Of a DNA stretch of 59,492 nucleotides, positions 1 through 59,492 are shown piece by piece. Position numbers and translations under genes: made by a program. Within the stretch, counting starts at the first letter, position 1. Every line of letters starts with the position of its first letter. The notes below the pieces were generated by a model, which did no database searches, had not been told where the DNA came from, and saw only the letters and a program-made list of their open reading frames with translations. This DNA comes from Elusimicrobiaceae bacterium (GTDB lineage: Bacteria; Elusimicrobiota; Elusimicrobia; Elusimicrobiales; Elusimicrobiaceae). The stretch lies in assembly GCA_017961585.1 (NCBI GenBank), contig JAGCWX010000001.1, forward strand, positions 1 to 59,492, written 5' to 3'.

Positions 1-2763
1 ACGAGCAGCAGTGCAAGCGGAGTAGAGTTTGGAGAGCAGAGCACGAGTAGTGAAGTAGGAACCCAACCGCGCAGAGCCCGGGTAATCCCGTTGGCGATCA
101 ACGGCAATACGCAAGAACGCCGGGCAACAGGCACCAGTGGTATCTTATATAGTGGTATCCCGTTCTTTAGATGGATGGGCAAACTAAAAGGGCTTTTTGG
201 CAAAACAAAAAAACAACCAACCGCTGCCCCTTACGAAGAACCGGGATTGCACGACCGGACAAACCGCCCGATTTTTATGAACACGGAAGACACTTCCGAC
301 ATGGAAGAACCGGGAGCCGTTTTAAGCGGGGTGGATCAACCGGAACAAGTGTTAGTAGGGGAAGGTGGATTTAAACTAACAGTTGAAGATGAAGATAAAG
401 TGGAACATACCTTCCCGAACATTGAATTGGAAGTAAGTTCTACCGTTAAAAATTTCTCGCCGGAATACAACCGCTTAGTGTTGGATAGTGACCATGTTTT
501 TGAATTGCGCAATTTATCGCTTGAACCACAACGCCCTGATCATTTCTACTTTGTACTTTCTAACGATAATGGAGAATTTGGTAAGTTGTTAGACGGGTTA
601 GGACAACTGGGGTTAACGCGCCAAGTGCGTATTAAAATTCAGAAGAGCTCGCAAGCGCGCTCCTACGTTTTGTTACCTGTAATTGGTGCGGGAGTTGAAA
701 AGGGGGTAGTACTAGCTGATGTAGATAAAGCGTTACTCAAAGGAATTAAGCACCCGGAAAAGGGCGTGATTGTCTATGAAGATGGTGTTTTAAATTATCA
801 AAATGAACAAGGCGAAAAGACCCCGCTGTCAGATTCCTTCATCCGCCTGCCCAAAGGGGAAAGCCGCTATTGGATTGCTGCTTTGGCTATGCATCCGGAA
901 ACACATTTTAAGTTGGGAGTGTTCTCTACCAAAGATAAACGCCCGCTGCTTGCCTTGCTTTCCGTTAACCACGTAGGGCTAAAAAATACGGGGCCGATCC
1001 TCAAAGAGATATCGGACTTGTCTGAAGGAACGGCTAACGCTATAACCTTAATTATTGGAAACGTTCTACCGGGTTTTATGGGATTTATGCGCCCATTTTT
1101 AAGAAGGTACGGGGAAACAAAAGTTTTACGCTTTGCCTCCGTAGTGTTAACCGCTGGTTTTGTGGCCTCGGTGGCGAGCGGATTTTATGGGCATTTGCCT
1201 TTCTTAGATTTTAAACGGTTGTTGCTATTCCTATCGTCATTAACATGTATTTCTTTGGGATATAGTGCGGTGCGTTTGGTCCAATCGTTAGCAACGGAAG
1301 CAAACCACGGGATGGTGCTTAAAAAGCCCTCTAAAGGGAAACCGGTGGCCGTTTCCACAGCGCGGGCCAATCAAGTTACGTATGATTCTTCACACTTGTT
1401 GCAAAGAAGCAAAGAAGTTTTTAAATCTTTCTTCAAAAAAACAAAAAAAGCCGCTAGTAACGCCAACTGGTTCCAACGTTCGTTTATTGTAAAAGGGATT
1501 GGGAGCTTGTTATTTTACTGCTTGCCGTCCATTATCAATAGAATAAGTGGGCTAGTTACAGAGGATGTGAACGAGTTGGATTTCTCGTTTAGTTATCTGC
1601 CGTTCTCTTTAATGTCACTGTTCTTGTTGTATAAGATTTTCCGTACCAATTTAAAAGATGTAACCCCGCCGGATTTGTTCTCGCTGGAAACGGAACTGGG
1701 TAAGGCACAAGAGGCGCAAGCTAAAGCCATTGCGCAGGATCTTCCGTTAGCCCTAACCCTCAACAGCCCGCTTATTGCTAAAGCGGTAGGACAACTGAAA
1801 AGTAAAATTGACAACTTGGCTTTTGCCCAAGCCCGCAAGACAAAGGGTTCCGCAAAGAAATTGGCATTGGTTGCCGAACAGCAAAGCATTGAGGCAATAA
1901 CCAGCTATCTGGCAGCCAAAGAAGTGGATGCGGAGAAAGTACAAAAAATAGGAAAGGCCCTGCAGGATCAATTTGATAAGGTGGGACATCGTAACGTAAA
2001 TTTGTGGAAAGTGGCTAACATGAAAGGGGTGAAAGGTGCCCTGGCTGCTATGGCATTGGCCACATTTGGGGAGTTTGGCTTATCGGTAGATGTTTCGTTT
2101 ACCATCAATGAAATTGTAGGCAACGGAGCTGACGCCATTGCCTTGGCGGCAATCATTTCTTACGGATGTACCATCTTGTGGCGTTTGTGGCATAACGTGC
2201 TGGATACCCGCTTGAGCAGCGGTAGTGCATATTTGATTTCTTCGCTGTCGGGCATTATAGGATCGTACTTGTTTGCACTTTCGTTAGCTAGCCATAATTT
2301 CCCGGCGATGTTGGCCAGCGCGGCCTTGGCCGTGTATGGAACGTGTACTTTCTTTGCGCAGATGCTTTCTCATATTTACGGCTTGCATGAAGAATATAAA
2401 CGGGAATTGCAAATATGGGTTCAATGGACAATGCCTCTTTCCGCGATATTAGCTATTCCGATGCGTTGGTCGGCTATTAAGGACATCCCCGGGTTGGGTG
2501 GCTTTTTGGTAGGAACGGCTATGTTGGCAAGCGTACTATTGACCCGCAAAATGTTGGCTAATTCAAGCATTGTTTTAACTGCGCAGCACTACTTAAATAT
2601 GCTTAAAGCACGCCTGCACCAAATGTTTGATACAGGGGAAAAACTACCTGTGGGCGAACCCTTGGAAAATACGCAAGAATTAGATCCCACCCCCATGGGG
2701 CAAGAACCGCCCGATCCAGTGCCGGCAGAAGATCAAACCCCTACAAATGCCCCGGCCTATTGA
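1..2763 (+). CDS. large membrane protein with MFS-like domain, 5' end outside window
   Basis: The frame is open from base 1 to the TGA at 2761-2763, so the gene starts upstream of the window. The TTG at 91 and the ATG at 175 are internal candidates without a convincing ribosome site. The visible 920 codons begin with a polar, low-complexity Ser/Thr/Gly stretch. A soluble part of about 300 residues follows. Then come roughly 11-12 hydrophobic segments (about 1030-1290, 1490-1640, 2030-2170, 2215-2370 and 2410-2550), split by a charged loop of about 150 residues. That two-bundle plan resembles a major facilitator transporter fused behind a soluble domain. I recognise no substrate motif. A Pro-rich tail ends the protein, and a strong terminator follows directly. 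Confidence 0.6.
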   Translation, partial: TSSSASGVEFGEQSTSSEVGTQPRRARVIPLAINGNTQERRATGTSGILYSGIPFFRWMGKLKGLFGKTKKQPTAAPYEEPGLHDRTNRPIFMNTEDTSDMEEPGAVLSGVDQPEQVLVGEGGFKLTVEDEDKVEHTFPNIELEVSSTVKNFSPEYNRLVLDSDHVFELRNLSLEPQRPDHFYFVLSNDNGEFGKLLDGLGQLGLTRQVRIKIQKSSQARSYVLLPVIGAGVEKGVVLADVDKALLKGIKHPEKGVIVYEDGVLNYQNEQGEKTPLSDSFIRLPKGESRYWIAALAMHPETHFKLGVFSTKDKRPLLALLSVNHVGLKNTGPILKEISDLSEGTANAITLIIGNVLPGFMGFMRPFLRRYGETKVLRFASVVLTAGFVASVASGFYGHLPFLDFKRLLLFLSSLTCISLGYSAVRLVQSLATEANHGMVLKKPSKGKPVAVSTARANQVTYDSSHLLQRSKEVFKSFFKKTKKAASNANWFQRSFIVKGIGSLLFYCLPSIINRISGLVTEDVNELDFSFSYLPFSLMSLFLLYKIFRTNLKDVTPPDLFSLETELGKAQEAQAKAIAQDLPLALTLNSPLIAKAVGQLKSKIDNLAFAQARKTKGSAKKLALVAEQQSIEAITSYLAAKEVDAEKVQKIGKALQDQFDKVGHRNVNLWKVANMKGVKGALAAMALATFGEFGLSVDVSFTINEIVGNGADAIALAAIISYGCTILWRLWHNVLDTRLSSGSAYLISSLSGIIGSYLFALSLASHNFPAMLASAALAVYGTCTFFAQMLSHIYGLHEEYKRELQIWVQWTMPLSAILAIPMRWSAIKDIPGLGGFLVGTAMLASVLLTRKMLANSSIVLTAQHYLNMLKARLHQMFDTGEKLPVGEPLENTQELDPTPMGQEPPDPVPAEDQTPTNAPAY

Positions 2764-2775
2764 TCTTTAACCATC

Positions 2776-2807
2776 AAAAAGCCGCCCTTAAACAGGGCGG
2801 CTTTTTT
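2776..2807 (+). terminator. intrinsic terminator
   Basis: A perfect stem AGCCGCCCT/AGGGCGGCT is flanked by an A run and a T run. It ends the preceding membrane-protein gene and, being symmetrical, can also stop the convergent PHP gene. Confidence 0.9.
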
Positions 2808-2821
2808 GTGGGGTAAATTTA

Positions 2822-3634
2822 TCAGCCAAATAATTTGTTAAGCAGCCGGTTGTAGTGATCTTGCGGGAGGTTAATGCCGGGTGCAATTACACGTCCGCCG
2901 CGCGGGCCGTGATAATCCGACCCGGCTGTGGCAAACAGCCCATATTTACGCGCTAAAGATAATAAATCCTGGCGCATTCCATAACCGTGGGCCGGATAAA
3001 ATACTTCAATGCCGTCCAGCCCGGCTTCTACCCATTTTGGGAAATCCCAATGGTCAGATACGATGCCCGGGTGAGCAATCACCGCCAAGCCGCCGGCTTT
3101 TTTAATTTGCGCAATGGCTTGCACGGCACTCGCTCCGATAGGGGCTACATAACCCGGCTTGCCCTGCACCAGGAAGCGTTTAAAAGCATCTTGGCGGTTG
3201 TGTGCAATCTTTTTTTTAGTAAGAGCGTCCGCCACGTGTGCACGTGAAATGGTGTTGGCCGCGCAGGAAAATACCTCTTGCGAAGTTAAATTTACCCCCG
3301 CTTGTTGTAATTGCGTGACTACTTTTAAGATGCGGTTCTTGCGGTCCTGGCGGTTTTGAGTCAAAAAAGCTTGGAATTGCGTGTTGGTAATGTCCACATT
3401 GTAACCGGTGAAGTGAAGTTGATCATATTCGCCGGTGCTGATTTCTACACCGTAGACAAATTTGAGCCCATGCTCCTGACAAACGGCCGCCGCGCGGGCC
3501 GTGCCGTCGGTAGTGTCGTGATCGGTTAACGAAAAGAGTTGTACGCCCCGTTTAAGGGCAACTTGCACCACTTCTTCCGGGGAGCTAGTTCCATCGGAAA
3601 AGTGAGTATGGGTGTGCAAGTCTACCAGGGGCAT
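2822..3634 (-). CDS. PHP-domain phosphoesterase (TrpH/YciV type)
   Basis: The 270-residue protein opens with the PHP metal motif DLHTHTHFSDG. SLTDHDTTDG, a Glu in YGVEIS, AHPGIVSDHW and the C-terminal SDYHGP follow, which supplies the His/Asp/Glu set of a polymerase-and-histidinol-phosphatase metal site. Length and motif order fit the TrpH/YciV family, whose characterised members act on nucleoside 3',5'-bisphosphates and RNA 5' ends. The exact substrate here is inferred. It lies 3 bp downstream of the NifU-like gene on the same strand, so the two are probably co-transcribed. Confidence 0.85.
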   Translation of the reverse strand: MPLVDLHTHTHFSDGTSSPEEVVQVALKRGVQLFSLTDHDTTDGTARAAAVCQEHGLKFVYGVEISTGEYDQLHFTGYNVDITNTQFQAFLTQNRQDRKNRILKVVTQLQQAGVNLTSQEVFSCAANTISRAHVADALTKKKIAHNRQDAFKRFLVQGKPGYVAPIGASAVQAIAQIKKAGGLAVIAHPGIVSDHWDFPKWVEAGLDGIEVFYPAHGYGMRQDLLSLARKYGLFATAGSDYHGPRGGRVIAPGINLPQDHYNRLLNKLFG

Positions 3635-3637
3635 AGC

Positions 3638-3862
3638 TTATACGCGTTCTACGGCAGTAACACCGGGGACGACTGCTTTGATGCGGCGTTCAACGACGGC
3701 TTGCAACGTCATTTGGGCGTGCGGGCAGCTGCCGCAGTGGCCTTGCAGCCCTACGGTTACAATACCGGTTTTTTCGTCCACGCTGATGAGTTGAATATCC
3801 CCGCCGTCAGATTGCAAAATGGGGCGGATTTCGTTAATAACTTTTTCTACAGCTTCTTTCAT
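3638..3862 (-). CDS. NifU C-terminal-type Fe-S scaffold protein
   Basis: A 74-residue protein made only of the NifU C-terminal (Nfu) domain. SDGGDI near residue 18 and the metal-binding CGSC pair near residue 43 are both present. Such proteins hold a [4Fe-4S] cluster between two subunits and pass it to apo-enzymes. Fe-S clients in this window include HemW and the L-serine dehydratase. It is the first gene of a two-gene unit with the PHP protein. A possible promoter (TTCTTG, 16 bp, TATAAT on the minus strand) lies within 60 bp upstream. Confidence 0.88.
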   Translation of the reverse strand: MKEAVEKVINEIRPILQSDGGDIQLISVDEKTGIVTVGLQGHCGSCPHAQMTLQAVVERRIKAVVPGVTAVERV

Positions 3863-3933
3863 ATAAATCCCTCGCTGAGTATTTTCTTATATTATAGCTT
3901 TTTTGGAGGTTACAAGAAAATGTGAAAAAAAAC

Positions 3934-3963
3934 TTGCCAAAAGCCGGCCAGTATTGCTATACT
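3934..3963 (+). promoter_or_regulatory. sigma70-type promoter
   Basis: TTGCCA (3934-3939), an 18-bp spacer, then TATACT (3958-3963). It drives the SH3 protein, leaving a leader of about 35 nt with AAGGAG at 3997-4002. Confidence 0.7.
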
Positions 3964-4006
3964 TTGTGTATAGAGATTTAAAATTAGCAAAGCAGTAAGG
4001 AGAATT

Positions 4007-4474
4007 ATGAAAAAAATTGCAGTGTTGTTTTCTCTGTTTTTGTTTGTGTGCGCGCCGGTTTTCGCCCAGAAATATGCCAGCGTAAATGCCAAGCGGGCTA
4101 ACATCCGCACCTGCGCGGGAACGAAATGCGCTGTTAAATTTTACATGTGGCGCTATACCCCGGTGATTATGTTGCAAACCAACGAAACCAAAGATTGGGT
4201 GCTTGTAAAAGATTTTGAAGGATATCAAGGTTGGATCTCGGCCTCTTTGTTGAGCCCCAATGGGGGGATGTCGGCCAAAGTAGATTTGAACGTACGTTCT
4301 ACCCCGTCGGCCAATTCCGACATTGTTTGCACCGTACAAAAAGGATATCCGCTTAAATACATTTCCAAACAAGGGAAATGGATTCAAGTAAAAGATGAAC
4401 CCGAAAATGCCAAAGACGGCGTTTGCAAAGGTTGGGTATATAACGCCAACTTGTGGGGTTTCTTTAAACAATAA
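4007..4474 (+). CDS. exported bacterial SH3-domain protein
   Basis: 155 residues starting with a clear signal peptide (MKKIAVLFSLFLFV, cleavage after VFAQ). Two bacterial SH3 modules follow. One begins at YASVNAKRANIR, the other at KVDLNVRSTPSANSD, and each carries the ANIR/LNVR-type strand and a Gly-Trp turn (GWI, GWV). SH3b modules commonly bind peptidoglycan or other envelope ligands. No enzyme domain is attached, so a structural or targeting role in the periplasm is inferred. The start is fixed by AAGGAG 5 nt upstream of the ATG. The gene has its own promoter and terminator. Confidence 0.8.
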   Translation: MKKIAVLFSLFLFVCAPVFAQKYASVNAKRANIRTCAGTKCAVKFYMWRYTPVIMLQTNETKDWVLVKDFEGYQGWISASLLSPNGGMSAKVDLNVRSTPSANSDIVCTVQKGYPLKYISKQGKWIQVKDEPENAKDGVCKGWVYNANLWGFFKQ

Positions 4475-4498
4475 GAGATTAAATTTGTACAGTTACAC

Positions 4499-4537
4499 CA
4501 AGGCCTAAAACAAGTTTTGTTTTGGGCCTTGTATTTT
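4499..4537 (+). terminator. intrinsic terminator
   Basis: CAAGGCC/GGCCTTG stem with a further A/T-rich inner stem (AAAACAA with TTGTTTT) and a T-rich tail. It ends the SH3-protein gene. Confidence 0.8.
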
Positions 4538-4554
4538 CTGGGTCCAAAGGGCCC

Positions 4555-4584
4555 TTGCAAAAAAGCTTGCTTTTAGGTTACAAT
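4555..4584 (+). promoter_or_regulatory. promoter placing +1 at the start codon
   Basis: TTGCAA (4555-4560), 18 bp, TACAAT (4579-4584), then six bases and the ATG at 4591. A normal 6-7 base offset puts the first transcribed base on the A of the ATG, which predicts a leaderless mRNA. Confidence 0.6.
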
Positions 4585-4590
4585 ATAAGT

Positions 4591-5067
4591 ATGAAGAAGA
4601 TTATCGCTTTTTTAATTGCCTTGGGTTGTGCGGGGTTTTGCTATTATTATTGCAACCACCTGCCAGAGCAAGAAGGCCGCTTTAATTTGACCGGTACCGT
4701 TGAAGTGCCGCAGCGGTTGCTTTCCTTGGCCCAAGCAGATAACAACTCGTGCGCTATTATCGTCAAGAACGAGGCGGACGTCCCCGTGGCTATTAAACGG
4801 GTGGTAAACCCTAAATTCCCGTTGCAGTTTACCTTGGGTGAAGAAGATTTATTGACGGAAAGTGTCAACGGCGAGCTGAAAGTAGAAGTACAAATTAACA
4901 GCCACGGCCAACTGGGTATCATTAAAGAAGGAGATGTTTTTGGTGCCGCCGAAGGGCTGGTAACAGCCAACGCCAAAAATGTGGTGGTAGAGGCCGGTAA
5001 AACGTTGGGCAAAGTGCAGCTAGCCAAAAACGTGAAAGGCAATTTCTTCCGCACCGCCGCAAGATAA
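4591..5067 (+). CDS. membrane-anchored protein, CcmI C-domain-like
   Basis: 158 residues. An N-terminal hydrophobic helix (KKIIAFLIALGCAGFCYYY) looks like an uncleaved anchor, and a single beta-rich domain of about 130 residues follows. The run GTVEVPQRLL, AIIVKN, VPVAIKRV, PLQFTLGEEDL and GDVFG resembles the C-terminal domain of the cytochrome c assembly factor CcmI/CycH. That is a weak match from memory and no other Ccm gene is nearby. The ATG at 4591 is chosen over an upstream frame opening at 4522 because that lies inside the preceding terminator and the promoter maps to 4555-4584. No Shine-Dalgarno site precedes the ATG. Confidence 0.6.
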   Translation: MKKIIAFLIALGCAGFCYYYCNHLPEQEGRFNLTGTVEVPQRLLSLAQADNNSCAIIVKNEADVPVAIKRVVNPKFPLQFTLGEEDLLTESVNGELKVEVQINSHGQLGIIKEGDVFGAAEGLVTANAKNVVVEAGKTLGKVQLAKNVKGNFFRTAAR

Positions 5068-5086
5068 CTTGTAAGTTTTGTGAGGT

Positions 5087-5119
5087 AAAACCCGCAGTTT
5101 TAAAACTGCGGGTTTTTTT
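5087..5119 (+). terminator. intrinsic terminator
   Basis: A near-perfect palindrome: AAAACCCGCAGTTTT on one arm and its complement on the other, ending in seven T. It ends the preceding gene. Confidence 0.9.
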
Positions 5120-5183
5120 GTAAGAAGAAGATAAAAACTCGCGCGCGCGTACGTAAGAATATAGTAAAATAATAACAGGGATT

Positions 5184-5843
5184 ATGAAACATCACTTGTT
5201 TGTATTGGCCACGGTTACGCTTTCTTCTACGCTTTATGCGCAGCCGCTTACGCGCGCGCAAGCACAATCCGTTTTTGCACAATACAACCCTTCCTTGGTG
5301 GAGCGGGCCGCCCAAAACCCGGATTTAAATACCGTACTGGACGAAGTACTAACGGCTTATTTGCAACGCCGTCCGGCGGATACATTGGCCAACCGTTATG
5401 AGTTGATTGCATTGGCGCGCAATTTTGATAATTCGTTACAATTAAACGCTTTGGAAGATCACTACAAACAAGCCGTGCTGTATTCCGCTTTAGGGGGCCA
5501 TGTGCAAGAAGCCGCTTTGGCCTACACCCGGCAGGAAATGCAACCGGTACTGGCGCGCATATGGGCGGTAAGTGTACAAGTAAAAGAACAACTTTTGGCC
5601 CAATACAAAGACCAAGCCCGGCACGATAAAGATTTTCGTACCCAGCAGGCCCCCGTATTAGATGCCTTGCAAGCCGATTTAGAAAATTTAACCACGCATG
5701 TGGGGCCGCAATTGCAAAACCTGTTACAACAAAGGTTGGATGCCATAGAAGAACAAGCTTTGGGCGAATTGCAGCAACAACAAGCGGCTCAAGCGGACAA
5801 TTTGCAAATTAAGACCAAACATAAAAAGCCCGTGGCTAAATAA
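5184..5843 (+). CDS. exported helical protein of unknown function
   Basis: 219 residues with a signal peptide (MKHHLFVLATVTLSSTLYAQ). The rest is almost wholly alpha-helical and rich in Gln, Leu and Ala. It ends in a Gln-rich coiled-coil-like segment (EEQALGELQQQQAAQ) and a basic tail (KTKHKKPVAK). I recognise no family. It sits 47 bp upstream of secA on the same strand with no terminator between, so it may be co-expressed with the export ATPase. A role in the envelope is inferred only from the signal peptide. Confidence 0.65.
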   Translation: MKHHLFVLATVTLSSTLYAQPLTRAQAQSVFAQYNPSLVERAAQNPDLNTVLDEVLTAYLQRRPADTLANRYELIALARNFDNSLQLNALEDHYKQAVLYSALGGHVQEAALAYTRQEMQPVLARIWAVSVQVKEQLLAQYKDQARHDKDFRTQQAPVLDALQADLENLTTHVGPQLQNLLQQRLDAIEEQALGELQQQQAAQADNLQIKTKHKKPVAK

Positions 5844-5890
5844 CACGAGCGGACGTACCTTCCCCATTTTATTTGATAAGGATTTTAACT

Positions 5891-8488
5891 ATGATTCAGA
5901 CAGTAATTAACAAAATTTTTGGAACAAAAAGCGAAAGAGATTTAAAAAAGATTCAACACTACGTAGATGCGGCCAATGCGCTTGCCAGCCAAATGGAAGC
6001 ATTGAGCGACGACCAACTAAAAGCCAAAACGCAAGAATTTAAAGACCGCCTGGCCAAAGGGGAAACGCTGGATGATATTTTATCCGAAGCGTTTGCCGTA
6101 GTGCGCGAGGCCGCCAAACGTGTCATCGGTTTGCGTCCGTATGATGTACAGCTTTTAGGGGGCATTGTACTCCACCAAGGAAAAATTGCCGAGATGCGCA
6201 CCGGGGAAGGGAAAACGTTGGTAGCTGTGCTTCCTTCTTACTTAAATGCGCTTACAGGTAAGGGCGTTCACGTAGTAACCGTCAACGATTACCTAGCCAA
6301 ACGCGACCGCCAATGGATGGGCCCAATTCACGAATTTTTGGGGCTGAGCGTAGGATTTATCGGCCACGATATGGAAAATAGCGAACGCCGGGAAATGTAT
6401 CAAAAAGACATTACCTACGTGACCAACAACGAGCTGGGTTTTGATTACCTGCGCGACAATATGGTCATCAACCGTGCCGACCGTGTTTTGCGGCCGCTGA
6501 ACTATTGTATCGTGGACGAAGTAGACTCCATTTTAATTGATGAGGCCCGCACTCCGCTGATTATTTCCGGTCCGTCCGATCAAAGTACGGATAAATATTA
6601 TGTTGTTAACCGCTTAATCCCTTCGTTAAAGGTGCGCTTAATTACCGAAAAGGACGAAGTAAAAGCCAAATATGAAGGCGTCAATTTGGACGAAGGGGTG
6701 GACGCTATTATTGACGAAAAAGCCCACACCGCCACGCTGACCGATACCGGTATTGCCAAAGCAGAAAAGTTTTTAAATGTACCCAATTTGTACGATGATG
6801 TTCAATCCGAATGGGTGCACCATATCAACCAGGCCTTGCGTGCCCATCACCTTTACGAACGGGACGTGGACTATGTTGTCAAAGACGGCGAAGTGGTAAT
6901 TGTGGACGAATTTACCGGCCGTTTGATGCCCGGGCGCCGCTGGAGCGATGGATTACACCAAGCCGTAGAAGCCAAAGAAAATTTGCAGATTAAAGAAGAA
7001 AACCAGACGTTAGCTACCATTACGTTTCAGAACTTTTTTAAACTGTATAATAAACTCTCCGGCATGACCGGGACCGCGATGACCGAGGCCAACGAATTTT
7101 GGCAGATTTATAAATTGGACGTGGTGGAAATACGCCCCAATAAACCTTCCAAACGTATTGACCACCCGGACTTGGTATATTTGACCGAACGTGCCAAATT
7201 TAACGCGATTGTAGACGAAGTAGAAGGCCTGTGGCGTAAAGGGGCCCCCGTGCTGGTAGGTACACGCAGCATTGAAAAATCCGAAAAGTTAAGCCATATG
7301 TTACGCCAAAAAGGCATTCCCCACAAAGTGCTTAACGCTAAATATCACGAAATGGAAGCCCAAATTATCAGCCAGGCCGGACGCAAAGGTGCCGTAACCA
7401 TTGCCACCAACATGGCCGGGCGCGGAACGGATATTGTGCTGGGGGGAAACCCTGCCGAACAAGCCGAGCAAGACCAAGTAGTGGCCTTGGGCGGTTTGCA
7501 CGTGATTGGTAGCGAACGCCACGAAAGCCGCCGTATTGATAACCAGTTGCGCGGACGTTGTGCCCGCCAAGGGGATCCGGGAAGCTCTCGCTTTTATATT
7601 GCACTAGATGATGAACTGATGCGTTTGTTTGCAAACTCTCAAAAAATTGCGTCCATCCTTTCCCACGTAGGAATGCAGGAAGGAGAGGCGATTGAATCGT
7701 TTATGCTTACGCGCCAAATTGAGGGAGCGCAACGTATGGTGGAAGGACGAAACTTTGATATTCGCAAACAATTACTTGATTACGATAAAGTAATGAACCA
7801 ACAACGCACGGCAATTTACGGCATCCGCAATGCTATTTTGGACGGCGAAAATATGGCCGACAAATCCCACCAAATGATGGAAGAAATTGTATCTGAATTG
7901 TTGGAACAATATTACAACCCGCAGCATCCGCAAAAGACGGATTGGGGCGCACTCAATGCCGGGTTGCGGCAATTCTTCCCGATTCCGTTTGAGCTTAACG
8001 CAGAGCGGGTGGGTAAAAAGTCGCACGACGAACTCACGCAAGAAATTATGAACGCCGTCAAAGATTTGTATGCCCAACGCACGTTGTACTTTGCCGAACA
8101 AGGCATTGATTTTGGCGAAGTGGAACGGATGTTACTCCTCCAAATTATTGATACGGCATGGAAACAAAACTTGTACGAACTGGATCAGCTGCAAAACAGC
8201 GTCAGTTTGCGTGGCTATGCGCAAAAAGACCCGCTGATTGAGTATCAAAAAGAATCGTACAAATTGTATGAATCCATGATGAACCGTATTCGCGATTTGA
8301 TGGTAAGTTATATCTTCCGGTTGCAGTTGCCGCCCCGTCGTACTGCAGCAGAACGGGCCCAAGAAGCCGCCGCTAAAAACCCGGAATATGACAAAAAAAC
8401 AGAACTGCCAAAACGTATCGGGCGCAATGACCCTTGCCCGTGCGGAAGTGGTAAAAAATATAAAAAATGTTGTGGAGCGAACCAATGA
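5891..8488 (+). CDS. secA: protein translocase ATPase SecA
   Basis: 866 residues, full length for SecA. SecA is the motor that pushes unfolded preproteins through SecYEG. Walker A is MRTGEGKTL and the DEAD-type site is VDEVDSILIDEARTP. The C-terminal motor half has NMAGRGTDIVLGGN and QLRGRCARQGDPGSS. The SEC-C zinc motif closes the protein as PCPCGSGKKYKKCC, which binds SecB or ribosomes in other bacteria. The ATG at 5891 is preferred over the in-frame ATT-type opening at 5873 because it has AAGGA about 8 nt upstream. It heads a tightly packed operon, and its stop overlaps the next ATG (ATGA). Confidence 0.97.
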   Translation: MIQTVINKIFGTKSERDLKKIQHYVDAANALASQMEALSDDQLKAKTQEFKDRLAKGETLDDILSEAFAVVREAAKRVIGLRPYDVQLLGGIVLHQGKIAEMRTGEGKTLVAVLPSYLNALTGKGVHVVTVNDYLAKRDRQWMGPIHEFLGLSVGFIGHDMENSERREMYQKDITYVTNNELGFDYLRDNMVINRADRVLRPLNYCIVDEVDSILIDEARTPLIISGPSDQSTDKYYVVNRLIPSLKVRLITEKDEVKAKYEGVNLDEGVDAIIDEKAHTATLTDTGIAKAEKFLNVPNLYDDVQSEWVHHINQALRAHHLYERDVDYVVKDGEVVIVDEFTGRLMPGRRWSDGLHQAVEAKENLQIKEENQTLATITFQNFFKLYNKLSGMTGTAMTEANEFWQIYKLDVVEIRPNKPSKRIDHPDLVYLTERAKFNAIVDEVEGLWRKGAPVLVGTRSIEKSEKLSHMLRQKGIPHKVLNAKYHEMEAQIISQAGRKGAVTIATNMAGRGTDIVLGGNPAEQAEQDQVVALGGLHVIGSERHESRRIDNQLRGRCARQGDPGSSRFYIALDDELMRLFANSQKIASILSHVGMQEGEAIESFMLTRQIEGAQRMVEGRNFDIRKQLLDYDKVMNQQRTAIYGIRNAILDGENMADKSHQMMEEIVSELLEQYYNPQHPQKTDWGALNAGLRQFFPIPFELNAERVGKKSHDELTQEIMNAVKDLYAQRTLYFAEQGIDFGEVERMLLLQIIDTAWKQNLYELDQLQNSVSLRGYAQKDPLIEYQKESYKLYESMMNRIRDLMVSYIFRLQLPPRRTAAERAQEAAAKNPEYDKKTELPKRIGRNDPCPCGSGKKYKKCCGANQ

Positions 8489-8913
8489 AAAAAATGATTG
8501 AAAATATTGTTTTACTTTCCGCTACGATTGCGGTGCTGGGATTAACGGGATTATTTTTATCCAATCGCTTTCCCATCTCGGTAAATATTGCGCGCCTGGA
8601 TGCCACAGAAATGGCGGCACAAAAAGAATCCGCCGCACAAGCCGCCAAAGCAGCCCATCGGCGTGCGCAGCTTAACCGAACGGTTAGTTGCAAAGCGGAT
8701 GATGATTGTATTATTGTGGATAAAGATCCTTGCGGTTGTGCAGCCGGCCCACGCGGGGTAACTGCTATTAACGTAAATTACATTACGGATTTCAACGCGG
8801 TTAATTCCCAACCGTCCACAAAGGCCTGCATGGATGTTCCCTCTACAGAAAAGGAATGTTCTCCTTCGGCCCGGGCTGTATGCCGTGCCCGCACCTGTAG
8901 AATAGAGTATTAA
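8485..8913 (+). CDS. Cys-rich exported or membrane-anchored protein
   Basis: 142 residues. One N-terminal hydrophobic segment (IVLLSATIAVLGLTGLFL) is followed by an Ala/Lys-rich linker and a compact domain with nine cysteines. The motif CKADDDCIIVDKDPCGC, then GPRGVTAIN and a closing CxxC-like pair, suggests a disulfide-stabilised periplasmic fold. I do not recognise a named family. The ATG overlaps the secA stop by 4 bp and lnt begins 3 bp after the stop. That places the gene firmly within the secA-lnt operon and hints at an envelope role. Confidence 0.65.
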   Translation: MKKMIENIVLLSATIAVLGLTGLFLSNRFPISVNIARLDATEMAAQKESAAQAAKAAHRRAQLNRTVSCKADDDCIIVDKDPCGCAAGPRGVTAINVNYITDFNAVNSQPSTKACMDVPSTEKECSPSARAVCRARTCRIEY

Positions 8914-8916
8914 TTT

Positions 8917-10533
8917 ATGGATAGTTCAGCCCCCGTTTCCGAAAATTCTACCGCCCAAACTACCCAACGTACTTGGGTATGGCATTTGTGCCGCGGGATT
9001 TTTTTGCTAGTCTGTTTGTTGGTAACGGCAGGGCTTTTTTATATCAGCTATCCTCAAAAGTCATTTTCTTTTGCCGCGTGGTTAGTATTGGCCCCTTTTA
9101 TTTGGGGGATTTGTCATTTGCGCGGATTTTGGAGTAGCACCCTCTACGGTTGGTTGACCGGCCTAGTGTGTAACGGCTTGCTGTTGCAGTGGGTTTATTA
9201 TACTTGTGTGCACGGGGGCGGGCTTTCTAAATCCATGGCATTGGCTGCGTGGTTGGGGCTGGCGGCCGTGGTTTCCTTGCAGTTTGCTGTATTTGGCGGA
9301 GCGTGCTATTTCTTGAAAAAAACGGGTGCTTTTTTCCCCTTGTTAGCCGCGTGCGGATGGGTAGCGTTGGAATGGCTGCATCAAACCATAGCGTTTTACG
9401 CGTTGGGATTCCCGTGGATTATGCTGGGATATACGCAATGGAACGTGCCGGAAATTTTGTACGTGGCTTCCTACGTAGGCGTATATGGAATCAGTTTTGT
9501 GTTGGCTTGGGTGGGCAGCAGTGTAGGATGGTGTTTTGGACAGCCGGGGCTTAAAAAAGGGCTTTGGCAATTATTCTTGGCTGTATGTGTTTTTGCCGCT
9601 GTGTTTGGATATGGCCGACATTTTCAAACCCGCCAACAACGTTGGCTTGCGCACCCACATTCGTTACTTAGTGTAGAGGCGGCGTTGCTACAACCCAATA
9701 TTGATCAATATAAAAAATGGACCCCCGAATATGAAGATGAAATTGCCAACACGCTTGAAGAAATGGGTGCCTCGCTAGCGGGTAAAAATTTGTATTTAGC
9801 CGTATGGCCGGAAAGCGCTATTCCTGGTTCGCTCGCGGAAGAACGGTATTTTGATTTATTCTCTCGTATAGGGGAACAAGCCGGGGCATATCAAGTAATT
9901 GGATCCAACATTTTCCACAGTGAACAAGAGCAATATGTGGGAGCATATTTGATGGCCCCTCACTCGGAAGGATTATCTGCTTACCGAAAAATTAAATTAG
10001 TGCCGTTTGGTGAATTTATTCCCTTTGAGCGGGTAGTTTCTTACTTTACCAAAGATGTAGAAGTAATGGGTGCCTTGGGCGGATTTACCCCAGGCCCGAC
10101 ACAACAACCCCTTTTGGAAGCCGGCGGCGTAAAATTGGGGACAACGGTTTGTTATGAATCTATTTTCCCGCAACTGTGGCGCGAACAAAATAAAAACGGG
10201 GCGCAATTGTTTGTAAATATTACCAACGATGCTTGGTTCTTTAGAACGGCGGCCCCTTATCAGCACCTGGCGGCGAACGTACTGCGTGCGGTGGAAAACG
10301 GGCGCCCGGTACTGCGCGCTGCCAATACCGGGTTTTCCGCCTACATTGATGGGTTTGGAAATATTCGGGAAATTTCCCATTTGTTCACGCGCGAGATTTT
10401 GACTACTTCCGTACCCCTTTCGGTGCGGCCGGATAGCACTTTCTATGCCAAGTGGGGCGACTGGTTTGCTTGGTTGTGCGCCATTATATTCTTTACGATT
10501 GGGATTTCGGCCATCGTATTTGTGTATGAATAA
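8917..10533 (+). CDS. lnt: apolipoprotein N-acyltransferase
   Basis: 538 residues. About seven hydrophobic segments fill the first 240, then a periplasmic nitrilase (CN hydrolase) domain, then a last membrane helix. The catalytic triad is visible: Glu in WPESAIPG, Lys in [10 protein letters not shown] and Cys in VCYESIFP. Lnt adds the third acyl chain to lipoproteins at the outer face of the inner membrane, in keeping with a diderm cell. A likely client is the lipoprotein encoded at 14.7-15.1 kb. It lies between the Cys-rich gene and prfB, whose start codon lies inside the lnt 3' end. Confidence 0.95.
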
Positions 10534-11644
10534 TATTGAATTTAAAGACGTAGCCCAAAAAATTGAGGAATTAGCCGGGCGGGTCAGCAAAATTGAAACC
10601 ATTGATAAAGTGGCTCAAAAGCAGGAAGAGCTTGCCCACTTGCAACAAGTTTCCGCCGCGCCGGAATTTTGGAATGATACCCAGCACGCCAAGGAAGTAA
10701 GCCGCCAAATTGACTGGCTTAAAACTTCGGTGGAGACATTCTTTAATCTCAAAAAACACGTAGAAGATGCCCAAGCCCTTTTTGAATTATGCAAAGAAAT
10801 GCAAGACCAAAATGAGCTGGCTAATTTGTTTGAAAATCTAGCGGAGATTGAAAAGCAAGTAGCACAAAAGGAAGGCGAAATCCGCCTGTGCGAACCGAAT
10901 GATAAATTAAATGCTATTTTGACCATTCACGCCGGGGCCGGGGGGACGGAATCTTGCGATTGGGCCCAAATGCTGGCGCGTATGTATACGCGCTGGGCCG
11001 AACAACACGGATTTAAATTTTCCATTTTGGATTCTCAACCCGGCGATGAAGCCGGCGTGAAAACATTGTCTGCCATGGTGGAAGGCCCGTTTGCCTACGG
11101 TTATCTAAAAGGCGAAAACGGCGTGCACCGCTTGGTGCGCGTATCGCCTTTTGATGCCAACGCACGGCGGCATACTTCGTTTGCTTCGTGCGATGTGCTG
11201 CCGGATATTGATGAAGATATTAACATTGAAATCCCGGAAAGCGATATTGAGTTGGAAACCTCGCGCGCGGGCGGCCACGGCGGCCAAAACGTAAACAAAG
11301 TGGAAAGCGCGGTGCGCCTGTTGCACAAGCCCACAGGGATTGTAGTTTCGTGCCGTATTGAGCGAAGCCAATTGCAAAACCGTCAAACCGCTATGAAAAT
11401 GCTTAAGGCCAAACTTTATGAACTGGAAATGGATAAAAAACGCGGTGAGGCCGAAAAACGCTACGGCCAAAAAGGCGAAATTGCCTGGGGCCATCAAATT
11501 CGTTCCTACGTGTTTATGCCTTATCAGCTTGTGAAAGATTTGCGCAGCGGTTACGAAACCAGCCAAATTACCGCCGTGATGGACGGCGATTTGGACCCCT
11601 TTATTTTGGCTTACTTAAATTACGAAGCCGAGCATAAAAAATGA
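10526..11644 (+). CDS. prfB: peptide chain release factor 2
   Basis: 372 residues in one continuous frame. The stop-codon recognition tripeptide is SPF ([15 protein letters not shown]), typical of RF2 rather than RF1. The peptidyl-tRNA hydrolysis loop is [15 protein letters not shown]. The ATG at 10526 lies 8 bp inside the lnt end, and an upstream frame opening at 10445 lies wholly within lnt. Many bacterial prfB genes carry an in-frame TGA near codon 25 and need a +1 frameshift. Here no stop occurs in the first 30 codons, so that autoregulation is absent. The stop overlaps hemW by 4 bp. Confidence 0.95.
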
Positions 11645-12747
11645 GACCCCGCGGATTATACATCCACATTCCCTTCTGTAAACAAAAATGTAATTACTGC
11701 GATTTTGCTTCCTTTGCCGGTAAAGAACAAGTGCGGCAACGTTACTTGTGCGCTTTAGAAAAAGAAGCTGCCGCGTATGCGGACCCGTCTTATACCACCT
11801 TGTATGTAGGCGGGGGAACCCCTAGTTTACTGACGGTGCCCCAACTGCAAACGCTGGGGCGTATGGTTACAAAATATTTTGGGCCGGTTGCGCACTTTGT
11901 AGAAAGCACGTTTGAGGCCAACCCCGAAAGTTTGACCGCTGAAAAAATTGCCTGTTTGCGTGCGTTGGGTTTTAACCGCTTAAGCATGGGACTACAAAGT
12001 TTTCATGATACGGAATTAAAAACGTTGGGACGTGTGCACAATGCGGCACAATTTCTGACAGCGTATCAAGCCGCGCACCGAGGTGGTTTTGAAAATATCA
12101 ACGTGGATTTGATTGCCGGGGTGCCCGGGCAAAGTTTGCAAAGTTTTTCAACAGGGCTTGGCCGGTTGGTAGAGGTGAACCCCAAGCATATTTCCGTATA
12201 TGGGTTGCAAATAGAAGAAGGGACCCCGTTCTTTGCACAGGGTGTAACATGCGATCAGGGGCTCATGCGCCAAATGCTGGAAAAAGCGCACGAAGTGTTA
12301 ACCCGAAACGGGTACCATCATTACGAAATTTCAAACTATGCCAAACCAGGGTATGAATCTAAACACAATACGCTGTATTGGCAAAACGGATCTTATTTAG
12401 GGCTAGGTAGTGCGGCAGCATCTTGCCAAAAAGGAGTGCGCCGTCAAAATGAACCCGGGCTGGAAGCGTATATTTCTTGCGTGGAAGCCGGGGAAAAACC
12501 TACGGCATTTTCCGAGCGACTGACCGGAAAAGCTAAAGAGGGGGAAAATTTGCTTTTGGCGCTTCGGCAGTTAGATGGAGTTGAATTAACCGCCCGGCAA
12601 CGTGCTTGGTTTGGGGCGGAAATTGAAAGGCATGTCAAAAACGGACTTCTCACGCAGGCCGGGAAAAAGGTAAAATTAAGTAAAGAGGGGCTATACCTGG
12701 CAAACGAAGTGTTTCGCAGTTTTGTGGCCCCGTTTGAGGATGCATGA
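11641..12747 (+). CDS. hemW: HemW-like radical SAM protein
   Basis: 368 residues. The radical-SAM triad opens the protein as CKQKCNYC, followed by [10 protein letters not shown] and the NPES and RLSMGLQSF blocks shared by the coproporphyrinogen-dehydrogenase-like group. The C-terminal HemW-type domain contains [13 protein letters not shown] with the HNTLYW block. HemW binds heme and delivers it to respiratory proteins, while true HemN has extra N-terminal residues that are missing here. No other heme gene is present in the window, so the client is unknown. It overlaps prfB and the next gene by 4 bp each. Confidence 0.88.
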
Positions 12748-13457
12748 AAGTAAGCGCGCTACGTACCGATGTATTTACGGAAAAGGGGGATTTACCCGCG
12801 TTTGTAGTGCGGTTTTTACCCACGGTGCCGGAAAATACGGTGCTGGCGGTATCCTCAAAAGTAATGGCTCTTTGGAAAGGGTGCAGTGTGGCGTATGAAA
12901 GCCCGGCGCAAAAAGAGGCACTCATCAAGCAGCATAGCCAAGCCGCTTTAAAAACACCCCTCGCGTGGCTGACCATTAAGGACGGTATGGTGATGACCAA
13001 TGCCGGCATTGATCAAAGCAACGCGGACGGTAAATTGATTTTTCTGCCGGATTGTTACGCGTGCGCACGCGAACTGCGCGACGCTTTAAAAAAAGCGTGG
13101 CAGGTGCAAAATTTAGGCGTGGTTGTTACCGATAGCATGATTTTGCCCCTACGGGCCGGTGTGATTGCCGCAGCTGTTGGATATGCTGGATTTGAAGGCG
13201 TAAAAGACTTACGCGGGCAGGCCGATATTTTTGGGCGCAAGTTGGAAACCACCCTGGTGAATGTGGCTGACAGTTTGGCCACCACAGCGGCCCTGGTAAT
13301 GGGCGAGGCGGATGAGCAACAACCCTTGTGCATGCTGGAAGGTGCCCCGGTAGTATTTACGGATGAAATAGACCGGGACGAACTAAAATATCCACCCCAA
13401 AACGATTTGTATACACCGCTTTTAAAAGCGGCAAAATTAATTAGACAGGAGAAGTAA
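12744..13457 (+). CDS. CofE/F420-0 gamma-glutamyl ligase-like protein
   Basis: 237 residues of the CofE-type fold. VLAVSSKVMALWKG sits near the start, then DGMVMTNAGIDQSNADGK, VVVTDSMILPLR and AAVGYAGFEGVKDLRG, which are the conserved metal and GTP-site blocks of F420-0:L-glutamate ligases. No other coenzyme F420 gene is visible. In bacteria without F420, relatives of this protein are thought to add glutamate to other cofactors. The function is therefore an open inference. The gene is locked between hemW (4-bp overlap) and mscL (directly abutting). Confidence 0.75.
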   Translation: MKVSALRTDVFTEKGDLPAFVVRFLPTVPENTVLAVSSKVMALWKGCSVAYESPAQKEALIKQHSQAALKTPLAWLTIKDGMVMTNAGIDQSNADGKLIFLPDCYACARELRDALKKAWQVQNLGVVVTDSMILPLRAGVIAAAVGYAGFEGVKDLRGQADIFGRKLETTLVNVADSLATTAALVMGEADEQQPLCMLEGAPVVFTDEIDRDELKYPPQNDLYTPLLKAAKLIRQEK

Positions 13458-13925
13458 ATGAAAGAAATAGCTAAAGAATTCAAGCAGTTCGTCATGCGCG
13501 GTAACGTGATTGATATGGCAGTTGGTATCATCATCGGCGGCGCATTTACCAAGATTGTAAACTCCATGGTGGCGGATGTATTGATGCCGCTTATCGGGTT
13601 GGCAATTGGTCAAGTTGATTTTTCCAACTGGTTTATTGTGGTGAAAGCCGGTGCCAACGGTGCCCGCCATTTTACCACCATTGCCGCCGCGCAAGAAGCG
13701 GGTGCTACCACTGTTAATTTGGGCTTGTTCTTAAACGCCATAATTAGCTTTTTAATTGTGGCTGCCTGTATTTTTGCCTTGATTAAATTTATCAACAAAT
13801 TAAATTCTATCGGCAAGAAAGAAGAAGCTGCTGCCGCACCGACCACCAAGAAGTGCCCCTTCTGCTTTAGCGACATTCCGTTAAGCGCTGTTCGCTGCCC
13901 GCACTGCACTTCCGAAATTAAATAA
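13458..13925 (+). CDS. mscL: large-conductance mechanosensitive channel MscL with zinc ribbon
   Basis: 155 residues. The first helix FVMRGNVIDMAVGIIIGGAF and the second membrane helix NAIISFLIVAACIFALI are classic MscL. The channel opens on membrane tension and releases solutes under hypo-osmotic shock. The cytoplasmic tail is extended by an Ala-rich linker and a CPFC...CPHC zinc-ribbon motif, an extension seen in a subset of MscL proteins. GGAGAAG precedes the ATG and overlaps the end of the preceding gene. It is the last gene of the secA operon, and a terminator follows 20 bp later. Confidence 0.95.
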   Translation: MKEIAKEFKQFVMRGNVIDMAVGIIIGGAFTKIVNSMVADVLMPLIGLAIGQVDFSNWFIVVKAGANGARHFTTIAAAQEAGATTVNLGLFLNAIISFLIVAACIFALIKFINKLNSIGKKEEAAAAPTTKKCPFCFSDIPLSAVRCPHCTSEIK

Positions 13926-13945
13926 GCAAAGTTGCTTTATAAATA

Positions 13946-13983
13946 CACTTCCTAAAGATATTTTCTTTAGGGAGTGTTTTTTT
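13946..13983 (+). terminator. intrinsic terminator of the secA-mscL operon
   Basis: CACTTCCTAAAG pairs with CTTTAGGGAGTG around a short loop, followed by seven T. Confidence 0.85.
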
Positions 13984-13990
13984 GTGCCTA

Positions 13991-14019
13991 TTTACCAAGC
14001 GCGCGAATTTTTTTACACT
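13991..14019 (+). promoter_or_regulatory. promoter placing +1 at the start codon
   Basis: TTTACC (13991-13996), 17 bp, TACACT (14014-14019), then the six bases ATAAGT and the ATG at 14026. The spacing predicts a leaderless transcript. Confidence 0.5.
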
Positions 14020-14025
14020 ATAAGT

Positions 14026-14715
14026 ATGATTTGTTTTTCCCACCGCGGGGCTAATACCCTGCGTGTACAAAATACGGTAGAGGCCTTTGCCCTAGCACAC
14101 GCACAGGGCGCGCGCTACTTTGAGCTGGATGTGCAGCTGTTACAAGACGGCGCGCTGGCTATTCACCACGATTATTCCCTCTTGGATACGGCGGGCGTAA
14201 ATGTAAAACTAAAAGATTTAACCGCGGCAGATTTAAAAAAATATCCGCTGAAAAATCCGTTTACCAAAGAACCCGCCTACGTGCCGCTACTGCAAGAAGT
14301 TTTACCCATTATTACGCCGGGGCTTGAACTGTTAAACGTGGAACTTAAGAATGACGATAATATTTACCCCGGGCTTGAACAAGCGGTTTTGGCAGCATTG
14401 CCTCAAGAATTGTTGCCCAAAATTTTATTTTCCAGCTTTGATTATGCGTGCTTGCAACGGCTACGCACCTTGGCCCCGCAAGCCCGCCTGGGCCAGCTTA
14501 CGCGCCAATTTAACGTACAAGAACCCCTTGCCCTGGGGGCAGAGAGCGTGCACCTAAAATATACGCGCTTTACGCCGGAAATAGAGCGCGCTTGCCACGA
14601 ACATAACCTTAAAATTTATTGCTATACAGTGAACACAAAGGCACTAGCAATGTGCCTGGCCGCCGAAGGGGTGGACGGGATTTTTACCGATTGCATTGCA
14701 GATTTTTTGGCCTAA
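14026..14715 (+). CDS. glycerophosphodiester phosphodiesterase
   Basis: 229 residues of the GDPD TIM-barrel. SHRGAN opens the protein, with ELDVQLLQDG and HHD supplying the metal and catalytic residues, and VELKNDD and GIFTD further on. The family cuts glycerophosphodiesters into sn-glycerol-3-phosphate and an alcohol. The usual HRG...PENT block reads VQNT here, so the Glu of that block is Gln. The start at 14026 is chosen because the family begins just before HRG and because the -10 box lies six bases upstream. An in-frame opening at 13984 falls inside the promoter. There is no signal peptide, so it is probably cytoplasmic. Confidence 0.85.
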   Translation: MICFSHRGANTLRVQNTVEAFALAHAQGARYFELDVQLLQDGALAIHHDYSLLDTAGVNVKLKDLTAADLKKYPLKNPFTKEPAYVPLLQEVLPIITPGLELLNVELKNDDNIYPGLEQAVLAALPQELLPKILFSSFDYACLQRLRTLAPQARLGQLTRQFNVQEPLALGAESVHLKYTRFTPEIERACHEHNLKIYCYTVNTKALAMCLAAEGVDGIFTDCIADFLA

Positions 14716-14716
14716 A

Positions 14717-14743
14717 GAAACCCCGCACTCGGCGGGGTTTTTC
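14717..14743. terminator. bidirectional terminator
   Basis: AACCCCGC/GCGGGGTT stem flanked by AAAG and TTTTT between two convergent genes. It serves both the GDPD gene and the hpf-lipoprotein operon. Confidence 0.85.
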
Positions 14744-15148
14744 TTAATAATCGTAAGAGGAACTGCTTTCGTTGTCACTACTGCTGCCTTGCATACCGTA
14801 GTATTGCTCGGGCGTGAAACGTTTGGGTTTGGTCCATAAGCGTTTTTCGCCTTTGTAATCGGCGGCGGTATATTCGCCGGGTACTTTGGGCTGCTGGCGG
14901 CGGTCAAAGAAATAGACGTTGGTTTCCGTATCCGGAGCAACGTTAAAGATGTATTTTGATTCGGCCGTGGCAGGCACTTCGCGCCGTTCGGTTTGAGCGA
15001 CGTTTCCTAAATCTTCTAAATAGTCTTCTTTGGTAAGATAGATTTTTTTAGCATACCGTTCGCCGGGTTCTTGTTTTTGTTTGGAAGCGCAAGCCGTTAA
15101 TAAACCGCTTACCGCGCAAATCACTAATAAAAAAGCTAGTTTTTTCAT
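14744..15148 (-). CDS. small lipoprotein
   Basis: 134 residues. The signal ends in a clear lipobox (SGLLTAC), giving a lipid-modified Cys at about residue 20. The mature part is polar with many Tyr, Lys and Glu and ends in a Ser/Tyr-rich tail (GSSSDNESSSSYDY). I recognise no domain. It overlaps folD by 4 bp and is the last gene of the PTS operon. That position may only reflect shared transcription. Lnt, encoded at 8.9-10.5 kb, would acylate it. Confidence 0.75.
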   Translation of the reverse strand: MKKLAFLLVICAVSGLLTACASKQKQEPGERYAKKIYLTKEDYLEDLGNVAQTERREVPATAESKYIFNVAPDTETNVYFFDRRQQPKVPGEYTAADYKGEKRLWTKPKRFTPEQYYGMQGSSSDNESSSSYDY

Positions 15149-16005
15149 AATAACCTCTCTTTTGAAAGTACCATATTTTCCAGCAATACCGCAAGGGTAA
15201 CCGGCCCTACTCCGCCCGGCACCGGGGAGTAAGATACCCCGTGTTGGGAAAGTGCAATAGGGTCAGCATCGCCGATAAGGCGGTTGTTATCCCAATTGGT
15301 AGAAATGTCAATTACCATGGAGCCGGGCTTTAGCCAAGAGGCCTGTAACAACCCCGGGGCTCCCGCCGCCGAACAAACAATGTCGGCATCTTTGATAGCG
15401 CGGGGCAAATCGGTTTGGCGGTGGCAAATTTTAACCGTGGCATTTTGACACGTGAGTAAATGCGCCAACGGACGCCCTACCGTGGAAGAACGACCAACGA
15501 CGGCCACTTCCTTGCCGGCTAAGTTTACATGGTAAAAATCAAGCAAATCAATAACAGCCATAGCCGTGCACGGTACAAAGCCGGGCAAGGCGGCAATTTC
15601 GTTCCAGGTTTTGCACAAAAACAAGTTGCCCATGTTGACGTTGGACATACCGTCCACATCCTTTTGCGGAGTCAAATGAGCGGCATAATCGGTAGCGGCT
15701 AAATGCGGCGGCAACGGGCGCGGAATGAGAATAGCATCCACGGCCGGATCTTGCGAGAGGCGTTGAATTAAGGAAACAAATTTGGGCGCCGGAGTTTGAT
15801 TGTCTATTTCAAAAATTTTGGTTTGCAGCCCAATTTTCTTGGCGGCGGCGACTTCTTTTTGTAAATAAACATACGCCCCGCGATCCGCAGTAGAGCCCAC
15901 GGCAGCCAGCGAGATCGGGCGGCCGATTTTTTGCCGCACGGCGGCGGCCCTTTTGGCTAAGGGTTCGCGAATGTGTTGAGCAAGAGTGCGACCTTCCAGA
16001 ATCAT
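15145..16005 (-). CDS. folD: FolD, methylene-THF dehydrogenase/cyclohydrolase
   Basis: 286 residues. Family blocks are in order: YVYLQKEVAAAKKIG with the catalytic Tyr and Lys, PRPLPPHL, KDVDGMSNVNMG, PCTAMAVIDLL, the dinucleotide-binding VVGRSSTVGRPLAHLL and PGGVGPVTLAVLLEN. The enzyme interconverts 5,10-methylene-THF and 10-formyl-THF for purine synthesis and formyl-Met-tRNA. It sits 18 bp after lepA and overlaps the lipoprotein gene. Confidence 0.95.
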   Translation of the reverse strand: MILEGRTLAQHIREPLAKRAAAVRQKIGRPISLAAVGSTADRGAYVYLQKEVAAAKKIGLQTKIFEIDNQTPAPKFVSLIQRLSQDPAVDAILIPRPLPPHLAATDYAAHLTPQKDVDGMSNVNMGNLFLCKTWNEIAALPGFVPCTAMAVIDLLDFYHVNLAGKEVAVVGRSSTVGRPLAHLLTCQNATVKICHRQTDLPRAIKDADIVCSAAGAPGLLQASWLKPGSMVIDISTNWDNNRLIGDADPIALSQHGVSYSPVPGGVGPVTLAVLLENMVLSKERLL

Positions 16006-16023
16006 AATACTATTGTAGCAAAT

Positions 16024-17853
16024 CTACTCCTCATCTATCTTAAGCATAGCCACAAACGCTTCCTGCGGAATGTTTAAACTACCAATGGATTTCATGCGCT
16101 TTTTGCCTTCTTTTTGCTTTTCCAGCAGTTTGCGTTTGCGGGTGATATCGCCGCCGTAACACTTGGCAATTACGTCTTTGCGATAGGCGGGGATGGTTTC
16201 ACGCGCAATCACTTTGCCGTTGATAGCGGCCTGGACGGCTACTTCAAATTGTTGACGGCCGATAAGCTCTTTTAACTTGGCACACAAGGCGCGGCCGATC
16301 GTTTGGGCTTTGTCTTTATGTACCACGGTGGAAAGCGCGTCCACCGGGGTGCCGTGCAGTAAAATTTCCATTAAAACTACGTCGGAGCTTTTAAACCCGG
16401 CTACTTCGTAATCAAACGAGGCATACCCCTTGGAAACGGATTTTAGTTTGTTGTAAAAATCTATTACCATTTCGCCCATGGGCATTTCGTATTTGATAAT
16501 CACGCGCTGGTTGGAAAGGTGATCCATACTCATAAACGTGCCGCGCTTTTCTTTAAGAAGCGTCATCACGCCGTCCATAAATTCCACCGGGGTAACAATG
16601 GTGATGTGGATGACGGGCTCTTTGATGTCAATAATGTCCCCATACGGCGGGAAATTGGCCGGGTTATCAATAATTTTATAGCCGGGATCGTCGGGCGCTT
16701 CGGGCAAGGCAGCTAACTCTTGCGAGTGGGATTTGCGCGGGGTAAATTTTACGTGATAGACCACGTTGGGGGACGTGGCAATTAACGATAAATTAAATTC
16801 GCGCTCCAAACGTTCTTTGACAATTTCAATATGCAAAATGCCCATAAATCCCAAGCGAAAACCAAAGCCAAGTGCTTTGGAAGTTTCGCTTTGGTATTGG
16901 AAAGAACTGTCGGAAAGGTGGAGTTTTTCCAACGCTTTGCGAAGGAGGGGAAAATCGGTTGTTTCCACGGGGAAGATGCTGGCAAACACGACGGGTTTGG
17001 CGTCTTCGTACCCGGGCAGCGGCTCTTGAGCGGGATTTTCAGACAGGGTAATCGTGTCGCCCACTTTTACTTGGTGGATGTCTTTAATGCCGGCGGCCAA
17101 ATAGCCCACTTCACCTGCGGTAAGTTGGTTGCATTTGTGCAGTTGCTTGGGGGTCATAAAGCCGATTTCTTCGGCCTTGTACGTGGCCCCGGAGGACATA
17201 AATTGTACCGTTTGGCCCGGTTTAAGTGTGCCGTCCACCAAGCGGATGTACATAATCACACCGCGGAAAGCATCATAATACGAATCAAAAATTAGCGCGC
17301 GCAGCGGTTTATCTGCCGAACCGGACGGAGCGGGAATATCGGTAATAATACGATCCAGCAAATGCTCAATGCCCATACCGGTTTTGGCGCTTACACGTTC
17401 GGCCTCAATCGGTTCGCGCAAAATATCCCAAAGTTGTTCTTCTGAAGCGTCTGCGTCGGATTGGGACAAATCCACTTTGTTCATTACGGGGATAATTTTG
17501 AGCCCTAAACTTTGGGCTAAATGGGCGTGGGCCACGGTTTGCGCTTCCACCCCTTGTGAAGCATCCACCAGCAGGAGTACGCCTTCGCACGCACGCAACG
17601 AGCGCGAAACTTCGTACGAAAAATCCACGTGCCCGGGGGTATCAATTAAATTTAAAATATAGTCTTTGTACGCAATGCGCACGGCCTTGGCTTTGATGGT
17701 GATGCCGCGCTCGCGCTCCAGGTCCATGCCGTCTAAAAGCTGGGCTTGCATTTTGCGCTTGGGTACGGTGCCGGTGTCTTCTAAAATGCGGTCTGAAAGG
17801 GTGGTCTTACCGTGGTCAATATGGGCAACGATGGAAAAATTACGAATCTTCAT
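16024..17853 (-). CDS. lepA: elongation factor 4 (LepA)
   Basis: 609 residues, the normal length. The GTPase motifs AHIDHGKTT, DTPGHVDF and NKVDL occupy the N-terminal part, followed by EF-like domains and the LepA-specific C-terminal domain (YKKDVIAKCYGGD-type block, here AYRKDVIAKCYGGDITRK). LepA binds ribosomes at the inner membrane and helps with stalled or misassembled ribosomes. Its start codon lies 14 bp inside the end of ptsI, so translation is probably coupled to the PTS operon. Confidence 0.97.
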   Translation of the reverse strand: MKIRNFSIVAHIDHGKTTLSDRILEDTGTVPKRKMQAQLLDGMDLERERGITIKAKAVRIAYKDYILNLIDTPGHVDFSYEVSRSLRACEGVLLLVDASQGVEAQTVAHAHLAQSLGLKIIPVMNKVDLSQSDADASEEQLWDILREPIEAERVSAKTGMGIEHLLDRIITDIPAPSGSADKPLRALIFDSYYDAFRGVIMYIRLVDGTLKPGQTVQFMSSGATYKAEEIGFMTPKQLHKCNQLTAGEVGYLAAGIKDIHQVKVGDTITLSENPAQEPLPGYEDAKPVVFASIFPVETTDFPLLRKALEKLHLSDSSFQYQSETSKALGFGFRLGFMGILHIEIVKERLEREFNLSLIATSPNVVYHVKFTPRKSHSQELAALPEAPDDPGYKIIDNPANFPPYGDIIDIKEPVIHITIVTPVEFMDGVMTLLKEKRGTFMSMDHLSNQRVIIKYEMPMGEMVIDFYNKLKSVSKGYASFDYEVAGFKSSDVVLMEILLHGTPVDALSTVVHKDKAQTIGRALCAKLKELIGRQQFEVAVQAAINGKVIARETIPAYRKDVIAKCYGGDITRKRKLLEKQKEGKKRMKSIGSLNIPQEAFVAMLKIDEE

Positions 17854-19579
17854 AATGATCTTGTTCTACTAAGTTGCGAATCTCGGCCGAGCTGCCCATT
17901 AAAAGAGCGGCTTGGGCCAAGTCCGAGCAATGTTCAAAATTCAAATGGCGGATGTTGTTTTTAACGCGCAAATACATACGCGGGGTAACGGATAAACCGT
18001 CCACCTGCCAACCCAACAACAGCGGCAACATTTTGGAATCGGAGGCGATTTCGCCGCAGATAGATACGTGTTTGCCGCGCTTGTGTGCGGTTTGGATAAT
18101 ATTGCGAATGGTGCGCCCCACTGCCGGGTGGCAAGGGTCGTACATGTGGGCCACTTCGGGATTGACGCGGTCCACCGCTACGAGGTATTGGATTAAATCG
18201 TTCGTGCCGATGGAAATAAAATCCAGCTCGCCAATCATACCATCTAACGCAATCGCGGCGGAAGGAACTTCAATCATAGCCCCTAATGCAATTTTGTTGA
18301 CGGGCTTTTTGCCTTCGTTGGCCAATTCTTCCAGTACGTTATTAAAAGCATTGCGCACGTGACGGACTTCTTCCACCGAGGATACCATCGGAATTAAAAT
18401 TTGAATTTGGGCCGGCACATCGCAAGCGGTGCGAATAATGGCGCGCAGTTGCGTGTGTAAAATTTCCGGATTTTTTAAGAGCAACCGGATGCCACGGCAA
18501 CCCATAAAGGGATTGTCGTCCTCGTCCAATTCATCCAGGGGGAAATCGGGCATTTTGTCGGCCCCCAGGTCGGCCAAGCGGATTGTAGTCGGGCGCATAT
18601 CAAAGCGTTTGGCTACGGCTAAATAAATTTTGTATTGGGCATCCTCTGAGGGGGGATGCGGCGTATTCATAAATAAAAATTCCGTACGCAGCAGGCCCAA
18701 CCCGTCGGTAATTAAAGTTTTGTTGTATTTGTTATCGGTGCGCGGATCGTAATTGACATACAGGTGTATGCGATGACCGTCGTTGGTTACTACCGGCAGG
18801 TGGTTAATGGTTTTAAGCAGGGAATCGGTCTTTTTAATTTCCCGCTTAATTTGCCGGTAATTGGCTAGGGTGTAGCGGTCCGGATTGATGACCAGGAGGC
18901 CGTTTTCACCGTCAATGATCAGCATATCGCCGTTGGCTACGTCGCGCGAAGCGGTAGACAAACCGACCACGGCCGGAATATTTAAACTTTGCGCCAAAAG
19001 TGCGGTATGGCTGGTTTTACCGCCGACGTCGGTACAAAAGCCCAAGATTTGATTTTCGGGCAGGTTAATCGTGTCGGAAGGAAATAAATCGTGCGCTACC
19101 AGTAAGGACGGCTTTTTGATAGAGGCCAAAAAGTCGCTCTTGCTCCCTTCTAAATTATTGAGCAGACGTTTGCCGGCATCAAACAAGTCGTTGCGGCGCT
19201 CTTTGAAAAAAGGATCTTCAATCTTATCAAAATTCGCGGCCAGTTCCTGCAAGGTAAGTGAAATAGCGGACCAAGCGGTTAAGTAATCGGTTTGAATTTT
19301 GTGAATGACGGCATCTTTGAGGGAAGGATCCTGCAAAATCAGTTTGTGGGTATCCATTAAACTGGCATATTCGGCCCCTAAAGTGGCTTGTACTTTTTGA
19401 GAACAATCGTCCAGCTCTTCTAACGTGCGGGCCAGGGCTTGCTGGAATTTGCTTAGCTGTGCGGGCACGTCTTCCAAGCGGATGTAATGCTTGGAAGTGC
19501 TTAAGCTTTGCCCGGGCAATAAAACAGCAGTTCCGATTGCTACCCCGGGGCTGGCGGGAATCCCTTTTAGTACGAGCAT
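17840..19579 (-). CDS. ptsI: PTS enzyme I
   Basis: 579 residues. The phospho-His motif is GGKTSHTALLAQS near residue 190. The PEP-binding TIM barrel has LLRTEFLFMN, GCRGIRLLL, PMVSSVEEV, GAMIEVPSAA, FISIGTNDLIQY and SICGEIASD. EI takes phosphate from PEP and passes it to HPr. It lies 9 bp downstream of ptsH and overlaps lepA by 14 bp. Confidence 0.97.
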   Translation of the reverse strand: MLVLKGIPASPGVAIGTAVLLPGQSLSTSKHYIRLEDVPAQLSKFQQALARTLEELDDCSQKVQATLGAEYASLMDTHKLILQDPSLKDAVIHKIQTDYLTAWSAISLTLQELAANFDKIEDPFFKERRNDLFDAGKRLLNNLEGSKSDFLASIKKPSLLVAHDLFPSDTINLPENQILGFCTDVGGKTSHTALLAQSLNIPAVVGLSTASRDVANGDMLIIDGENGLLVINPDRYTLANYRQIKREIKKTDSLLKTINHLPVVTNDGHRIHLYVNYDPRTDNKYNKTLITDGLGLLRTEFLFMNTPHPPSEDAQYKIYLAVAKRFDMRPTTIRLADLGADKMPDFPLDELDEDDNPFMGCRGIRLLLKNPEILHTQLRAIIRTACDVPAQIQILIPMVSSVEEVRHVRNAFNNVLEELANEGKKPVNKIALGAMIEVPSAAIALDGMIGELDFISIGTNDLIQYLVAVDRVNPEVAHMYDPCHPAVGRTIRNIIQTAHKRGKHVSICGEIASDSKMLPLLLGWQVDGLSVTPRMYLRVKNNIRHLNFEHCSDLAQAALLMGSSAEIRNLVEQDHYEDS

Positions 19580-19588
19580 AGAAAATCC

Positions 19589-19858
19589 TTAAAACTCTTC
19601 GTTAAATTTATCGTCAAATAATTTTTTAAGGGCCTCAAAAGCTTGTTGTTCGTCTTTGCCCTTGATGCAAACATGTATATTGGCCCCGAACTCGGCTGCC
19701 AGCATCATGACCCCCATAATGCTTTTGGCATTGATGGTAACTTGGTCTTTGGTGAGCTCTATAGACGACTCAAAACCCGCCGCGGTTTGAGCAATTAAAG
19801 CGGCCGGCCGCGCGTGGAGCCCTAAACGGTTTAAAATTTTTAAATCTTGTTCTACCAT
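19589..19858 (-). CDS. ptsH: PTS phosphocarrier HPr
   Basis: 89 residues. The site phosphorylated by enzyme I is His15 in RLGLHARPAA. The regulatory serine is at exactly residue 46 (NAKSIMGVMML), the target of HPr kinase, whose gene hprK is in the same operon. HPr here can therefore both carry sugar-transport phosphate and act as a catabolite signal. The end overlaps nothing, and the start overlaps the EIID stop by 1 bp. Confidence 0.97.
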   Translation of the reverse strand: MVEQDLKILNRLGLHARPAALIAQTAAGFESSIELTKDQVTINAKSIMGVMMLAAEFGANIHVCIKGKDEQQAFEALKKLFDDKFNEEF

Positions 19859-20679
19859 TAAAATAGCCCCACAATACTAAAAATTAACATCGCCGCAATA
19901 TAGACATACATGTTGGGAATGCCCAAATCCCGCGTGATTAAGCTGATGCTTACGAAAAATAACACAATTACCGCACGCGTGATAAATTGGATGGTTGTGA
20001 GGCCGCTTAAATCATTCACAAAGTAATACACGCCCCATAACAACAGTACCGATGCAAATAAAATACCCATGCGTTTAGCATCGTAAATGGTTTTGTTCCA
20101 ATCAAATTGCGTAAGACCGAAACAACCGTTGTTGGGGGCATGATAACTAAGCGAAATGCCCTTCCATTTTACAAACAAAGACAAAACATTAAACGTACAA
20201 AAAGCAACTAATACCGCCCCAAATACTTGCACCAGCCCGGTGTGTTGTATTTCAATTTCAAAGAAGTTGACGTCTAATAACAACCAAATACACAAGGCAA
20301 AAAGCAAGGTAAAAGGTTTTAAGGCCCCCCAAAACAGACGGTCCCCAATGGAAGCCGACGTAATGGATAAACTGCGCTTAATGGCGTTCCATTCGCTTAA
20401 GCGTTCTTGGTAAATGGGCAGTGTTTTGGCTTGAGCCAGGCGTTCTTCTTGCTTGGCTAACGCCCCAAAGCAGAATGAAGCCATGGCGGGTTGCGTGTTA
20501 AAATTGGCCAAATAACGCTGCAAGACGGAAGGCAGAGCGTCTTTGTCTTGCGCGTAGATCTTTTTGAGGAAAGGGAACATTACAAATGCCAAGCCCAAAT
20601 TTTGATATTTGGCAAAATTCCACCCGGTTTGCAGGAAGAAGGAACGGAAAAACAATTTTGCGTGCATCGTAAAGTTCAT
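19858..20679 (-). CDS. mannose-family PTS permease subunit IID
   Basis: 273 residues. The N-terminal block RSFFLQTGWNFAKYQNLG followed by a Pro-Phe-Leu stretch is the EIID signature. The C-terminal third carries three or four hydrophobic segments. EIID forms the membrane channel of mannose-family PTS together with EIIC. Its gene lies between EIIC (3-bp gap) and ptsH. The sugar cannot be told from sequence; mannose, glucose, sorbose and amino sugars are all known substrates of the family. Confidence 0.88.
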   Translation of the reverse strand: MNFTMHAKLFFRSFFLQTGWNFAKYQNLGLAFVMFPFLKKIYAQDKDALPSVLQRYLANFNTQPAMASFCFGALAKQEERLAQAKTLPIYQERLSEWNAIKRSLSITSASIGDRLFWGALKPFTLLFALCIWLLLDVNFFEIEIQHTGLVQVFGAVLVAFCTFNVLSLFVKWKGISLSYHAPNNGCFGLTQFDWNKTIYDAKRMGILFASVLLLWGVYYFVNDLSGLTTIQFITRAVIVLFFVSISLITRDLGIPNMYVYIAAMLIFSIVGLF

Positions 20680-20682
20680 AAG

Positions 20683-21285
20683 CTACCTCGCCTTGAGCCG
20701 GAAGGTGGACACTAATGTGGCCAACCCAATCCAGGGTACCGCCATATAAGCAAATTTACCGGCAATATTGAGTTGCTCCGACAAATAAGGGAGCACTTTT
20801 ACAAACACGTTGCTTACCGCACCGCCAAAAATAAGAATGAATAAGAAGGTCATGGCGAAAGAGAGCCCCAACGCCTTAACAATGGCCCAGGTAACATAGC
20901 TGGGTTTTTTGAAGATTTTTTGTTCTTGCCGTGCCACCCAGGAAGCACGTTGCTTGCGGACATAAATTTCACATATAGAGAAGAAGATGGCCCCTAACAC
21001 GCCAAAGAAAAACGAGAAATACGCCGGAATCCCCAGCGAGCAACCCATAAGAGAAACGGCACAACAAACTACTGCGCTGGGGGGCAACATGCCACCTAAG
21101 GGGCTAAAATCCACAAATAAAAGCTCTGTGAAAATACCGATTTGCAACCCGGTCATCACGTCCCCTATGAGCAACCCCAGCAAAGGCCCGGCTACAATGC
21201 CGCGCGAAAAAGTCAGCTGGAAAGCGTAGGTAGTATCCAGTTCCAATAAGGCCCCAACCAGGGCAAGCAAAAGGATGCTTCCCAT
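20683..21285 (-). CDS. mannose-family PTS permease subunit IIC
   Basis: 200 residues with five to six hydrophobic segments. PLLGLLIGDVMTGLQIG with TELLFVDFSPLGG is the conserved EIIC block of the mannose/sorbose family. At about 200 residues it is shorter than E. coli ManY (266), with the C-terminal end after the last helix trimmed. It works with the EIID gene downstream, and its start overlaps the EIIB stop by 1 bp. Confidence 0.85.
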   Translation of the reverse strand: MGSILLLALVGALLELDTTYAFQLTFSRGIVAGPLLGLLIGDVMTGLQIGIFTELLFVDFSPLGGMLPPSAVVCCAVSLMGCSLGIPAYFSFFFGVLGAIFFSICEIYVRKQRASWVARQEQKIFKKPSYVTWAIVKALGLSFAMTFLFILIFGGAVSNVFVKVLPYLSEQLNIAGKFAYMAVPWIGLATLVSTFRLKAR

Positions 21286-21752
21286 TAGTGCAGTACCTCC
21301 TTAACGGAAATAGACTTGGCATTGGGCACGGCGCGGGTTTCAATGCGGATGCCCAGTGCATCTATAATTTTAAGCCAGTGTTTGTCGTCCTCGTCCAAAA
21401 AGACATTGTCGTCTAGTTTTTGGGCGTTTTCTTTAAAATGCATACCGCCGATATTGACGGATTTAATTTGTAGCCCGTCTTCAATCAGGTCGGCTAATTC
21501 TTGCAAAGTGCCCATGAGTAAAAACAACCGTTTTTGGCTGTTGCGTGCATATTGCATACAACGGTGCGAATCCAATACGGTAAGAGCATATTCGTAAGGC
21601 AAGCTTAAACGCAGCAGGTTTTTATTGAGCAGTTTTTCCCTGTGTTTGGCACAGGGAATTACAACCTCGTCTACGTTTAGTTCGGGTAGCCAGGCCTGGA
21701 CAATTTGCCCATGGATTAGCCGGTCATCTACCCGTGCAAAAATAATTGGCAT
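21285..21752 (-). CDS. mannose-family PTS component IIB
   Basis: 155 residues. The phosphorylated His lies at residue 14 in RVDDRLIHGQIVQAW, the EIIB signature of this family. It takes phosphate from EIIA and gives it to the sugar during transport. In many bacteria IIA and IIB are fused, but here they are separate genes overlapping by 1 bp. Confidence 0.92.
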   Translation of the reverse strand: MPIIFARVDDRLIHGQIVQAWLPELNVDEVVIPCAKHREKLLNKNLLRLSLPYEYALTVLDSHRCMQYARNSQKRLFLLMGTLQELADLIEDGLQIKSVNIGGMHFKENAQKLDDNVFLDEDDKHWLKIIDALGIRIETRAVPNAKSISVKEVLH

Positions 21753-22159
21753 TACAGCCCCTTAATAAGTAACTCAGTTGCGTTGATAACAGCGCGTTTT
21801 CCGTCAGCTTCAATTTTTTCGGCCAATTCTTTAGCCGTGGATTTTTTACGGTTGTTAATAGCCGTTAAAAGCATGCTTAAATTGAGCCCGGTAATTACAA
21901 AACAGTTGGCCAAATCTTTGCTGGCCGTAAGCGAAATATTGGTAGCACTGCCGCCGAAAATATCGGTCAAAATAACAGCACCCTCTTCGCACGAGACGAG
22001 CATTTCTTTTAACTTGGCCGCTTCTTTTTCTACCGAGGCCGCAGTGGTTACGGCAAACGTGGCAAACCCATCACCGGGTTGTTTGCCGATGATTTGGGCG
22101 GCGGTGTCTAACATTTGCGAGGCCAACGCCCCGTGTGTGACTAAAATAATTTTTACCAT
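21752..22159 (-). CDS. mannose-family PTS component IIA
   Basis: 135 residues with the EIIA fold. The active His is residue 9 in ILVTHGALA, followed by VILTDIFGGSATN and the GLNLSMLL block. It accepts phosphate from HPr and passes it to EIIB. In proteobacteria with partial PTS the same protein, next to HprK and RapZ, has regulatory roles. Here the IIB, IIC and IID partners are also present, so transport is likely. It lies 2 bp after rapZ. Confidence 0.92.
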   Translation of the reverse strand: MVKIILVTHGALASQMLDTAAQIIGKQPGDGFATFAVTTAASVEKEAAKLKEMLVSCEEGAVILTDIFGGSATNISLTASKDLANCFVITGLNLSMLLTAINNRKKSTAKELAEKIEADGKRAVINATELLIKGL

Positions 22160-22161
22160 AA

Positions 22162-23010
22162 TTAGTTCCCTATATCTCTGTGAAATTCCGAGGCGTTAAG
22201 CCCCTCTTCTTTAAGCCGTTTTACTAATTCGTGCGCCATAAATACACTACGGTGTTTGCCACCGGTGCAACCCATAGCAATGGTCAAATAGCTTTTGCCT
22301 TCTTTGATATATTTGGGGATAAGATACTTGACCAAATTTGTAAATTTGGTGGCAAATTCACCCGTTTCTTTGAACGACAAAATATAATCTTGCACAGGTT
22401 TATCTAACCCAGTTTTGTTTTTCAAAGCGGGAATGTAGTACGGGTTGGGCAGAAAGCGCACATCCATGACGATATCGCAATCTTTTAAGATGCCGTTTTT
22501 AAACCCAAAGGACGCCACCGAAATTTGCATATCTCCGCTGCGCGTAGAACCCAACAGCTCGGAAAGTTTTTCTTTGAGTTCGCCTAGTTTAAGGTCACTG
22601 GTATCAATCACTTTATCAGCCATAGAGTGAATGCCCCCAAGGGCTTTGCGTTCGTGCGCGATAGCGGCGGCTAATTTTTTGTGAATGGGGTGGCGGTGCT
22701 TGGTTTCAGAAAAACGGCGAATTAGACACTCGTCCGAAGCGTCCAAGAAAATAACTTTGATGTCGTAGCTTTTAGTGGCTTTGATGACGTCGGGCAAGTC
22801 TTTAAGGCGGTTGCCTTCACGCATATCAATGCCCAGGGCTACATCTTCGTGCCCGGTTTTGCTTAGATAACTGATAAAATTTTTAAATAATGCTAAAGGT
22901 AAGTTATCCACACAGTAGAACCCAAAATCGCCAAAGATTTTGAGCGCTTGCGATTTGCCTGCCCCGCTTAGCCCGGTAATGATAAAAATACGCCGTTTAT
23001 TTTTTTTCAT
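22162..23010 (-). CDS. rapZ: RapZ/YvcJ-family RNase adapter
   Basis: 282 residues. The P-loop is GLSGAGKS at 13-20, then [13 protein letters not shown]. The C-terminal RapZ domain has [11 protein letters not shown]. In E. coli RapZ guides RNase E to the GlmZ small RNA and senses glucosamine-6-phosphate, and in Bacillus YvcJ is a nucleotide-binding protein. Which role applies here is unknown. The start lies 14 bp inside the end of hprK, the usual neighbour of rapZ in other phyla. Confidence 0.93.
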
Positions 23011-23947
23011 TTTTCTTCCCTTGTTTCATTTTGTCTAAGAGTTTTTGGCTAAATTCTTTGGCGGAGAAAATCCCTTGGTATTTAAGTTGTTGATTGAGTG
23101 CGGCTACTTCAATCAGCACGGCTAAGTTGCGCCCCGGGGTTACCGGCAACAAAAGGGAGGGGATTTCAATGCCTAAAATGTCGGACGTTTTTTGCTCCAC
23201 GCCTAAACGGTCCAGCGTGGCTTTGTTGGGGGCGGTGAGGACCACTTCCATATCAATTTTGGTTTCATCAAGCGTAGCCCCTACGCCAAAAAGCAGCGGA
23301 ACATCCAGCACGCCTAGTCCGCGCACTTCCATATAATGCTTGAGCATAGACGGGCACGAACCCATCAGGTAGCGGCCGCGTTTTTGGACTTCAATGACGT
23401 CGTCGGCTACTAAAATGTGCCCGCGCTTAATGAGCTCCAGCGCGCATTCGCTCTTGCCGATGCCCGCGTCTCCGCGGATGAGCACGCCCATGCCGCTTAC
23501 GTCCACCAGCACCCCGTGCAGGTGCGTAACGGGGGAAAGTTTTTCGTCTAAAAAACGGGAAAAAGCCGCCATAAAGTCGGACGATTCCATCTCGGTCTTT
23601 AGCACGGATACGTCGGCACTTAAACTGCCTTTGCGGATAGCTTGGTGCGGGTCCAGCCCGGCCGTCATGATGATGCACGGCACGTCGCCCTCGTTAAGCA
23701 TTTTGGTGATGTTGGCACGCAAGCGGGTTTTGTTTTCTTTTTGGCAGAAGGAAAATTCGCTACGGCCGAACACTTGCACGGAGTTGGCTTTGAAGTTTTC
23801 CAGCTGGCCGGCTAACGCCAGGCCCGGGCGGTTGACGCGCGGCTCGGTAATTTCGCGCTGGATGTAGCGTTTGCCGCAGACAAGCTCCAAGTGAAGGGCT
23901 TTCACTTGGAGCAGTTCTGCTACGGTAATGGACTTTCTAAATTCCAC
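22997..23947 (-). CDS. hprK: HPr kinase/phosphorylase
   Basis: 316 residues. The N-terminal domain is followed by the catalytic domain with [14 protein letters not shown], the Walker A GDAGIGKS near 159-166, LVADDVIEV, and the HprK signature [15 protein letters not shown]. It phosphorylates HPr on Ser46 using ATP or PPi and reverses this with phosphate. Its substrate serine is present in the ptsH product of the same operon. The gene lies 17 bp after hpf. Confidence 0.96.
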
Positions 23948-23964
23948 TTATCCTCCCGCGGGAG

Positions 23965-24513
23965 TTATTTCTTTTTAATGGGCTTAATCAGGCCGTAGGT
24001 GCCGTCTAAGCGTTTGAAGATCAGGTTGATTTGCTTGGAAGATTCATCCAAGAACATCCAGAAGGAATAACCCAGCCGTTCCATTTCGTAAGCGGCATCT
24101 TCCGGGTTCATGGGGGAAACTTCTACCTGTTTAATGACGGAGAATTTAACGTCGTTTTGCGGGAGCATGACCTCGGCAAACGGTTCCATTTCTAAGGTTT
24201 TGACGGATTTTTTAGAAATTTTGCGCGCTTTGGCTTTATTTTTGATTTTTTTGGCTTGGGCTTCCGCTTTTACAGCAGCTGCGTCAATGGCTTTGTAGAG
24301 GTTGCTTTCCACGGCGCTGGCGTTAATGGTGGTTTTAGCCCCCGTGTGCAGGATGATTTCCGCGCGTTGGTTGATCTTTTTTTCTACGGAAATAAGTACC
24401 TGGGCAGAAACGATGTTATCAAAAAAGTTTTCTACCTTGCTTACACGCGTGTTGATAAATTCTCTGATGGCCGGTGTGAGTTTAATGTTTTTGGCCGTAA
24501 TTTTAATGTCCAT
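23965..24513 (-). CDS. hpf: ribosome hibernation promoting factor, long form
   Basis: 182 residues. The N-terminal S30AE domain starts MDIKITAKNIKLTPAIREFI. A basic linker and the C-terminal dimerisation domain (SPMNPEDAAYEMERLGYSFW to DGTYGLIKP) follow. Long HPF joins two 70S ribosomes into silent 100S dimers in stationary phase. Its place at the head of the PTS/HprK operon links ribosome storage with sugar status. The start follows GGAGGAAT on the minus strand. Confidence 0.95.
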   Translation of the reverse strand: MDIKITAKNIKLTPAIREFINTRVSKVENFFDNIVSAQVLISVEKKINQRAEIILHTGAKTTINASAVESNLYKAIDAAAVKAEAQAKKIKNKAKARKISKKSVKTLEMEPFAEVMLPQNDVKFSVIKQVEVSPMNPEDAAYEMERLGYSFWMFLDESSKQINLIFKRLDGTYGLIKPIKKK

Positions 24514-24556
24514 AATTCCTCCAAGAATGAGTTACGAGATAAACCCCCGTATTTCT

Positions 24557-24586
24557 ATTAAACCATTATAAAGGGGCGGATGTCAA
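24557..24586 (-). promoter_or_regulatory. promoter of the hpf-PTS operon
   Basis: On the minus strand TTGACA (24581-24586), 18 bp, TTTAAT (24557-24562). The leader to the hpf ATG is about 35-40 nt. It is the only promoter I can see for the 13-gene operon. Confidence 0.6.
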
Positions 24587-24630
24587 CCGTATAATGATAC
24601 GCGCGCGCTCGCGTACGAGATGCGCAAAAA

Positions 24631-24681
24631 TACCGCCCTCATCCCCACGCCTGCTAGCCGGCGCGCAAAGTAAGGGCGGTA
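24631..24681. repeat. inverted repeat between hpf and pilin gene
   Basis: TACCGCCCT (24631-24639) pairs with AGGGCGGTA (24673-24681). The loop of 33 bases contains a smaller GCC/GGC pairing. There is no T run on either side, so it is not a standard terminator. An alternating CG run with several TACG steps lies just before it (24598-24617). The function is unknown. Confidence 0.5.
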
Positions 24682-24796
24682 ATAGATATTAGCATTCTTT
24701 GATAAACCCCTCCCACTAGCAAATATGCTTACTGATAGTATAAGCAAGTTTTCAAAAAAATCAAGGGGGAAAATTTATTTTGTTTTAAAAAATGGC

Positions 24797-24824
24797 TTGA
24801 CGAGGTGCGGGGGGGGGGTATAAT
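24797..24824 (+). promoter_or_regulatory. promoter with 10-G spacer tract (candidate phase-variable)
   Basis: TTGACG (24797-24802), a 16-bp spacer, and a perfect TATAAT (24819-24824). The last ten spacer bases (24809-24818) are all G. Slipped-strand copying of such a tract changes the -35 to -10 distance and so promoter strength. The present 16 bp is one short of the optimum of 17. It drives the pilin-like gene at 24866. Confidence 0.7.
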
Positions 24825-24865
24825 TAAGAGAAGGTCTTTTAAAAAAATAATAATAGGAGAATAAA

Positions 24866-25489
24866 ATGAAGAAAGAAAATGTTGTAATTAACCAAGGATG
24901 TCATTCCAAACTTGATTTGGAATCTTCCACGTCTACCGTTAAACAACCCGCGTCGAAGATCCTGAATCAAGTTCAGGATGACTTTATAATTAAAAACTTG
25001 TGCGGTTTCACGCTGATTGAACTACTGGTAGTAGTACTTATTATCGGCATCCTGGCGGCGGTGGCGTTGCCACAATATCAAAGGGCTGTAGAAAAGAGCC
25101 GAATGGCAGAAGCAATCATGCTTTTAAAACAAATGGACCATAATGCAGAGCTTGCCGATCTTGAAGGGACATTGAATGATGAGGAAAGTATTTCGCCAAA
25201 TGTCTTTGAAGGTGTTTGTGTACCTCAAGCAACGGATGAGGAGGACAACTGCACTTTGAATAATTTTGTCTACTACCCGTTTTATGGTGCTTTTGTGGCA
25301 GAAAGGACAAACGGAGATTATCTCGTTGCTTACAAGGGGAACTATGGGCATGATTCGTGGATTTTGAGCAATATTCCCGTTGGTTATTACTGCGTTGGGC
25401 TGCAACCCGCAGGGACTGCGTTGTGCCAAGCTCTAGCCAAAGGGGCTCCTTCTAATTTCCTTAATAAAGGGCAGTTGTATCCCATTTAA
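24866..25489 (+). CDS. type IV pilin-like protein (prepilin)
   Basis: 207 residues. The class III signal is [13 protein letters not shown], with cleavage after Gly47, Phe at +1 and the Glu at +5. The long helix carries [16 protein letters not shown], strongly like Elusimicrobium pilins. The globular part has Cys pairs (GVCVPQ/DNC and YYC/LC) that may form the D-loop. The leader of 47 residues is unusually long because codons 12-39 are a repeat element. The start follows AGGAG at 24855. No pilus assembly gene is nearby. Expression may be phase-variable through the G tract. A role as pilin or pseudopilin cannot be told apart. Confidence 0.88.
24900..24982. repeat. double-palindrome repeat inserted in the prepilin leader
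   Basis: Two perfect hairpins in 83 bp: TTCCAAA-CTTGA-TTTGGAA (24904-24922) and TCCTGAA-TCAAG-TTCAGGA (24960-24978). The outer arms (24900-24927 and the last 28 bases) are also inverted copies of each other at about 22 of 28 positions. This type of dispersed palindromic element is known in several bacterial groups. It is read in frame as residues 12-39 of the prepilin leader. Confidence 0.8.
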
Positions 25490-25536
25490 TAACTGAACTG
25501 TTTATACAACTTTATTTTTGAAAAGGGTACAACATC

Positions 25537-25566
25537 AAAAAACCCCCGGTTTATCACCGGGGGTTT
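25537..25566. terminator. bidirectional terminator
   Basis: AACCCCCGGT/ACCGGGGGTT stem with A and T runs on the two sides, between the convergent pilin gene and the small repeat-protein gene. Confidence 0.9.
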
Positions 25567-25580
25567 TAAAATGAGTAAAC

Positions 25581-25805
25581 TTATTTGGCGTTTACCATTT
25601 TGGCGCGGGAGATATCGCCTTTCTTGTCTAAGAAATAGAGATATCCTTTTTCTTTTTTAATACCGCATTTTTCTACTTTTTTCGGTTTGCCACCTTTTTT
25701 GCCACCGCGGGCCATTTGCACACGGGCAATATCACCATCTTTGTCGATGTAGTACAAGAAACCGTCTTCGCGGTCCATGCCTACTTTGAGTACTTTTTCA
25801 GCCAT
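25581..25805 (-). CDS. small two-repeat protein of unknown function
   Basis: 74 residues made of two copies of one motif, G-(F/Y)-L-Y-(Y/F)-(I/L)-D-K-x-G-D-I-(A/S)-R-x-x-M. The copies are DGFLYYIDKDGDIARVQM and KGYLYFLDKKGDISRAKM, joined by a Gly/Lys-rich basic linker. The motif looks like a beta-hairpin with an acidic turn. No function is known to me. The ATG at 25805 is chosen over an upstream opening at 25850 because AGGAGG lies 9 nt before it. The strong site and a good promoter suggest high expression. Confidence 0.75.
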   Translation of the reverse strand: MAEKVLKVGMDREDGFLYYIDKDGDIARVQMARGGKKGGKPKKVEKCGIKKEKGYLYFLDKKGDISRAKMVNAK

Positions 25806-25865
25806 TGTAGAGTTCCTCCTTAAAGGATCGTCGTTAATATTAACGTACAAACGTCGTACACAAAA

Positions 25866-25894
25866 AGTGTAATAAAAAATTTAACATTTTGCAA
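25866..25894 (-). promoter_or_regulatory. sigma70-type promoter
   Basis: On the minus strand TTGCAA (25889-25894), 17 bp, TACACT (25866-25871). The leader of about 55 nt holds two palindromes, GTACAAACGTCGTAC-like (25845-25859) and GTTAATATTAAC, before the AGGAGG. Confidence 0.65.
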
Positions 25895-26023
25895 GTGTTT
25901 TTTTTAGTCGAAATGCCCTCGGGCTGGTTTTTGTCTCGTACGCGTAAGAGCAAAAAAATCCGCTTTTTGCCCGTATTTCCCCTCTAAAATGCTATAATAC
26001 CTATTATATCTATAGGGAACCTT

Positions 26024-29000
26024 ATGTATCTAAAAGCTATTGAAATCATCGGTTTTAAATCTTTTGCTGACAAATCCCGCCTGGATTTTGAGCCCGGCAT
26101 CACCTGCGTGGTAGGGCCTAACGGGTGCGGAAAATCTAACGTAATTGACTCAGTCCGCTGGACCATCGGAGAGATGAGCTGGAAGGCATTGCGCTCGGGC
26201 TCTATGGTGGATATTATTTTCAACGGTACCGCCAAACGCGCGCCGCTGAACATGGCGCAGGTCAGCATGATTTTTGATAACGCTTCGCGTCAGCTCCCTT
26301 TAGATTTTAACGAAATTACCGTCACGCGCAAAATTTTCCGCTCCGGCGAGAGTGAATACTATTTAAATAAGGTGCAATGCCGCCTGCGCGATATACGCGA
26401 CCTGTTTTTGGATACCGGTATCGGCGGGGGCGGATATGCTATTATTGACCAGGGCGGCGTGGAAAGCGTGCTCTCTGCCTCGGCCGAGCAGCGCCGCGAA
26501 ATGTTTGAAGAAGTGGCCGGCGTGTCTAAATATAAGGCCAAACGCGAGGAGTGTATCCGCCGTTTAGAGCGCGTGGATATGGACTTGGCCCGTTTGTCCG
26601 ACACGGTGGCGTTGATCACCGAGCAAATTAAAAAGTTGGATAGCGAGGCCAAAAAAGCGCGCCTGTATCAAAAATACCGCGAAGAACTTAAAGAGAGTGA
26701 AATTGCTATTTCCTTGCACTCTTTGAATGAATCCAAGGCACTCATTGCTCAACATACCGGGCAGCTGCAACCCATTGAACAAAAATTGGCCGATTTGGAA
26801 AACCGCATTTCCGCGCAAGAAGGTGCCACCGCCGCGCTGGATTTGAATTTAACTCATAAACAAAAAGAAGCCGCTGCGTTTAACGAAAAAATTTCCGCCA
26901 GTAAATATCAGGTGGGGCTTTTAGAAGGAGCTATTAAAAACTGCGACAATTTAACCGCCGAACTGACCGCGCAGATTGCGTCGTCGGGTGCGGAGGCGCA
27001 GCGCGGGCAAAGCCGCTTGGCCGAATTGACCCCGGCGTTGGCTAAACTGCGCGAACAGGTAACGGCTATTACCGAGAAATTAACCCCGCTGCAAGAAACG
27101 TACAATACCAAAACCGCGCAAGCCCAACAATTGGAAAACGATTTGCGCACCGCCGATAGCGAATTGCAAAAAACTTCCAATGAGCTAATGAACTTAGTGC
27201 AAAAGCAAATGGAAGTAAGCAACCGGATTTCGCTGGAAGAATCCACCGCGCAGCGCGAACAAGAAGATTTAATTGCCGCCGAAAAAGCAAATCAGGAACA
27301 GACCCAAGCGGCCGCCACCTTGCAAGAAAGTTTGCAAGAAGTTACCTTGCGTGTGCAAGGCAAACAGACCGAGGCGGACCTTTCGCGCAAAGCCATCACG
27401 GATGCGGAAACTGCGCTACGCACTTTGCAACAAGAGCGCAGCCAATTGAATGAAAAACTATCCGCCGTAAAATCGGCCCGCGCCGGATTAGTGGCCAAGT
27501 TGGAACTGATCCAAACCCAAGGGAAAAACGACCCGTACTGGGTGGGCGTGCAAACGGTAACCAAGGCCGATATCCCCGGCATAAAAGGAACGTTGCGCAA
27601 AGCACTCAAATATCCCAAAGAATTACAAGTAGCCGTGGAAGAAGCGTTTGGAAAATATTTAGACGCCGTACTGTGCGATACACAAGCCGCCGCCCAAAAA
27701 GCCATTGCGTTGCTGGCCAAGAACGGCAAAGCGCGTGCCAAATTTGTGGTGCTGGAAAATGTTCCGCAAACCCAACCCGGCAACGGCACCTTAAAAGCGC
27801 AGCTTACGTATAAGAAAGAGCTGGAAAATTTAATTAACTACGTGATTGGCGGATATTCTTATCAAAACGGAACTGTAGACGGCGGATTTTTTATAAGCGG
27901 CGGGGATGAAAGCGTCCGCGCGCCGGAAGCGTATTGGGGGGAGGAAGAATCGGTCAAAGACCAAATTGCCGCCCAAAGCGCGCAAGAAGAAAAATTATCC
28001 GCAGACTTAACAGCCAACGCGCAAGCGTTTACGCAAGCAGAAGAAAGTTTAAAGACGTTGCGCACCCAAGCGCAAGAAGCGGTGCTGGCGTTGAACTCCG
28101 TGCAGAACGAACGCGCCAATAAAGAGCGCGAACTCAAAGCCGTGCAGGAAACTTTGCAAAAAGCCGCCGCGCGCAAGCAGGAAATTACCTTGCGTGTGGA
28201 TAACCGCAAAGCGCAAATTAACACGTTAAAAGAGCAATTAGCGGACATTAAAACCCGCCACGCCGCGTGCGAAAAACGCTCGGCAGAAGTGAAAGAACAT
28301 CAGCAAAAACTGCGCGAACAAGCCGAAACGCTCAAGAACGAAATTAATGCGGTAAGTGCCTCGCTCTACGAAGTGCGCTTGCAAAAAAATAACGTAGAGC
28401 TGGATTTGAAATCCACCGAATTTGAATTTAACAGTTTGACGGAAAACGAGGGCAAACGCAGCGAAAAAATTGCCTCTTCCAACTTGCGTTTAAAGAGCTT
28501 GGCGGATGAAAAATTATCTACCCAGGCCAAACTTTCTACCGAGCGCGACGTACTAGCCAAATTGGAAATTGACGAGCACCAAATGCGTGCCGATTTGGAA
28601 GCGCTTAAAAAAGATTACGACGAAAAACTGACTGCGCTTAATGCGTGCAAGAAGGAATCGTCGGACTTAACGCTTCAGAAAAACAATATAGAAAACGCCC
28701 TGGCCAACGCGCGGCGCCAACATACCACTGTGGCCAACAGCTTGTTTGAAAGCTGGAACATCACCCCCGAAGAGGCCGAGATGAACTACGGCACCAAAGA
28801 GGTGGATTACGAACGCGTGAAAATGATGCGTAAACGTATTGAAAATATGGGCGCTGTGAATATGACCGCGCCGGAAGAATACGACGCTTTGAATGAGCGC
28901 AACGAATTTTTGAAAACGCAGATGACGGACTTGGATAACGCCAAGAAAGATTTGAAATCCGCCATCAACAAAATCAATCAAACTACACGCGAAAGCTTTA

Positions 29001-29500
29001 AATATACCTTTGAGCAAGTGCGCACGCACTTTAAGAACATTTTCCAATCGCTTTTCCGCGGCGGGGAGTGCGACTTGGTGCTTACGCAACCTGAAAACTT
29101 GCTGGAAACCGGGATTGAAATTTACGCGCAACCCTCGGGCAAGAAACTGCTTAACATTAACTCTATGTCCGGCGGGGAGAAAACGCTTACGGCTATGTCG
29201 CTACTGTTTGCGTTCTTTACGCATCATCCGTCGCCCTTCTGTATTATGGACGAAGCCGACGCCGCCTTGGACGAAGCCAACGTGGAGCGTTACGTCAACC
29301 TGATTAAAGAATTTTCAAAATCCACCCAATTTATTGTGGTTACCCACAATAAACGTACTATGGAAGCCGCCCGTATGCTCTACGGGATTACCATGGAAGA
29401 GAGCGGGGTGTCTAAGGTGATGTCGGTCAACTTGGCCGACCGCAACAACGCCGAAGAAAATCGGAAAAAAGAAGAGCTGGAAGCACTGGTGGAAGCGTAA
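26024..29500 (+). CDS. smc: chromosome segregation protein SMC
   Basis: 1158 residues. Walker A is VGPNGCGKSN at 30-39. A coiled coil follows, then a hinge near residues 500-620 (IPGIKGTLRKALKYP, FVVLENVP, GG..F-type turns) and the return coil. The C-terminal head has the signature SMSGGEKTL and Walker B FCIMDEADAALDEAN. SMC with ScpA/B compacts and separates sister chromosomes. No scp gene is nearby. A TATAAT at 25993 lies about 30 bp upstream. The stop overlaps the next ATG (TAATG). Confidence 0.97.
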   Translation: MYLKAIEIIGFKSFADKSRLDFEPGITCVVGPNGCGKSNVIDSVRWTIGEMSWKALRSGSMVDIIFNGTAKRAPLNMAQVSMIFDNASRQLPLDFNEITVTRKIFRSGESEYYLNKVQCRLRDIRDLFLDTGIGGGGYAIIDQGGVESVLSASAEQRREMFEEVAGVSKYKAKREECIRRLERVDMDLARLSDTVALITEQIKKLDSEAKKARLYQKYREELKESEIAISLHSLNESKALIAQHTGQLQPIEQKLADLENRISAQEGATAALDLNLTHKQKEAAAFNEKISASKYQVGLLEGAIKNCDNLTAELTAQIASSGAEAQRGQSRLAELTPALAKLREQVTAITEKLTPLQETYNTKTAQAQQLENDLRTADSELQKTSNELMNLVQKQMEVSNRISLEESTAQREQEDLIAAEKANQEQTQAAATLQESLQEVTLRVQGKQTEADLSRKAITDAETALRTLQQERSQLNEKLSAVKSARAGLVAKLELIQTQGKNDPYWVGVQTVTKADIPGIKGTLRKALKYPKELQVAVEEAFGKYLDAVLCDTQAAAQKAIALLAKNGKARAKFVVLENVPQTQPGNGTLKAQLTYKKELENLINYVIGGYSYQNGTVDGGFFISGGDESVRAPEAYWGEEESVKDQIAAQSAQEEKLSADLTANAQAFTQAEESLKTLRTQAQEAVLALNSVQNERANKERELKAVQETLQKAAARKQEITLRVDNRKAQINTLKEQLADIKTRHAACEKRSAEVKEHQQKLREQAETLKNEINAVSASLYEVRLQKNNVELDLKSTEFEFNSLTENEGKRSEKIASSNLRLKSLADEKLSTQAKLSTERDVLAKLEIDEHQMRADLEALKKDYDEKLTALNACKKESSDLTLQKNNIENALANARRQHTTVANSLFESWNITPEEAEMNYGTKEVDYERVKMMRKRIENMGAVNMTAPEEYDALNERNEFLKTQMTDLDNAKKDLKSAINKINQTTRESFKYTFEQVRTHFKNIFQSLFRGGECDLVLTQPENLLETGIEIYAQPSGKKLLNINSMSGGEKTLTAMSLLFAFFTHHPSPFCIMDEADAALDEANVERYVNLIKEFSKSTQFIVVTHNKRTMEAARMLYGITMEESGVSKVMSVNLADRNNAEENRKKEELEALVEA

Positions 29501-30237
29501 TGCGTATTGGGGTTATTTCAGACGTTCACGCAAATTTAGAAGCCCTGGAAGCCGTGCTGGCACGCCTAAAAGCCGCCGGTGCGCAAAAATATATCCAGTG
29601 TGGCGATATTATCGGCTATGGGCCCGATGCCAAGGCCTGCGTGCAACGCGTGGCGCAATTGCCGCTTTTGGCCAGCGTAATGGGCAACCACGATGCTGTG
29701 CTGGCGTTCCCCTCTTTAGGTAGTTTATTTAACTATGATGCCAAAGCCGCCCTGGAAGAAAGTTTGCCCGGGCTGGATGAAAAATCAGCCAATTATTTAC
29801 GTGCTTTGCCCGCCACCGCGCAGGGGGATAATTTTACTGCGTTGCACGGCACACCGTTAGACCCCATTAAAGAATATTTTCACAGTGTGAGCCAGTTTAA
29901 TACGTACTACCGTATGTGGCAGGGGCAGATCTTGTTTGTAGGGCATACGCACTTGCAGTTTTACATCAAAGGGGCGGCGCGTACGTGCCACTTGTACCTC
30001 AACCAAAAAGAAGAACACACTATTTCTTTGCAAGAGAAATGCCGCTACGTGATTAACCCCGGTTCCGTGGGTAAACCGCGCGACCATAACCCGCACGCCG
30101 CGTGCGGCTTGTGGGACACTAAGGAACAAACGTTCACTTTCCTACGCCAAATTTACGACGTACAAGCCACGCAAGCCAAAATGGCTCAGCAGAACATGCC
30201 GGACTTTTTGATTGAAAGTTTGAGCTGCGGGCTGTAA
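29500..30237 (+). CDS. metallophosphoesterase (YfcE/MJ0936-like)
   Basis: 245 residues. Calcineurin-like metal motifs are in order: SDVHANLEAL, CGDIIGYGPDA, MGNHDAV, ALHGTPLDP and VGHTHLQF, and NPGSVGKPRDHNP closes the site. Relatives cleave small phosphodiesters, and some act on cyclic nucleotides. The substrate is unknown. It is translationally coupled to smc by a 1-bp overlap. The tRNA-Ala gene follows with its own promoter. Confidence 0.85.
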   Translation: MRIGVISDVHANLEALEAVLARLKAAGAQKYIQCGDIIGYGPDAKACVQRVAQLPLLASVMGNHDAVLAFPSLGSLFNYDAKAALEESLPGLDEKSANYLRALPATAQGDNFTALHGTPLDPIKEYFHSVSQFNTYYRMWQGQILFVGHTHLQFYIKGAARTCHLYLNQKEEHTISLQEKCRYVINPGSVGKPRDHNPHAACGLWDTKEQTFTFLRQIYDVQATQAKMAQQNMPDFLIESLSCGL

Positions 30238-30263
30238 AAGGGCGTTGTATTGTGCGGAAGCAT

Positions 30264-30292
30264 TTGCAAATTTGCCGGTAAATTGCTATACT
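30264..30292 (+). promoter_or_regulatory. promoter of tRNA-Ala
   Basis: TTGCAA (30264-30269), 17 bp, TATACT (30287-30292), about 12 bp before the mature tRNA 5' end. Confidence 0.75.
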
Positions 30293-30303
30293 ATATATGT
30301 AAT

Positions 30304-30379
30304 GGGCCTGTAGCTCAGCTGGGAGAGCGCCTGCATGGCATGCAGGAGGTCGCAAGTTCGATCCTTGTCAGGTCCACCA
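30304..30379 (+). tRNA. tRNA-Ala (GGC)
   Basis: 76 nt cloverleaf. The acceptor GGGCCTG pairs with CAGGTCC with one G-U pair. The anticodon stem CCTGC/GCAGG has loop ATGGCAT, anticodon GGC. T-arm GTTCGATC. CCA is encoded. A GNRA-looped terminator follows at 30388-30417, and the 3' end is then copied twice more downstream. Confidence 0.95.
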
Positions 30380-30611
30380 TTTGAAAACCTACGCGAAAGC
30401 GTGGGTTTTTTTTGTGGACCGGCAGGCGCGAATGAACGCCAAAGGGCCAGGGTCGCAAGTTGGGTCCCGTCAGGTCCACCATTTGAAAACCTACGCGAAA
30501 GCGTGGGTTTTTTTGTGGACCGGCAGGCGCGAATGAACGCCAAAGGGCCAGGGTCGCAAGTTGGGTCCCGTCAGGTCCACCATTTGAAAACCTACGCGAA
30601 AGCGTGGGTTT
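30367..30611 (+). repeat. three tandem copies of tRNA-Ala 3' end plus terminator
   Basis: The segment starting GTCAGGTCCACCATTTG occurs at 30367 (real tRNA), 30469 and 30570, spaced 102 and 101 bp. The two units differ only by one T in the terminator run, so the duplication is recent or actively homogenised. Each unit carries a terminator hairpin (CCTACGC-GAAA-GCGTGGG) and a stretch with a corrupted T-arm (GGTCGCAAGTTGGGTCCC). GTGGACC in each unit can pair with GGTCCAC of the next 3' end, mimicking an acceptor stem. There is no anticodon, so the copies are not functional tRNAs. Copy three runs to the nfo stop codon. Confidence 0.9.
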
Positions 30612-31440
30612 ATTCTTTATATAGCCCGCGCAACAGTTTGATTTCGCGCGCGTAGCCGTCCAAATCGTTGGGGGTTTCCAGGCAGAAGGGCAAGTGTTTT
30701 AAAGCCGGGTGATTAATGACGCCCGCCAGGGTTTTTGTGCCGATAGTGCCCTCGCCAATGGGGGCGTGGCGGTCTTTGTGGGAACCCTGCGGGTTTAAAC
30801 TGTCGTTTAAGTGAACCGCTTTTAATAGTTTGAGCCCCACTTGTTTATCAAATTCGGCCAGCGTATCGTCCAGCGCGGTGAGCGAGTAGCCCGCATCGCT
30901 GATGTGGCACGTGTCCAAACATACGCCCAAAAGTTGGTTGTGTTTTACGCCGTCTATAATGCGTTTTAATTCGTCAAATTTTCCGCCGATTTCACTGCCC
31001 TTGCCCGACATGGTTTCTAAGAGTACGGTAGTGTGTTGCTTGGGGTCTAAAATGGTATTTAGCGTGTGAATAATCAGCTCAATGCCTTTGTCCACGCCTT
31101 GGCCCACGTGCGAACCGGGGTGAAAATTGTAGAGATTGCCGGGCACGTATTCCATCCGTTTAAGGTCGTCAGCAAACGTCATGAGAGCAAAATCGCGGAT
31201 TTTGGGATCGGCCGAGGCCGGGTTTAACGTGTAAGGCGCGTGCGCGATAATGGGCGCAAAGCGGTGTTTTTGCATCAGCGCAATTAAGTTTTTAGCGTCT
31301 TGCGGATCAATTTCTTTGGCGCGGCCGCCGCGCGGATTGCGCGTAAAAAACTGGAAGGTATCTGCCCCAATAGAAAGAGCGGTTTGCCCCATGGCTTCAA
31401 AACCGTCGGAGCTGGATAAATGACAACCAATATGCAACAT
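30610..31440 (-). CDS. nfo: endonuclease IV (AP endonuclease)
   Basis: 276 residues of the AP endonuclease 2 TIM barrel. Metal ligands are visible in [56 protein letters not shown] with [10 protein letters not shown], and the closing [10 protein letters not shown]. It cuts DNA 5' of abasic sites in base-excision repair. Its stop codon touches the third copy of the tRNA-Ala repeat, so that repeat's hairpin probably acts as the nfo terminator. It follows the aldolase gene with a 1-bp overlap. Confidence 0.95.
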
Positions 31441-32483
31441 TACTTGCCCCCGAGTTTGTGCAAGTCAGCCACGAGTTGCTCCACGTCTTCTTCGCGCGTG
31501 GCCCAGCTGGTGCAAATGCGGATAGCTGTGTGGTTTTTGTCTATCCGTTTGTTGTGCGCAAATACGTAAGTTTGCTCCAATTCTGCCAATATTTCGTTGG
31601 GCACAATGGGGAATTGCTGGTTGGTGGGGGAATCGTAGAGGAAATCAAACCCGGCTTGCTGGCACGCCGCTTTGATACGGGCGGCCATGTCGTTGGCGTG
31701 TTTGGAAATTTCCAAATACAAATTGTCTTCAAACAACGTTAAAAATTGGATCCCCAGCAAACGCCCTTTGGCTAAAATGCCGCCTTTTTGTTTCATAAAG
31801 TAGCGGAAATCTTTTTGCAGTTTGGGATTGGGGATAACCACCGCTTCCCCAAGCAGCGCACCGATTTTGGTGCCGCCGATGTAGAACACGTCGCACAAGG
31901 CGGCCAAATCGAGCAAGGTTACATCATTGCCCGGGGCGGTAAGGCCGTAACCCAAGCGGGCGCCGTCCACAAATAAAAAGAGGTGATTTTCATCACATAC
32001 GCGGCGGATGTCTTTGAGCTCTTGCAACGAATAGAGGGTGCCGTATTCGGTAGGAAAAGAAATATACACGGTGCGGGGCTGGGGAGCAAACTCGGGGTTT
32101 TCTTCGGCCCAGTGGTCTTTGCAAAATTTGGCAATTTGCGCGGCGGAAATTTTGCCGTGTTCCTCGGGAAGTGCTTCAATGCGGTGGCCGGTGGCTTCAA
32201 TGGCACCGGTTTCGTGCACGTTGATATGCCCCGACACGGCAGATAAAATGCTTTGGTACGGGCGCGAACAGGCCGCCAATACCGTTAAATTGGTTTGCGT
32301 GCCGCCGGTTAAAAAGTGTACCTCGGCCTGCGGTGCGTTGCACAATTTTTTAAGCAGTTGCGCGGCTTGGCGGCAGTAAGGGTCGTTGCCGTAGCCGGCG
32401 GTTTGTTCCAAATTTGTTTGAGCCAAACGCTCTAAAATACGGGGGTGAGTTCCTTCGCTATAGTCGCAATTAAACCAAATCAT
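31440..32483 (-). CDS. threonine aldolase-type PLP enzyme
   Basis: 347 residues of the beta-eliminating lyase family (fold-type I). The N-terminal [26 protein letters not shown], then [22 protein letters not shown] and the PLP-lysine motif YIGGTKIG are all present. These match low-specificity L-threonine aldolases, which split threonine to glycine and acetaldehyde. The ATG at 32483 is preferred over the TTG at 32489 because GAGG lies 8 nt before it. It is co-transcribed with nfo. Together with L-serine dehydratase it points to amino-acid degradation. Confidence 0.85.
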
Positions 32484-32515
32484 AGGCAAGACCTCGTTTC
32501 CTTATTGTACTTTTT

Positions 32516-33694
32516 TTAGGCATCCTTGTCCGCGGACAATTGGGCCACGGGTTCTTCAAAAAGTTCCGGCAATTTACGAGCCGATTTAATACGCATTTGC
32601 TCTAGCTGTTTGGCCGAAGTAACAATGCTTTGCGGCCCGGTTAAACTTTTGGCTGCGTTAGCGTACGCTTTTTGCACACCGGCAATTTTGGCGTCCAAAT
32701 CTTGCATACGCTCTAAGAACCGGGCTACCCGTTCGTGCATATCCTGCGCGGTTTTAAAAATTTGGTTCATGGTCTTGGTGCTGTGTTCCACGCGCCATAA
32801 ATTTTCGGCAATTTGCAACACGGTCAGCAAGTTGGAAGCCGTTACAATGTAAATGTGATGCTGGCGCGCCAAGTCGTTTAAGGACGGGTTTTCCTGCAAG
32901 GCGGCAAAGTAAGCGTACTCAATGGGGATGAACATGAGCGTAAAGTCCAGCTTCTCGTTTTTGAGCAGTTTGGGGTAATCCTTAGCGGCCAATTCTTTGA
33001 TGTGTTCCTCTACGGCGCGGGTATGTTCTTTTAAGAGTTTTCTTTTTTCGGTTTCGTTGGTTTCGTTGGCCCACTTGGTATAGCTGTTGAGTGACATTTT
33101 GGAGTCAATAATTAAGTCGCGCTGTTGGGGAAGGTGGACGATAAAGTCGGGCTGTTGGCGGTCGCCCTGGTCGGTTTTGAAAGAAACCTGTTTTTCAAAT
33201 TCCACTCCTTCGCGCAGACCCATAGAGGTAAGCACGTCTTCTAAAATAATTTCGCCCCAGGTGCCCTGCGTTTTGGGGTTCTTAAGGGCGGTGGTCAAAT
33301 CGTTGGCTTCTTTGGAAAGTTTTTCGTTGAGGGCCTTGGTTTGATCCAGCGCGGTTTGCAAGGAGCCGTGGCGTTGGGCGGCCTCGGTGCGCAGGTGGCC
33401 CATTTCGGTAGTGAAACGGTCCATGGTTTCTTTGATGGGGGTAAACAAATCTTTATTCTTGGTAACCAATTCTTCTTTTTGCGCTTTGAGCGATTCGGCC
33501 GCTAATTGTTTGAACGAATCTTGCGCTTGTTTTTGCAAGGTATTGAAAAGTTTTTCTTGATTGGTTTGGGTCTGGTCCAGCGCGTTTTTACGTTCCTGCA
33601 GGCGGACGTTTTCCAATTTTAATTGATTGATTTTCCAAAAAGCCCACAGCCCTACAACGGCGGCCCCGGCTAAAAAAGCGAGTAATAATTGCAT
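32516..33694 (-). CDS. rmuC: RmuC-family DNA recombination protein
   Basis: 392 residues. An N-terminal membrane helix (LLLAFLAGAAVVGLWAFW) is followed by a long coiled coil. The RmuC core contains KNPKTQGTWGEIILEDVL, QPDFIVHLP and DLIIDSKMSLNSY, a PD-(D/E)XK-like nuclease fold. Loss of RmuC in E. coli raises inversion at short inverted repeats, which is of note in a genome segment rich in such repeats. AAGGAG precedes the ATG. Confidence 0.9.
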   Translation of the reverse strand: MQLLLAFLAGAAVVGLWAFWKINQLKLENVRLQERKNALDQTQTNQEKLFNTLQKQAQDSFKQLAAESLKAQKEELVTKNKDLFTPIKETMDRFTTEMGHLRTEAAQRHGSLQTALDQTKALNEKLSKEANDLTTALKNPKTQGTWGEIILEDVLTSMGLREGVEFEKQVSFKTDQGDRQQPDFIVHLPQQRDLIIDSKMSLNSYTKWANETNETEKRKLLKEHTRAVEEHIKELAAKDYPKLLKNEKLDFTLMFIPIEYAYFAALQENPSLNDLARQHHIYIVTASNLLTVLQIAENLWRVEHSTKTMNQIFKTAQDMHERVARFLERMQDLDAKIAGVQKAYANAAKSLTGPQSIVTSAKQLEQMRIKSARKLPELFEEPVAQLSADKDA

Positions 33695-33743
33695 AGAAAT
33701 CTCCTTCCAAATATCTTAACAATTTAGGGCAATATAGTCCAAC

Positions 33744-33777
33744 TAAAAAATTACGCCCGGCCTGGGTAGGGCCGGGC
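33744..33777 (-). terminator. terminator of the aax operon
   Basis: On the minus strand GCCCGGCCC pairs with a GGCCGGGC arm across a short loop, followed by GTAATTTTTT. It lies just after the antiporter gene. Confidence 0.8.
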
Positions 33778-33800
33778 GGCTTGTAGGATTGGGGACATAC

Positions 33801-35252
33801 TTATATTTTCAGTAGCCCACGGGTGAACGCGTAAATAGCCGCCAAGGCAGCTAATACCAAAAGCGTTACGATGGCTTTTTCAGCCCCGGCAAAGATGGGA
33901 TCTCCGTCGTTTTTCTGTTTGCGGGCCCAAATAAATACCGGGATCCCCAGCGCGAGGAAAATAGCCGCCAGGAACAAGTATTTAAGCCCGGCCGCGTAGA
34001 GCAACCACAGCGCAAACCCCGTGCCCAATACGGACGTTGCCAACGCAGAGGCGCGCCCGGTTGGGGAGAGTTTGGCAAAATCGCCGTCTTCCACCAATTT
34101 CCATAGGTAGAGCGTGCTGGCCAAATACGCCGGCAATACCATTACCCCCGTAATAGAGAGCATGGTATTCCACGCATTGTTAGAGAAATACACCATTAAA
34201 ATGGCCAGCTGCATTGCCGCGCTGGTTACCCATAGCGAAACATCCGGCGAGCCGGCCTTGTTTTGGTGCGCAAACGCTTTGGGGAACGTGCCGTTTTCGG
34301 CCGCGGCGGCGGGGATTTCTGCCGTGATCATCGTCCACGCAAGCCACGAGGATAAAACCGCAATCAGCAGGCCGCAGTTCATAAACACGGCCCCCCACGG
34401 GCCGACTACTTTTTCCAATACGCCCGCGGTGGAAGGATTCGGAACGGCGGCAATTTCGGCCTGGGTTAAAAACCCAAACGGCAAGACCGATAGCCCGATG
34501 TAAATTACCAAACATCCTAAAAAGCCCAGCAGCGTAGCTTTGCTGACGGCGGATTGATTCTTAGCGCGGTTGGAAAGCACCACGGCGCCTTCAATCCCGA
34601 TAAACGACCACAGCGTAACCAGCATGGTACTTTTAAGTTGGGTGGGTAAATCGCCCAGTTTGTGGCCGGCCTCGGCCATGCGGCCCAGGAAGTTGGAGTC
34701 AAACTTGTCCGCGTGGAAGGCAAAAAGCAAAATCACACAAAACGCCAAGAGCGGAACCAATTTGCCGATGGTACCAATGAGGTTCAAAATAGTGGCTTGC
34801 TTTACGCCGCGCAGGACGATAAAGTTAAAACCCCAAATCAGCACCGAACCACACACAATGGAAAGCAAATTGTTTCCTCCGGCAAAGTGCGGCGGGAAGA
34901 AATAGTTAAGTGCGTCCATGGTGATGACCGCATAGCCCACGTTGCCGAAAATTTGGCACAGCCAATATCCCCAGCCGATGGTAAAGCCCATATACGGGCC
35001 GAATCCTTCGCGTGCGTACATATAGATGCCGGCAGTTAAATCCGGCTTGACGCGGGAGAGTACGCTAAAGGTATTGGCAATAAAATACATTCCAAAACCT
35101 GTAATTACCCACGCCAACAGTACGGCAGCGGCCGAAGCTCCGGCAGCCATGTTTTGAGGGAGGGAAAATACCCCTCCCCCAACCATGGAACTAATGACAA
35201 TACTGGCCAGGCCGATTACGCCCAATTTAGCGGCAGTGTTGTTATTTCCCAT
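33801..35252 (-). CDS. aaxC: arginine/agmatine antiporter (AaxC-like)
   Basis: 483 residues, about 12-13 hydrophobic segments, APC superfamily. SSMVGGGVFSLPQNMA in helix 1 is the substrate-loop motif of basic amino-acid antiporters. Identification as AaxC rests on the gene order porin, pyruvoyl arginine decarboxylase, antiporter, which is that of chlamydial aaxABC. In that system the antiporter swaps external arginine for internal agmatine, consuming a proton per cycle. An ArcD-type arginine/ornithine exchanger is the alternative on sequence alone. It lies 12 bp after aaxB. Confidence 0.85.
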   Translation of the reverse strand: MGNNNTAAKLGVIGLASIVISSMVGGGVFSLPQNMAAGASAAAVLLAWVITGFGMYFIANTFSVLSRVKPDLTAGIYMYAREGFGPYMGFTIGWGYWLCQIFGNVGYAVITMDALNYFFPPHFAGGNNLLSIVCGSVLIWGFNFIVLRGVKQATILNLIGTIGKLVPLLAFCVILLFAFHADKFDSNFLGRMAEAGHKLGDLPTQLKSTMLVTLWSFIGIEGAVVLSNRAKNQSAVSKATLLGFLGCLVIYIGLSVLPFGFLTQAEIAAVPNPSTAGVLEKVVGPWGAVFMNCGLLIAVLSSWLAWTMITAEIPAAAAENGTFPKAFAHQNKAGSPDVSLWVTSAAMQLAILMVYFSNNAWNTMLSITGVMVLPAYLASTLYLWKLVEDGDFAKLSPTGRASALATSVLGTGFALWLLYAAGLKYLFLAAIFLALGIPVFIWARKQKNDGDPIFAGAEKAIVTLLVLAALAAIYAFTRGLLKI

Positions 35253-35264
35253 AGGCGGCCCCTA

Positions 35265-35864
35265 TTATTTTAAGTTTACCGGTTCGGCAAATTTAAAGTT
35301 CAAAAATCCCATCACCGTTAAACAATAGGCAAACGGTTGCGTGATGTTGATGTAGTTGTGCCAAATTTGAAATTCGCTATGTTTTTCCACATTGCGGATT
35401 TCCAACTCGTGCTTGAGGGATTTGTTAAGCCACATATGCGCGTGGCCTTGGGCAATTTCGTCGTCAATGGGCGTGTCAAAATATTCTACATATTCTGCGG
35501 CCCAGCCACCGATAAGTTGGCCTTTTTTGTCTTTGCCCCAGCATACGCCTACGCCGGTGGCAATGGCTTTGTGGTCTTCTATACGCGCGCCGTTACCGGC
35601 CATGATGACTTCCAAAACCGCGCCGTGTTTAAAATATTGTGTGACTTGGTCTACGGGTACAATGTTGCCAAATAATTCTTTGGGAAGAACGGAAGTGTAA
35701 GGTACGATATTAAAGTTTTCCACTTTGGCTTGTAGGAGTGCGGAGTCGTAACAAAAAGTTTCAAACGGTTGCGGCGGGATGCCGTCAGCGGCCTGGCCAG
35801 CACCGCCGGAGATAAATGCTAACGTGGGATAGCGCGTTCCTAATACAAGTTCATTTTTTTCCAT
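35265..35864 (-). CDS. aaxB: pyruvoyl-dependent arginine decarboxylase (AaxB-like)
   Basis: 199 residues. The self-cleavage site is [12 protein letters not shown] with Thr57-Ser58, where Ser58 would become the pyruvoyl group. Chlamydial AaxB is cut at a Thr-Ser bond in the same motif. [18 protein letters not shown] and [11 protein letters not shown] match the chlamydial enzyme as I recall it, far better than the archaeal PdaD form. The enzyme turns arginine into agmatine and CO2. AGGAGG precedes the ATG. It lies 17 bp after the porin gene. Confidence 0.93.
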
Positions 35865-35881
35865 GGTATTTCCTCCTGTGA

Positions 35882-37126
35882 TTATAACTGCACGGTGGTC
35901 CGTAAGCCGACTACCGTTGCAAATTGTTTTTTATCGTTTAGGGCGGTGCGCGGGTAGAGTTGCACGTCCGGCGTGATCGTGATGAGCTTGCCAATCCCCC
36001 AAACCCAAGCCAGTTCCACGGCCGTTTCCGAAGGACGCATATAAGCGGGATCCCCTTGGCCCGAATTGCTTAAGCGGTTGTAAGCCATGCCTAAAATAAG
36101 AGCGTCTTGGCTATTGCGTTTAAAGGGATTGAGCAACGCCACACCCCCTGCGTACGAGTTTTTTACGCCGCTAATTCCACCGGTGGAACCATTGGCCCGG
36201 GCAAACAAGGCCCAAGATTTGCCGATATTTTGTTGCACGTTTACCGACCAGCCGTTGGCGTGTTGGGGTTGTTCTTCCACGGAAGGTTGCGCGTAATATA
36301 ACACGCTGTATTGGCCGGCACCTATGTCAAAGGTGGGCGTCCACGCAGCGTAGCCAAAGCCCGTATATTTACCGCTAAACGCGTCGCCAAATTCTATGTG
36401 TTCGCCGGTGATGTTGGTGGCGTCCTGATATCCGGCAGCCAAAGTAAAGTTTTTTGTTTGCGCTTGCACGTACGCGCCCAACGAAGCCGCCGGATAAACC
36501 GAGCTGGCATTTTGCGAAAGCGCAAAGTTTATTAGAGCCGTTTGCTGATTGTCCAAATAGGTGGTGCCGTCAAAGTTGTATAGCGGATATTGCCCGACGG
36601 TAACGCTAAGCCAATTTAAATCCCCAGGCAGCGTGTGCGTGTAGGAAAGTTGTGAGAAAAATTCCTGGTTCCCAGCGTAATCGTTAAACGCCACCGCTTG
36701 CAAGGAACGCCCTTGCAAGTAAGTGGCTTGCGTGCCCCAATAGCGCACAAATGTATAGTTAACGTTGAGTTGACCGGCGCCGAAGGTATGGTTCTTAAAT
36801 AAATCCCAGGTTAAGTAAGGATAGTAGACCCCTTGGATAGCGGTTTGTTTGCCGCCGGGGGCCGAACGTTGCGCCAAGTACGAAACGTCCACTCCCACAT
36901 CCAACCCTATTTTATTGAGGGCTTTTTTGCCGTCGGCCCAGGTTTTTTCAAGGGCGTTGTCGGTTTCTTGCCAAAGGGAAGTTTGGCGGTTTTGCAAACG
37001 TTGGTGATGTTTGACGGGGGTGAGAATTTCTTTTTCTAAAGGATTCTCTTGCACGGTTACTGCTTGTGCGTTTGCACACACGGCCGATAAAACAAAGGCC
37101 GCCAACACGAGGGTGGTCTTGAACAT
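35882..37126 (-). CDS. aaxA: OprB-type outer-membrane porin (AaxA-like)
   Basis: 414 residues with a signal peptide ending CANAQA. The body is rich in alternating aromatic strands ([27 protein letters not shown]) and ends in a beta-strand with C-terminal Leu. The layout is that of carbohydrate-selective OprB porins. In chlamydiae AaxA is such a porin and raises arginine uptake when expressed with AaxB and AaxC. It is the first gene of the operon, preceded by GGAG and a promoter. Confidence 0.85.
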
Positions 37127-37186
37127 AGTGTCTCCTGCACGAATTAGTTGGATTGGATGTGAAAGCGCGGGGTGGTACTGTTCCCT

Positions 37187-37215
37187 AGCGTAACAAAAAG
37201 GGTTTTCACAGGCAA
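37187..37215 (-). promoter_or_regulatory. promoter of the aaxABC operon
   Basis: On the minus strand TTGCCT (37210-37215), 17 bp, TACGCT (37187-37192). The leader to the aaxA ATG is about 55 nt. No clear operator or ARG-box palindrome is seen. Confidence 0.55.
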
Positions 37216-37317
37216 CGGGAAATTTTAATTAGAAAAAAGGAATTTTTATTTTAAACGCGTACGACAAGTGTATTTTTGATTTTTGTGGCAAAAATAATGG
37301 ATGCGCTATGGAATAAA

Positions 37318-37545
37318 TTTAAAACCACCCTTTCGGGTGGTTTTCAAATTTGCCCAGTACAGACCTCGCCTTCCGGTAAAATTCCTGACGGAATTTTCCT
37401 GCAGGCCGGGCTCGCGGTTTTTGCCTTTCGCGGCTTACGCACGCTCAAACAAAAACATCGCTGCGCCTTTCGCTCCCTGCCGCGCATAAAGCAGTTTATG
37501 CGCTACTGACCATTAAAAAACCCGTCATAAGGACGGGTTTTCTAA
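37318..37545 (-). repeat. tRNA-Val 3'-end element with hairpins
   Basis: Read on the minus strand from the tRNA end: a terminator, then a 9-bp hairpin with CTGC loop (37482-37503), the 53-bp core (37411-37463), ATTCCGTCAG, a copy of the tRNA 3' end (CTGTACTGGGCA at 37349-37360), and a second terminator (ACCACCC-GAAA-GGGTGGT). The core is identical base for base to 57627-57679 in the opposite orientation. The copy of the tRNA end lies about 200 bp from the real one. No convincing protein is encoded. Confidence 0.85.
37515..37541 (-). terminator. terminator of tRNA-Val
   Basis: CCCGTC (37521-37526) and GACGGG (37532-37537) form the stem. On the minus strand it is followed by six T. Confidence 0.85.
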
Positions 37546-37620
37546 TGGTGCCCAGTACAGGGATCGAACCTGTGGCCTTTCCCATGTCAAGGGAACGCGC
37601 TACCGCTGCGCCAACTGGGC
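37546..37620 (-). tRNA. tRNA-Val (GAC)
   Basis: 75 nt cloverleaf. The acceptor GCCCAGT pairs with ACTGGGC. Anticodon stem TTCCC/GGGAA, loop TTGACAT, anticodon GAC. T-arm GTTCGATCC. CCA is encoded at 37546-37548. Both ends of the gene have partial copies nearby. Confidence 0.95.
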
Positions 37621-37639
37621 TTAAAACTGCTTAAATTGT

Positions 37640-37708
37640 TTTCGTTGGCGCGTTCCCTAGAGCGGGAACGAACTTTATGCTACAAGCGCTGCGCCAACTG
37701 GGCTTAAA
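37640..37708 (-). pseudogene. partial copy of tRNA-Val 5' end
   Basis: The 22 bases at 37687-37708 repeat 37604-37625 exactly, covering the tRNA 5' end and five leader bases, 83 bp upstream. After that the copy diverges but keeps an anticodon-stem-like hairpin (CGTTCCC/GGGAACG, 37651-37670). T-arm and 3' acceptor are missing. The tRNA-Val promoter lies upstream of this copy, so it would be transcribed as the leader of the real tRNA. Confidence 0.8.
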
Positions 37709-37717
37709 TCTAAATTC

Positions 37718-37746
37718 ATTATACCATATTGGTTTTAAGAAGGCAA
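37718..37746 (-). promoter_or_regulatory. promoter of the tRNA-Val unit
   Basis: On the minus strand TTGCCT (37741-37746), 17 bp, TATAAT (37718-37723). It lies upstream of the partial tRNA copy. Confidence 0.7.
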
Positions 37747-37865
37747 AAGGCCCGTCGTAAAATTTTATTAGGCAGGTATAATTGAGATGGGCAAGGAATT
37801 TAGTACGGCGCCTTCAAAATAGATATAATATTCATGTAGATAGCTTTTATTTGAGGGGGAAATTG

Positions 37866-38849
37866 ATGAAAAACAAGAAATTTCATTTACTGCTTGGGTA
37901 TGATACCGGTTTTACGCTTAAATGGGCGCTTGTAATAGTGCTATTGGTGGCCCTATTAGCGCCTGTCGTTGCGGCGTTATTTCAATGGACGACACGCACC
38001 AACCAAGCAAATCTTTTGACGACTCAATCCATCCCCGATACAAATAATTCCAAAGTTCCCCAATGGACGTGTACGCAGGACAATATTTGCACTACGGTTA
38101 CGTATGACAAACGAGGCAACATGACGAAGATAACCTGTTCCATAGACAAAAACGGGGCCTGTGAAGATGTGTTAGAAGATGCTATATATGACGAAGCGGG
38201 GCATTTGATTGCTATTAGAGATTGCGAAGCGGTATCCAACGAAGGGGTATGTAGTTCCTATGGGGATGGGAAAGGATATTCTGATTGGAATGAGGCCAGC
38301 GCCGATTATAAATATGATGCAGACGGAAATAGAATTGCTTTGCGGTATTGTGAAAAAGTAGCGAAGGATGGCACGTGTGCCGAATATGGAAAAGAAGGAC
38401 ATTTTGATTATACGTATGATGCAAATGGAAATAAACTAGCCAAACTGTATTGCAACTCGCTCGCGGATGATGGAATGTGCCGTGCTTACGGTACAAGTGC
38501 GGAGGATGATAATTGTTTCCACCTTAGCGAATATTATACCTATGATGCTCACCGCAATCTAATTTCCATGCGAACTTGCCGTACGGTTGCCGAAAACGGT
38601 ACCTGTAAAGCATATGATGCTGTTGAGGGGCTAGATGAGAGAAGCTGTGGTATTCAGGCGGATTATACATACGACACAAATGGCAACCAAATTTCAGCAC
38701 GGTATTGCAAAACGGTAGCCAGTGATGGCGCGTGCCAAGCATATAATTGGCGTGAGGAATATGCGTACGATAATGACCAAAAAAACACGAAAAAAACTTG
38801 TTCCAGCAGAAATAATACGCTAAATACGGCTACGGGAGAATGTATTTAA
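37866..38849 (+). CDS. membrane-anchored Cys-rich YD-type repeat protein
   Basis: 327 residues. After a short N-terminus one hydrophobic helix (WALVIVLLVALLAPVVAAL) anchors the protein. The outer part holds six tandem units of about 30-45 residues and a seventh partial one. The unit is Y-x-Y-D-x-x-G-N-x-I-x-x-R-x-C, about ten residues, then G-x-C-x-x-Y. The YD-G-N start recalls Rhs/YD repeats, but each unit adds two cysteines, likely a disulfide. The ATG at 37866 has GAGGGGGA upstream and replaces an earlier opening at 37782. A surface role is inferred. Confidence 0.72.
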   Translation: MKNKKFHLLLGYDTGFTLKWALVIVLLVALLAPVVAALFQWTTRTNQANLLTTQSIPDTNNSKVPQWTCTQDNICTTVTYDKRGNMTKITCSIDKNGACEDVLEDAIYDEAGHLIAIRDCEAVSNEGVCSSYGDGKGYSDWNEASADYKYDADGNRIALRYCEKVAKDGTCAEYGKEGHFDYTYDANGNKLAKLYCNSLADDGMCRAYGTSAEDDNCFHLSEYYTYDAHRNLISMRTCRTVAENGTCKAYDAVEGLDERSCGIQADYTYDTNGNQISARYCKTVASDGACQAYNWREEYAYDNDQKNTKKTCSSRNNTLNTATGECI

Positions 38850-38885
38850 CGGCATATCCTAGAATAGATATTTTTGGGGTAAGCA

Positions 38886-38923
38886 AAAACTCCCCGGGCG
38901 GTTACGGTGCCCGGGGAGTTTTC
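38886..38923. terminator. bidirectional terminator
   Basis: ACTCCCCGGGC/GCCCGGGGAGT, an 11-bp GC-rich stem with A and T runs outside, between two convergent genes. Confidence 0.92.
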
Positions 38924-38933
38924 TTTTGAACGT

Positions 38934-39410
38934 TTAAAACTGATTGGCCCAGTCGGCCAGGTCTTTCTCGCTCACGCCGGCCAGGAAACGTTTGCCCTCT
39001 TTCACCACCGCCAACGGGGCGACGGCTTGTATGTTTTGCGGGGCTTCGCTGCCCATTTCGCTCCCGCCCGAAGTGGCAAACGGAACCACGGTCTGTCCGC
39101 TAAATGCACACGCTTCCAGGAAGGTATCAATGATGGTGGGCTCGCGGTACCACCACACAGGGAAACCCAAGAAAATTACTTTATAGTCGCCCACGTCGGG
39201 CACATCCCCGACGATAGGGGGGCGGAAGGCCGGGTCGCGCATTTCCACGGAGGTGCGCGATTCACGGTCCGTCCAGTTCAGATCTGCAGGAGTATACGGT
39301 GTTTGTGGGCGGATTTCAAACAAATCAGCCCCAATGGCGTGAGCCAAACGTTTGGCCACTTGAGCAGTATTCCCGCTGGCACTAAAATAAGCCACTAAAT
39401 ATTTTTTCAT
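38934..39410 (-). CDS. flavodoxin-like protein
   Basis: 158 residues. The FMN phosphate loop is FSASGNTAQVAKRLA, followed by FLGFPVWWYREP and FATSGGSEMG. The fold is that of single-domain flavodoxins that carry electrons. Similar stand-alone proteins in gut anaerobes are often called flavodoxin or NAD(P)H-dependent oxidoreductase, and the partner is unknown. It lies 27 bp downstream of the Nudix gene on the same strand. Confidence 0.85.
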   Translation of the reverse strand: MKKYLVAYFSASGNTAQVAKRLAHAIGADLFEIRPQTPYTPADLNWTDRESRTSVEMRDPAFRPPIVGDVPDVGDYKVIFLGFPVWWYREPTIIDTFLEACAFSGQTVVPFATSGGSEMGSEAPQNIQAVAPLAVVKEGKRFLAGVSEKDLADWANQF

Positions 39411-39437
39411 CTCTCCCCCTATACGGCTAAGTAATTT

Positions 39438-39986
39438 TTACACAGGTTGTTTAACGTGTAGTTGATACCATTGTAACATAATAACGGTTTTGGCGTCGTT
39501 AATTTCCCCGCTTTCCATCATCTTATAAGCGGTTTTAAGCGGAAATTTTTTTAAGTTGATAAATTCGTCTTCGTCAGGGCTGTCTTTGCCGCGTGTAAGG
39601 CCGGTGGCCAAAAACAGGTGCAGTTCCTCGCTTGAGAATGCATTGGTCGGATGGAATGTTAGCACGGGCTTGATGCTTTTGGCACGCATCCCCGTTTCTT
39701 GTTTAAGTTCGGCCCGGGCGCAGGATAAGAAAGTTTGGCCTCTTTCGCGCTTACCGGCAGGGATTTCCCACGTGACGCGGCCGATTGCGTAGCGGTACTG
39801 TTGCACCAGGTAGACGTATCCATTTTCCACGGGCATCACGCCGCTGGCACCCTTGTGGTTCAAATACAGGCGGGTAGCTTGGTGCCCGTTTACTAAGCGT
39901 ACAGTATCAAATTTTACTTCAACAATCCCCTTAAAAACAGTTTTACTGGCAATTTTAGTTTCTTTTAATTTACTATAATGTCTCAT
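39438..39986 (-). CDS. Nudix hydrolase family protein with altered Nudix box
   Basis: 182 residues of the ADP-ribose pyrophosphatase type (VYLVQQYRYAIG, then WEIPAGKRERGQ). The canonical box is G-x5-E-x7-R-E-U-x-E-E-x-G. Here the first Glu is Gln, the Arg is Ala, and the first Glu of the EE pair is Gln (AELKQETG). One metal-binding Glu is thus lost, while the Glu before the Leu and the second of the pair remain. Activity may be weak or different. The start may be leaderless: TAAGAT ends six bases before the ATG. Confidence 0.78.
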   Translation of the reverse strand: MRHYSKLKETKIASKTVFKGIVEVKFDTVRLVNGHQATRLYLNHKGASGVMPVENGYVYLVQQYRYAIGRVTWEIPAGKRERGQTFLSCARAELKQETGMRAKSIKPVLTFHPTNAFSSEELHLFLATGLTRGKDSPDEDEFINLKKFPLKTAYKMMESGEINDAKTVIMLQWYQLHVKQPV

Positions 39987-40016
39987 AGATATATCTTATA
40001 ACATTTGGACTTTCTT

Positions 40017-43000
40017 ATGGCAGAATTTGTACAACTCCACAACCATAGCGATTATTCCCTTTTAGATGGCATGCTGCGCATTTCCGAAAACCATAAACCT
40101 TCCGCGTTTTTGCAAGGGTTGGCTGCCCAGGGTATTAAAGCGATGGGGCTGACCGACCACGGCAATATGTACGGGGCGTTGGATTTTTACGAATCTGCCA
40201 CCGCGGCCGGCCTAAAACCCCTGGTTGGGTGCGAGTTTTACGTTACCGAGGGCAAGTATGATGTTAAAGACAAATCATTAACCGGGCATTTGACCTTGCT
40301 GGCGCGCAACCACGAAGGATACCTCAATTTAATGAAATTAAACTCGCTGGCGTGGGTGAATGGGTTTTATTATCACCCGCGTATTGATACGGATTTATTA
40401 GCCAAATATTCCGGCGGGTTGTTGTGCTTATCGGGCTGTTTGAAGGGGCTTCTCTCCCAATACGTGCGCAGTGTGAACGGGTTTGACAAAGCGTGTGCGT
40501 TTGCCAAACAGTACGAAGATATTTTTGGCAAAGGCAATTATTATATTGAGCTGATGGACCACGGCATCCGCGAAGAAATAGAGGCCCTGCCGCTACTTAA
40601 AGAAGTTGCCAAGCGCACCGGCATCCCGGTGGTGGCCACTAACGATTGCCACTACGAAAACCCCGAAGATTGGAAAGCGCACGACGTGCACGTTTGTATT
40701 GCCACCGGCAAAACGCTTAACGACCCGAACCGGTTGCAAATGTCGCACGAGTTATATTTTAAATCGCCCGAGCAGATGTGTGAATTATTTTCGCACACGC
40801 CGCAAGCGTGCACCAATACCTTGGCTATTGCCGAAAAATGCAATTTGGTTTTCCCCAAGCATGGGTTTATTTTACCCAAGTTTGACATTCCGCCGCAGTT
40901 TGCCAACTCGGCCGAATATTTTAAAGATTTGTGCCGCAAAGGGCTCACTAAAAAAATGCACGGCAACGTGCCCGAAGATTATTGGAAACAATTGGAGTAT
41001 GAATTTGAGGTCATCATCTCCATGGGGTTTGATTGTTACTTTTTGATTGTGAGCGATTTTATCAACTGGGCTCGCGCGCACGATATTCCCATCGGGCCGG
41101 GGCGCGGTTCGGGCGCCGGTTCCTTGGTGGCGTACAGCTTGGACATTACACGCATTGACCCGATTGTCAACAAATTACTTTTTGAACGCTTTTTAAACCC
41201 CGACCGCGTAAGCATGCCGGATTTGGATATTGATATGTCCGACGCCGGGCGCGAACGCGTCATTGATTACGTGCGCAGTAAATACGGTGCGGACCGTGTT
41301 TCGCAAATTATCACGTTTGGTACCATGAAGGCCAAGCTGGTGCTCAAAGATGTAGCCCGCGCGATGGAAGTGCCTTTGGCCGAAGCCAACCGTATCACCA
41401 AAATGATTCCCAACGATCCTAAAATGACTTTGGCCAAAGCGTTGGAAATTAACGAGCTAAAAAATACCATTGAAAGCAACCCGCAAGCCAAGCAGCTCTA
41501 CGATATGGCCCGCAAGTTGGAAGGGCTTAAACGGCATACCGGCATTCACGCCGCGGGGGTGCTTATCACACGTGACCCGGTCAGCGAATATGTGCCCTTG
41601 GCGCGCGGAGCCAAAGATGCAATTACTACCCAATTTGAAGGGGAGCCGTGCTCAAACTTGGGGCTTTTAAAGATGGACTTTTTGGGCTTGCGTACACTGA
41701 CGGTAATTGATAATGCCGAGAAAATGATCCGCGCCCGCCATGACCCTAATTTTGATATCAACCAAGTGCCGCTGGACGATAAAAAAACCTACGAAATGCT
41801 TTCTGCGTGCAGAACGCTGGGGCTTTTCCAGCTGGAAAGCGGCGGCATGCGCGACCTTATTAAAAAAATCCAGCCCAGCCAATTTAGTGATTTGTCCGCC
41901 TTGGTGGCACTCTATCGCCCGGGGCCAATGGAATCGGGCATGATGGATATGTTTGTGCGGCGTAAAAACGGGCAAGAAAAAATCACGTACGAAACCCCGC
42001 TCTTGGCCGAAGTGTTAAAAGACACATACGGTTGTATGGTGTATCAGGAACAAATCATGCAGATTTCCAAACTGCTGGGCGGGTTTACCCCCGGCGAGGC
42101 CGATACCCTGCGCAAAGCCATGGGGAAAAAGAAACTGGATGTAATGGAAAAATTCGGCAAGAAATTTGTGGAAGGATGTGCGCAACATAAAATCCCGCAG
42201 CGCACGGCCGAGCATATTTACGAGCAAATGAAAGCATTTGCCGGGTACGGGTTTAATAAATCGCACTCGTATGCTTACGCGATGGTAACTTATCAAACTG
42301 CATATTTAAAGGCCAATTATCCCATTGAGTTTATGTGCTCGCTGCTAACTAACGAAATTGGGCATAATGCTATCGGCGCCGAAGATAAAGAAAATAAAAT
42401 TGTTACGTATTTGGAAGAAGCCCGCAAAATGGGTTTTGAAACCTTGCCGCCGGATGTGAATAAATCCCAGCCGGAATTTTCGGTAGAGAAGGTGGGGGAT
42501 AAAGAGTACATCCGCTACGGGCTTGAGGCCATTAAAAACGCCGGAACGGAAGGTTGTATTTCCATTGTGAAGGAACGCGAAAAAAACGGTCCGTACACTT
42601 CGCTGGAAAATTTATGTAGCCGTATTGATTTGTTCCAGGCCAACAAAAAAACCATTGAAAGTTTAACCAAAGCCGGAGCGATGGATAGCTTGCACCCGGA
42701 CCAGGACCCCAAAGTGGTGCGCCCCAATATTCTTGCCAATATTGATAACGCGGTGGAAATGGCACACCTGGTAGCCAAAGAGAAACAAGAAAGTATGGGC
42801 AATTTGTTCGGGGACGATTTTTCCAGCGTGCTGAGTGTGAAAAAAACCGAGCCCGTGAAAGCCCACCCGTTCACGCAACGCGAATTGCTTTTTAATGAAA
42901 AAGAAGTGCTTGGGTTATTCTTAAGCGGGCACCCTATGGCGCGCTATCAAAACAATTTAGCCCAACTTAAATGCACCCCCATCGCAGATATTTTAGAAGG

Positions 43001-43508
43001 GAAAGCCAGTGGCCGCCTCAACGTGTTGGGCATTGTAACGCTGTTTAAAAAACGTCAAAATAAGCAGAAAAAAGAATGGTGCCAAATGGTGATAGAAGAT
43101 TGCAGCGGCTCTATAGGGGTGAACTGCTTTGCCAGTGCGTATGAAACGCTGGCCCCCAAATTAACCCCCAACGCTATTTTGCACTTCACCGGCGATGTGC
43201 GTACAGATGACGAAAGCGCCCGACTGGAAATCAATTTAAAAGACGTAAATGATGTGACCGAGCTGATTGCCAGTGCCGCTAATGAGCTCATCATCCGTAT
43301 CCCGGCCGGATACCCCAAAAAGGGGTTGGAAAAACTCAAACACTTTTTGGATATGACCAAGGGTACCACCGCGGTGTATTTGGAAGTAGTTTCCAAAGAA
43401 GAACCGCACAAAATCCACCGTATTAAAACCAATAAGCATATTTTGTTACATAAAGGGCTTTTGGAATATATAGAAAATACCATGGGCAACGCGTGGAGTT
43501 TCCGCTAA
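40017..43508 (+). CDS. dnaE: DNA polymerase III alpha subunit
   Basis: 1163 residues. The N-terminal PHP domain (QLHNHSDYSLLDG) leads to the C-family polymerase core with GPGRGSGAGSLVAY and the catalytic Asp pair in PDLDIDMSD. The helix-hairpin-helix region, an OB-fold and the tail domain follow. It is the main replicative polymerase. ATG 40017 is chosen over the TTG at 40005 because DnaE proteins begin just before the PHP HNHSDYS block. It is transcribed divergently from the Nudix gene. The last 21 bases of the gene and the adjoining 3' flank are copied about 190 bp downstream. Confidence 0.96.
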   Translation: MAEFVQLHNHSDYSLLDGMLRISENHKPSAFLQGLAAQGIKAMGLTDHGNMYGALDFYESATAAGLKPLVGCEFYVTEGKYDVKDKSLTGHLTLLARNHEGYLNLMKLNSLAWVNGFYYHPRIDTDLLAKYSGGLLCLSGCLKGLLSQYVRSVNGFDKACAFAKQYEDIFGKGNYYIELMDHGIREEIEALPLLKEVAKRTGIPVVATNDCHYENPEDWKAHDVHVCIATGKTLNDPNRLQMSHELYFKSPEQMCELFSHTPQACTNTLAIAEKCNLVFPKHGFILPKFDIPPQFANSAEYFKDLCRKGLTKKMHGNVPEDYWKQLEYEFEVIISMGFDCYFLIVSDFINWARAHDIPIGPGRGSGAGSLVAYSLDITRIDPIVNKLLFERFLNPDRVSMPDLDIDMSDAGRERVIDYVRSKYGADRVSQIITFGTMKAKLVLKDVARAMEVPLAEANRITKMIPNDPKMTLAKALEINELKNTIESNPQAKQLYDMARKLEGLKRHTGIHAAGVLITRDPVSEYVPLARGAKDAITTQFEGEPCSNLGLLKMDFLGLRTLTVIDNAEKMIRARHDPNFDINQVPLDDKKTYEMLSACRTLGLFQLESGGMRDLIKKIQPSQFSDLSALVALYRPGPMESGMMDMFVRRKNGQEKITYETPLLAEVLKDTYGCMVYQEQIMQISKLLGGFTPGEADTLRKAMGKKKLDVMEKFGKKFVEGCAQHKIPQRTAEHIYEQMKAFAGYGFNKSHSYAYAMVTYQTAYLKANYPIEFMCSLLTNEIGHNAIGAEDKENKIVTYLEEARKMGFETLPPDVNKSQPEFSVEKVGDKEYIRYGLEAIKNAGTEGCISIVKEREKNGPYTSLENLCSRIDLFQANKKTIESLTKAGAMDSLHPDQDPKVVRPNILANIDNAVEMAHLVAKEKQESMGNLFGDDFSSVLSVKKTEPVKAHPFTQRELLFNEKEVLGLFLSGHPMARYQNNLAQLKCTPIADILEGKASGRLNVLGIVTLFKKRQNKQKKEWCQMVIEDCSGSIGVNCFASAYETLAPKLTPNAILHFTGDVRTDDESARLEINLKDVNDVTELIASAANELIIRIPAGYPKKGLEKLKHFLDMTKGTTAVYLEVVSKEEPHKIHRIKTNKHILLHKGLLEYIENTMGNAWSFR

Positions 43509-43726
43509 AACCGCGTCCAAACGGTTTGAAAATTTGAGCCCTTAGCCGCCGACTTTTGCTTGCGTACCTGCAACGCTGACGCGTTGTCTTGCAGACGTAC
43601 GCCACGCGCAACTTGCGGCGGCTAATCATCCCAAATTTGAAAACATACCCGTCCCTGGCGCATTTATTTGGGGGTTCAACGCGTGGAGCTTCCGCTAAAA
43701 CCGCGTCCAAACGGTTTGCAAATTTG
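43488..43726. repeat. duplicated dnaE 3' end around a nested palindrome
   Basis: A 49-bp segment starting CAACGCGTGGAG occurs at 43488-43536 (end of dnaE) and 43678-43726, with two mismatches. Between them lies a nested hairpin: TTAGCCGCCG (43542-43551) with CGGCGGCTAA (43616-43625), GCGTAC (43562-43567) with GTACGC (43597-43602), and CAACGC/GCGTTG around TGAC (43571-43586). There is no open frame of note. The layout matches the tRNA 3'-end duplications elsewhere in the window. Confidence 0.88.
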
Positions 43727-43732
43727 CTACCA

Positions 43733-43762
43733 TTGCAATATATTTAATTGGTTGTGTGTTAT
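43733..43762 (+). promoter_or_regulatory. promoter placing +1 at the start codon
   Basis: TTGCAA (43733-43738), 18 bp, TGTTAT (43757-43762), then ATAAGT and the ATG at 43769. The -10 is weak, but the spacing equals the other candidate leaderless genes. Confidence 0.45.
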
Positions 43763-43768
43763 ATAAGT

Positions 43769-44638
43769 ATGAAAAAACTACTATTACTGGCTGTATTGTT
43801 AGCCCCTTTGGTGGGCGTTGTTCCTGCGCAAGCCGCCGCCGATAACGGTGTGGCCGTGCTTGCTTACTCGGCCGATCAGTTGGCGGCTAAGTTTGTTGGC
43901 AAGAACCGCAAGGATATTGTTTCTGCTATTTCCACAATTCCGGTTTACGAAAAAACTTTTACCGCCTCGGACGGTACCGAGTACGAAGCCGTACGCTACG
44001 GCAAAACGAACGAAGAATACCGGCTATTCTTGTTTAAATTCAAATGGCCGCAACCCTTAGTGGCCGTGGTGGAAAACGCCAACGGGATTATGACGCTTAA
44101 CGAGCGTTATCAAATTAACATCCCGGTCACGCAAAAAGATGTGGCCGCCCACGCGCCGGCCGGTGCTGCGCTGACCACGGTAACGGATGTGGCTAATAAC
44201 GCCACTTACCAGGTTTATCAAAACGGGAACCAATTTATGGTTTTCCAAAACGGGCTATTGGTGCATACGTTTGATAACGCGCAAGATTATTCCGCCTTTA
44301 TGGCTACGATAACGGCGTCCAACTCCAGCTATGCGGCCGAACAAGCCCAAGAGCAAACCAACCTGGAAGCGGCCCGCTTGGCCCAGGCGCAAAATAATAC
44401 GCAATACGTAACCACGCGTTCGTACGTAGTGCCCACAGTAGTTGGCACGGCCGTATTGGGTGGCGTAGTGTGGGGGAGTATCTATCACCACAACCATCAC
44501 CGTCATCATTATCGTCCGGCACCTCCTCCGCCTCATCGTCCTGGCCCGGGTCCGCGTCAGTCTGGTGGTGGCTTAGCACCCGGAACCCCGCTTATTCGCG
44601 GTGCGGACGGACGGTTTATGAACCATCCTAAACGCTAA
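43769..44638 (+). CDS. exported protein with His-rich tail
   Basis: 289 residues. The signal peptide ends near PAQAAA. A domain of about 170 residues without a family I know follows, then a Gln/Ala-rich coiled segment, a second hydrophobic helix (VVPTVVGTAVLGGVVWG) and a tail with the cluster YHHNHHRHHYRP and a Pro/Gly stretch. The His cluster could bind metal such as nickel or zinc. The ATG at 43769 starts the signal peptide, and the upstream opening at 43748 lies in the promoter. It has its own terminator. Confidence 0.65.
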   Translation: MKKLLLLAVLLAPLVGVVPAQAAADNGVAVLAYSADQLAAKFVGKNRKDIVSAISTIPVYEKTFTASDGTEYEAVRYGKTNEEYRLFLFKFKWPQPLVAVVENANGIMTLNERYQINIPVTQKDVAAHAPAGAALTTVTDVANNATYQVYQNGNQFMVFQNGLLVHTFDNAQDYSAFMATITASNSSYAAEQAQEQTNLEAARLAQAQNNTQYVTTRSYVVPTVVGTAVLGGVVWGSIYHHNHHRHHYRPAPPPPHRPGPGPRQSGGGLAPGTPLIRGADGRFMNHPKR

Positions 44639-44651
44639 AAAGAGCCCATTT

Positions 44652-44688
44652 AAAACACGCGCTTGCAAATTGCAGGCGCGTGTTTTTT
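44652..44688 (+). terminator. intrinsic terminator
   Basis: ACACGCGC-TGCA arms with TGCA-GCGCGTGT, flanked by A and T runs. It can serve both converging genes. Confidence 0.88.
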
Positions 44689-44703
44689 GCGGAATTAAAA
44701 AAA

Positions 44704-45219
44704 TTATTTGTATTGATCCGACTTGGTGCCGCCGTAGTAGGAATAGCCCAAGTTGTGTTTGATAAGCTCTTGGGCTAAGTTTTGGCCTTTGCCGTTGGTT
44801 ACATCACACAGCAGGCGGAAGTATTTATCCCGCCCGCAGTTTGTAAGTGAAATGGGGGCTTGGCTTAAAAATTCTTGTGTGAAGGCCTTGGTCTGTTGGG
44901 CTAGTTTTTTCTCGCGCTCGGTTTCGCCCTTGATTTCGGGTGTGTCCACCCCCAGCACACGCACGGGTACTTTTTCGCAATATACAGCCAGCGAACAGTT
45001 TAAATTGATTTTAAATGTATCCCCGTCGTAAACGGAGGCAATGGATACGTTCTCAAAGCTGGCCGGCGTGGGGGAGTTTTCATCCTGCGTGCTGGGTTTG
45101 CCGTAGTGTTGCATAAAATACAAAATCACCGTGATGATGACCGATGCCCAAAACTTGATTTGTTTTTTGGAGTATTTTTTACCGGTCCTGCGGGGAGTGT
45201 ATTTTTTGCGATAAGTCAT
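44704..45219 (-). CDS. thermonuclease (SNase)-family protein
   Basis: 171 residues. A basic N-terminus and one membrane helix (FWASVIITVILYFMQHYG) precede the SNase OB-fold domain. SVYDGDTFKINL and VRVLGVDTPEIKGE give the Asp, Arg and Glu of the active site, and CGRDKYFRLLC the second Arg region. Two Cys pairs suggest an oxidising place, so it is probably anchored facing outward and cuts DNA or RNA for defence or feeding. The ATG at 45219 is one base after the kinase stop. The longer opening lies inside that gene. Confidence 0.85.
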   Translation of the reverse strand: MTYRKKYTPRRTGKKYSKKQIKFWASVIITVILYFMQHYGKPSTQDENSPTPASFENVSIASVYDGDTFKINLNCSLAVYCEKVPVRVLGVDTPEIKGETEREKKLAQQTKAFTQEFLSQAPISLTNCGRDKYFRLLCDVTNGKGQNLAQELIKHNLGYSYYGGTKSDQYK

Positions 45220-45220
45220 A

Positions 45221-46093
45221 CTACGGTACCCATAAGCGTAACGCGCCGGGGCGCACAGTAATTTCCAAACGGTGTTGGGTTTTGCGCGGTTCCCCGTCAA
45301 TATGATACAAAATTTCCCCGTCTGCTTCTATCAGCGCGTGCGTGGTGCGAACCGTTTGCACGGTGCCCAGCGGGGGCTCTTTACCCCAAAAGAAAAACGG
45401 CAGCACACTTGCCAGTTTTAGCTTGCAAACATCTTTGATTTCCACTCGGTCTAACTGTCCGTCAAACAGCGAAGCGTGCGGCGCCACAATAAAATGACTG
45501 CCGTATTGACGCCCGTTGGCAAACACTAAGCTAAGCGGCGCAAGCGTTTGGGTTTTGTTTTCTTGGGTGATACGCAGCGTTTGCGGCCGGTAAGAAAGCA
45601 GCGTTTGAGCCGCCACTTTGAAGTACGGCCACATCCCGCGCGAGCCGGTTTTGGCTTGCTCCATAAATTGCCACGCAATAACGGCCTCAATACCGACCCC
45701 GGCTAAATTGAGAAAAAGTTCCCCGTTGGCAAAACCTGCGTCACAAGGACGTGTAGATGCATTTTTGAGTTTATTAAGAGCGGTAGGTAGGGGGCCCATC
45801 AGCCCCAGCTCGCGTGCAAAACCGTTGCCGCTGCCGCGCGGCAAAATGCCTAGCGTGCATTGCGTGTCCACTAGCCCTTTGGCGGTTTCGTTGATTGTGC
45901 CGTCGCCTCCCATTGCTACGACGGTTTCAACCCCGTTTTGCGCGGCCTCTTGCGCCAAAGTAGTAGCGTGGCCGGGGCCTTGCGTTAAACAAATTTGCGC
46001 ACCGGGAAAAACGGCCAAAATTTGCGCTTTAAGAGCCGCTACATCAGCCGGTTTCTTGCCGCTAACAGGGTTGAGAATAAAACGGATGTTCAT
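45221..46093 (-). CDS. diacylglycerol/lipid kinase family protein
   Basis: 290 residues. The DAGK catalytic domain shows LNPVSGKK at the start, VAMGGDGTINETAKGL and LPRGSGNGFAREL, with the C-terminal beta-domain (HIDGEP) following. It belongs to the DgkB/YegS group that phosphorylates diacylglycerol or other lipids. It overlaps the two-helix membrane protein by 4 bp and the nuclease follows directly. Confidence 0.88.
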   Translation of the reverse strand: MNIRFILNPVSGKKPADVAALKAQILAVFPGAQICLTQGPGHATTLAQEAAQNGVETVVAMGGDGTINETAKGLVDTQCTLGILPRGSGNGFARELGLMGPLPTALNKLKNASTRPCDAGFANGELFLNLAGVGIEAVIAWQFMEQAKTGSRGMWPYFKVAAQTLLSYRPQTLRITQENKTQTLAPLSLVFANGRQYGSHFIVAPHASLFDGQLDRVEIKDVCKLKLASVLPFFFWGKEPPLGTVQTVRTTHALIEADGEILYHIDGEPRKTQHRLEITVRPGALRLWVP

Positions 46094-46434
46094 AGTTTTC
46101 GCAAATCACTTTGAGCCGGAATTTGTGCCGCCGCGTGTAAGGCATCATAAATGCGTTCGTTCTTAAGTAGCGACGCGCCCACACGCGCCAGGACTCCGCC
46201 CGTAAACACCAAAAATACCATAAAGAATGAAAACAAAATCAAGTTCGCCAAGGTATTGACCGAGCTGGTCGGTAGCGGGATAGTACCGTACGGGGTTTGA
46301 AAAGAGGTGCCTACCAAAGTGACAATAGACGGCTGTGTGCTGTGCACCACAAACACTTTGTACATCCCAAGCAGTGCAAATAAAATCAGTAAAAGCCCAA
46401 TACAAAGTAGTAGGTAGCTAAAAATTTTATGCAT
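46090..46434 (-). CDS. small two-helix membrane protein
   Basis: 114 residues with helices at about 5-26 (YLLLCIGLLLILFALLGMY) and 62-85 (NLILFSFFMVFLVFTGGVLA). Between them lies a 30-residue loop with a Pro/Thr-rich stretch. I recognise no family. Its stop overlaps the lipid kinase start by 4 bp, so it may help hold that enzyme at the membrane, but this is inference. Confidence 0.6.
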   Translation of the reverse strand: MHKIFSYLLLCIGLLLILFALLGMYKVFVVHSTQPSIVTLVGTSFQTPYGTIPLPTSSVNTLANLILFSFFMVFLVFTGGVLARVGASLLKNERIYDALHAAAQIPAQSDLRKL

Positions 46435-46496
46435 AGTATAACCCCGCGTAGAATGGTATAATTTATATTATACCTATTTTACAGCGAGACTTTTTT

Positions 46497-49103
46497 ATGA
46501 AAACCAGTACGCAAATCCGCAACGGATACTTAGACTTTTTTCAATCCAAAGGGCTGCCGGTATTGCCGTCCAGCTCTCTGATCCCACATAACGACCCGAC
46601 CCTGCTGTTTACCTCGGCCGGGATGGTGCAATTTAAAGCCAATTTTTTAGGCATTGATAATTCGCTTAAAAATGCGGCTACCTGCCAAAAATGCGTGCGC
46701 ACTACCGATATTGACAGCGTTGGTTTTACCGAGCGGCACCTGACGTTTTTTGAAATGCTGGGAAATTTTTCGTTTGGGGATTACTTTAAAAAAGAAGCCA
46801 TCGCTTGGGCGTGGGAATATTTAACCAAAGTACTGGGATTGCCCGCCGATAAATTGTACGTCAGTATTTACAAAGGCGGCATTGCTCCGCGCGATGAAGA
46901 GGCCTATAAAATTTGGGAACAGTTTGTACCCAAAGACCATATTTTTGAACTGGGCGAAGCCGATAACTTTTGGACTATGGGCCCCACCGGGCCGTGTGGG
47001 CCGTGCTCGGAAATTTATTACGATTTTGGCGACCGCGGGTGCAAAAATCCGCATTGCGATATCACGTGCGATTGCGGACGCTTTGTGGAAATTTGGAACA
47101 TCGTGTTTGAAAGTTACAACCGCCAAGAGGACGGCACGTTGGCCGCTTTGCCGCACAATAACATTGATACCGGCATGGGGCTGGAACGTTTGTGCATGGC
47201 GATGCAAAACGCCAAAAACGTGTTTGAAACGGATTTATTCACTCCGTTGACCACCAAAGCCAAAGCGGATTTAAAAATCAAAGGTACCAGCCGCGAAGAA
47301 GTAGCCGCTTTGCGTATCATTGCCGACCACGCTCGCAGCTCCAGCTTTTTGATTGCCGAAGGGATTTTGCCTTCTAACGAAGGGCGCGGATACATCCTGC
47401 GCCGCTTGATCCGCCGCGCCGTGCGCTATGCTAAATTGATGGGGAACGATAAGCCCTATCTTTACACGTTGGTGCCGGTGGTGCAACAAATTTTTGCCGG
47501 ATTGTATCCGGAAATTGACAAGAACGCCGCGCACATCCAAGACGTGCTTAAACAAGAAGAAAAAGCGTTTCTGAAAACGTTGGTTACCGGCGAAGAAAAA
47601 CTGGCCGAACTCTTAGCCAGCGGCACTAAAGTGCTTAGCGGCGAAAATGCTTTTCACCTGCACGAAACGTATGGATTCCCGTTGGAACTGACCAAAGAAA
47701 TTGCCTTGGCTAAAGGCGTAACTATTGACGAAGAAGGTTACAAAAAAGCCAAACAAGCCGCGCAAGATAAAAGCCGTTCGTACGCGGATGAATTTAGCAA
47801 AGGCAAAGTAATTGTCATGCAAAAGTTGGAAAATTCTCTGCCGGCTACGCAATTTGTAGGGTATGAAACGTTGACCCAAAACGCAAACGTGTTGGCTTTG
47901 CTCAATGAACAATTTGAGACGGTTGAAAAATTAAACGGCAGCGGTTTTGCCGTGTTTGACACGACTCCGTTTTATGCCGAATCCGGCGGCCAAGTGGGCG
48001 ACCGGGGCATCATTTTACAAGGCGGTAACGAAATCGCCCAAGTAAATGATGTGCAAAAACCGTTGGGCAAAATTTTCTTGCACTATGTGGAAGGTTCGCT
48101 AAAAGTAGGGCAAGCGGTTACCTTGCAAGTAAATGCCGATTTGCGCAAACGCTGCATGGCCAACCACAGCGCCATTCACTTGATTAACGCCGCGCTGCGC
48201 CAAGTGTTTGGGCCGACGGTACATCAAAGCGGGTCTTATGTATCCCCGCAGCGTTTCCGTTTTGACTACACGCTTTCCAAAACTCCCAAGGCCGAAGAAT
48301 TGGAACGGGCCTGGACCATTGCCAACAAGGCCGCGCAAGACGCTTTGCCGGTTACGTGTCAAACCCGTCCGCTGGCGGATGCCGACAAGCTGGGCGCGGT
48401 GACCCTTTTGGGTGAAACGTATGCCGACCCGGCACGCTTTGTGCTAATGGGGGGCAGTTTTGAACATCCGGAAAATAAATACAGTTTAGAGCTCTGCGCG
48501 GGCACTCACGTAAAAAACACGGCAGATGTCATCACCGTAATGGTGCTTAAAGAAGGGTCTGTGTCTGCCGGGGTGCGGCGCATTGAAGGCGTGGCCGGAT
48601 ATGCCGCGCTGGATTATTTGAAAGAGGTCAATAAGCAGGCCGAAGCGTTGGCCGCGCGGCTGGTGGTTCCCGCCAAGGACGTATTTGTGCGTGTGAATAC
48701 CATTATGGATGAGCTCAAAGATGTTAAAAAACGCTACGAAGATTTCCGCCAAAAAACCTTAGCCGCGGGCGGCGTGAACGAAATGAGCTTGACGCTTAAA
48801 AACGGGACCACCGTTATTTTGCGCAAAGCCGATGACGCCCAACCCAAGGAGCTGCGCAACATTGCCGATACGCTGGCACAAAAACAAAAACAGGCGTTGG
48901 TGATTGTTACGTGCGACCACGAAGGAAAACGTGCGTTTGTAGTCAAAATGGCGGGCAAATTGCCCCATACCGACGCAGTAACCTTTGCCAAGCAATTGGC
49001 CGAAGGTATCAACGGACGCGCCGGCGGTCGGCCGGACTTTGCCCAAGGCGGCGGCGAAGCCAAAGAGCCCATGGAAAAATTGTTGGGCGCGTTGACTGCG
49101 TAA
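46497..49103 (+). CDS. alaS: alanyl-tRNA synthetase
   Basis: 868 residues. The class II catalytic domain (LFTSAGMVQFK, ERHLTFFEMLGNFSFGDY) is followed by the tRNA-binding region and the editing domain with HSAIH and CAGTH metal ligands, then the DHHA1 C-Ala domain ending GGRPDFAQGG. It charges tRNA-Ala, a copy of which (GGC) is at 30.3 kb. A TATAAT lies about 40 bp upstream. Confidence 0.97.
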   Translation: MKTSTQIRNGYLDFFQSKGLPVLPSSSLIPHNDPTLLFTSAGMVQFKANFLGIDNSLKNAATCQKCVRTTDIDSVGFTERHLTFFEMLGNFSFGDYFKKEAIAWAWEYLTKVLGLPADKLYVSIYKGGIAPRDEEAYKIWEQFVPKDHIFELGEADNFWTMGPTGPCGPCSEIYYDFGDRGCKNPHCDITCDCGRFVEIWNIVFESYNRQEDGTLAALPHNNIDTGMGLERLCMAMQNAKNVFETDLFTPLTTKAKADLKIKGTSREEVAALRIIADHARSSSFLIAEGILPSNEGRGYILRRLIRRAVRYAKLMGNDKPYLYTLVPVVQQIFAGLYPEIDKNAAHIQDVLKQEEKAFLKTLVTGEEKLAELLASGTKVLSGENAFHLHETYGFPLELTKEIALAKGVTIDEEGYKKAKQAAQDKSRSYADEFSKGKVIVMQKLENSLPATQFVGYETLTQNANVLALLNEQFETVEKLNGSGFAVFDTTPFYAESGGQVGDRGIILQGGNEIAQVNDVQKPLGKIFLHYVEGSLKVGQAVTLQVNADLRKRCMANHSAIHLINAALRQVFGPTVHQSGSYVSPQRFRFDYTLSKTPKAEELERAWTIANKAAQDALPVTCQTRPLADADKLGAVTLLGETYADPARFVLMGGSFEHPENKYSLELCAGTHVKNTADVITVMVLKEGSVSAGVRRIEGVAGYAALDYLKEVNKQAEALAARLVVPAKDVFVRVNTIMDELKDVKKRYEDFRQKTLAAGGVNEMSLTLKNGTTVILRKADDAQPKELRNIADTLAQKQKQALVIVTCDHEGKRAFVVKMAGKLPHTDAVTFAKQLAEGINGRAGGRPDFAQGGGEAKEPMEKLLGALTA

Positions 49104-49125
49104 ATTCTTCCATTCAAATAAAAAT

Positions 49126-49158
49126 AGTGGGTGAGGGAAATTCCTCACCCACTCTTGT
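49126..49158 (+). terminator. terminator of alaS
   Basis: AGTGGGTGAGG (49126-49136) and CCTCACCCACT (49143-49153), an 11-bp stem, with a short T-poor tail. Confidence 0.75.
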
Positions 49159-49161
49159 TAT

Positions 49162-49197
49162 AAAAAAACTCCGACGGGACCAAAGGTACCGCCGGAG
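49162..49197 (-). terminator. terminator of tRNA-His
   Basis: CTCCG-CGG arms (49169-49177 and 49189-49197), followed on the minus strand by seven T. Confidence 0.85.
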
Positions 49198-49205
49198 AAA
49201 TCGCC

Positions 49206-49283
49206 TGGGGTGGATGACGAGATTTGAACCCGCGACCTCCGGTTCCACAGACCGGCGCTCTAACCAGCTGAGCTACATCCACC
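49206..49283 (-). tRNA. tRNA-His (GTG)
   Basis: 78 nt including the extra G at position -1 opposite C73, as expected for tRNA-His. Anticodon stem CCGGT/ACCGG, loop CTGTGGA, anticodon GTG. CCA is encoded. Unlike the other three tRNA genes here, neither end is duplicated. Confidence 0.95.
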
Positions 49284-49401
49284 ATAAAATGGAATTACAC
49301 AACCCGACAATCTTATCGGGCCGCTGGTCGGCCCACATAAATTGTGTCTTTCTTCTATTTTAACAAATTAGGAAGGGTTGTGCAAACCCATCAACGTCCG
49401 T

Positions 49402-50361
49402 TTACGCTTCTGGTTTAGACAAGTGTTCTTTGAGTGCGGGCCATACGTGCCATATATAGCACCCCAGTAAAAACGCTGCCAAAGCAATCAGTAAACATAA
49501 TACGGGCAACAGCGTAACAAAGCTTTGCGTTACCTGGATGACAAATTTCTCCGGTACGACGCAAATAATATACCAGTCGTTAATGTTGATAGGTTGATAA
49601 CTGACATATAGTGTGCCGCGTTGTTTGGAGTGGTATTTTACGATCCCGCTTTTACGTGCGGAAAAGTCTTTTAACACTTGGTCGCGTAGTTTATGGTCAG
49701 GATCGTCCGGTGTGTCAAAGATATTATACAGCCCGCTTACTGCGTTTTTGTGGAAGGATTCCACAACTTTATCTCCATCTGCTTCCACCAACAGCGAGTA
49801 TCCATTCCCGCCGAAGGCCTGCATGTCTAACGTTTTGGCAAACTCTAGCGTATAGTGCGTTCCCGCTAAGACGCCAATCACTTTATCGCGATACCATATT
49901 GGCACCATTTCTACTAAAATAGAAGTTCCGTCTACTAAATCCGTTTCACGGGAAGAAATTCCGGCAGTGCCTTTCAAGGTCCGGTTAAAATTCTTTCCTT
50001 TTGATAAATCTAATGTTTTTCCGTTGTCTAATTGAGCAGTACCGTCGGGACGTATAAATTCCATATTCTTAAAGTGATTTTGTTTGCGTTCTACTTGCAA
50101 TAATTCCAACAATTCTTCTTCATTAGCATCCGGTAAGACTGCTATAGAAGAAGCAATGGCGGATAGCAAATTGAGATCTTCCGTTACTTGCATTTCAATT
50201 TGTTTAGCATCCTGGGCGGCAAATTCTTGCAGGGCCATAAAAGTTTCTTTTTCCAATGCCCTGGTTAAGTGATTAACGTACAGAGCAATAGCTATAGATA
50301 CCAGTGCTGTACAGGCCAGTAGCACACATACAAATTGCACAAACGAAAAAGACTTTTTCAT
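49402..50361 (-). CDS. orphan dCache-type sensor protein without output domain
   Basis: 319 residues. One membrane helix at 7-27, a periplasmic double-Cache region of about 240 residues (GIFRPDG-like block here FIRPDGTAQLDNG, then VLVEMVPIW, IGVLAGTHYTLEF), and a second helix (LLPVLCLLIALAAFLLGCYIW). Only about 18 residues lie after it, so there is no HAMP, kinase, GGDEF or methyl-accepting part. Such domains bind amino acids or organic acids. It starts 1 bp after sdaA, with AAAGGAGAA inside the sdaA end, so a link to serine is a fair guess. Confidence 0.8.
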   Translation of the reverse strand: MKKSFSFVQFVCVLLACTALVSIAIALYVNHLTRALEKETFMALQEFAAQDAKQIEMQVTEDLNLLSAIASSIAVLPDANEEELLELLQVERKQNHFKNMEFIRPDGTAQLDNGKTLDLSKGKNFNRTLKGTAGISSRETDLVDGTSILVEMVPIWYRDKVIGVLAGTHYTLEFAKTLDMQAFGGNGYSLLVEADGDKVVESFHKNAVSGLYNIFDTPDDPDHKLRDQVLKDFSARKSGIVKYHSKQRGTLYVSYQPININDWYIICVVPEKFVIQVTQSFVTLLPVLCLLIALAAFLLGCYIWHVWPALKEHLSKPEA

Positions 50362-50362
50362 G

Positions 50363-51631
50363 TTATTCTCCTTTGTTTTTTGAAGGACGTCGCAAACGAG
50401 GTAAATGCGGACGTTTTTTAAGACGTAATAAGTTCTTCTTGAAAAAATGAGCCAAGCCCCCTTTGGCGGTTTCGCGATATTTTTGCTTCATATCCCGGCC
50501 GGTTTGCATCATGGTGGCTAATACATCGTCATAAGAAATACGATGCTCCCCGTCGGAGATAAGAGCATATGTGGCACAATCTAACGCGCGTGAAGCAGCC
50601 AGTGCGTTGCGCTCTATGCAAGGGATTTGTACCAATCCATCCACCGGGTCGCACGTGAGCCCCAGATGGTGCTCTAGCCCCATTTCAGCGGCGTAAGCGA
50701 TACGGCGATTGTCGCCCCCTTCCAGCTGGCACGCAGCGGCCGAGGCCATCGCACAAGCTACGCCAATTTCGCCCTGGCACCCTACTTCCGCGCCGGAAAT
50801 AGAGGCATTGGTTTTGGCCAAATTGCCAAAGAGCCCGGCGGTACCCAACGCGTGAATAATGGTGATGTCTTCAAAACCGTAAATCTCTTTAATCTGCCGG
50901 CAAACCGACGGTACCACCCCGCACGAACCGCACGTAGGCGCGGTAACGACTTGGCCGCCGGAAGCGTTTTCCTCGGCGCAGGCCAAGGCGTACGCAAATA
51001 AATTGTTCATGCGGCGCAAGTATTGGGGGGATTGCTCGGCATTGTGTAAATAGCGACGGGCTTTGCGCTCTAAATTAAGCGAGCCGGGCAACACGCCGCG
51101 CTTATCCAAGCCGCTAATCATAGTTTGTTGCATGGTTTGCCAAACAGTGGCTAAATACTCCCAAATTTGCGGGCCTTCGCACTCTTCTACATATTCCCAC
51201 AGCATCATACGGTTGCGGGCGGTGTAGATTAAAATTTGCGCCATGGAATTGTGCGGATAAACCGACGGTTCGGGCGAAGGAGTGTGGCGATCGTCGCGGA
51301 TTTCGCCCCCGCCTACGCTGTAAACGGTTTGTTCACCCAGCGGGTGACCGGCTTTATCAAGGGCTTCTAATTTTAGGGCATTGGGGTGCGCGGGCAAAAA
51401 GACCGTAGGTTCCCACAGCACCGTTACCGGGCGCGGTTCAAAACCGGTTTTGACGGCAAAATCGGTCAAGTGCCCTTTGCCAGTGGCCGCCAGCGAACCA
51501 TACAGCGTTACGCGAAAGGAAACCGCTTGCGGATATTGCGCGGAAAATTCTTCCGCCGCTTTGCGCGGCCCCATGGTGTGGCTACTGGAAGGACCCATCC
51601 CAATTTTGTAAAGTAGTTTGAGTGATTGCAT
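50363..51631 (-). CDS. sdaA: L-serine dehydratase, single-chain Fe-S type
   Basis: 422 residues. The beta-like N-terminal part begins YKIGMGPSSSHTMGPRKAA. The alpha-like part has the Fe-S Cys block TAPTCGSCGVVPSVC, EVGCQGEIGVACAMA and a Cys in CDPVDGLVQIPCIERN. It turns L-serine into pyruvate and ammonia, feeding fermentation. The Fe-S cluster may come through the NifU-like protein at 3.6 kb. It is transcribed divergently from mntP. Confidence 0.93.
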   Translation of the reverse strand: MQSLKLLYKIGMGPSSSHTMGPRKAAEEFSAQYPQAVSFRVTLYGSLAATGKGHLTDFAVKTGFEPRPVTVLWEPTVFLPAHPNALKLEALDKAGHPLGEQTVYSVGGGEIRDDRHTPSPEPSVYPHNSMAQILIYTARNRMMLWEYVEECEGPQIWEYLATVWQTMQQTMISGLDKRGVLPGSLNLERKARRYLHNAEQSPQYLRRMNNLFAYALACAEENASGGQVVTAPTCGSCGVVPSVCRQIKEIYGFEDITIIHALGTAGLFGNLAKTNASISGAEVGCQGEIGVACAMASAAACQLEGGDNRRIAYAAEMGLEHHLGLTCDPVDGLVQIPCIERNALAASRALDCATYALISDGEHRISYDDVLATMMQTGRDMKQKYRETAKGGLAHFFKKNLLRLKKRPHLPRLRRPSKNKGE

Positions 51632-51633
51632 AA

Positions 51634-51663
51634 TTGCCCTCTATTTAAAAATGGTATCATAAT
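51634..51663 (+). promoter_or_regulatory. promoter placing +1 at the start codon of mntP
   Basis: TTGCCC (51634-51639), 18 bp, CATAAT (51658-51663), then TTTAGT and the ATG at 51670. There is no room for a leader, so no manganese riboswitch can be present. Confidence 0.55.
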
Positions 51664-51669
51664 TTTAGT

Positions 51670-52230
51670 ATGAATATCTTATCTTCTTTTTTAGTGGCAC
51701 TTGGGCTGTCTATGGATAACCTGGCGGTTACCGTGTCTGCCGGATGTGCTCAATGCAAAGATCACGCCGCGCTACGCTGGCAAATCAGTTTACTTTTTGC
51801 GTTGGCGCATTTTGTGATGTTTTCAGCCGGGTTTAAAGGGGGCGAACTTTTACACACCGGGCGTGCGGCCGGGGCGTGGATCTCGTTTTTGATTTTACTG
51901 TTGATTGGGCTGCACATGATTAAGAATGCGTTCTCGCCACAAACAGGAGCGACGGCGGGGCTTTTTGATTCCCTGCGTACGCAAGTGGCTTTAGCGGTAG
52001 CCACCAGCATGGATGCCTTGTTTGCCGGGGCCGGGTTGGCGCTCTCGCACTTGCCGTTTTTACAGACGGTATTGTTTTTAACCGCGTGTGTGTTAATTAC
52101 CAGTTTTTTTGGGTTTAAAGCCGGACATTTGCTAGGCCGCAAATTTGGCACCGGGGTGGAAATTTCCGGTGGGGTGGTGCTGATGCTAGTAGGCGTAAAG
52201 GTATTGCTAGAAGGGCTTGGCATTTGGTAG
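51670..52230 (+). CDS. mntP: manganese efflux pump MntP
   Basis: 186 residues, six helices in two related halves. Half one has LGLSMDNLAVTVSAG and half two ATSMDALFAGAGLA, both keeping the membrane Asp needed for Mn export in the family. The ATG has no Shine-Dalgarno site, which fits the promoter layout. A second MntP-like gene follows 30 bp later. Confidence 0.85.
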   Translation: MNILSSFLVALGLSMDNLAVTVSAGCAQCKDHAALRWQISLLFALAHFVMFSAGFKGGELLHTGRAAGAWISFLILLLIGLHMIKNAFSPQTGATAGLFDSLRTQVALAVATSMDALFAGAGLALSHLPFLQTVLFLTACVLITSFFGFKAGHLLGRKFGTGVEISGGVVLMLVGVKVLLEGLGIW

Positions 52231-52260
52231 AATGACGGTATCTTACACGAAGGAGTGAGT

Positions 52261-52827
52261 ATGGGCATTATTGCAGTAATCATTACGTTTGTATGTATTT
52301 GTGTGGACAATTTGGTCAGCGCCAATATGTCCGCCCTGAAATTAACGAAGGAAAATAAAAGTATTTTCTCCGTTAAAATAGCTTTATTTTTTACCGCGGC
52401 CAACGTGATATTGTTTACGCTGGGCTACTTGGTAAGCATTTTCTTTTTCCACAATTGGGTCTACTTTGCCCACAACTGGGTGGCCTTTGCGTTCTTCCTG
52501 CTCTTGGGGATCAAGCTTATGTTGGAATCTATTGAAAAATCCCCCAGCTTTGGCGATGCCGACGCCGGCGACTTGTGGAAACTCATCAAAGTTTCTACCA
52601 TCATTGGGCTCAACGGCTTTTTGGTAGGTTACGCCCTGGAAACGGTAAACCGCGGGTTCTTCCCGGATGTGTTGTTCTTGCTGGTGATTACGTTTGTAAT
52701 GACCATTTTGGGCGCACACTTGGGCGGCAGCTCCGCGCAGGAATACCGGCGCTTGCTAAGTAAACGCTTGGAATTGGTAGCCGGGATTATTCTGATCATT
52801 ATGGCTATTCGGTTCATTATCATTTAG
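52261..52827 (+). CDS. MntP-like membrane protein, second copy
   Basis: 188 residues with six helices. The first Asp motif is kept (CICVDNLVSANMSA), but in the second half the Asp is replaced (TIIGLNGFLVGYALE). A polar loop EKSPSFGDADAGD follows helix 3. It is either a diverged MntP with a different ion or the partner of the gene upstream. The ATG at 52261 is chosen because AAGGAG ends five bases before it; the GTG at 52255 would be too close. Confidence 0.72.
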   Translation: MGIIAVIITFVCICVDNLVSANMSALKLTKENKSIFSVKIALFFTAANVILFTLGYLVSIFFFHNWVYFAHNWVAFAFFLLLGIKLMLESIEKSPSFGDADAGDLWKLIKVSTIIGLNGFLVGYALETVNRGFFPDVLFLLVITFVMTILGAHLGGSSAQEYRRLLSKRLELVAGIILIIMAIRFIII

Positions 52828-52847
52828 TTTGGTTTTGAGTTGAAAAG

Positions 52848-52881
52848 AAAAATCCCCCGGTATTGGCCGGGGGATTTTTTT
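52848..52881. terminator. bidirectional terminator
   Basis: AAATCCCCCGG/CCGGGGGATTT stem with A and T runs, between convergent genes. Confidence 0.92.
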
Positions 52882-52894
52882 GCGATATTTAAAA

Positions 52895-54439
52895 TCACTT
52901 CAGTAATTTTTGCGCTTCGGTGATGAGCTCTTGCAAATGTTCGGGCGTGCCAAACGTTTCGGCGTAAACTTTCAAAATGTTCTCCGTGCCCGAAGGGCGC
53001 ACCAATATCCACGAGTTTTCCAAATAGATTTTAATGCCGTCCGTGTCGCGCACGCGGGTGACTTTTTCGCCCGCTACTTGGTGCAGGGCGGCAAAGTCGG
53101 CCGCTTTGAGGGCTTTGACGCGGGCTTTGGTTTGCTCGTCGGTAGGGATGTCCACGCGGGTGTATTGCGGGGTGCCATACTTGGCAGTAATTTGCGCGTA
53201 CAACGTGGCAATATCGCCCTCGGTGGCGGCAATTTCCATTAGCAAACACACCGCAAAAATTCCGTCTTTTTCCGTCGTCCAATCGCTGACCGACATGCCG
53301 GCACTTTCTTCCCCGGCCAGCACGTATTTATGGGCCAGTAACCCCGGCACAAAATATTTAAAACCTACATTGACTTCGTCCAAATCCAGGTGGTTGGCTT
53401 GGGCCAAGCGGTCCAACAGCGCGGTGGTGCCCAATGTGCGGCCCAAGGCGGTGGCCCCTTTGATTTTTTGGTGACGGATCAAATAATCGGCCATTACGCA
53501 CAGCGCGTGATTGGGGAGGATCAGCCCGCCCTTTGCGGTGGCGCAACCAAAGCGGTCGGCATCCGGGTCGCTCGCCCCGGCGAAGCCGTACGTGCCCTTT
53601 TCTACATATTCAATTAGCGGCGACATGGGATACTTGGACGACGGGTCCATGCGGATCTTGCCGTCGTGATCAATGGGAATAAAATAAAAAGTGGGGTCCT
53701 GCTGGGTGCTGACAATATCTACGTTTTTAAGCCCGTATTTTTCAATGATAGCTTGATAAAACGGCAAGCTTGAACCGCCCAGCGGATGCACCGCAAATTT
53801 AAACGGCGCGTGAGCAATTTTTTCAAAATCAATATACTTAGCTAGCGCACTAACATAGGGCGTGATGACATCGGCATTTTGAATCAGTCCGCGGGCGCGG
53901 GCTTCTTCCAAGGGAATGGTTTTAATTTGCGCCGGATTGGCCATGAACTCGTTGGCATAAGTTTCAATTTTGGTGGTGAGGGTGCTGTCGGCCGGTCCGC
54001 CGTTAGACGGATTGTATTTAAGCCCCATATCTTGTGGCGGGTTGTGGCTGGCGGTTCCGTTCAAACACGCACACGCGCGGCCACTTAAAATTTCAAACGA
54101 AAAGACCGGCGTGGGGATGGCCATGTCCGGCAGGATAACCGGCAACCCGTTGGCGGCTAATACCTCGGCGCACAGGCGCGCCGTTTCGCGCGACATTAGG
54201 CGCGTATCGCCCCCAACCAAAATAGGCCCGGTAAGGTTTTGTTCTAAATGAAGTTTTGCCACGGCTTGCGCAATGGCTTTGGCATGCAACGCGCTGAACC
54301 CGGCACCCAATGTGCCGCGGTGGCCCGACGTGCCAAACTTAACCGGGACCGGCGTAGCGGAAGGATGAAAAAATTCATTTTTTAATTTCTCTGTGTCTAT
54401 TTTGTTTTTGGTTAGTGTTCCGGCTAATGGGCTAAGCAT
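52895..54439 (-). CDS. pgm: phosphoglucomutase
   Basis: 514 residues of the alpha-D-phosphohexomutase family. KFGTSGHRG near 34-42, the phosphoserine loop TASHNPP, the metal loop DPDADRFG, the sugar loop GEESAG and the C-terminal RPSGTENILKVYAE are all in place. The combination with KYNPSNGGPAD fits the glucose-specific Pgm type. It links glucose-6-phosphate from the PTS to glycogen or cell-wall sugars. Confidence 0.92.
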   Translation of the reverse strand: MLSPLAGTLTKNKIDTEKLKNEFFHPSATPVPVKFGTSGHRGTLGAGFSALHAKAIAQAVAKLHLEQNLTGPILVGGDTRLMSRETARLCAEVLAANGLPVILPDMAIPTPVFSFEILSGRACACLNGTASHNPPQDMGLKYNPSNGGPADSTLTTKIETYANEFMANPAQIKTIPLEEARARGLIQNADVITPYVSALAKYIDFEKIAHAPFKFAVHPLGGSSLPFYQAIIEKYGLKNVDIVSTQQDPTFYFIPIDHDGKIRMDPSSKYPMSPLIEYVEKGTYGFAGASDPDADRFGCATAKGGLILPNHALCVMADYLIRHQKIKGATALGRTLGTTALLDRLAQANHLDLDEVNVGFKYFVPGLLAHKYVLAGEESAGMSVSDWTTEKDGIFAVCLLMEIAATEGDIATLYAQITAKYGTPQYTRVDIPTDEQTKARVKALKAADFAALHQVAGEKVTRVRDTDGIKIYLENSWILVRPSGTENILKVYAETFGTPEHLQELITEAQKLLK

Positions 54440-54530
54440 ATTTTCCCCCGAAAAATAAGTGGAGTTGCGAAGAACTCCTATCTTTTTCTATCATATTATA
54501 TATCTAAATTTTTTGCAAACGGAGAGTATT

Positions 54531-55229
54531 ATGAAAAAACTGATATACTTGCTGGCTGTACTCTTGGCAGCGCCGTTGGCGTATGCCGACAATATGGGCG
54601 ACGACTTCCACGACCATTACGTAAAGGGGAAATCCAATTTAAAAGCGTATAACCAAGATTTAAACGGCTTAGTAGGGATGGTGGATTTTCACACGGGCCG
54701 GGGCGGTTATTTCCCCGCCGTTAACTTGGGGGCCAACGTCAGCGTTTTTAAACCTTCGCACGATAACAACATCTCCAGCGATAGCTATACCGTACTTCCT
54801 TTTTTAATAGCGGAAACTAAAATCCCCGTGCTGGACTTGGGGGTTGTTGCCCGCGGAACCAGCGTGAATGGATACCGCTCTATCGGGGGCGGGCTTACCT
54901 ACCGGATGAATGTGGTGGAAGTGATTAATTTGTCTTTTGGTGCGTTCTACGATAACGGCCGCACCGATTGGTACCGTAACGATCACTACTCTGCTTCGGC
55001 CATTGCGTCTGTGGATGTGCTTTTCTTTACGCCTTACGTGGGTGTGGGGTATGACTACGGCAAAATCAAAACCCACGGCTATGCCGATAACGAATCGGCT
55101 TCCAGCGGTACGCCGCGCGGAATGGTGGGGATCAATTTGCATCCCTTCCCGTTGCTGACCGGGTTTGTGGCATATACCGTTACCAAAGACAGCCACGGCT
55201 TCACCGGCGGTTTAGGCCTTAGCTTCTAA
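54531..55229 (+). CDS. outer-membrane beta-barrel protein
   Basis: 232 residues with a signal peptide ending LAYADN. The mature part has about eight amphipathic strands (VNLGANVSVF, LDLGVVARGTSV, GGGLTYRMNVV, VGVGYDYGKI) and ends with a beta strand and C-terminal Phe (GGLGLSF), the outer-membrane assembly signal. I recognise no specific family. GGAGAG lies before the ATG at 54531. The stop is 1 bp from murB, an odd but clear coupling to cell-wall synthesis. Confidence 0.8.
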   Translation: MKKLIYLLAVLLAAPLAYADNMGDDFHDHYVKGKSNLKAYNQDLNGLVGMVDFHTGRGGYFPAVNLGANVSVFKPSHDNNISSDSYTVLPFLIAETKIPVLDLGVVARGTSVNGYRSIGGGLTYRMNVVEVINLSFGAFYDNGRTDWYRNDHYSASAIASVDVLFFTPYVGVGYDYGKIKTHGYADNESASSGTPRGMVGINLHPFPLLTGFVAYTVTKDSHGFTGGLGLSF

Positions 55230-55230
55230 T

Positions 55231-56133
55231 ATGGATTATAAGCAGGAACTCCAACATTTCTTTGGCGAAAATTGTCTGCTCTGCGAGCCGATGGGTGCGC
55301 ACACTACTTATCGCACCGGCGGCCCGGCGGAAGTGTACGTCTATCCGCAGACCAACGAAGAATGGGAGTTTGTGCTTAAATTGGCCCGCACGCAAAATAT
55401 TCCGCTGCGGGTATTGGGGTTTGGCTCAAACATTTTAGTGGGCAGCCGCGGGATTGGCGGAATTACGTGTTCCACCCGTAAGATGAACCGCATTTTGGTA
55501 GAGCAAGATACTGTGAAAGCCCAAGCCGGTGCCCCCTTGGATAAAGTGTGCGAACTGGCTTGCAAAGCCGGCCTGGCCGGGATGGAAAAGCTTTCCGGCA
55601 TCCCCGGCAGCGTGGGCGGGGCTGTGTTTATGAACGCGGGCGCTTACGGGCAAGAAACGGCCGATTGCTTGGAATATTTTAACATTATTGACTTGGAAGG
55701 CCGCCCGGCCACCCTTACCAAGGAAGACGTCAAATTCAGCTACCGCAAGGCCGAAGGGCTACCGCCGTGTATTATTTTGTCGGCCGGGTTTGCGCTGGAG
55801 CCGGGGGATTTTACGCAGCTTTTGGCGGCGCGCAACCACGTGCAACACAGCCGGGTAGAAAAACAACCGCTGGAATTCCCTTCCGCCGGGAGTGTATTTA
55901 AGCGGCCGGTGGGGGATTATGCCTCGCGCCTGATTGACGAGGCCGGCCTGCGCGGGTTGCGGGTAGGCGGGGCAAAAGTGTCCGAAAAGCACGCCGGGTT
56001 TATTGTTAATTTCAATCACGCCACGCCGGAAGATATCAAAAATTTAATGGATCAAGTGCGCGCAAAAGTGAAGGAAAAATTTGGCGTAGAACTGGAGCTT
56101 GAGCAGATTTTGTGGGGCGGTTTTGAGGCGTAG
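55231..56133 (+). CDS. murB: UDP-N-acetylenolpyruvoylglucosamine reductase
   Basis: 300 residues. FAD-binding blocks LGFGSNILVG and IPGSVGGAVFMNAGAYG are followed by the active Ser in PSAGSVFKRP and EKHAGFIVN. The compact length and lack of the E. coli-type Tyr loop fit type II MurB. It makes UDP-MurNAc, the first committed peptidoglycan precursor. Confidence 0.95.
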   Translation: MDYKQELQHFFGENCLLCEPMGAHTTYRTGGPAEVYVYPQTNEEWEFVLKLARTQNIPLRVLGFGSNILVGSRGIGGITCSTRKMNRILVEQDTVKAQAGAPLDKVCELACKAGLAGMEKLSGIPGSVGGAVFMNAGAYGQETADCLEYFNIIDLEGRPATLTKEDVKFSYRKAEGLPPCIILSAGFALEPGDFTQLLAARNHVQHSRVEKQPLEFPSAGSVFKRPVGDYASRLIDEAGLRGLRVGGAKVSEKHAGFIVNFNHATPEDIKNLMDQVRAKVKEKFGVELELEQILWGGFEA

Positions 56134-56138
56134 CCAAA

Positions 56139-56167
56139 TTGACACGTTTTTCAAATTAAGCTATAAT
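56139..56167 (+). promoter_or_regulatory. consensus promoter of tRNA-Asp
   Basis: TTGACA (56139-56144), 17 bp, TATAAT (56162-56167). It is the only perfect match to the full consensus that I found in the window. Confidence 0.88.
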
Positions 56168-56181
56168 ATATAGGTAGTTAA

Positions 56182-56256
56182 GGAGTCGTGGTGTAGCCTG
56201 GTTAACACGCTGCCCTGTCAAGGCAGAGACCGCGAGTTCGAATCTCGTCGACTCCG
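56182..56256 (+). tRNA. tRNA-Asp (GTC)
   Basis: 75 nt. The acceptor GGAGTCG pairs with CGACTCC, discriminator G. Anticodon stem CTGCC/GGCAG, loop CTGTCAA, anticodon GTC. The CCA is not encoded (GTAA follows), unlike the other three tRNA genes, so it must be added by an enzyme. Confidence 0.95.
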
Positions 56257-56460
56257 TAAAAATTTGAACCCCCTTTATGGGGGTTTTAATTTTTGTGGAG
56301 TATCGAGCAATACCAACTGCTTGGTATTGCGTCGAGATTCGAAAGCCGGACCCTTATGCGAGTTTGAGTGCCGACGGCACGAAAGGCGAGCATGGGGAGG
56401 CGGGGTCGCGAGCGCCGCACGTCAGTAAGGCGACTTGTGACCGAACGTGTCGACTCCGTA
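56248..56460 (+). repeat. tRNA-Asp 3'-end element
   Basis: GTCGACTCCGTA occurs at 56248-56259 (tRNA end) and again at 56449-56460. In between come a terminator (AACCCCC/GGGGGTT, 56267-56287), GGAGTATCGA that mirrors the acceptor, a perfect 10-bp hairpin with CTGC loop (56307-56330), GTCGAGATTCGAA (antisense to the T-arm), and a degenerate form of the core found at 57.6 kb (GTTTGAG and CGAAAGGC). Confidence 0.82.
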
Positions 56461-56622
56461 TTTTAGTTTTGAGTTTATAGCATATATTCCCGTTAGAGTT
56501 TAGCTCCGACGGGGATTTTTTATGAATGACTTTGAGCATGCGCTTTTTGACTGATTTTTGGGAATTGTGGCAAATCTTTTGTTTTTATGCTGACCGGGCT
56601 AGGTAGGAAGTCGCGCAAATGC
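56456..56622 (+). repeat. flanking repeat, copy A
   Basis: 167 bp. It starts at the copied tRNA-Asp end (CCGTATTTTAG), holds a terminator (CCCGTTAGAG with CTCCGACGGG, then T run), a diverged middle, and a conserved end TTTTTATGCTGAC, GGTAGGAAGT, GCGCA. It matches copy B at 58555-58722 in the same orientation. Confidence 0.85.
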
Positions 56623-56669
56623 AAATTAAAATATGTTATAGTAGGACTATATTCCTACAGGAGAAGAAT

Positions 56670-57497
56670 ATGCGTAAACTTTTATTAGTAATTTTTGGAC
56701 TATTAGGTTTTGTGTTTTTAGTTGGGTTTTTTAGCGCAATATTACTAGGTAGAGACCCTGCATTGATAACGGCTACCAAGTATGGAGAAACTAATAGAGT
56801 TTCTCAGCTTATTCAAGAAGGGAATAATCCAGATACCACAGACCGAGATAAATTAACTGCCTTGATTTGGGCAAGTGATAAAGGATACGCAGATATTGTA
56901 AATATTTTACTAGCGGCAGGAGCAGATGTAAATGCAGCGGCAAAAGATGGAGTAACTGCTCTTGGATGTGCAAGTAAATCAGGACATTTAGAAATTGTTA
57001 AAATACTATTAAATGCTGGTTCTAATATAAATACCAAGAACGAAGAGGGAACCTCTCCACTAATGCTTGCTAGTCAGTTTGGGCATTCAGATATTGTAAA
57101 AATATTGCTATCTAAAGGTGCTAATGTAAATGCGCCTGATAACACAAATGATACTTCTTTAATGTGGGCTAGTCTGTTTGGACATTTTGAAATAGTTAAA
57201 CTGCTAATATCAGCAAATGCTAATGTTAATACGGTAGACATAAATGGGGAAACTGCGCTTATGTGGGCTATTGAAGGAATAAACCTTGAACGCGACGCCC
57301 CTCCCGAATTTCTCAAAAGGGCAAATATAAATATGAAAGATAAAAAAAGAAACTATAAAACTGTTGAAATATTATTATCTGCTGGAGCTAATGTAAACGC
57401 CAAAGATAAAGACGGTGACACTGTCCTCAAACGCACTCAAGAAGCTGGAAATGAAGAAATTGTCCAACTTTTAAAATCTTATGGGGCCAAAGAATAA
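56670..57497 (+). CDS. membrane-anchored ankyrin-repeat protein
   Basis: 275 residues. One N-terminal helix (LLVIFGLLGFVFLVGFFSAILL) is followed by seven ankyrin repeats of 33 residues, with motifs such as GVTALGCASKSGHLEIVKIL and LLSAGANVNAKDKDG. The sixth is disrupted by an extra 20 residues near ERDAPPEFLKR. The DNA is visibly richer in A and T than murB next door, which suggests later arrival. The ATG at 56670 has AGGAGAAG before it. Ankyrin proteins bind other proteins, and the partner is unknown. Confidence 0.82.
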   Translation: MRKLLLVIFGLLGFVFLVGFFSAILLGRDPALITATKYGETNRVSQLIQEGNNPDTTDRDKLTALIWASDKGYADIVNILLAAGADVNAAAKDGVTALGCASKSGHLEIVKILLNAGSNINTKNEEGTSPLMLASQFGHSDIVKILLSKGANVNAPDNTNDTSLMWASLFGHFEIVKLLISANANVNTVDINGETALMWAIEGINLERDAPPEFLKRANINMKDKKRNYKTVEILLSAGANVNAKDKDGDTVLKRTQEAGNEEIVQLLKSYGAKE

Positions 57498-57526
57498 GCA
57501 CCTTGCTGCCTAAACTACAAGCTCCG

Positions 57527-57790
57527 TATGAATTTGAAAACCCTGCGCGTAAGCGTGGGGTTTTTAAATTTATAGGAGTAACGAGCTGCATAAACTGCTT
57601 TATGTTGCGTCGAGATTCGAAGCCCACAGCGATGTTTTTGTTTGAGCGTGCGTAAGCCGCGAAAGGCAAAAACCGCGAGGGCAGTTCCGGGCAAAAGCCC
57701 GCAAACCATTGCGGGCGTATCAATAAGCAAGCCGAAGGCTGGAATAATCTCGTAGAGATTTATTCCGTCAGAGAATTTACATCAGAGAAA
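57527..57790 (+). repeat. structured repeat element sharing the 53-bp core
   Basis: It begins CTCCGTATGAATTTG, like a tRNA-Asp 3' end and its flank. A terminator (CCCTGCGC-GTAA-GCGTGGGG), a hairpin with CTGC loop (CATAAA/TTTATG, 57589-57604), GTCGAGATTCGAA, and the core 57627-57679 identical to the tRNA-Val element follow. Then come ATTCCGTCAG and a hairpin GGAATAA/TTATTCC (57741-57766). It fills the gap between the ankyrin gene and the TPR-like gene. Confidence 0.82.
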
Positions 57791-57808
57791 TTCCACCTCT
57801 TAGAATCT

Positions 57809-58387
57809 TTAAATTGAACTCAATTTTTCCAATCTATCTTGTACTTCTTTACATAGCAACATGTAAGTTTCGCGTGTACCATCCCAACAATCTGTAGTAG
57901 TCAAGGCTTTCTTGTAATAATTAACCGCTTGCGCCAAATCTGGTACACTTGCAAATCCCTCTTCGTACATTAACCCCAAATAATAATAATCTTCCAACTC
58001 TAGTTTCCTACCTTTGTAACCATTTTCCAACAATTCCACCAAGTGTAACGCCCCTTCAAAAACTTCTTGCGCTTGCTTGGGATTTTTTCTGAAAAATCCA
58101 GCATCTTCTCCCGCATCATAAGCCGAAATCAACTCATCTAATGCCGCAAGATCATTTTTTAAAACACCCTGCTTATAGAATCGGTCAATATCTTGAATTT
58201 TAGCTTTAGAACCAAACAAAACCGATTTAACAATTCCCAAAAACAACAACGCAAGAAATAAAACAAAAGGAATTGCTAGCCACATACACACACCAATTAT
58301 AACACCCCCTTCTACTCCAAAAGATACTGCACAAGAAAAAATACAAATAACACCTATAATTAAATATATCACTAGAATATTTTTCAT
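57809..58387 (-). CDS. membrane protein with TPR/Sel1-like repeats
   Basis: 192 residues. Two N-terminal helices (NILVIYLIIGVICIFSCAV and IGVCMWLAIPFVLFLALLFLG region) are followed by a cytoplasmic part with one or two Sel1-like units (LEDYYYLGLMYEEGFASVPDLAQAVNYYKKAL). I know no close family. The AT-rich base make-up and place between repeats mark it as accessory. Confidence 0.68.
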   Translation of the reverse strand: MKNILVIYLIIGVICIFSCAVSFGVEGGVIIGVCMWLAIPFVLFLALLFLGIVKSVLFGSKAKIQDIDRFYKQGVLKNDLAALDELISAYDAGEDAGFFRKNPKQAQEVFEGALHLVELLENGYKGRKLELEDYYYLGLMYEEGFASVPDLAQAVNYYKKALTTTDCWDGTRETYMLLCKEVQDRLEKLSSI

Positions 58388-58554
58388 ATCATTTTTTCAC
58401 CATTTTATTTCAAATATTCTAGATATATTTGACGGGATTGGCAAGTACTTTATTTAGAAATGAATTCATACTTGAGCATGATATTTGGCCAAAGAATCTC
58501 TCTATAACATTCCTTGTTTGAAAAATCAGCATAGTGCTAGGGAAACTAAAAGCA

Positions 58555-58722
58555 CCGTATTTTAGTTTTTGATTATTAGCATAAATCCCCGTTAGAGTTT
58601 GGCTCCGACGGGGATTTTTTTGTGCGCCACTGATAGTAGGGGAATTTTGGCGGGTTTTCGTGCTTTTTGGTAAATATTCTCTTTTTATGCTGACGGGACT
58701 GGGTAGGAAGTGGCGCAGATGC
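58555..58722 (+). repeat. flanking repeat, copy B
   Basis: 168 bp, matching copy A at 56456-56622. Both terminator arms (CCCCGTTAGAG and CTCCGACGGGG) and the last 40 bp are strongly alike, while the middle has diverged. The 167 bp before it (58388-58554) are AT-rich with nothing recognisable beyond the likely promoter region of the TPR-like gene. Confidence 0.85.
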
Positions 58723-58861
58723 TCATAAATTCACACGTTACCGCCTATAACGACTCAGAAGTCAAGTTAATATTTGATACTTGCTGTCATAAACGAACAA
58801 ATTTTGAATTTTTCCTACAAAATTTGTTGTATGTTTTAAAAACGAATCTACCTTGTAAAAG

Positions 58862-59492
58862 CTATTTAGAGATGGCCAATTCTTGCGCTTTTTTCATATC
58901 AGCTTGCGCTCCGGCTAGATCACCCAAGGATTGTTTGGCTTGTGCACGAAATTGGTAGGCCTTAGAACGCAGTTTAGGGTTGGTACTTAATTCAATAAAC
59001 TTCGTATAGTCGGAAATAGCTCCAGTATAATCTTTTAATTCCATTCTGGAAGATCCCCTAGTATAGTAAGCAGGAACAACGGTTGGATCTAATTCCAGTA
59101 CTCGCGTATCATCCGCAACAGCAGCTCTATATTGTTGCATAGAATTATAACATCCACTACGGTGTGCATATGCCAACACCTCTGTAGGATTTAATTCAAT
59201 CGCGCGGGTAAAATCTTTGATTGCACCTTTACAATCTTTTAGATCTTCTTTGATAAATCCGCGATTTAAATAAACTTCCGCATCAGCTTCCGGGTCTAAT
59301 TCAATGGCTTTATTGATATCTGCCAATGCTTCTCTGTGGCGTTTCATTTCATTTTTTAGTAAGGCACGGGCAAACCAATGACCACCGCCATTAGGTTCCA
59401 ATTCAATGGCACGGTTTACGTCTTCCTCGGCACCTTGATAGTCGCCCAACTCCATTTTGGCACCGCCACGATAGCTATATAAAAGTGCATAA
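58862..59492 (-). CDS. TPR-repeat protein, 5' end outside window
   Basis: The frame is open to the right edge (codons before the ATG at 59455 read YALLYSYRGGAK and fit a TPR helix), so the gene continues beyond the window. At least 210 residues form five to six tetratricopeptide repeats of 34 residues, with motifs such as GDYQGAEEDVNRAIELEP, CKGAIKDFTRAIELNP and KDYTGAISDYTKFIEL. TPR proteins are scaffolds. No other domain is visible. The 139 bp between repeat copy B and its stop hold nothing I can support. Confidence 0.8.
   Translation of the reverse strand, partial: YALLYSYRGGAKMELGDYQGAEEDVNRAIELEPNGGGHWFARALLKNEMKRHREALADINKAIELDPEADAEVYLNRGFIKEDLKDCKGAIKDFTRAIELNPTEVLAYAHRSGCYNSMQQYRAAVADDTRVLELDPTVVPAYYTRGSSRMELKDYTGAISDYTKFIELSTNPKLRSKAYQFRAQAKQSLGDLAGAQADMKKAQELAISK

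What the first reader, a model, noticed from the sequence alone, without database searches (positions are those of the whole stretch)
56182..59492. tRNA-Asp hot spot with a cassette bracketed by direct repeats
After tRNA-Asp come repeat A, an ankyrin gene, a structured element, a TPR-like gene and repeat B, then a TPR gene. Repeat A starts exactly at the copied tRNA end. Base composition shifts to AT-rich. The layout suggests accessory cassettes gained one after another behind tRNA-Asp, with the 167-bp repeats as recombination sites.
Basis: partly seen in the sequence, partly recalled or inferred. Interest (0 to 1): 0.7.

Follow-up and report, generated by a model that had tools for sequence, protein, structure and literature searches.

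The report
Gene-cassette arrays docked at tRNA genes
Behind the tRNA-Asp gene of this gut Elusimicrobiota bacterium sits a row of small mobile gene cassettes, probably inserted by a serine recombinase, mixed with ~200-base structured elements that follow many different tRNA genes and each carry a sequence complementary to the tRNA they sit behind, which could reveal a new way for mobile DNA to choose its target.

Summary
Behind tRNA-Asp the contig carries at least four units, each beginning at the junction ..CC|GTA.. (crossover points after 56255, 56457, 57525, 58556), and it ends inside the array. Two kinds of unit are mixed. Congeners give base-exact empty sites (GACTCC|GCCATTTG), cassettes with other genes, and full elements encoding a large serine recombinase plus DUF2924. 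22 of 24 close recombinase homologues lie within 5 kb of an A repeat, 13 within ~115 bp. attB and attP share only CC(G), as expected for a serine recombinase. So this is a serine-recombinase cassette array at a tRNA gene, working like SCC arrays. (2) The 'structured element' belongs to a family absent from Rfam (34 of 41 pairs covary). It occurs in 60 of 61 congeners and some Patescibacteria, almost always behind a tRNA gene. Its 3' arm copies that tRNA's end. Its 5' arm is complementary to that tRNA and follows the tRNA rather than the element's own 3' arm (17:0 informative positions). It is absent at orthologous loci of related species, so it inserts. Its enzyme is unknown; nucleic-acid-guided targeting is the most novel reading not excluded.

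The parts
56182..56256 (+). tRNA-Asp(GTC), the integration target; core CC at 56254-56255
56256..56457 (+). Unit 1: terminator and structured element E1 (56295-56457), 5' arm complementary to tRNA-Asp, 3' arm a direct copy of its end
   Evidence: (85 bits)
56458..57525 (+). Unit 2: repeat A plus ankyrin gene
56456..56629 (+). Repeat A: left end of an A-type cassette (attP half, terminator, conserved tail)
56670..57497 (+). Ankyrin-repeat protein gene (cargo)
57493..57525 (+). Right end of unit 2 (..AAACTACAAGCTCC|)
57526..58556 (+). Unit 3: terminator, element E2 and a small gene, ending ..AAACTAAAAGCACC|
57574..57722 (+). Element E2, second structured element with tRNA-Asp-complementary 5' arm; its 3' arm is lost
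   Evidence: (95 bits)
57809..58387 (-). 192-aa cargo gene, weak Sel1 repeat only
58515..58556 (+). Right end RE1 of unit 3
58555..58729 (+). Repeat B: left end of unit 4
58862..59491 (-). TPR-repeat gene (cargo), open at the contig end
37340..37512 (-). Another element of the E family, behind tRNA-Val(GAC) (37546-37620, minus)
   Evidence: (148 bits)

Best explanation
The locus is an integration hot spot at the 3' end of tRNA-Asp holding a tandem array of site-specifically inserted units. A-type units (repeat at the left, ~40 bp at the right, 1-3 genes between) are probably non-autonomous passengers of a large serine recombinase (LSR) element. The LSR joins a circular cassette's attP (AAACTAAAAGCA-CC-GTATTTTAGTTT) to the tRNA-Asp (sometimes tRNA-Ser) end at a CC core, and each insertion leaves a junction that a further unit can use. 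E-type units are a second family: ~200-bp insertions at the 3' ends of many tRNA genes, with a conserved structured core, a direct copy of the tRNA end at their right and a reverse-complementary copy, split by a hairpin, at their left. In arrays, an E unit's tRNA copy gives the LSR an extra landing site. Shown by sequence: units, junctions, empty sites, linkage of repeat and LSR, covarying structure, tRNA matching, presence/absence. Inferred: that the LSR catalyses it, that cassettes move in trans, and how E chooses its tRNA.
For: Base-exact empty site G012 against two-cassette site G007. Variable, modular content at the syntenic site. LSR plus DUF2924 in the first unit behind tRNA-Asp in nine genomes. 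22 of 24 LSR homologues of at least 60% identity within 5 kb of an A repeat, 13 within ~115 bp (searches compared). Only CC(G) shared by attB and attP, with inverted arms. E: 60 of 61 congeners, covariation, 74 of 85 within 120 nt behind a tRNA with arms ranking that tRNA first in 64-67 of 78, empty/filled comparison at tRNA-Thr-terC.
Against: No recombination assay, circle or read-pair data. The window's own genome holds only a distant LSR (46% identity); its contig ends inside the array. Two of 24 close LSRs, and three more at 56-57% identity, have no A repeat nearby. The species compared are distinct, so intermediates are not seen. No enzyme is linked to E.
Confidence: 0.75

Rival explanations
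1. Repeats A and B are only conserved transcription terminators or regulatory RNAs of the accessory genes, spread by ordinary duplication.
For: Each repeat contains a terminator-like hairpin with a T run.
Against: The repeat starts exactly at the crossover point in every copy checked, sits next to the LSR gene's end, and empty sites lack it. Cargo genes lie in either orientation to it.
Confidence: 0.05
2. A tyrosine integrase, the usual enzyme at tRNA genes, inserted all units.
For: Target is a tRNA 3' end; the genome has Xer-like and phage-type tyrosine recombinases.
Against: attB and attP of A-type units share only CC(G), too short for a tyrosine-recombinase overlap (established knowledge), and the linked gene is a serine recombinase. 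Remains open for E, whose direct repeat of ~17 bp from T-loop to 3' end resembles tyrosine-integrase sites.
Confidence: 0.12
3. E's 5' arm exists to close a stem with E's own 3' arm (folded attC-like site or tRNA-like RNA), and matches the tRNA only because the 3' arm does.
For: The arms can close a stem in predicted folds.
Against: At positions where the 3' arm differs from the host tRNA, the 5' arm follows the tRNA 17 times, its own 3' arm never, neither twice. It also covers the T-loop, which the 3' arm lacks. Copying at insertion without later constraint would give the same pattern.
Confidence: 0.15
4. E is a host-serving RNA gene or 3' trailer of tRNA genes, not a mobile element.
For: Covarying structure in two phyla; nearly always behind a tRNA.
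Against: Presence/absence at the same tRNA between congeners with a direct repeat of the tRNA end, tandem pairs, copy number 0-24, near-identical cores at different tRNAs.
Confidence: 0.15

Closest known systems
Staphylococcal cassette chromosome (SCC) elements with Ccr large serine recombinases
   Same: Large serine recombinase, one chromosomal attB, tandem composite arrays including units without a recombinase gene
   Different: Target is a tRNA gene instead of rlmH, units can be 1 kb with one gene, LSR paired with DUF2924, other att sequence
tRNA-gene genomic islands of tyrosine integrases (Islander, PMC4383910)
   Same: Insertion at a tRNA 3' end with a displaced copy of that end marking the border
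   Different: For A-type units the linked enzyme is a serine recombinase and the core is 2-3 bp; E units have no gene and occur behind about twenty tRNA types
Integron gene cassettes
   Same: Arrays of small gene cassettes added at one site and joined at a short core
   Different: No integron integrase or attC seen; each unit brings its own left repeat; the entry site is a tRNA gene
IS110-family bridge RNA
   Same: E carries two short target-matching stretches flanking a hairpin, next to a conserved structured core, beside the matching target
   Different: Both stretches match the same target strand, there is a ~17 bp direct repeat, and no transposase is linked
Casposons (PMC4046053)
   Same: Some insert at tRNA gene ends with a short direct repeat (from own knowledge)
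   Different: E has no cas1 and no terminal inverted repeats of its own at the insertion borders

Membership tests
SCC element (Ccr system) | Large serine recombinase (Resolvase + Recombinase domains) in the element | tested here: met
   in congeners; not in the window itself
SCC element (Ccr system) | Integration at the 3' end of rlmH/orfX | tested here: not met
   Target is tRNA-Asp or tRNA-Ser
tRNA genomic island of a tyrosine integrase | tRNA end displaced to the far border | tested here: met
   E units carry the copy; A-type units share only CC(G) with it
tRNA genomic island of a tyrosine integrase | Tyrosine integrase gene inside the element | tested here: not met
   None of six tyrosine-recombinase hits of the genome lies on contig C26; A-type elements carry a serine recombinase
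Integron | intI integrase beside the array | tested here: not met
   No tyrosine recombinase on contig C26; integron integrase models were not run
Known structured RNA family (Rfam 15) | Match to a curated covariance model | tested here: not met
   no match over E1, E2 or the tRNA-Val element apart from tRNAs
IS110-type bridge RNA | Two guides matching opposite target strands, beside a DEDD recombinase gene | tested here: inconclusive
   Both E stretches match one strand; the recombinase family was not searched; the strand rule is recalled, not looked up

The most novel reading that the evidence does not exclude
E elements are a new class of miniature mobile element in which a structured nucleic acid carries an element-encoded guide, two stretches complementary to a tRNA's acceptor strand and T-arm on either side of a hairpin, that directs insertion at the 3' end of that tRNA gene. 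Retargeting of the guide would let one core colonise about twenty tRNA types in Elusimicrobiota and Patescibacteria.
Probability: 0.3. Interest if true: 0.95.

Novelty: new variant of a known kind. Interest (0 to 1): 0.74.

Why it matters
It shows a serine-recombinase cassette system using a tRNA gene, a target usually served by tyrosine integrases, and gives an exact core, cassettes and enzyme to test. The E family would matter more: one conserved structured core, in two phyla, placed behind many tRNA genes and carrying the complement of the tRNA it sits behind. If that complement chooses the target, it is a new programmable way of placing DNA. If it is instead copied or selected after insertion, it is still an unexplained way of writing host tRNA sequence into a mobile element.

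Tried and rejected
Rfam at both thresholds: nothing. E core in viral contigs: none, so no phage carrier found. A tyrosine integrase as enzyme of the array: the recombinases have no tRNA in the flanks seen and none is tied to the array. Folding of E by its own two arms as the reason for the 5' arm: disfavoured. E lineages strictly tied to one tRNA: rejected, 43 label changes against a minimum of 18, though fewer than shuffled (61) (few columns, weak tree). A pseudoknot in repeat A was suspected from paired motifs, but the 23-copy alignment mixed strands and this was not pursued. Literature: no paper found on such elements in Elusimicrobiota or Patescibacteria; the library is open-access only, so absence is weak evidence.

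Full report
What is there. The window is one whole contig (C26, 59,492 b) of a 1.49 Mb draft genome. Its congeners are gut Elusimicrobiaceae: one congener contig, G046:C1, has the length (486,843 b) of CACWYV010000001.1, 'uncultured Elusimicrobium sp. RUG11046', and other records of the same search are named Ca. Avelusimicrobium. After murB and tRNA-Asp (56182-56256) the sequence divides at four CC|GTA junctions: after 56255, 56457, 57525 and 58556. Unit 1 holds a terminator and the structured element E1. Unit 2 holds repeat A and an ankyrin gene. Unit 3 holds a terminator, element E2 and a small gene on the other strand. Unit 4 holds repeat B and a TPR gene cut by the contig end.

A-type units. 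The 167-bp repeat also lies behind tRNA-Ser(TGA) on contig C27, where it opens a 3.4 kb unit ending GGGAAACTACAACCTCC|GTTTG, and beside another ankyrin gene on C36. In the genus it is in 42 of 61 genomes, with up to nine matches, often as series on one strand. murB-tRNA-Asp synteny is conserved in the genus, which makes the site comparable. Several species have an empty site, where the tRNA gene encodes CCA and is followed by its terminator and, in most, a dCMP-deaminase-like gene: GACTCC|GCCATTTGAAAAAATACCCGCC in G012. G007 has two cassettes: GGCTCC|GTATTTTAG, ankyrin-like gene, CTACACGCTCC|GTATTTTAG, TPR-like gene, AAACTAAAAGCACC|GCCATTTGAAAAAAATACCCGCC. The crossover is therefore within CC(G), and only these bases are shared by the two partners. 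Gene names in congeners are read from sequence, not all from a domain search.

The enzyme. In G005, G008, G046, G047, G054, G056, G060, G064 and G070 the first unit behind tRNA-Asp is larger and carries a serine recombinase of about 538 aa (interrupted in G060) next to a DUF2924 protein, variable cargo, and in most a gene near the right end that resembles the Fic-domain gene of G005. In G005 the element runs 11.5 kb from the tRNA to CTACACACTCC|GCCATTTACAAAC. Comparing the coordinates, 22 of 24 recombinase homologues of at least 60% identity lie within 5 kb of an A repeat, 13 of them within about 115 bp. The window's genome itself has only a 46%-identical relative elsewhere, so its cassettes are orphans, or the enzyme lies beyond the contig end. 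A 2-3 bp shared core, inverted arms in attP and tight linkage all point to the serine recombinase; catalysis was not tested.

E-type units. The structured element belongs to a family. A covariance model from five copies finds it in 60 of 61 congeners, with up to 24 copies, in 12 of 16 genera sampled in the order, and in Patescibacteria (17 of 192 genomes). On 94 aligned copies, 34 of 41 pairs change on both sides, with a covariation score of 0.424 against 0.125 in shuffles and at most 0.087 when slid. The alignment was fitted to the model, but slides and shuffles are far off. Rfam has no such family.

Position and arms. Of 85 copies, 74 lie less than 120 nt behind a tRNA gene on the same strand. 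Of the seven without a called tRNA, five follow a degraded or edge-cut one, and two follow an A-type right end inside an array. The 3' arm is a direct copy of the tRNA from the T-loop to the 3' end. The 5' arm is the reverse complement of the same region, split by a hairpin with loop CTGC near the boundary of acceptor and T-stem. The neighbouring tRNA ranks first of 19 types for the 3' arm in 67 of 78 and for the 5' arm in 64 of 78 copies. The aligned part of the 5' arm is 94% identical to the tRNA complement. At the positions where the 3' arm has departed from the tRNA, the 5' arm follows the tRNA 17 times, its own 3' arm never, and neither twice. Several non-Elusimicrobiota copies show the same arms (L210 behind tRNA-Asp, L239 behind an fMet-like tRNA), others have different closing arms (L213, L244, L250).

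Mobility of E. At the tRNA-Thr(TGT)-terC locus, species without E read ..CATCCTCAGCT|TTTTTTCTTTG (G009). The window's species reads ..CATCCTCAGCT|AAAAATTTT..E..GGGGATTCCCATCCTCAGCT|TTTTTCTTTTG. This is an insertion with a direct repeat of about 17 bp. Cores that are nearly identical sit behind different tRNAs with different arms. Which enzyme moves E is unknown.

How the two meet. At tRNA-Asp an E unit ends in ..GTCGACTCC|G, the same end as the tRNA. Several arrays show A-type units directly after such an end (window, G015, G018, G046, G054). E therefore offers further landing sites for the A system. This is read from the layout.

Interpretation. The best reading is a serine-recombinase cassette array at a tRNA gene, like SCC arrays in working but not in membership. 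Built into it are members of a second, apparently undescribed family of small structured insertions that carry the complement of their host tRNA. Why the complement is there is the open question. Guided targeting, copying at insertion, or later selection for pairing with the tRNA are possible. Pairing with the element's own 3' arm is disfavoured.

Noticed in passing
window 30380-30581: Behind tRNA-Ala(GGC) two near-identical tandem 101-bp units, each ending in a copy of the tRNA-Ala 3' end and its terminator; a shorter kind of unit without the E core.
   Followed up: partly
L012 about 4105-4290 (minus), L018 after tRNA-Val(TAC): A third kind of short unit behind tRNA-Cys and tRNA-Val(TAC), with a CACTTGCTCGAATACCTC motif and a direct copy of the tRNA end; the Cys one shares 38 bp with E1.
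   Followed up: no
L142 (G011:C34 near 83.3 kb): A tRNA-Val(CAC) gene that appears to have lost its T-arm stands directly before an E element complementary to that T-arm.
   Followed up: no
tRNA-Asp loci of congeners: Empty sites encode the tRNA's CCA end; sites filled by a unit do not, so insertion removes the encoded CCA.
   Followed up: partly
L044 and L054 (G000:C6 and G000:C21): The tRNA-Trp-secE-nusG-like region occurs twice with diverged sequence in the draft genome, perhaps a second strain in the bin.
   Followed up: no
G089, G062, G060, G007 E loci: E elements often occur as near-identical tandem pairs about 170-220 bp apart behind one tRNA, suggesting repeated insertion or unequal exchange.
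   Followed up: no
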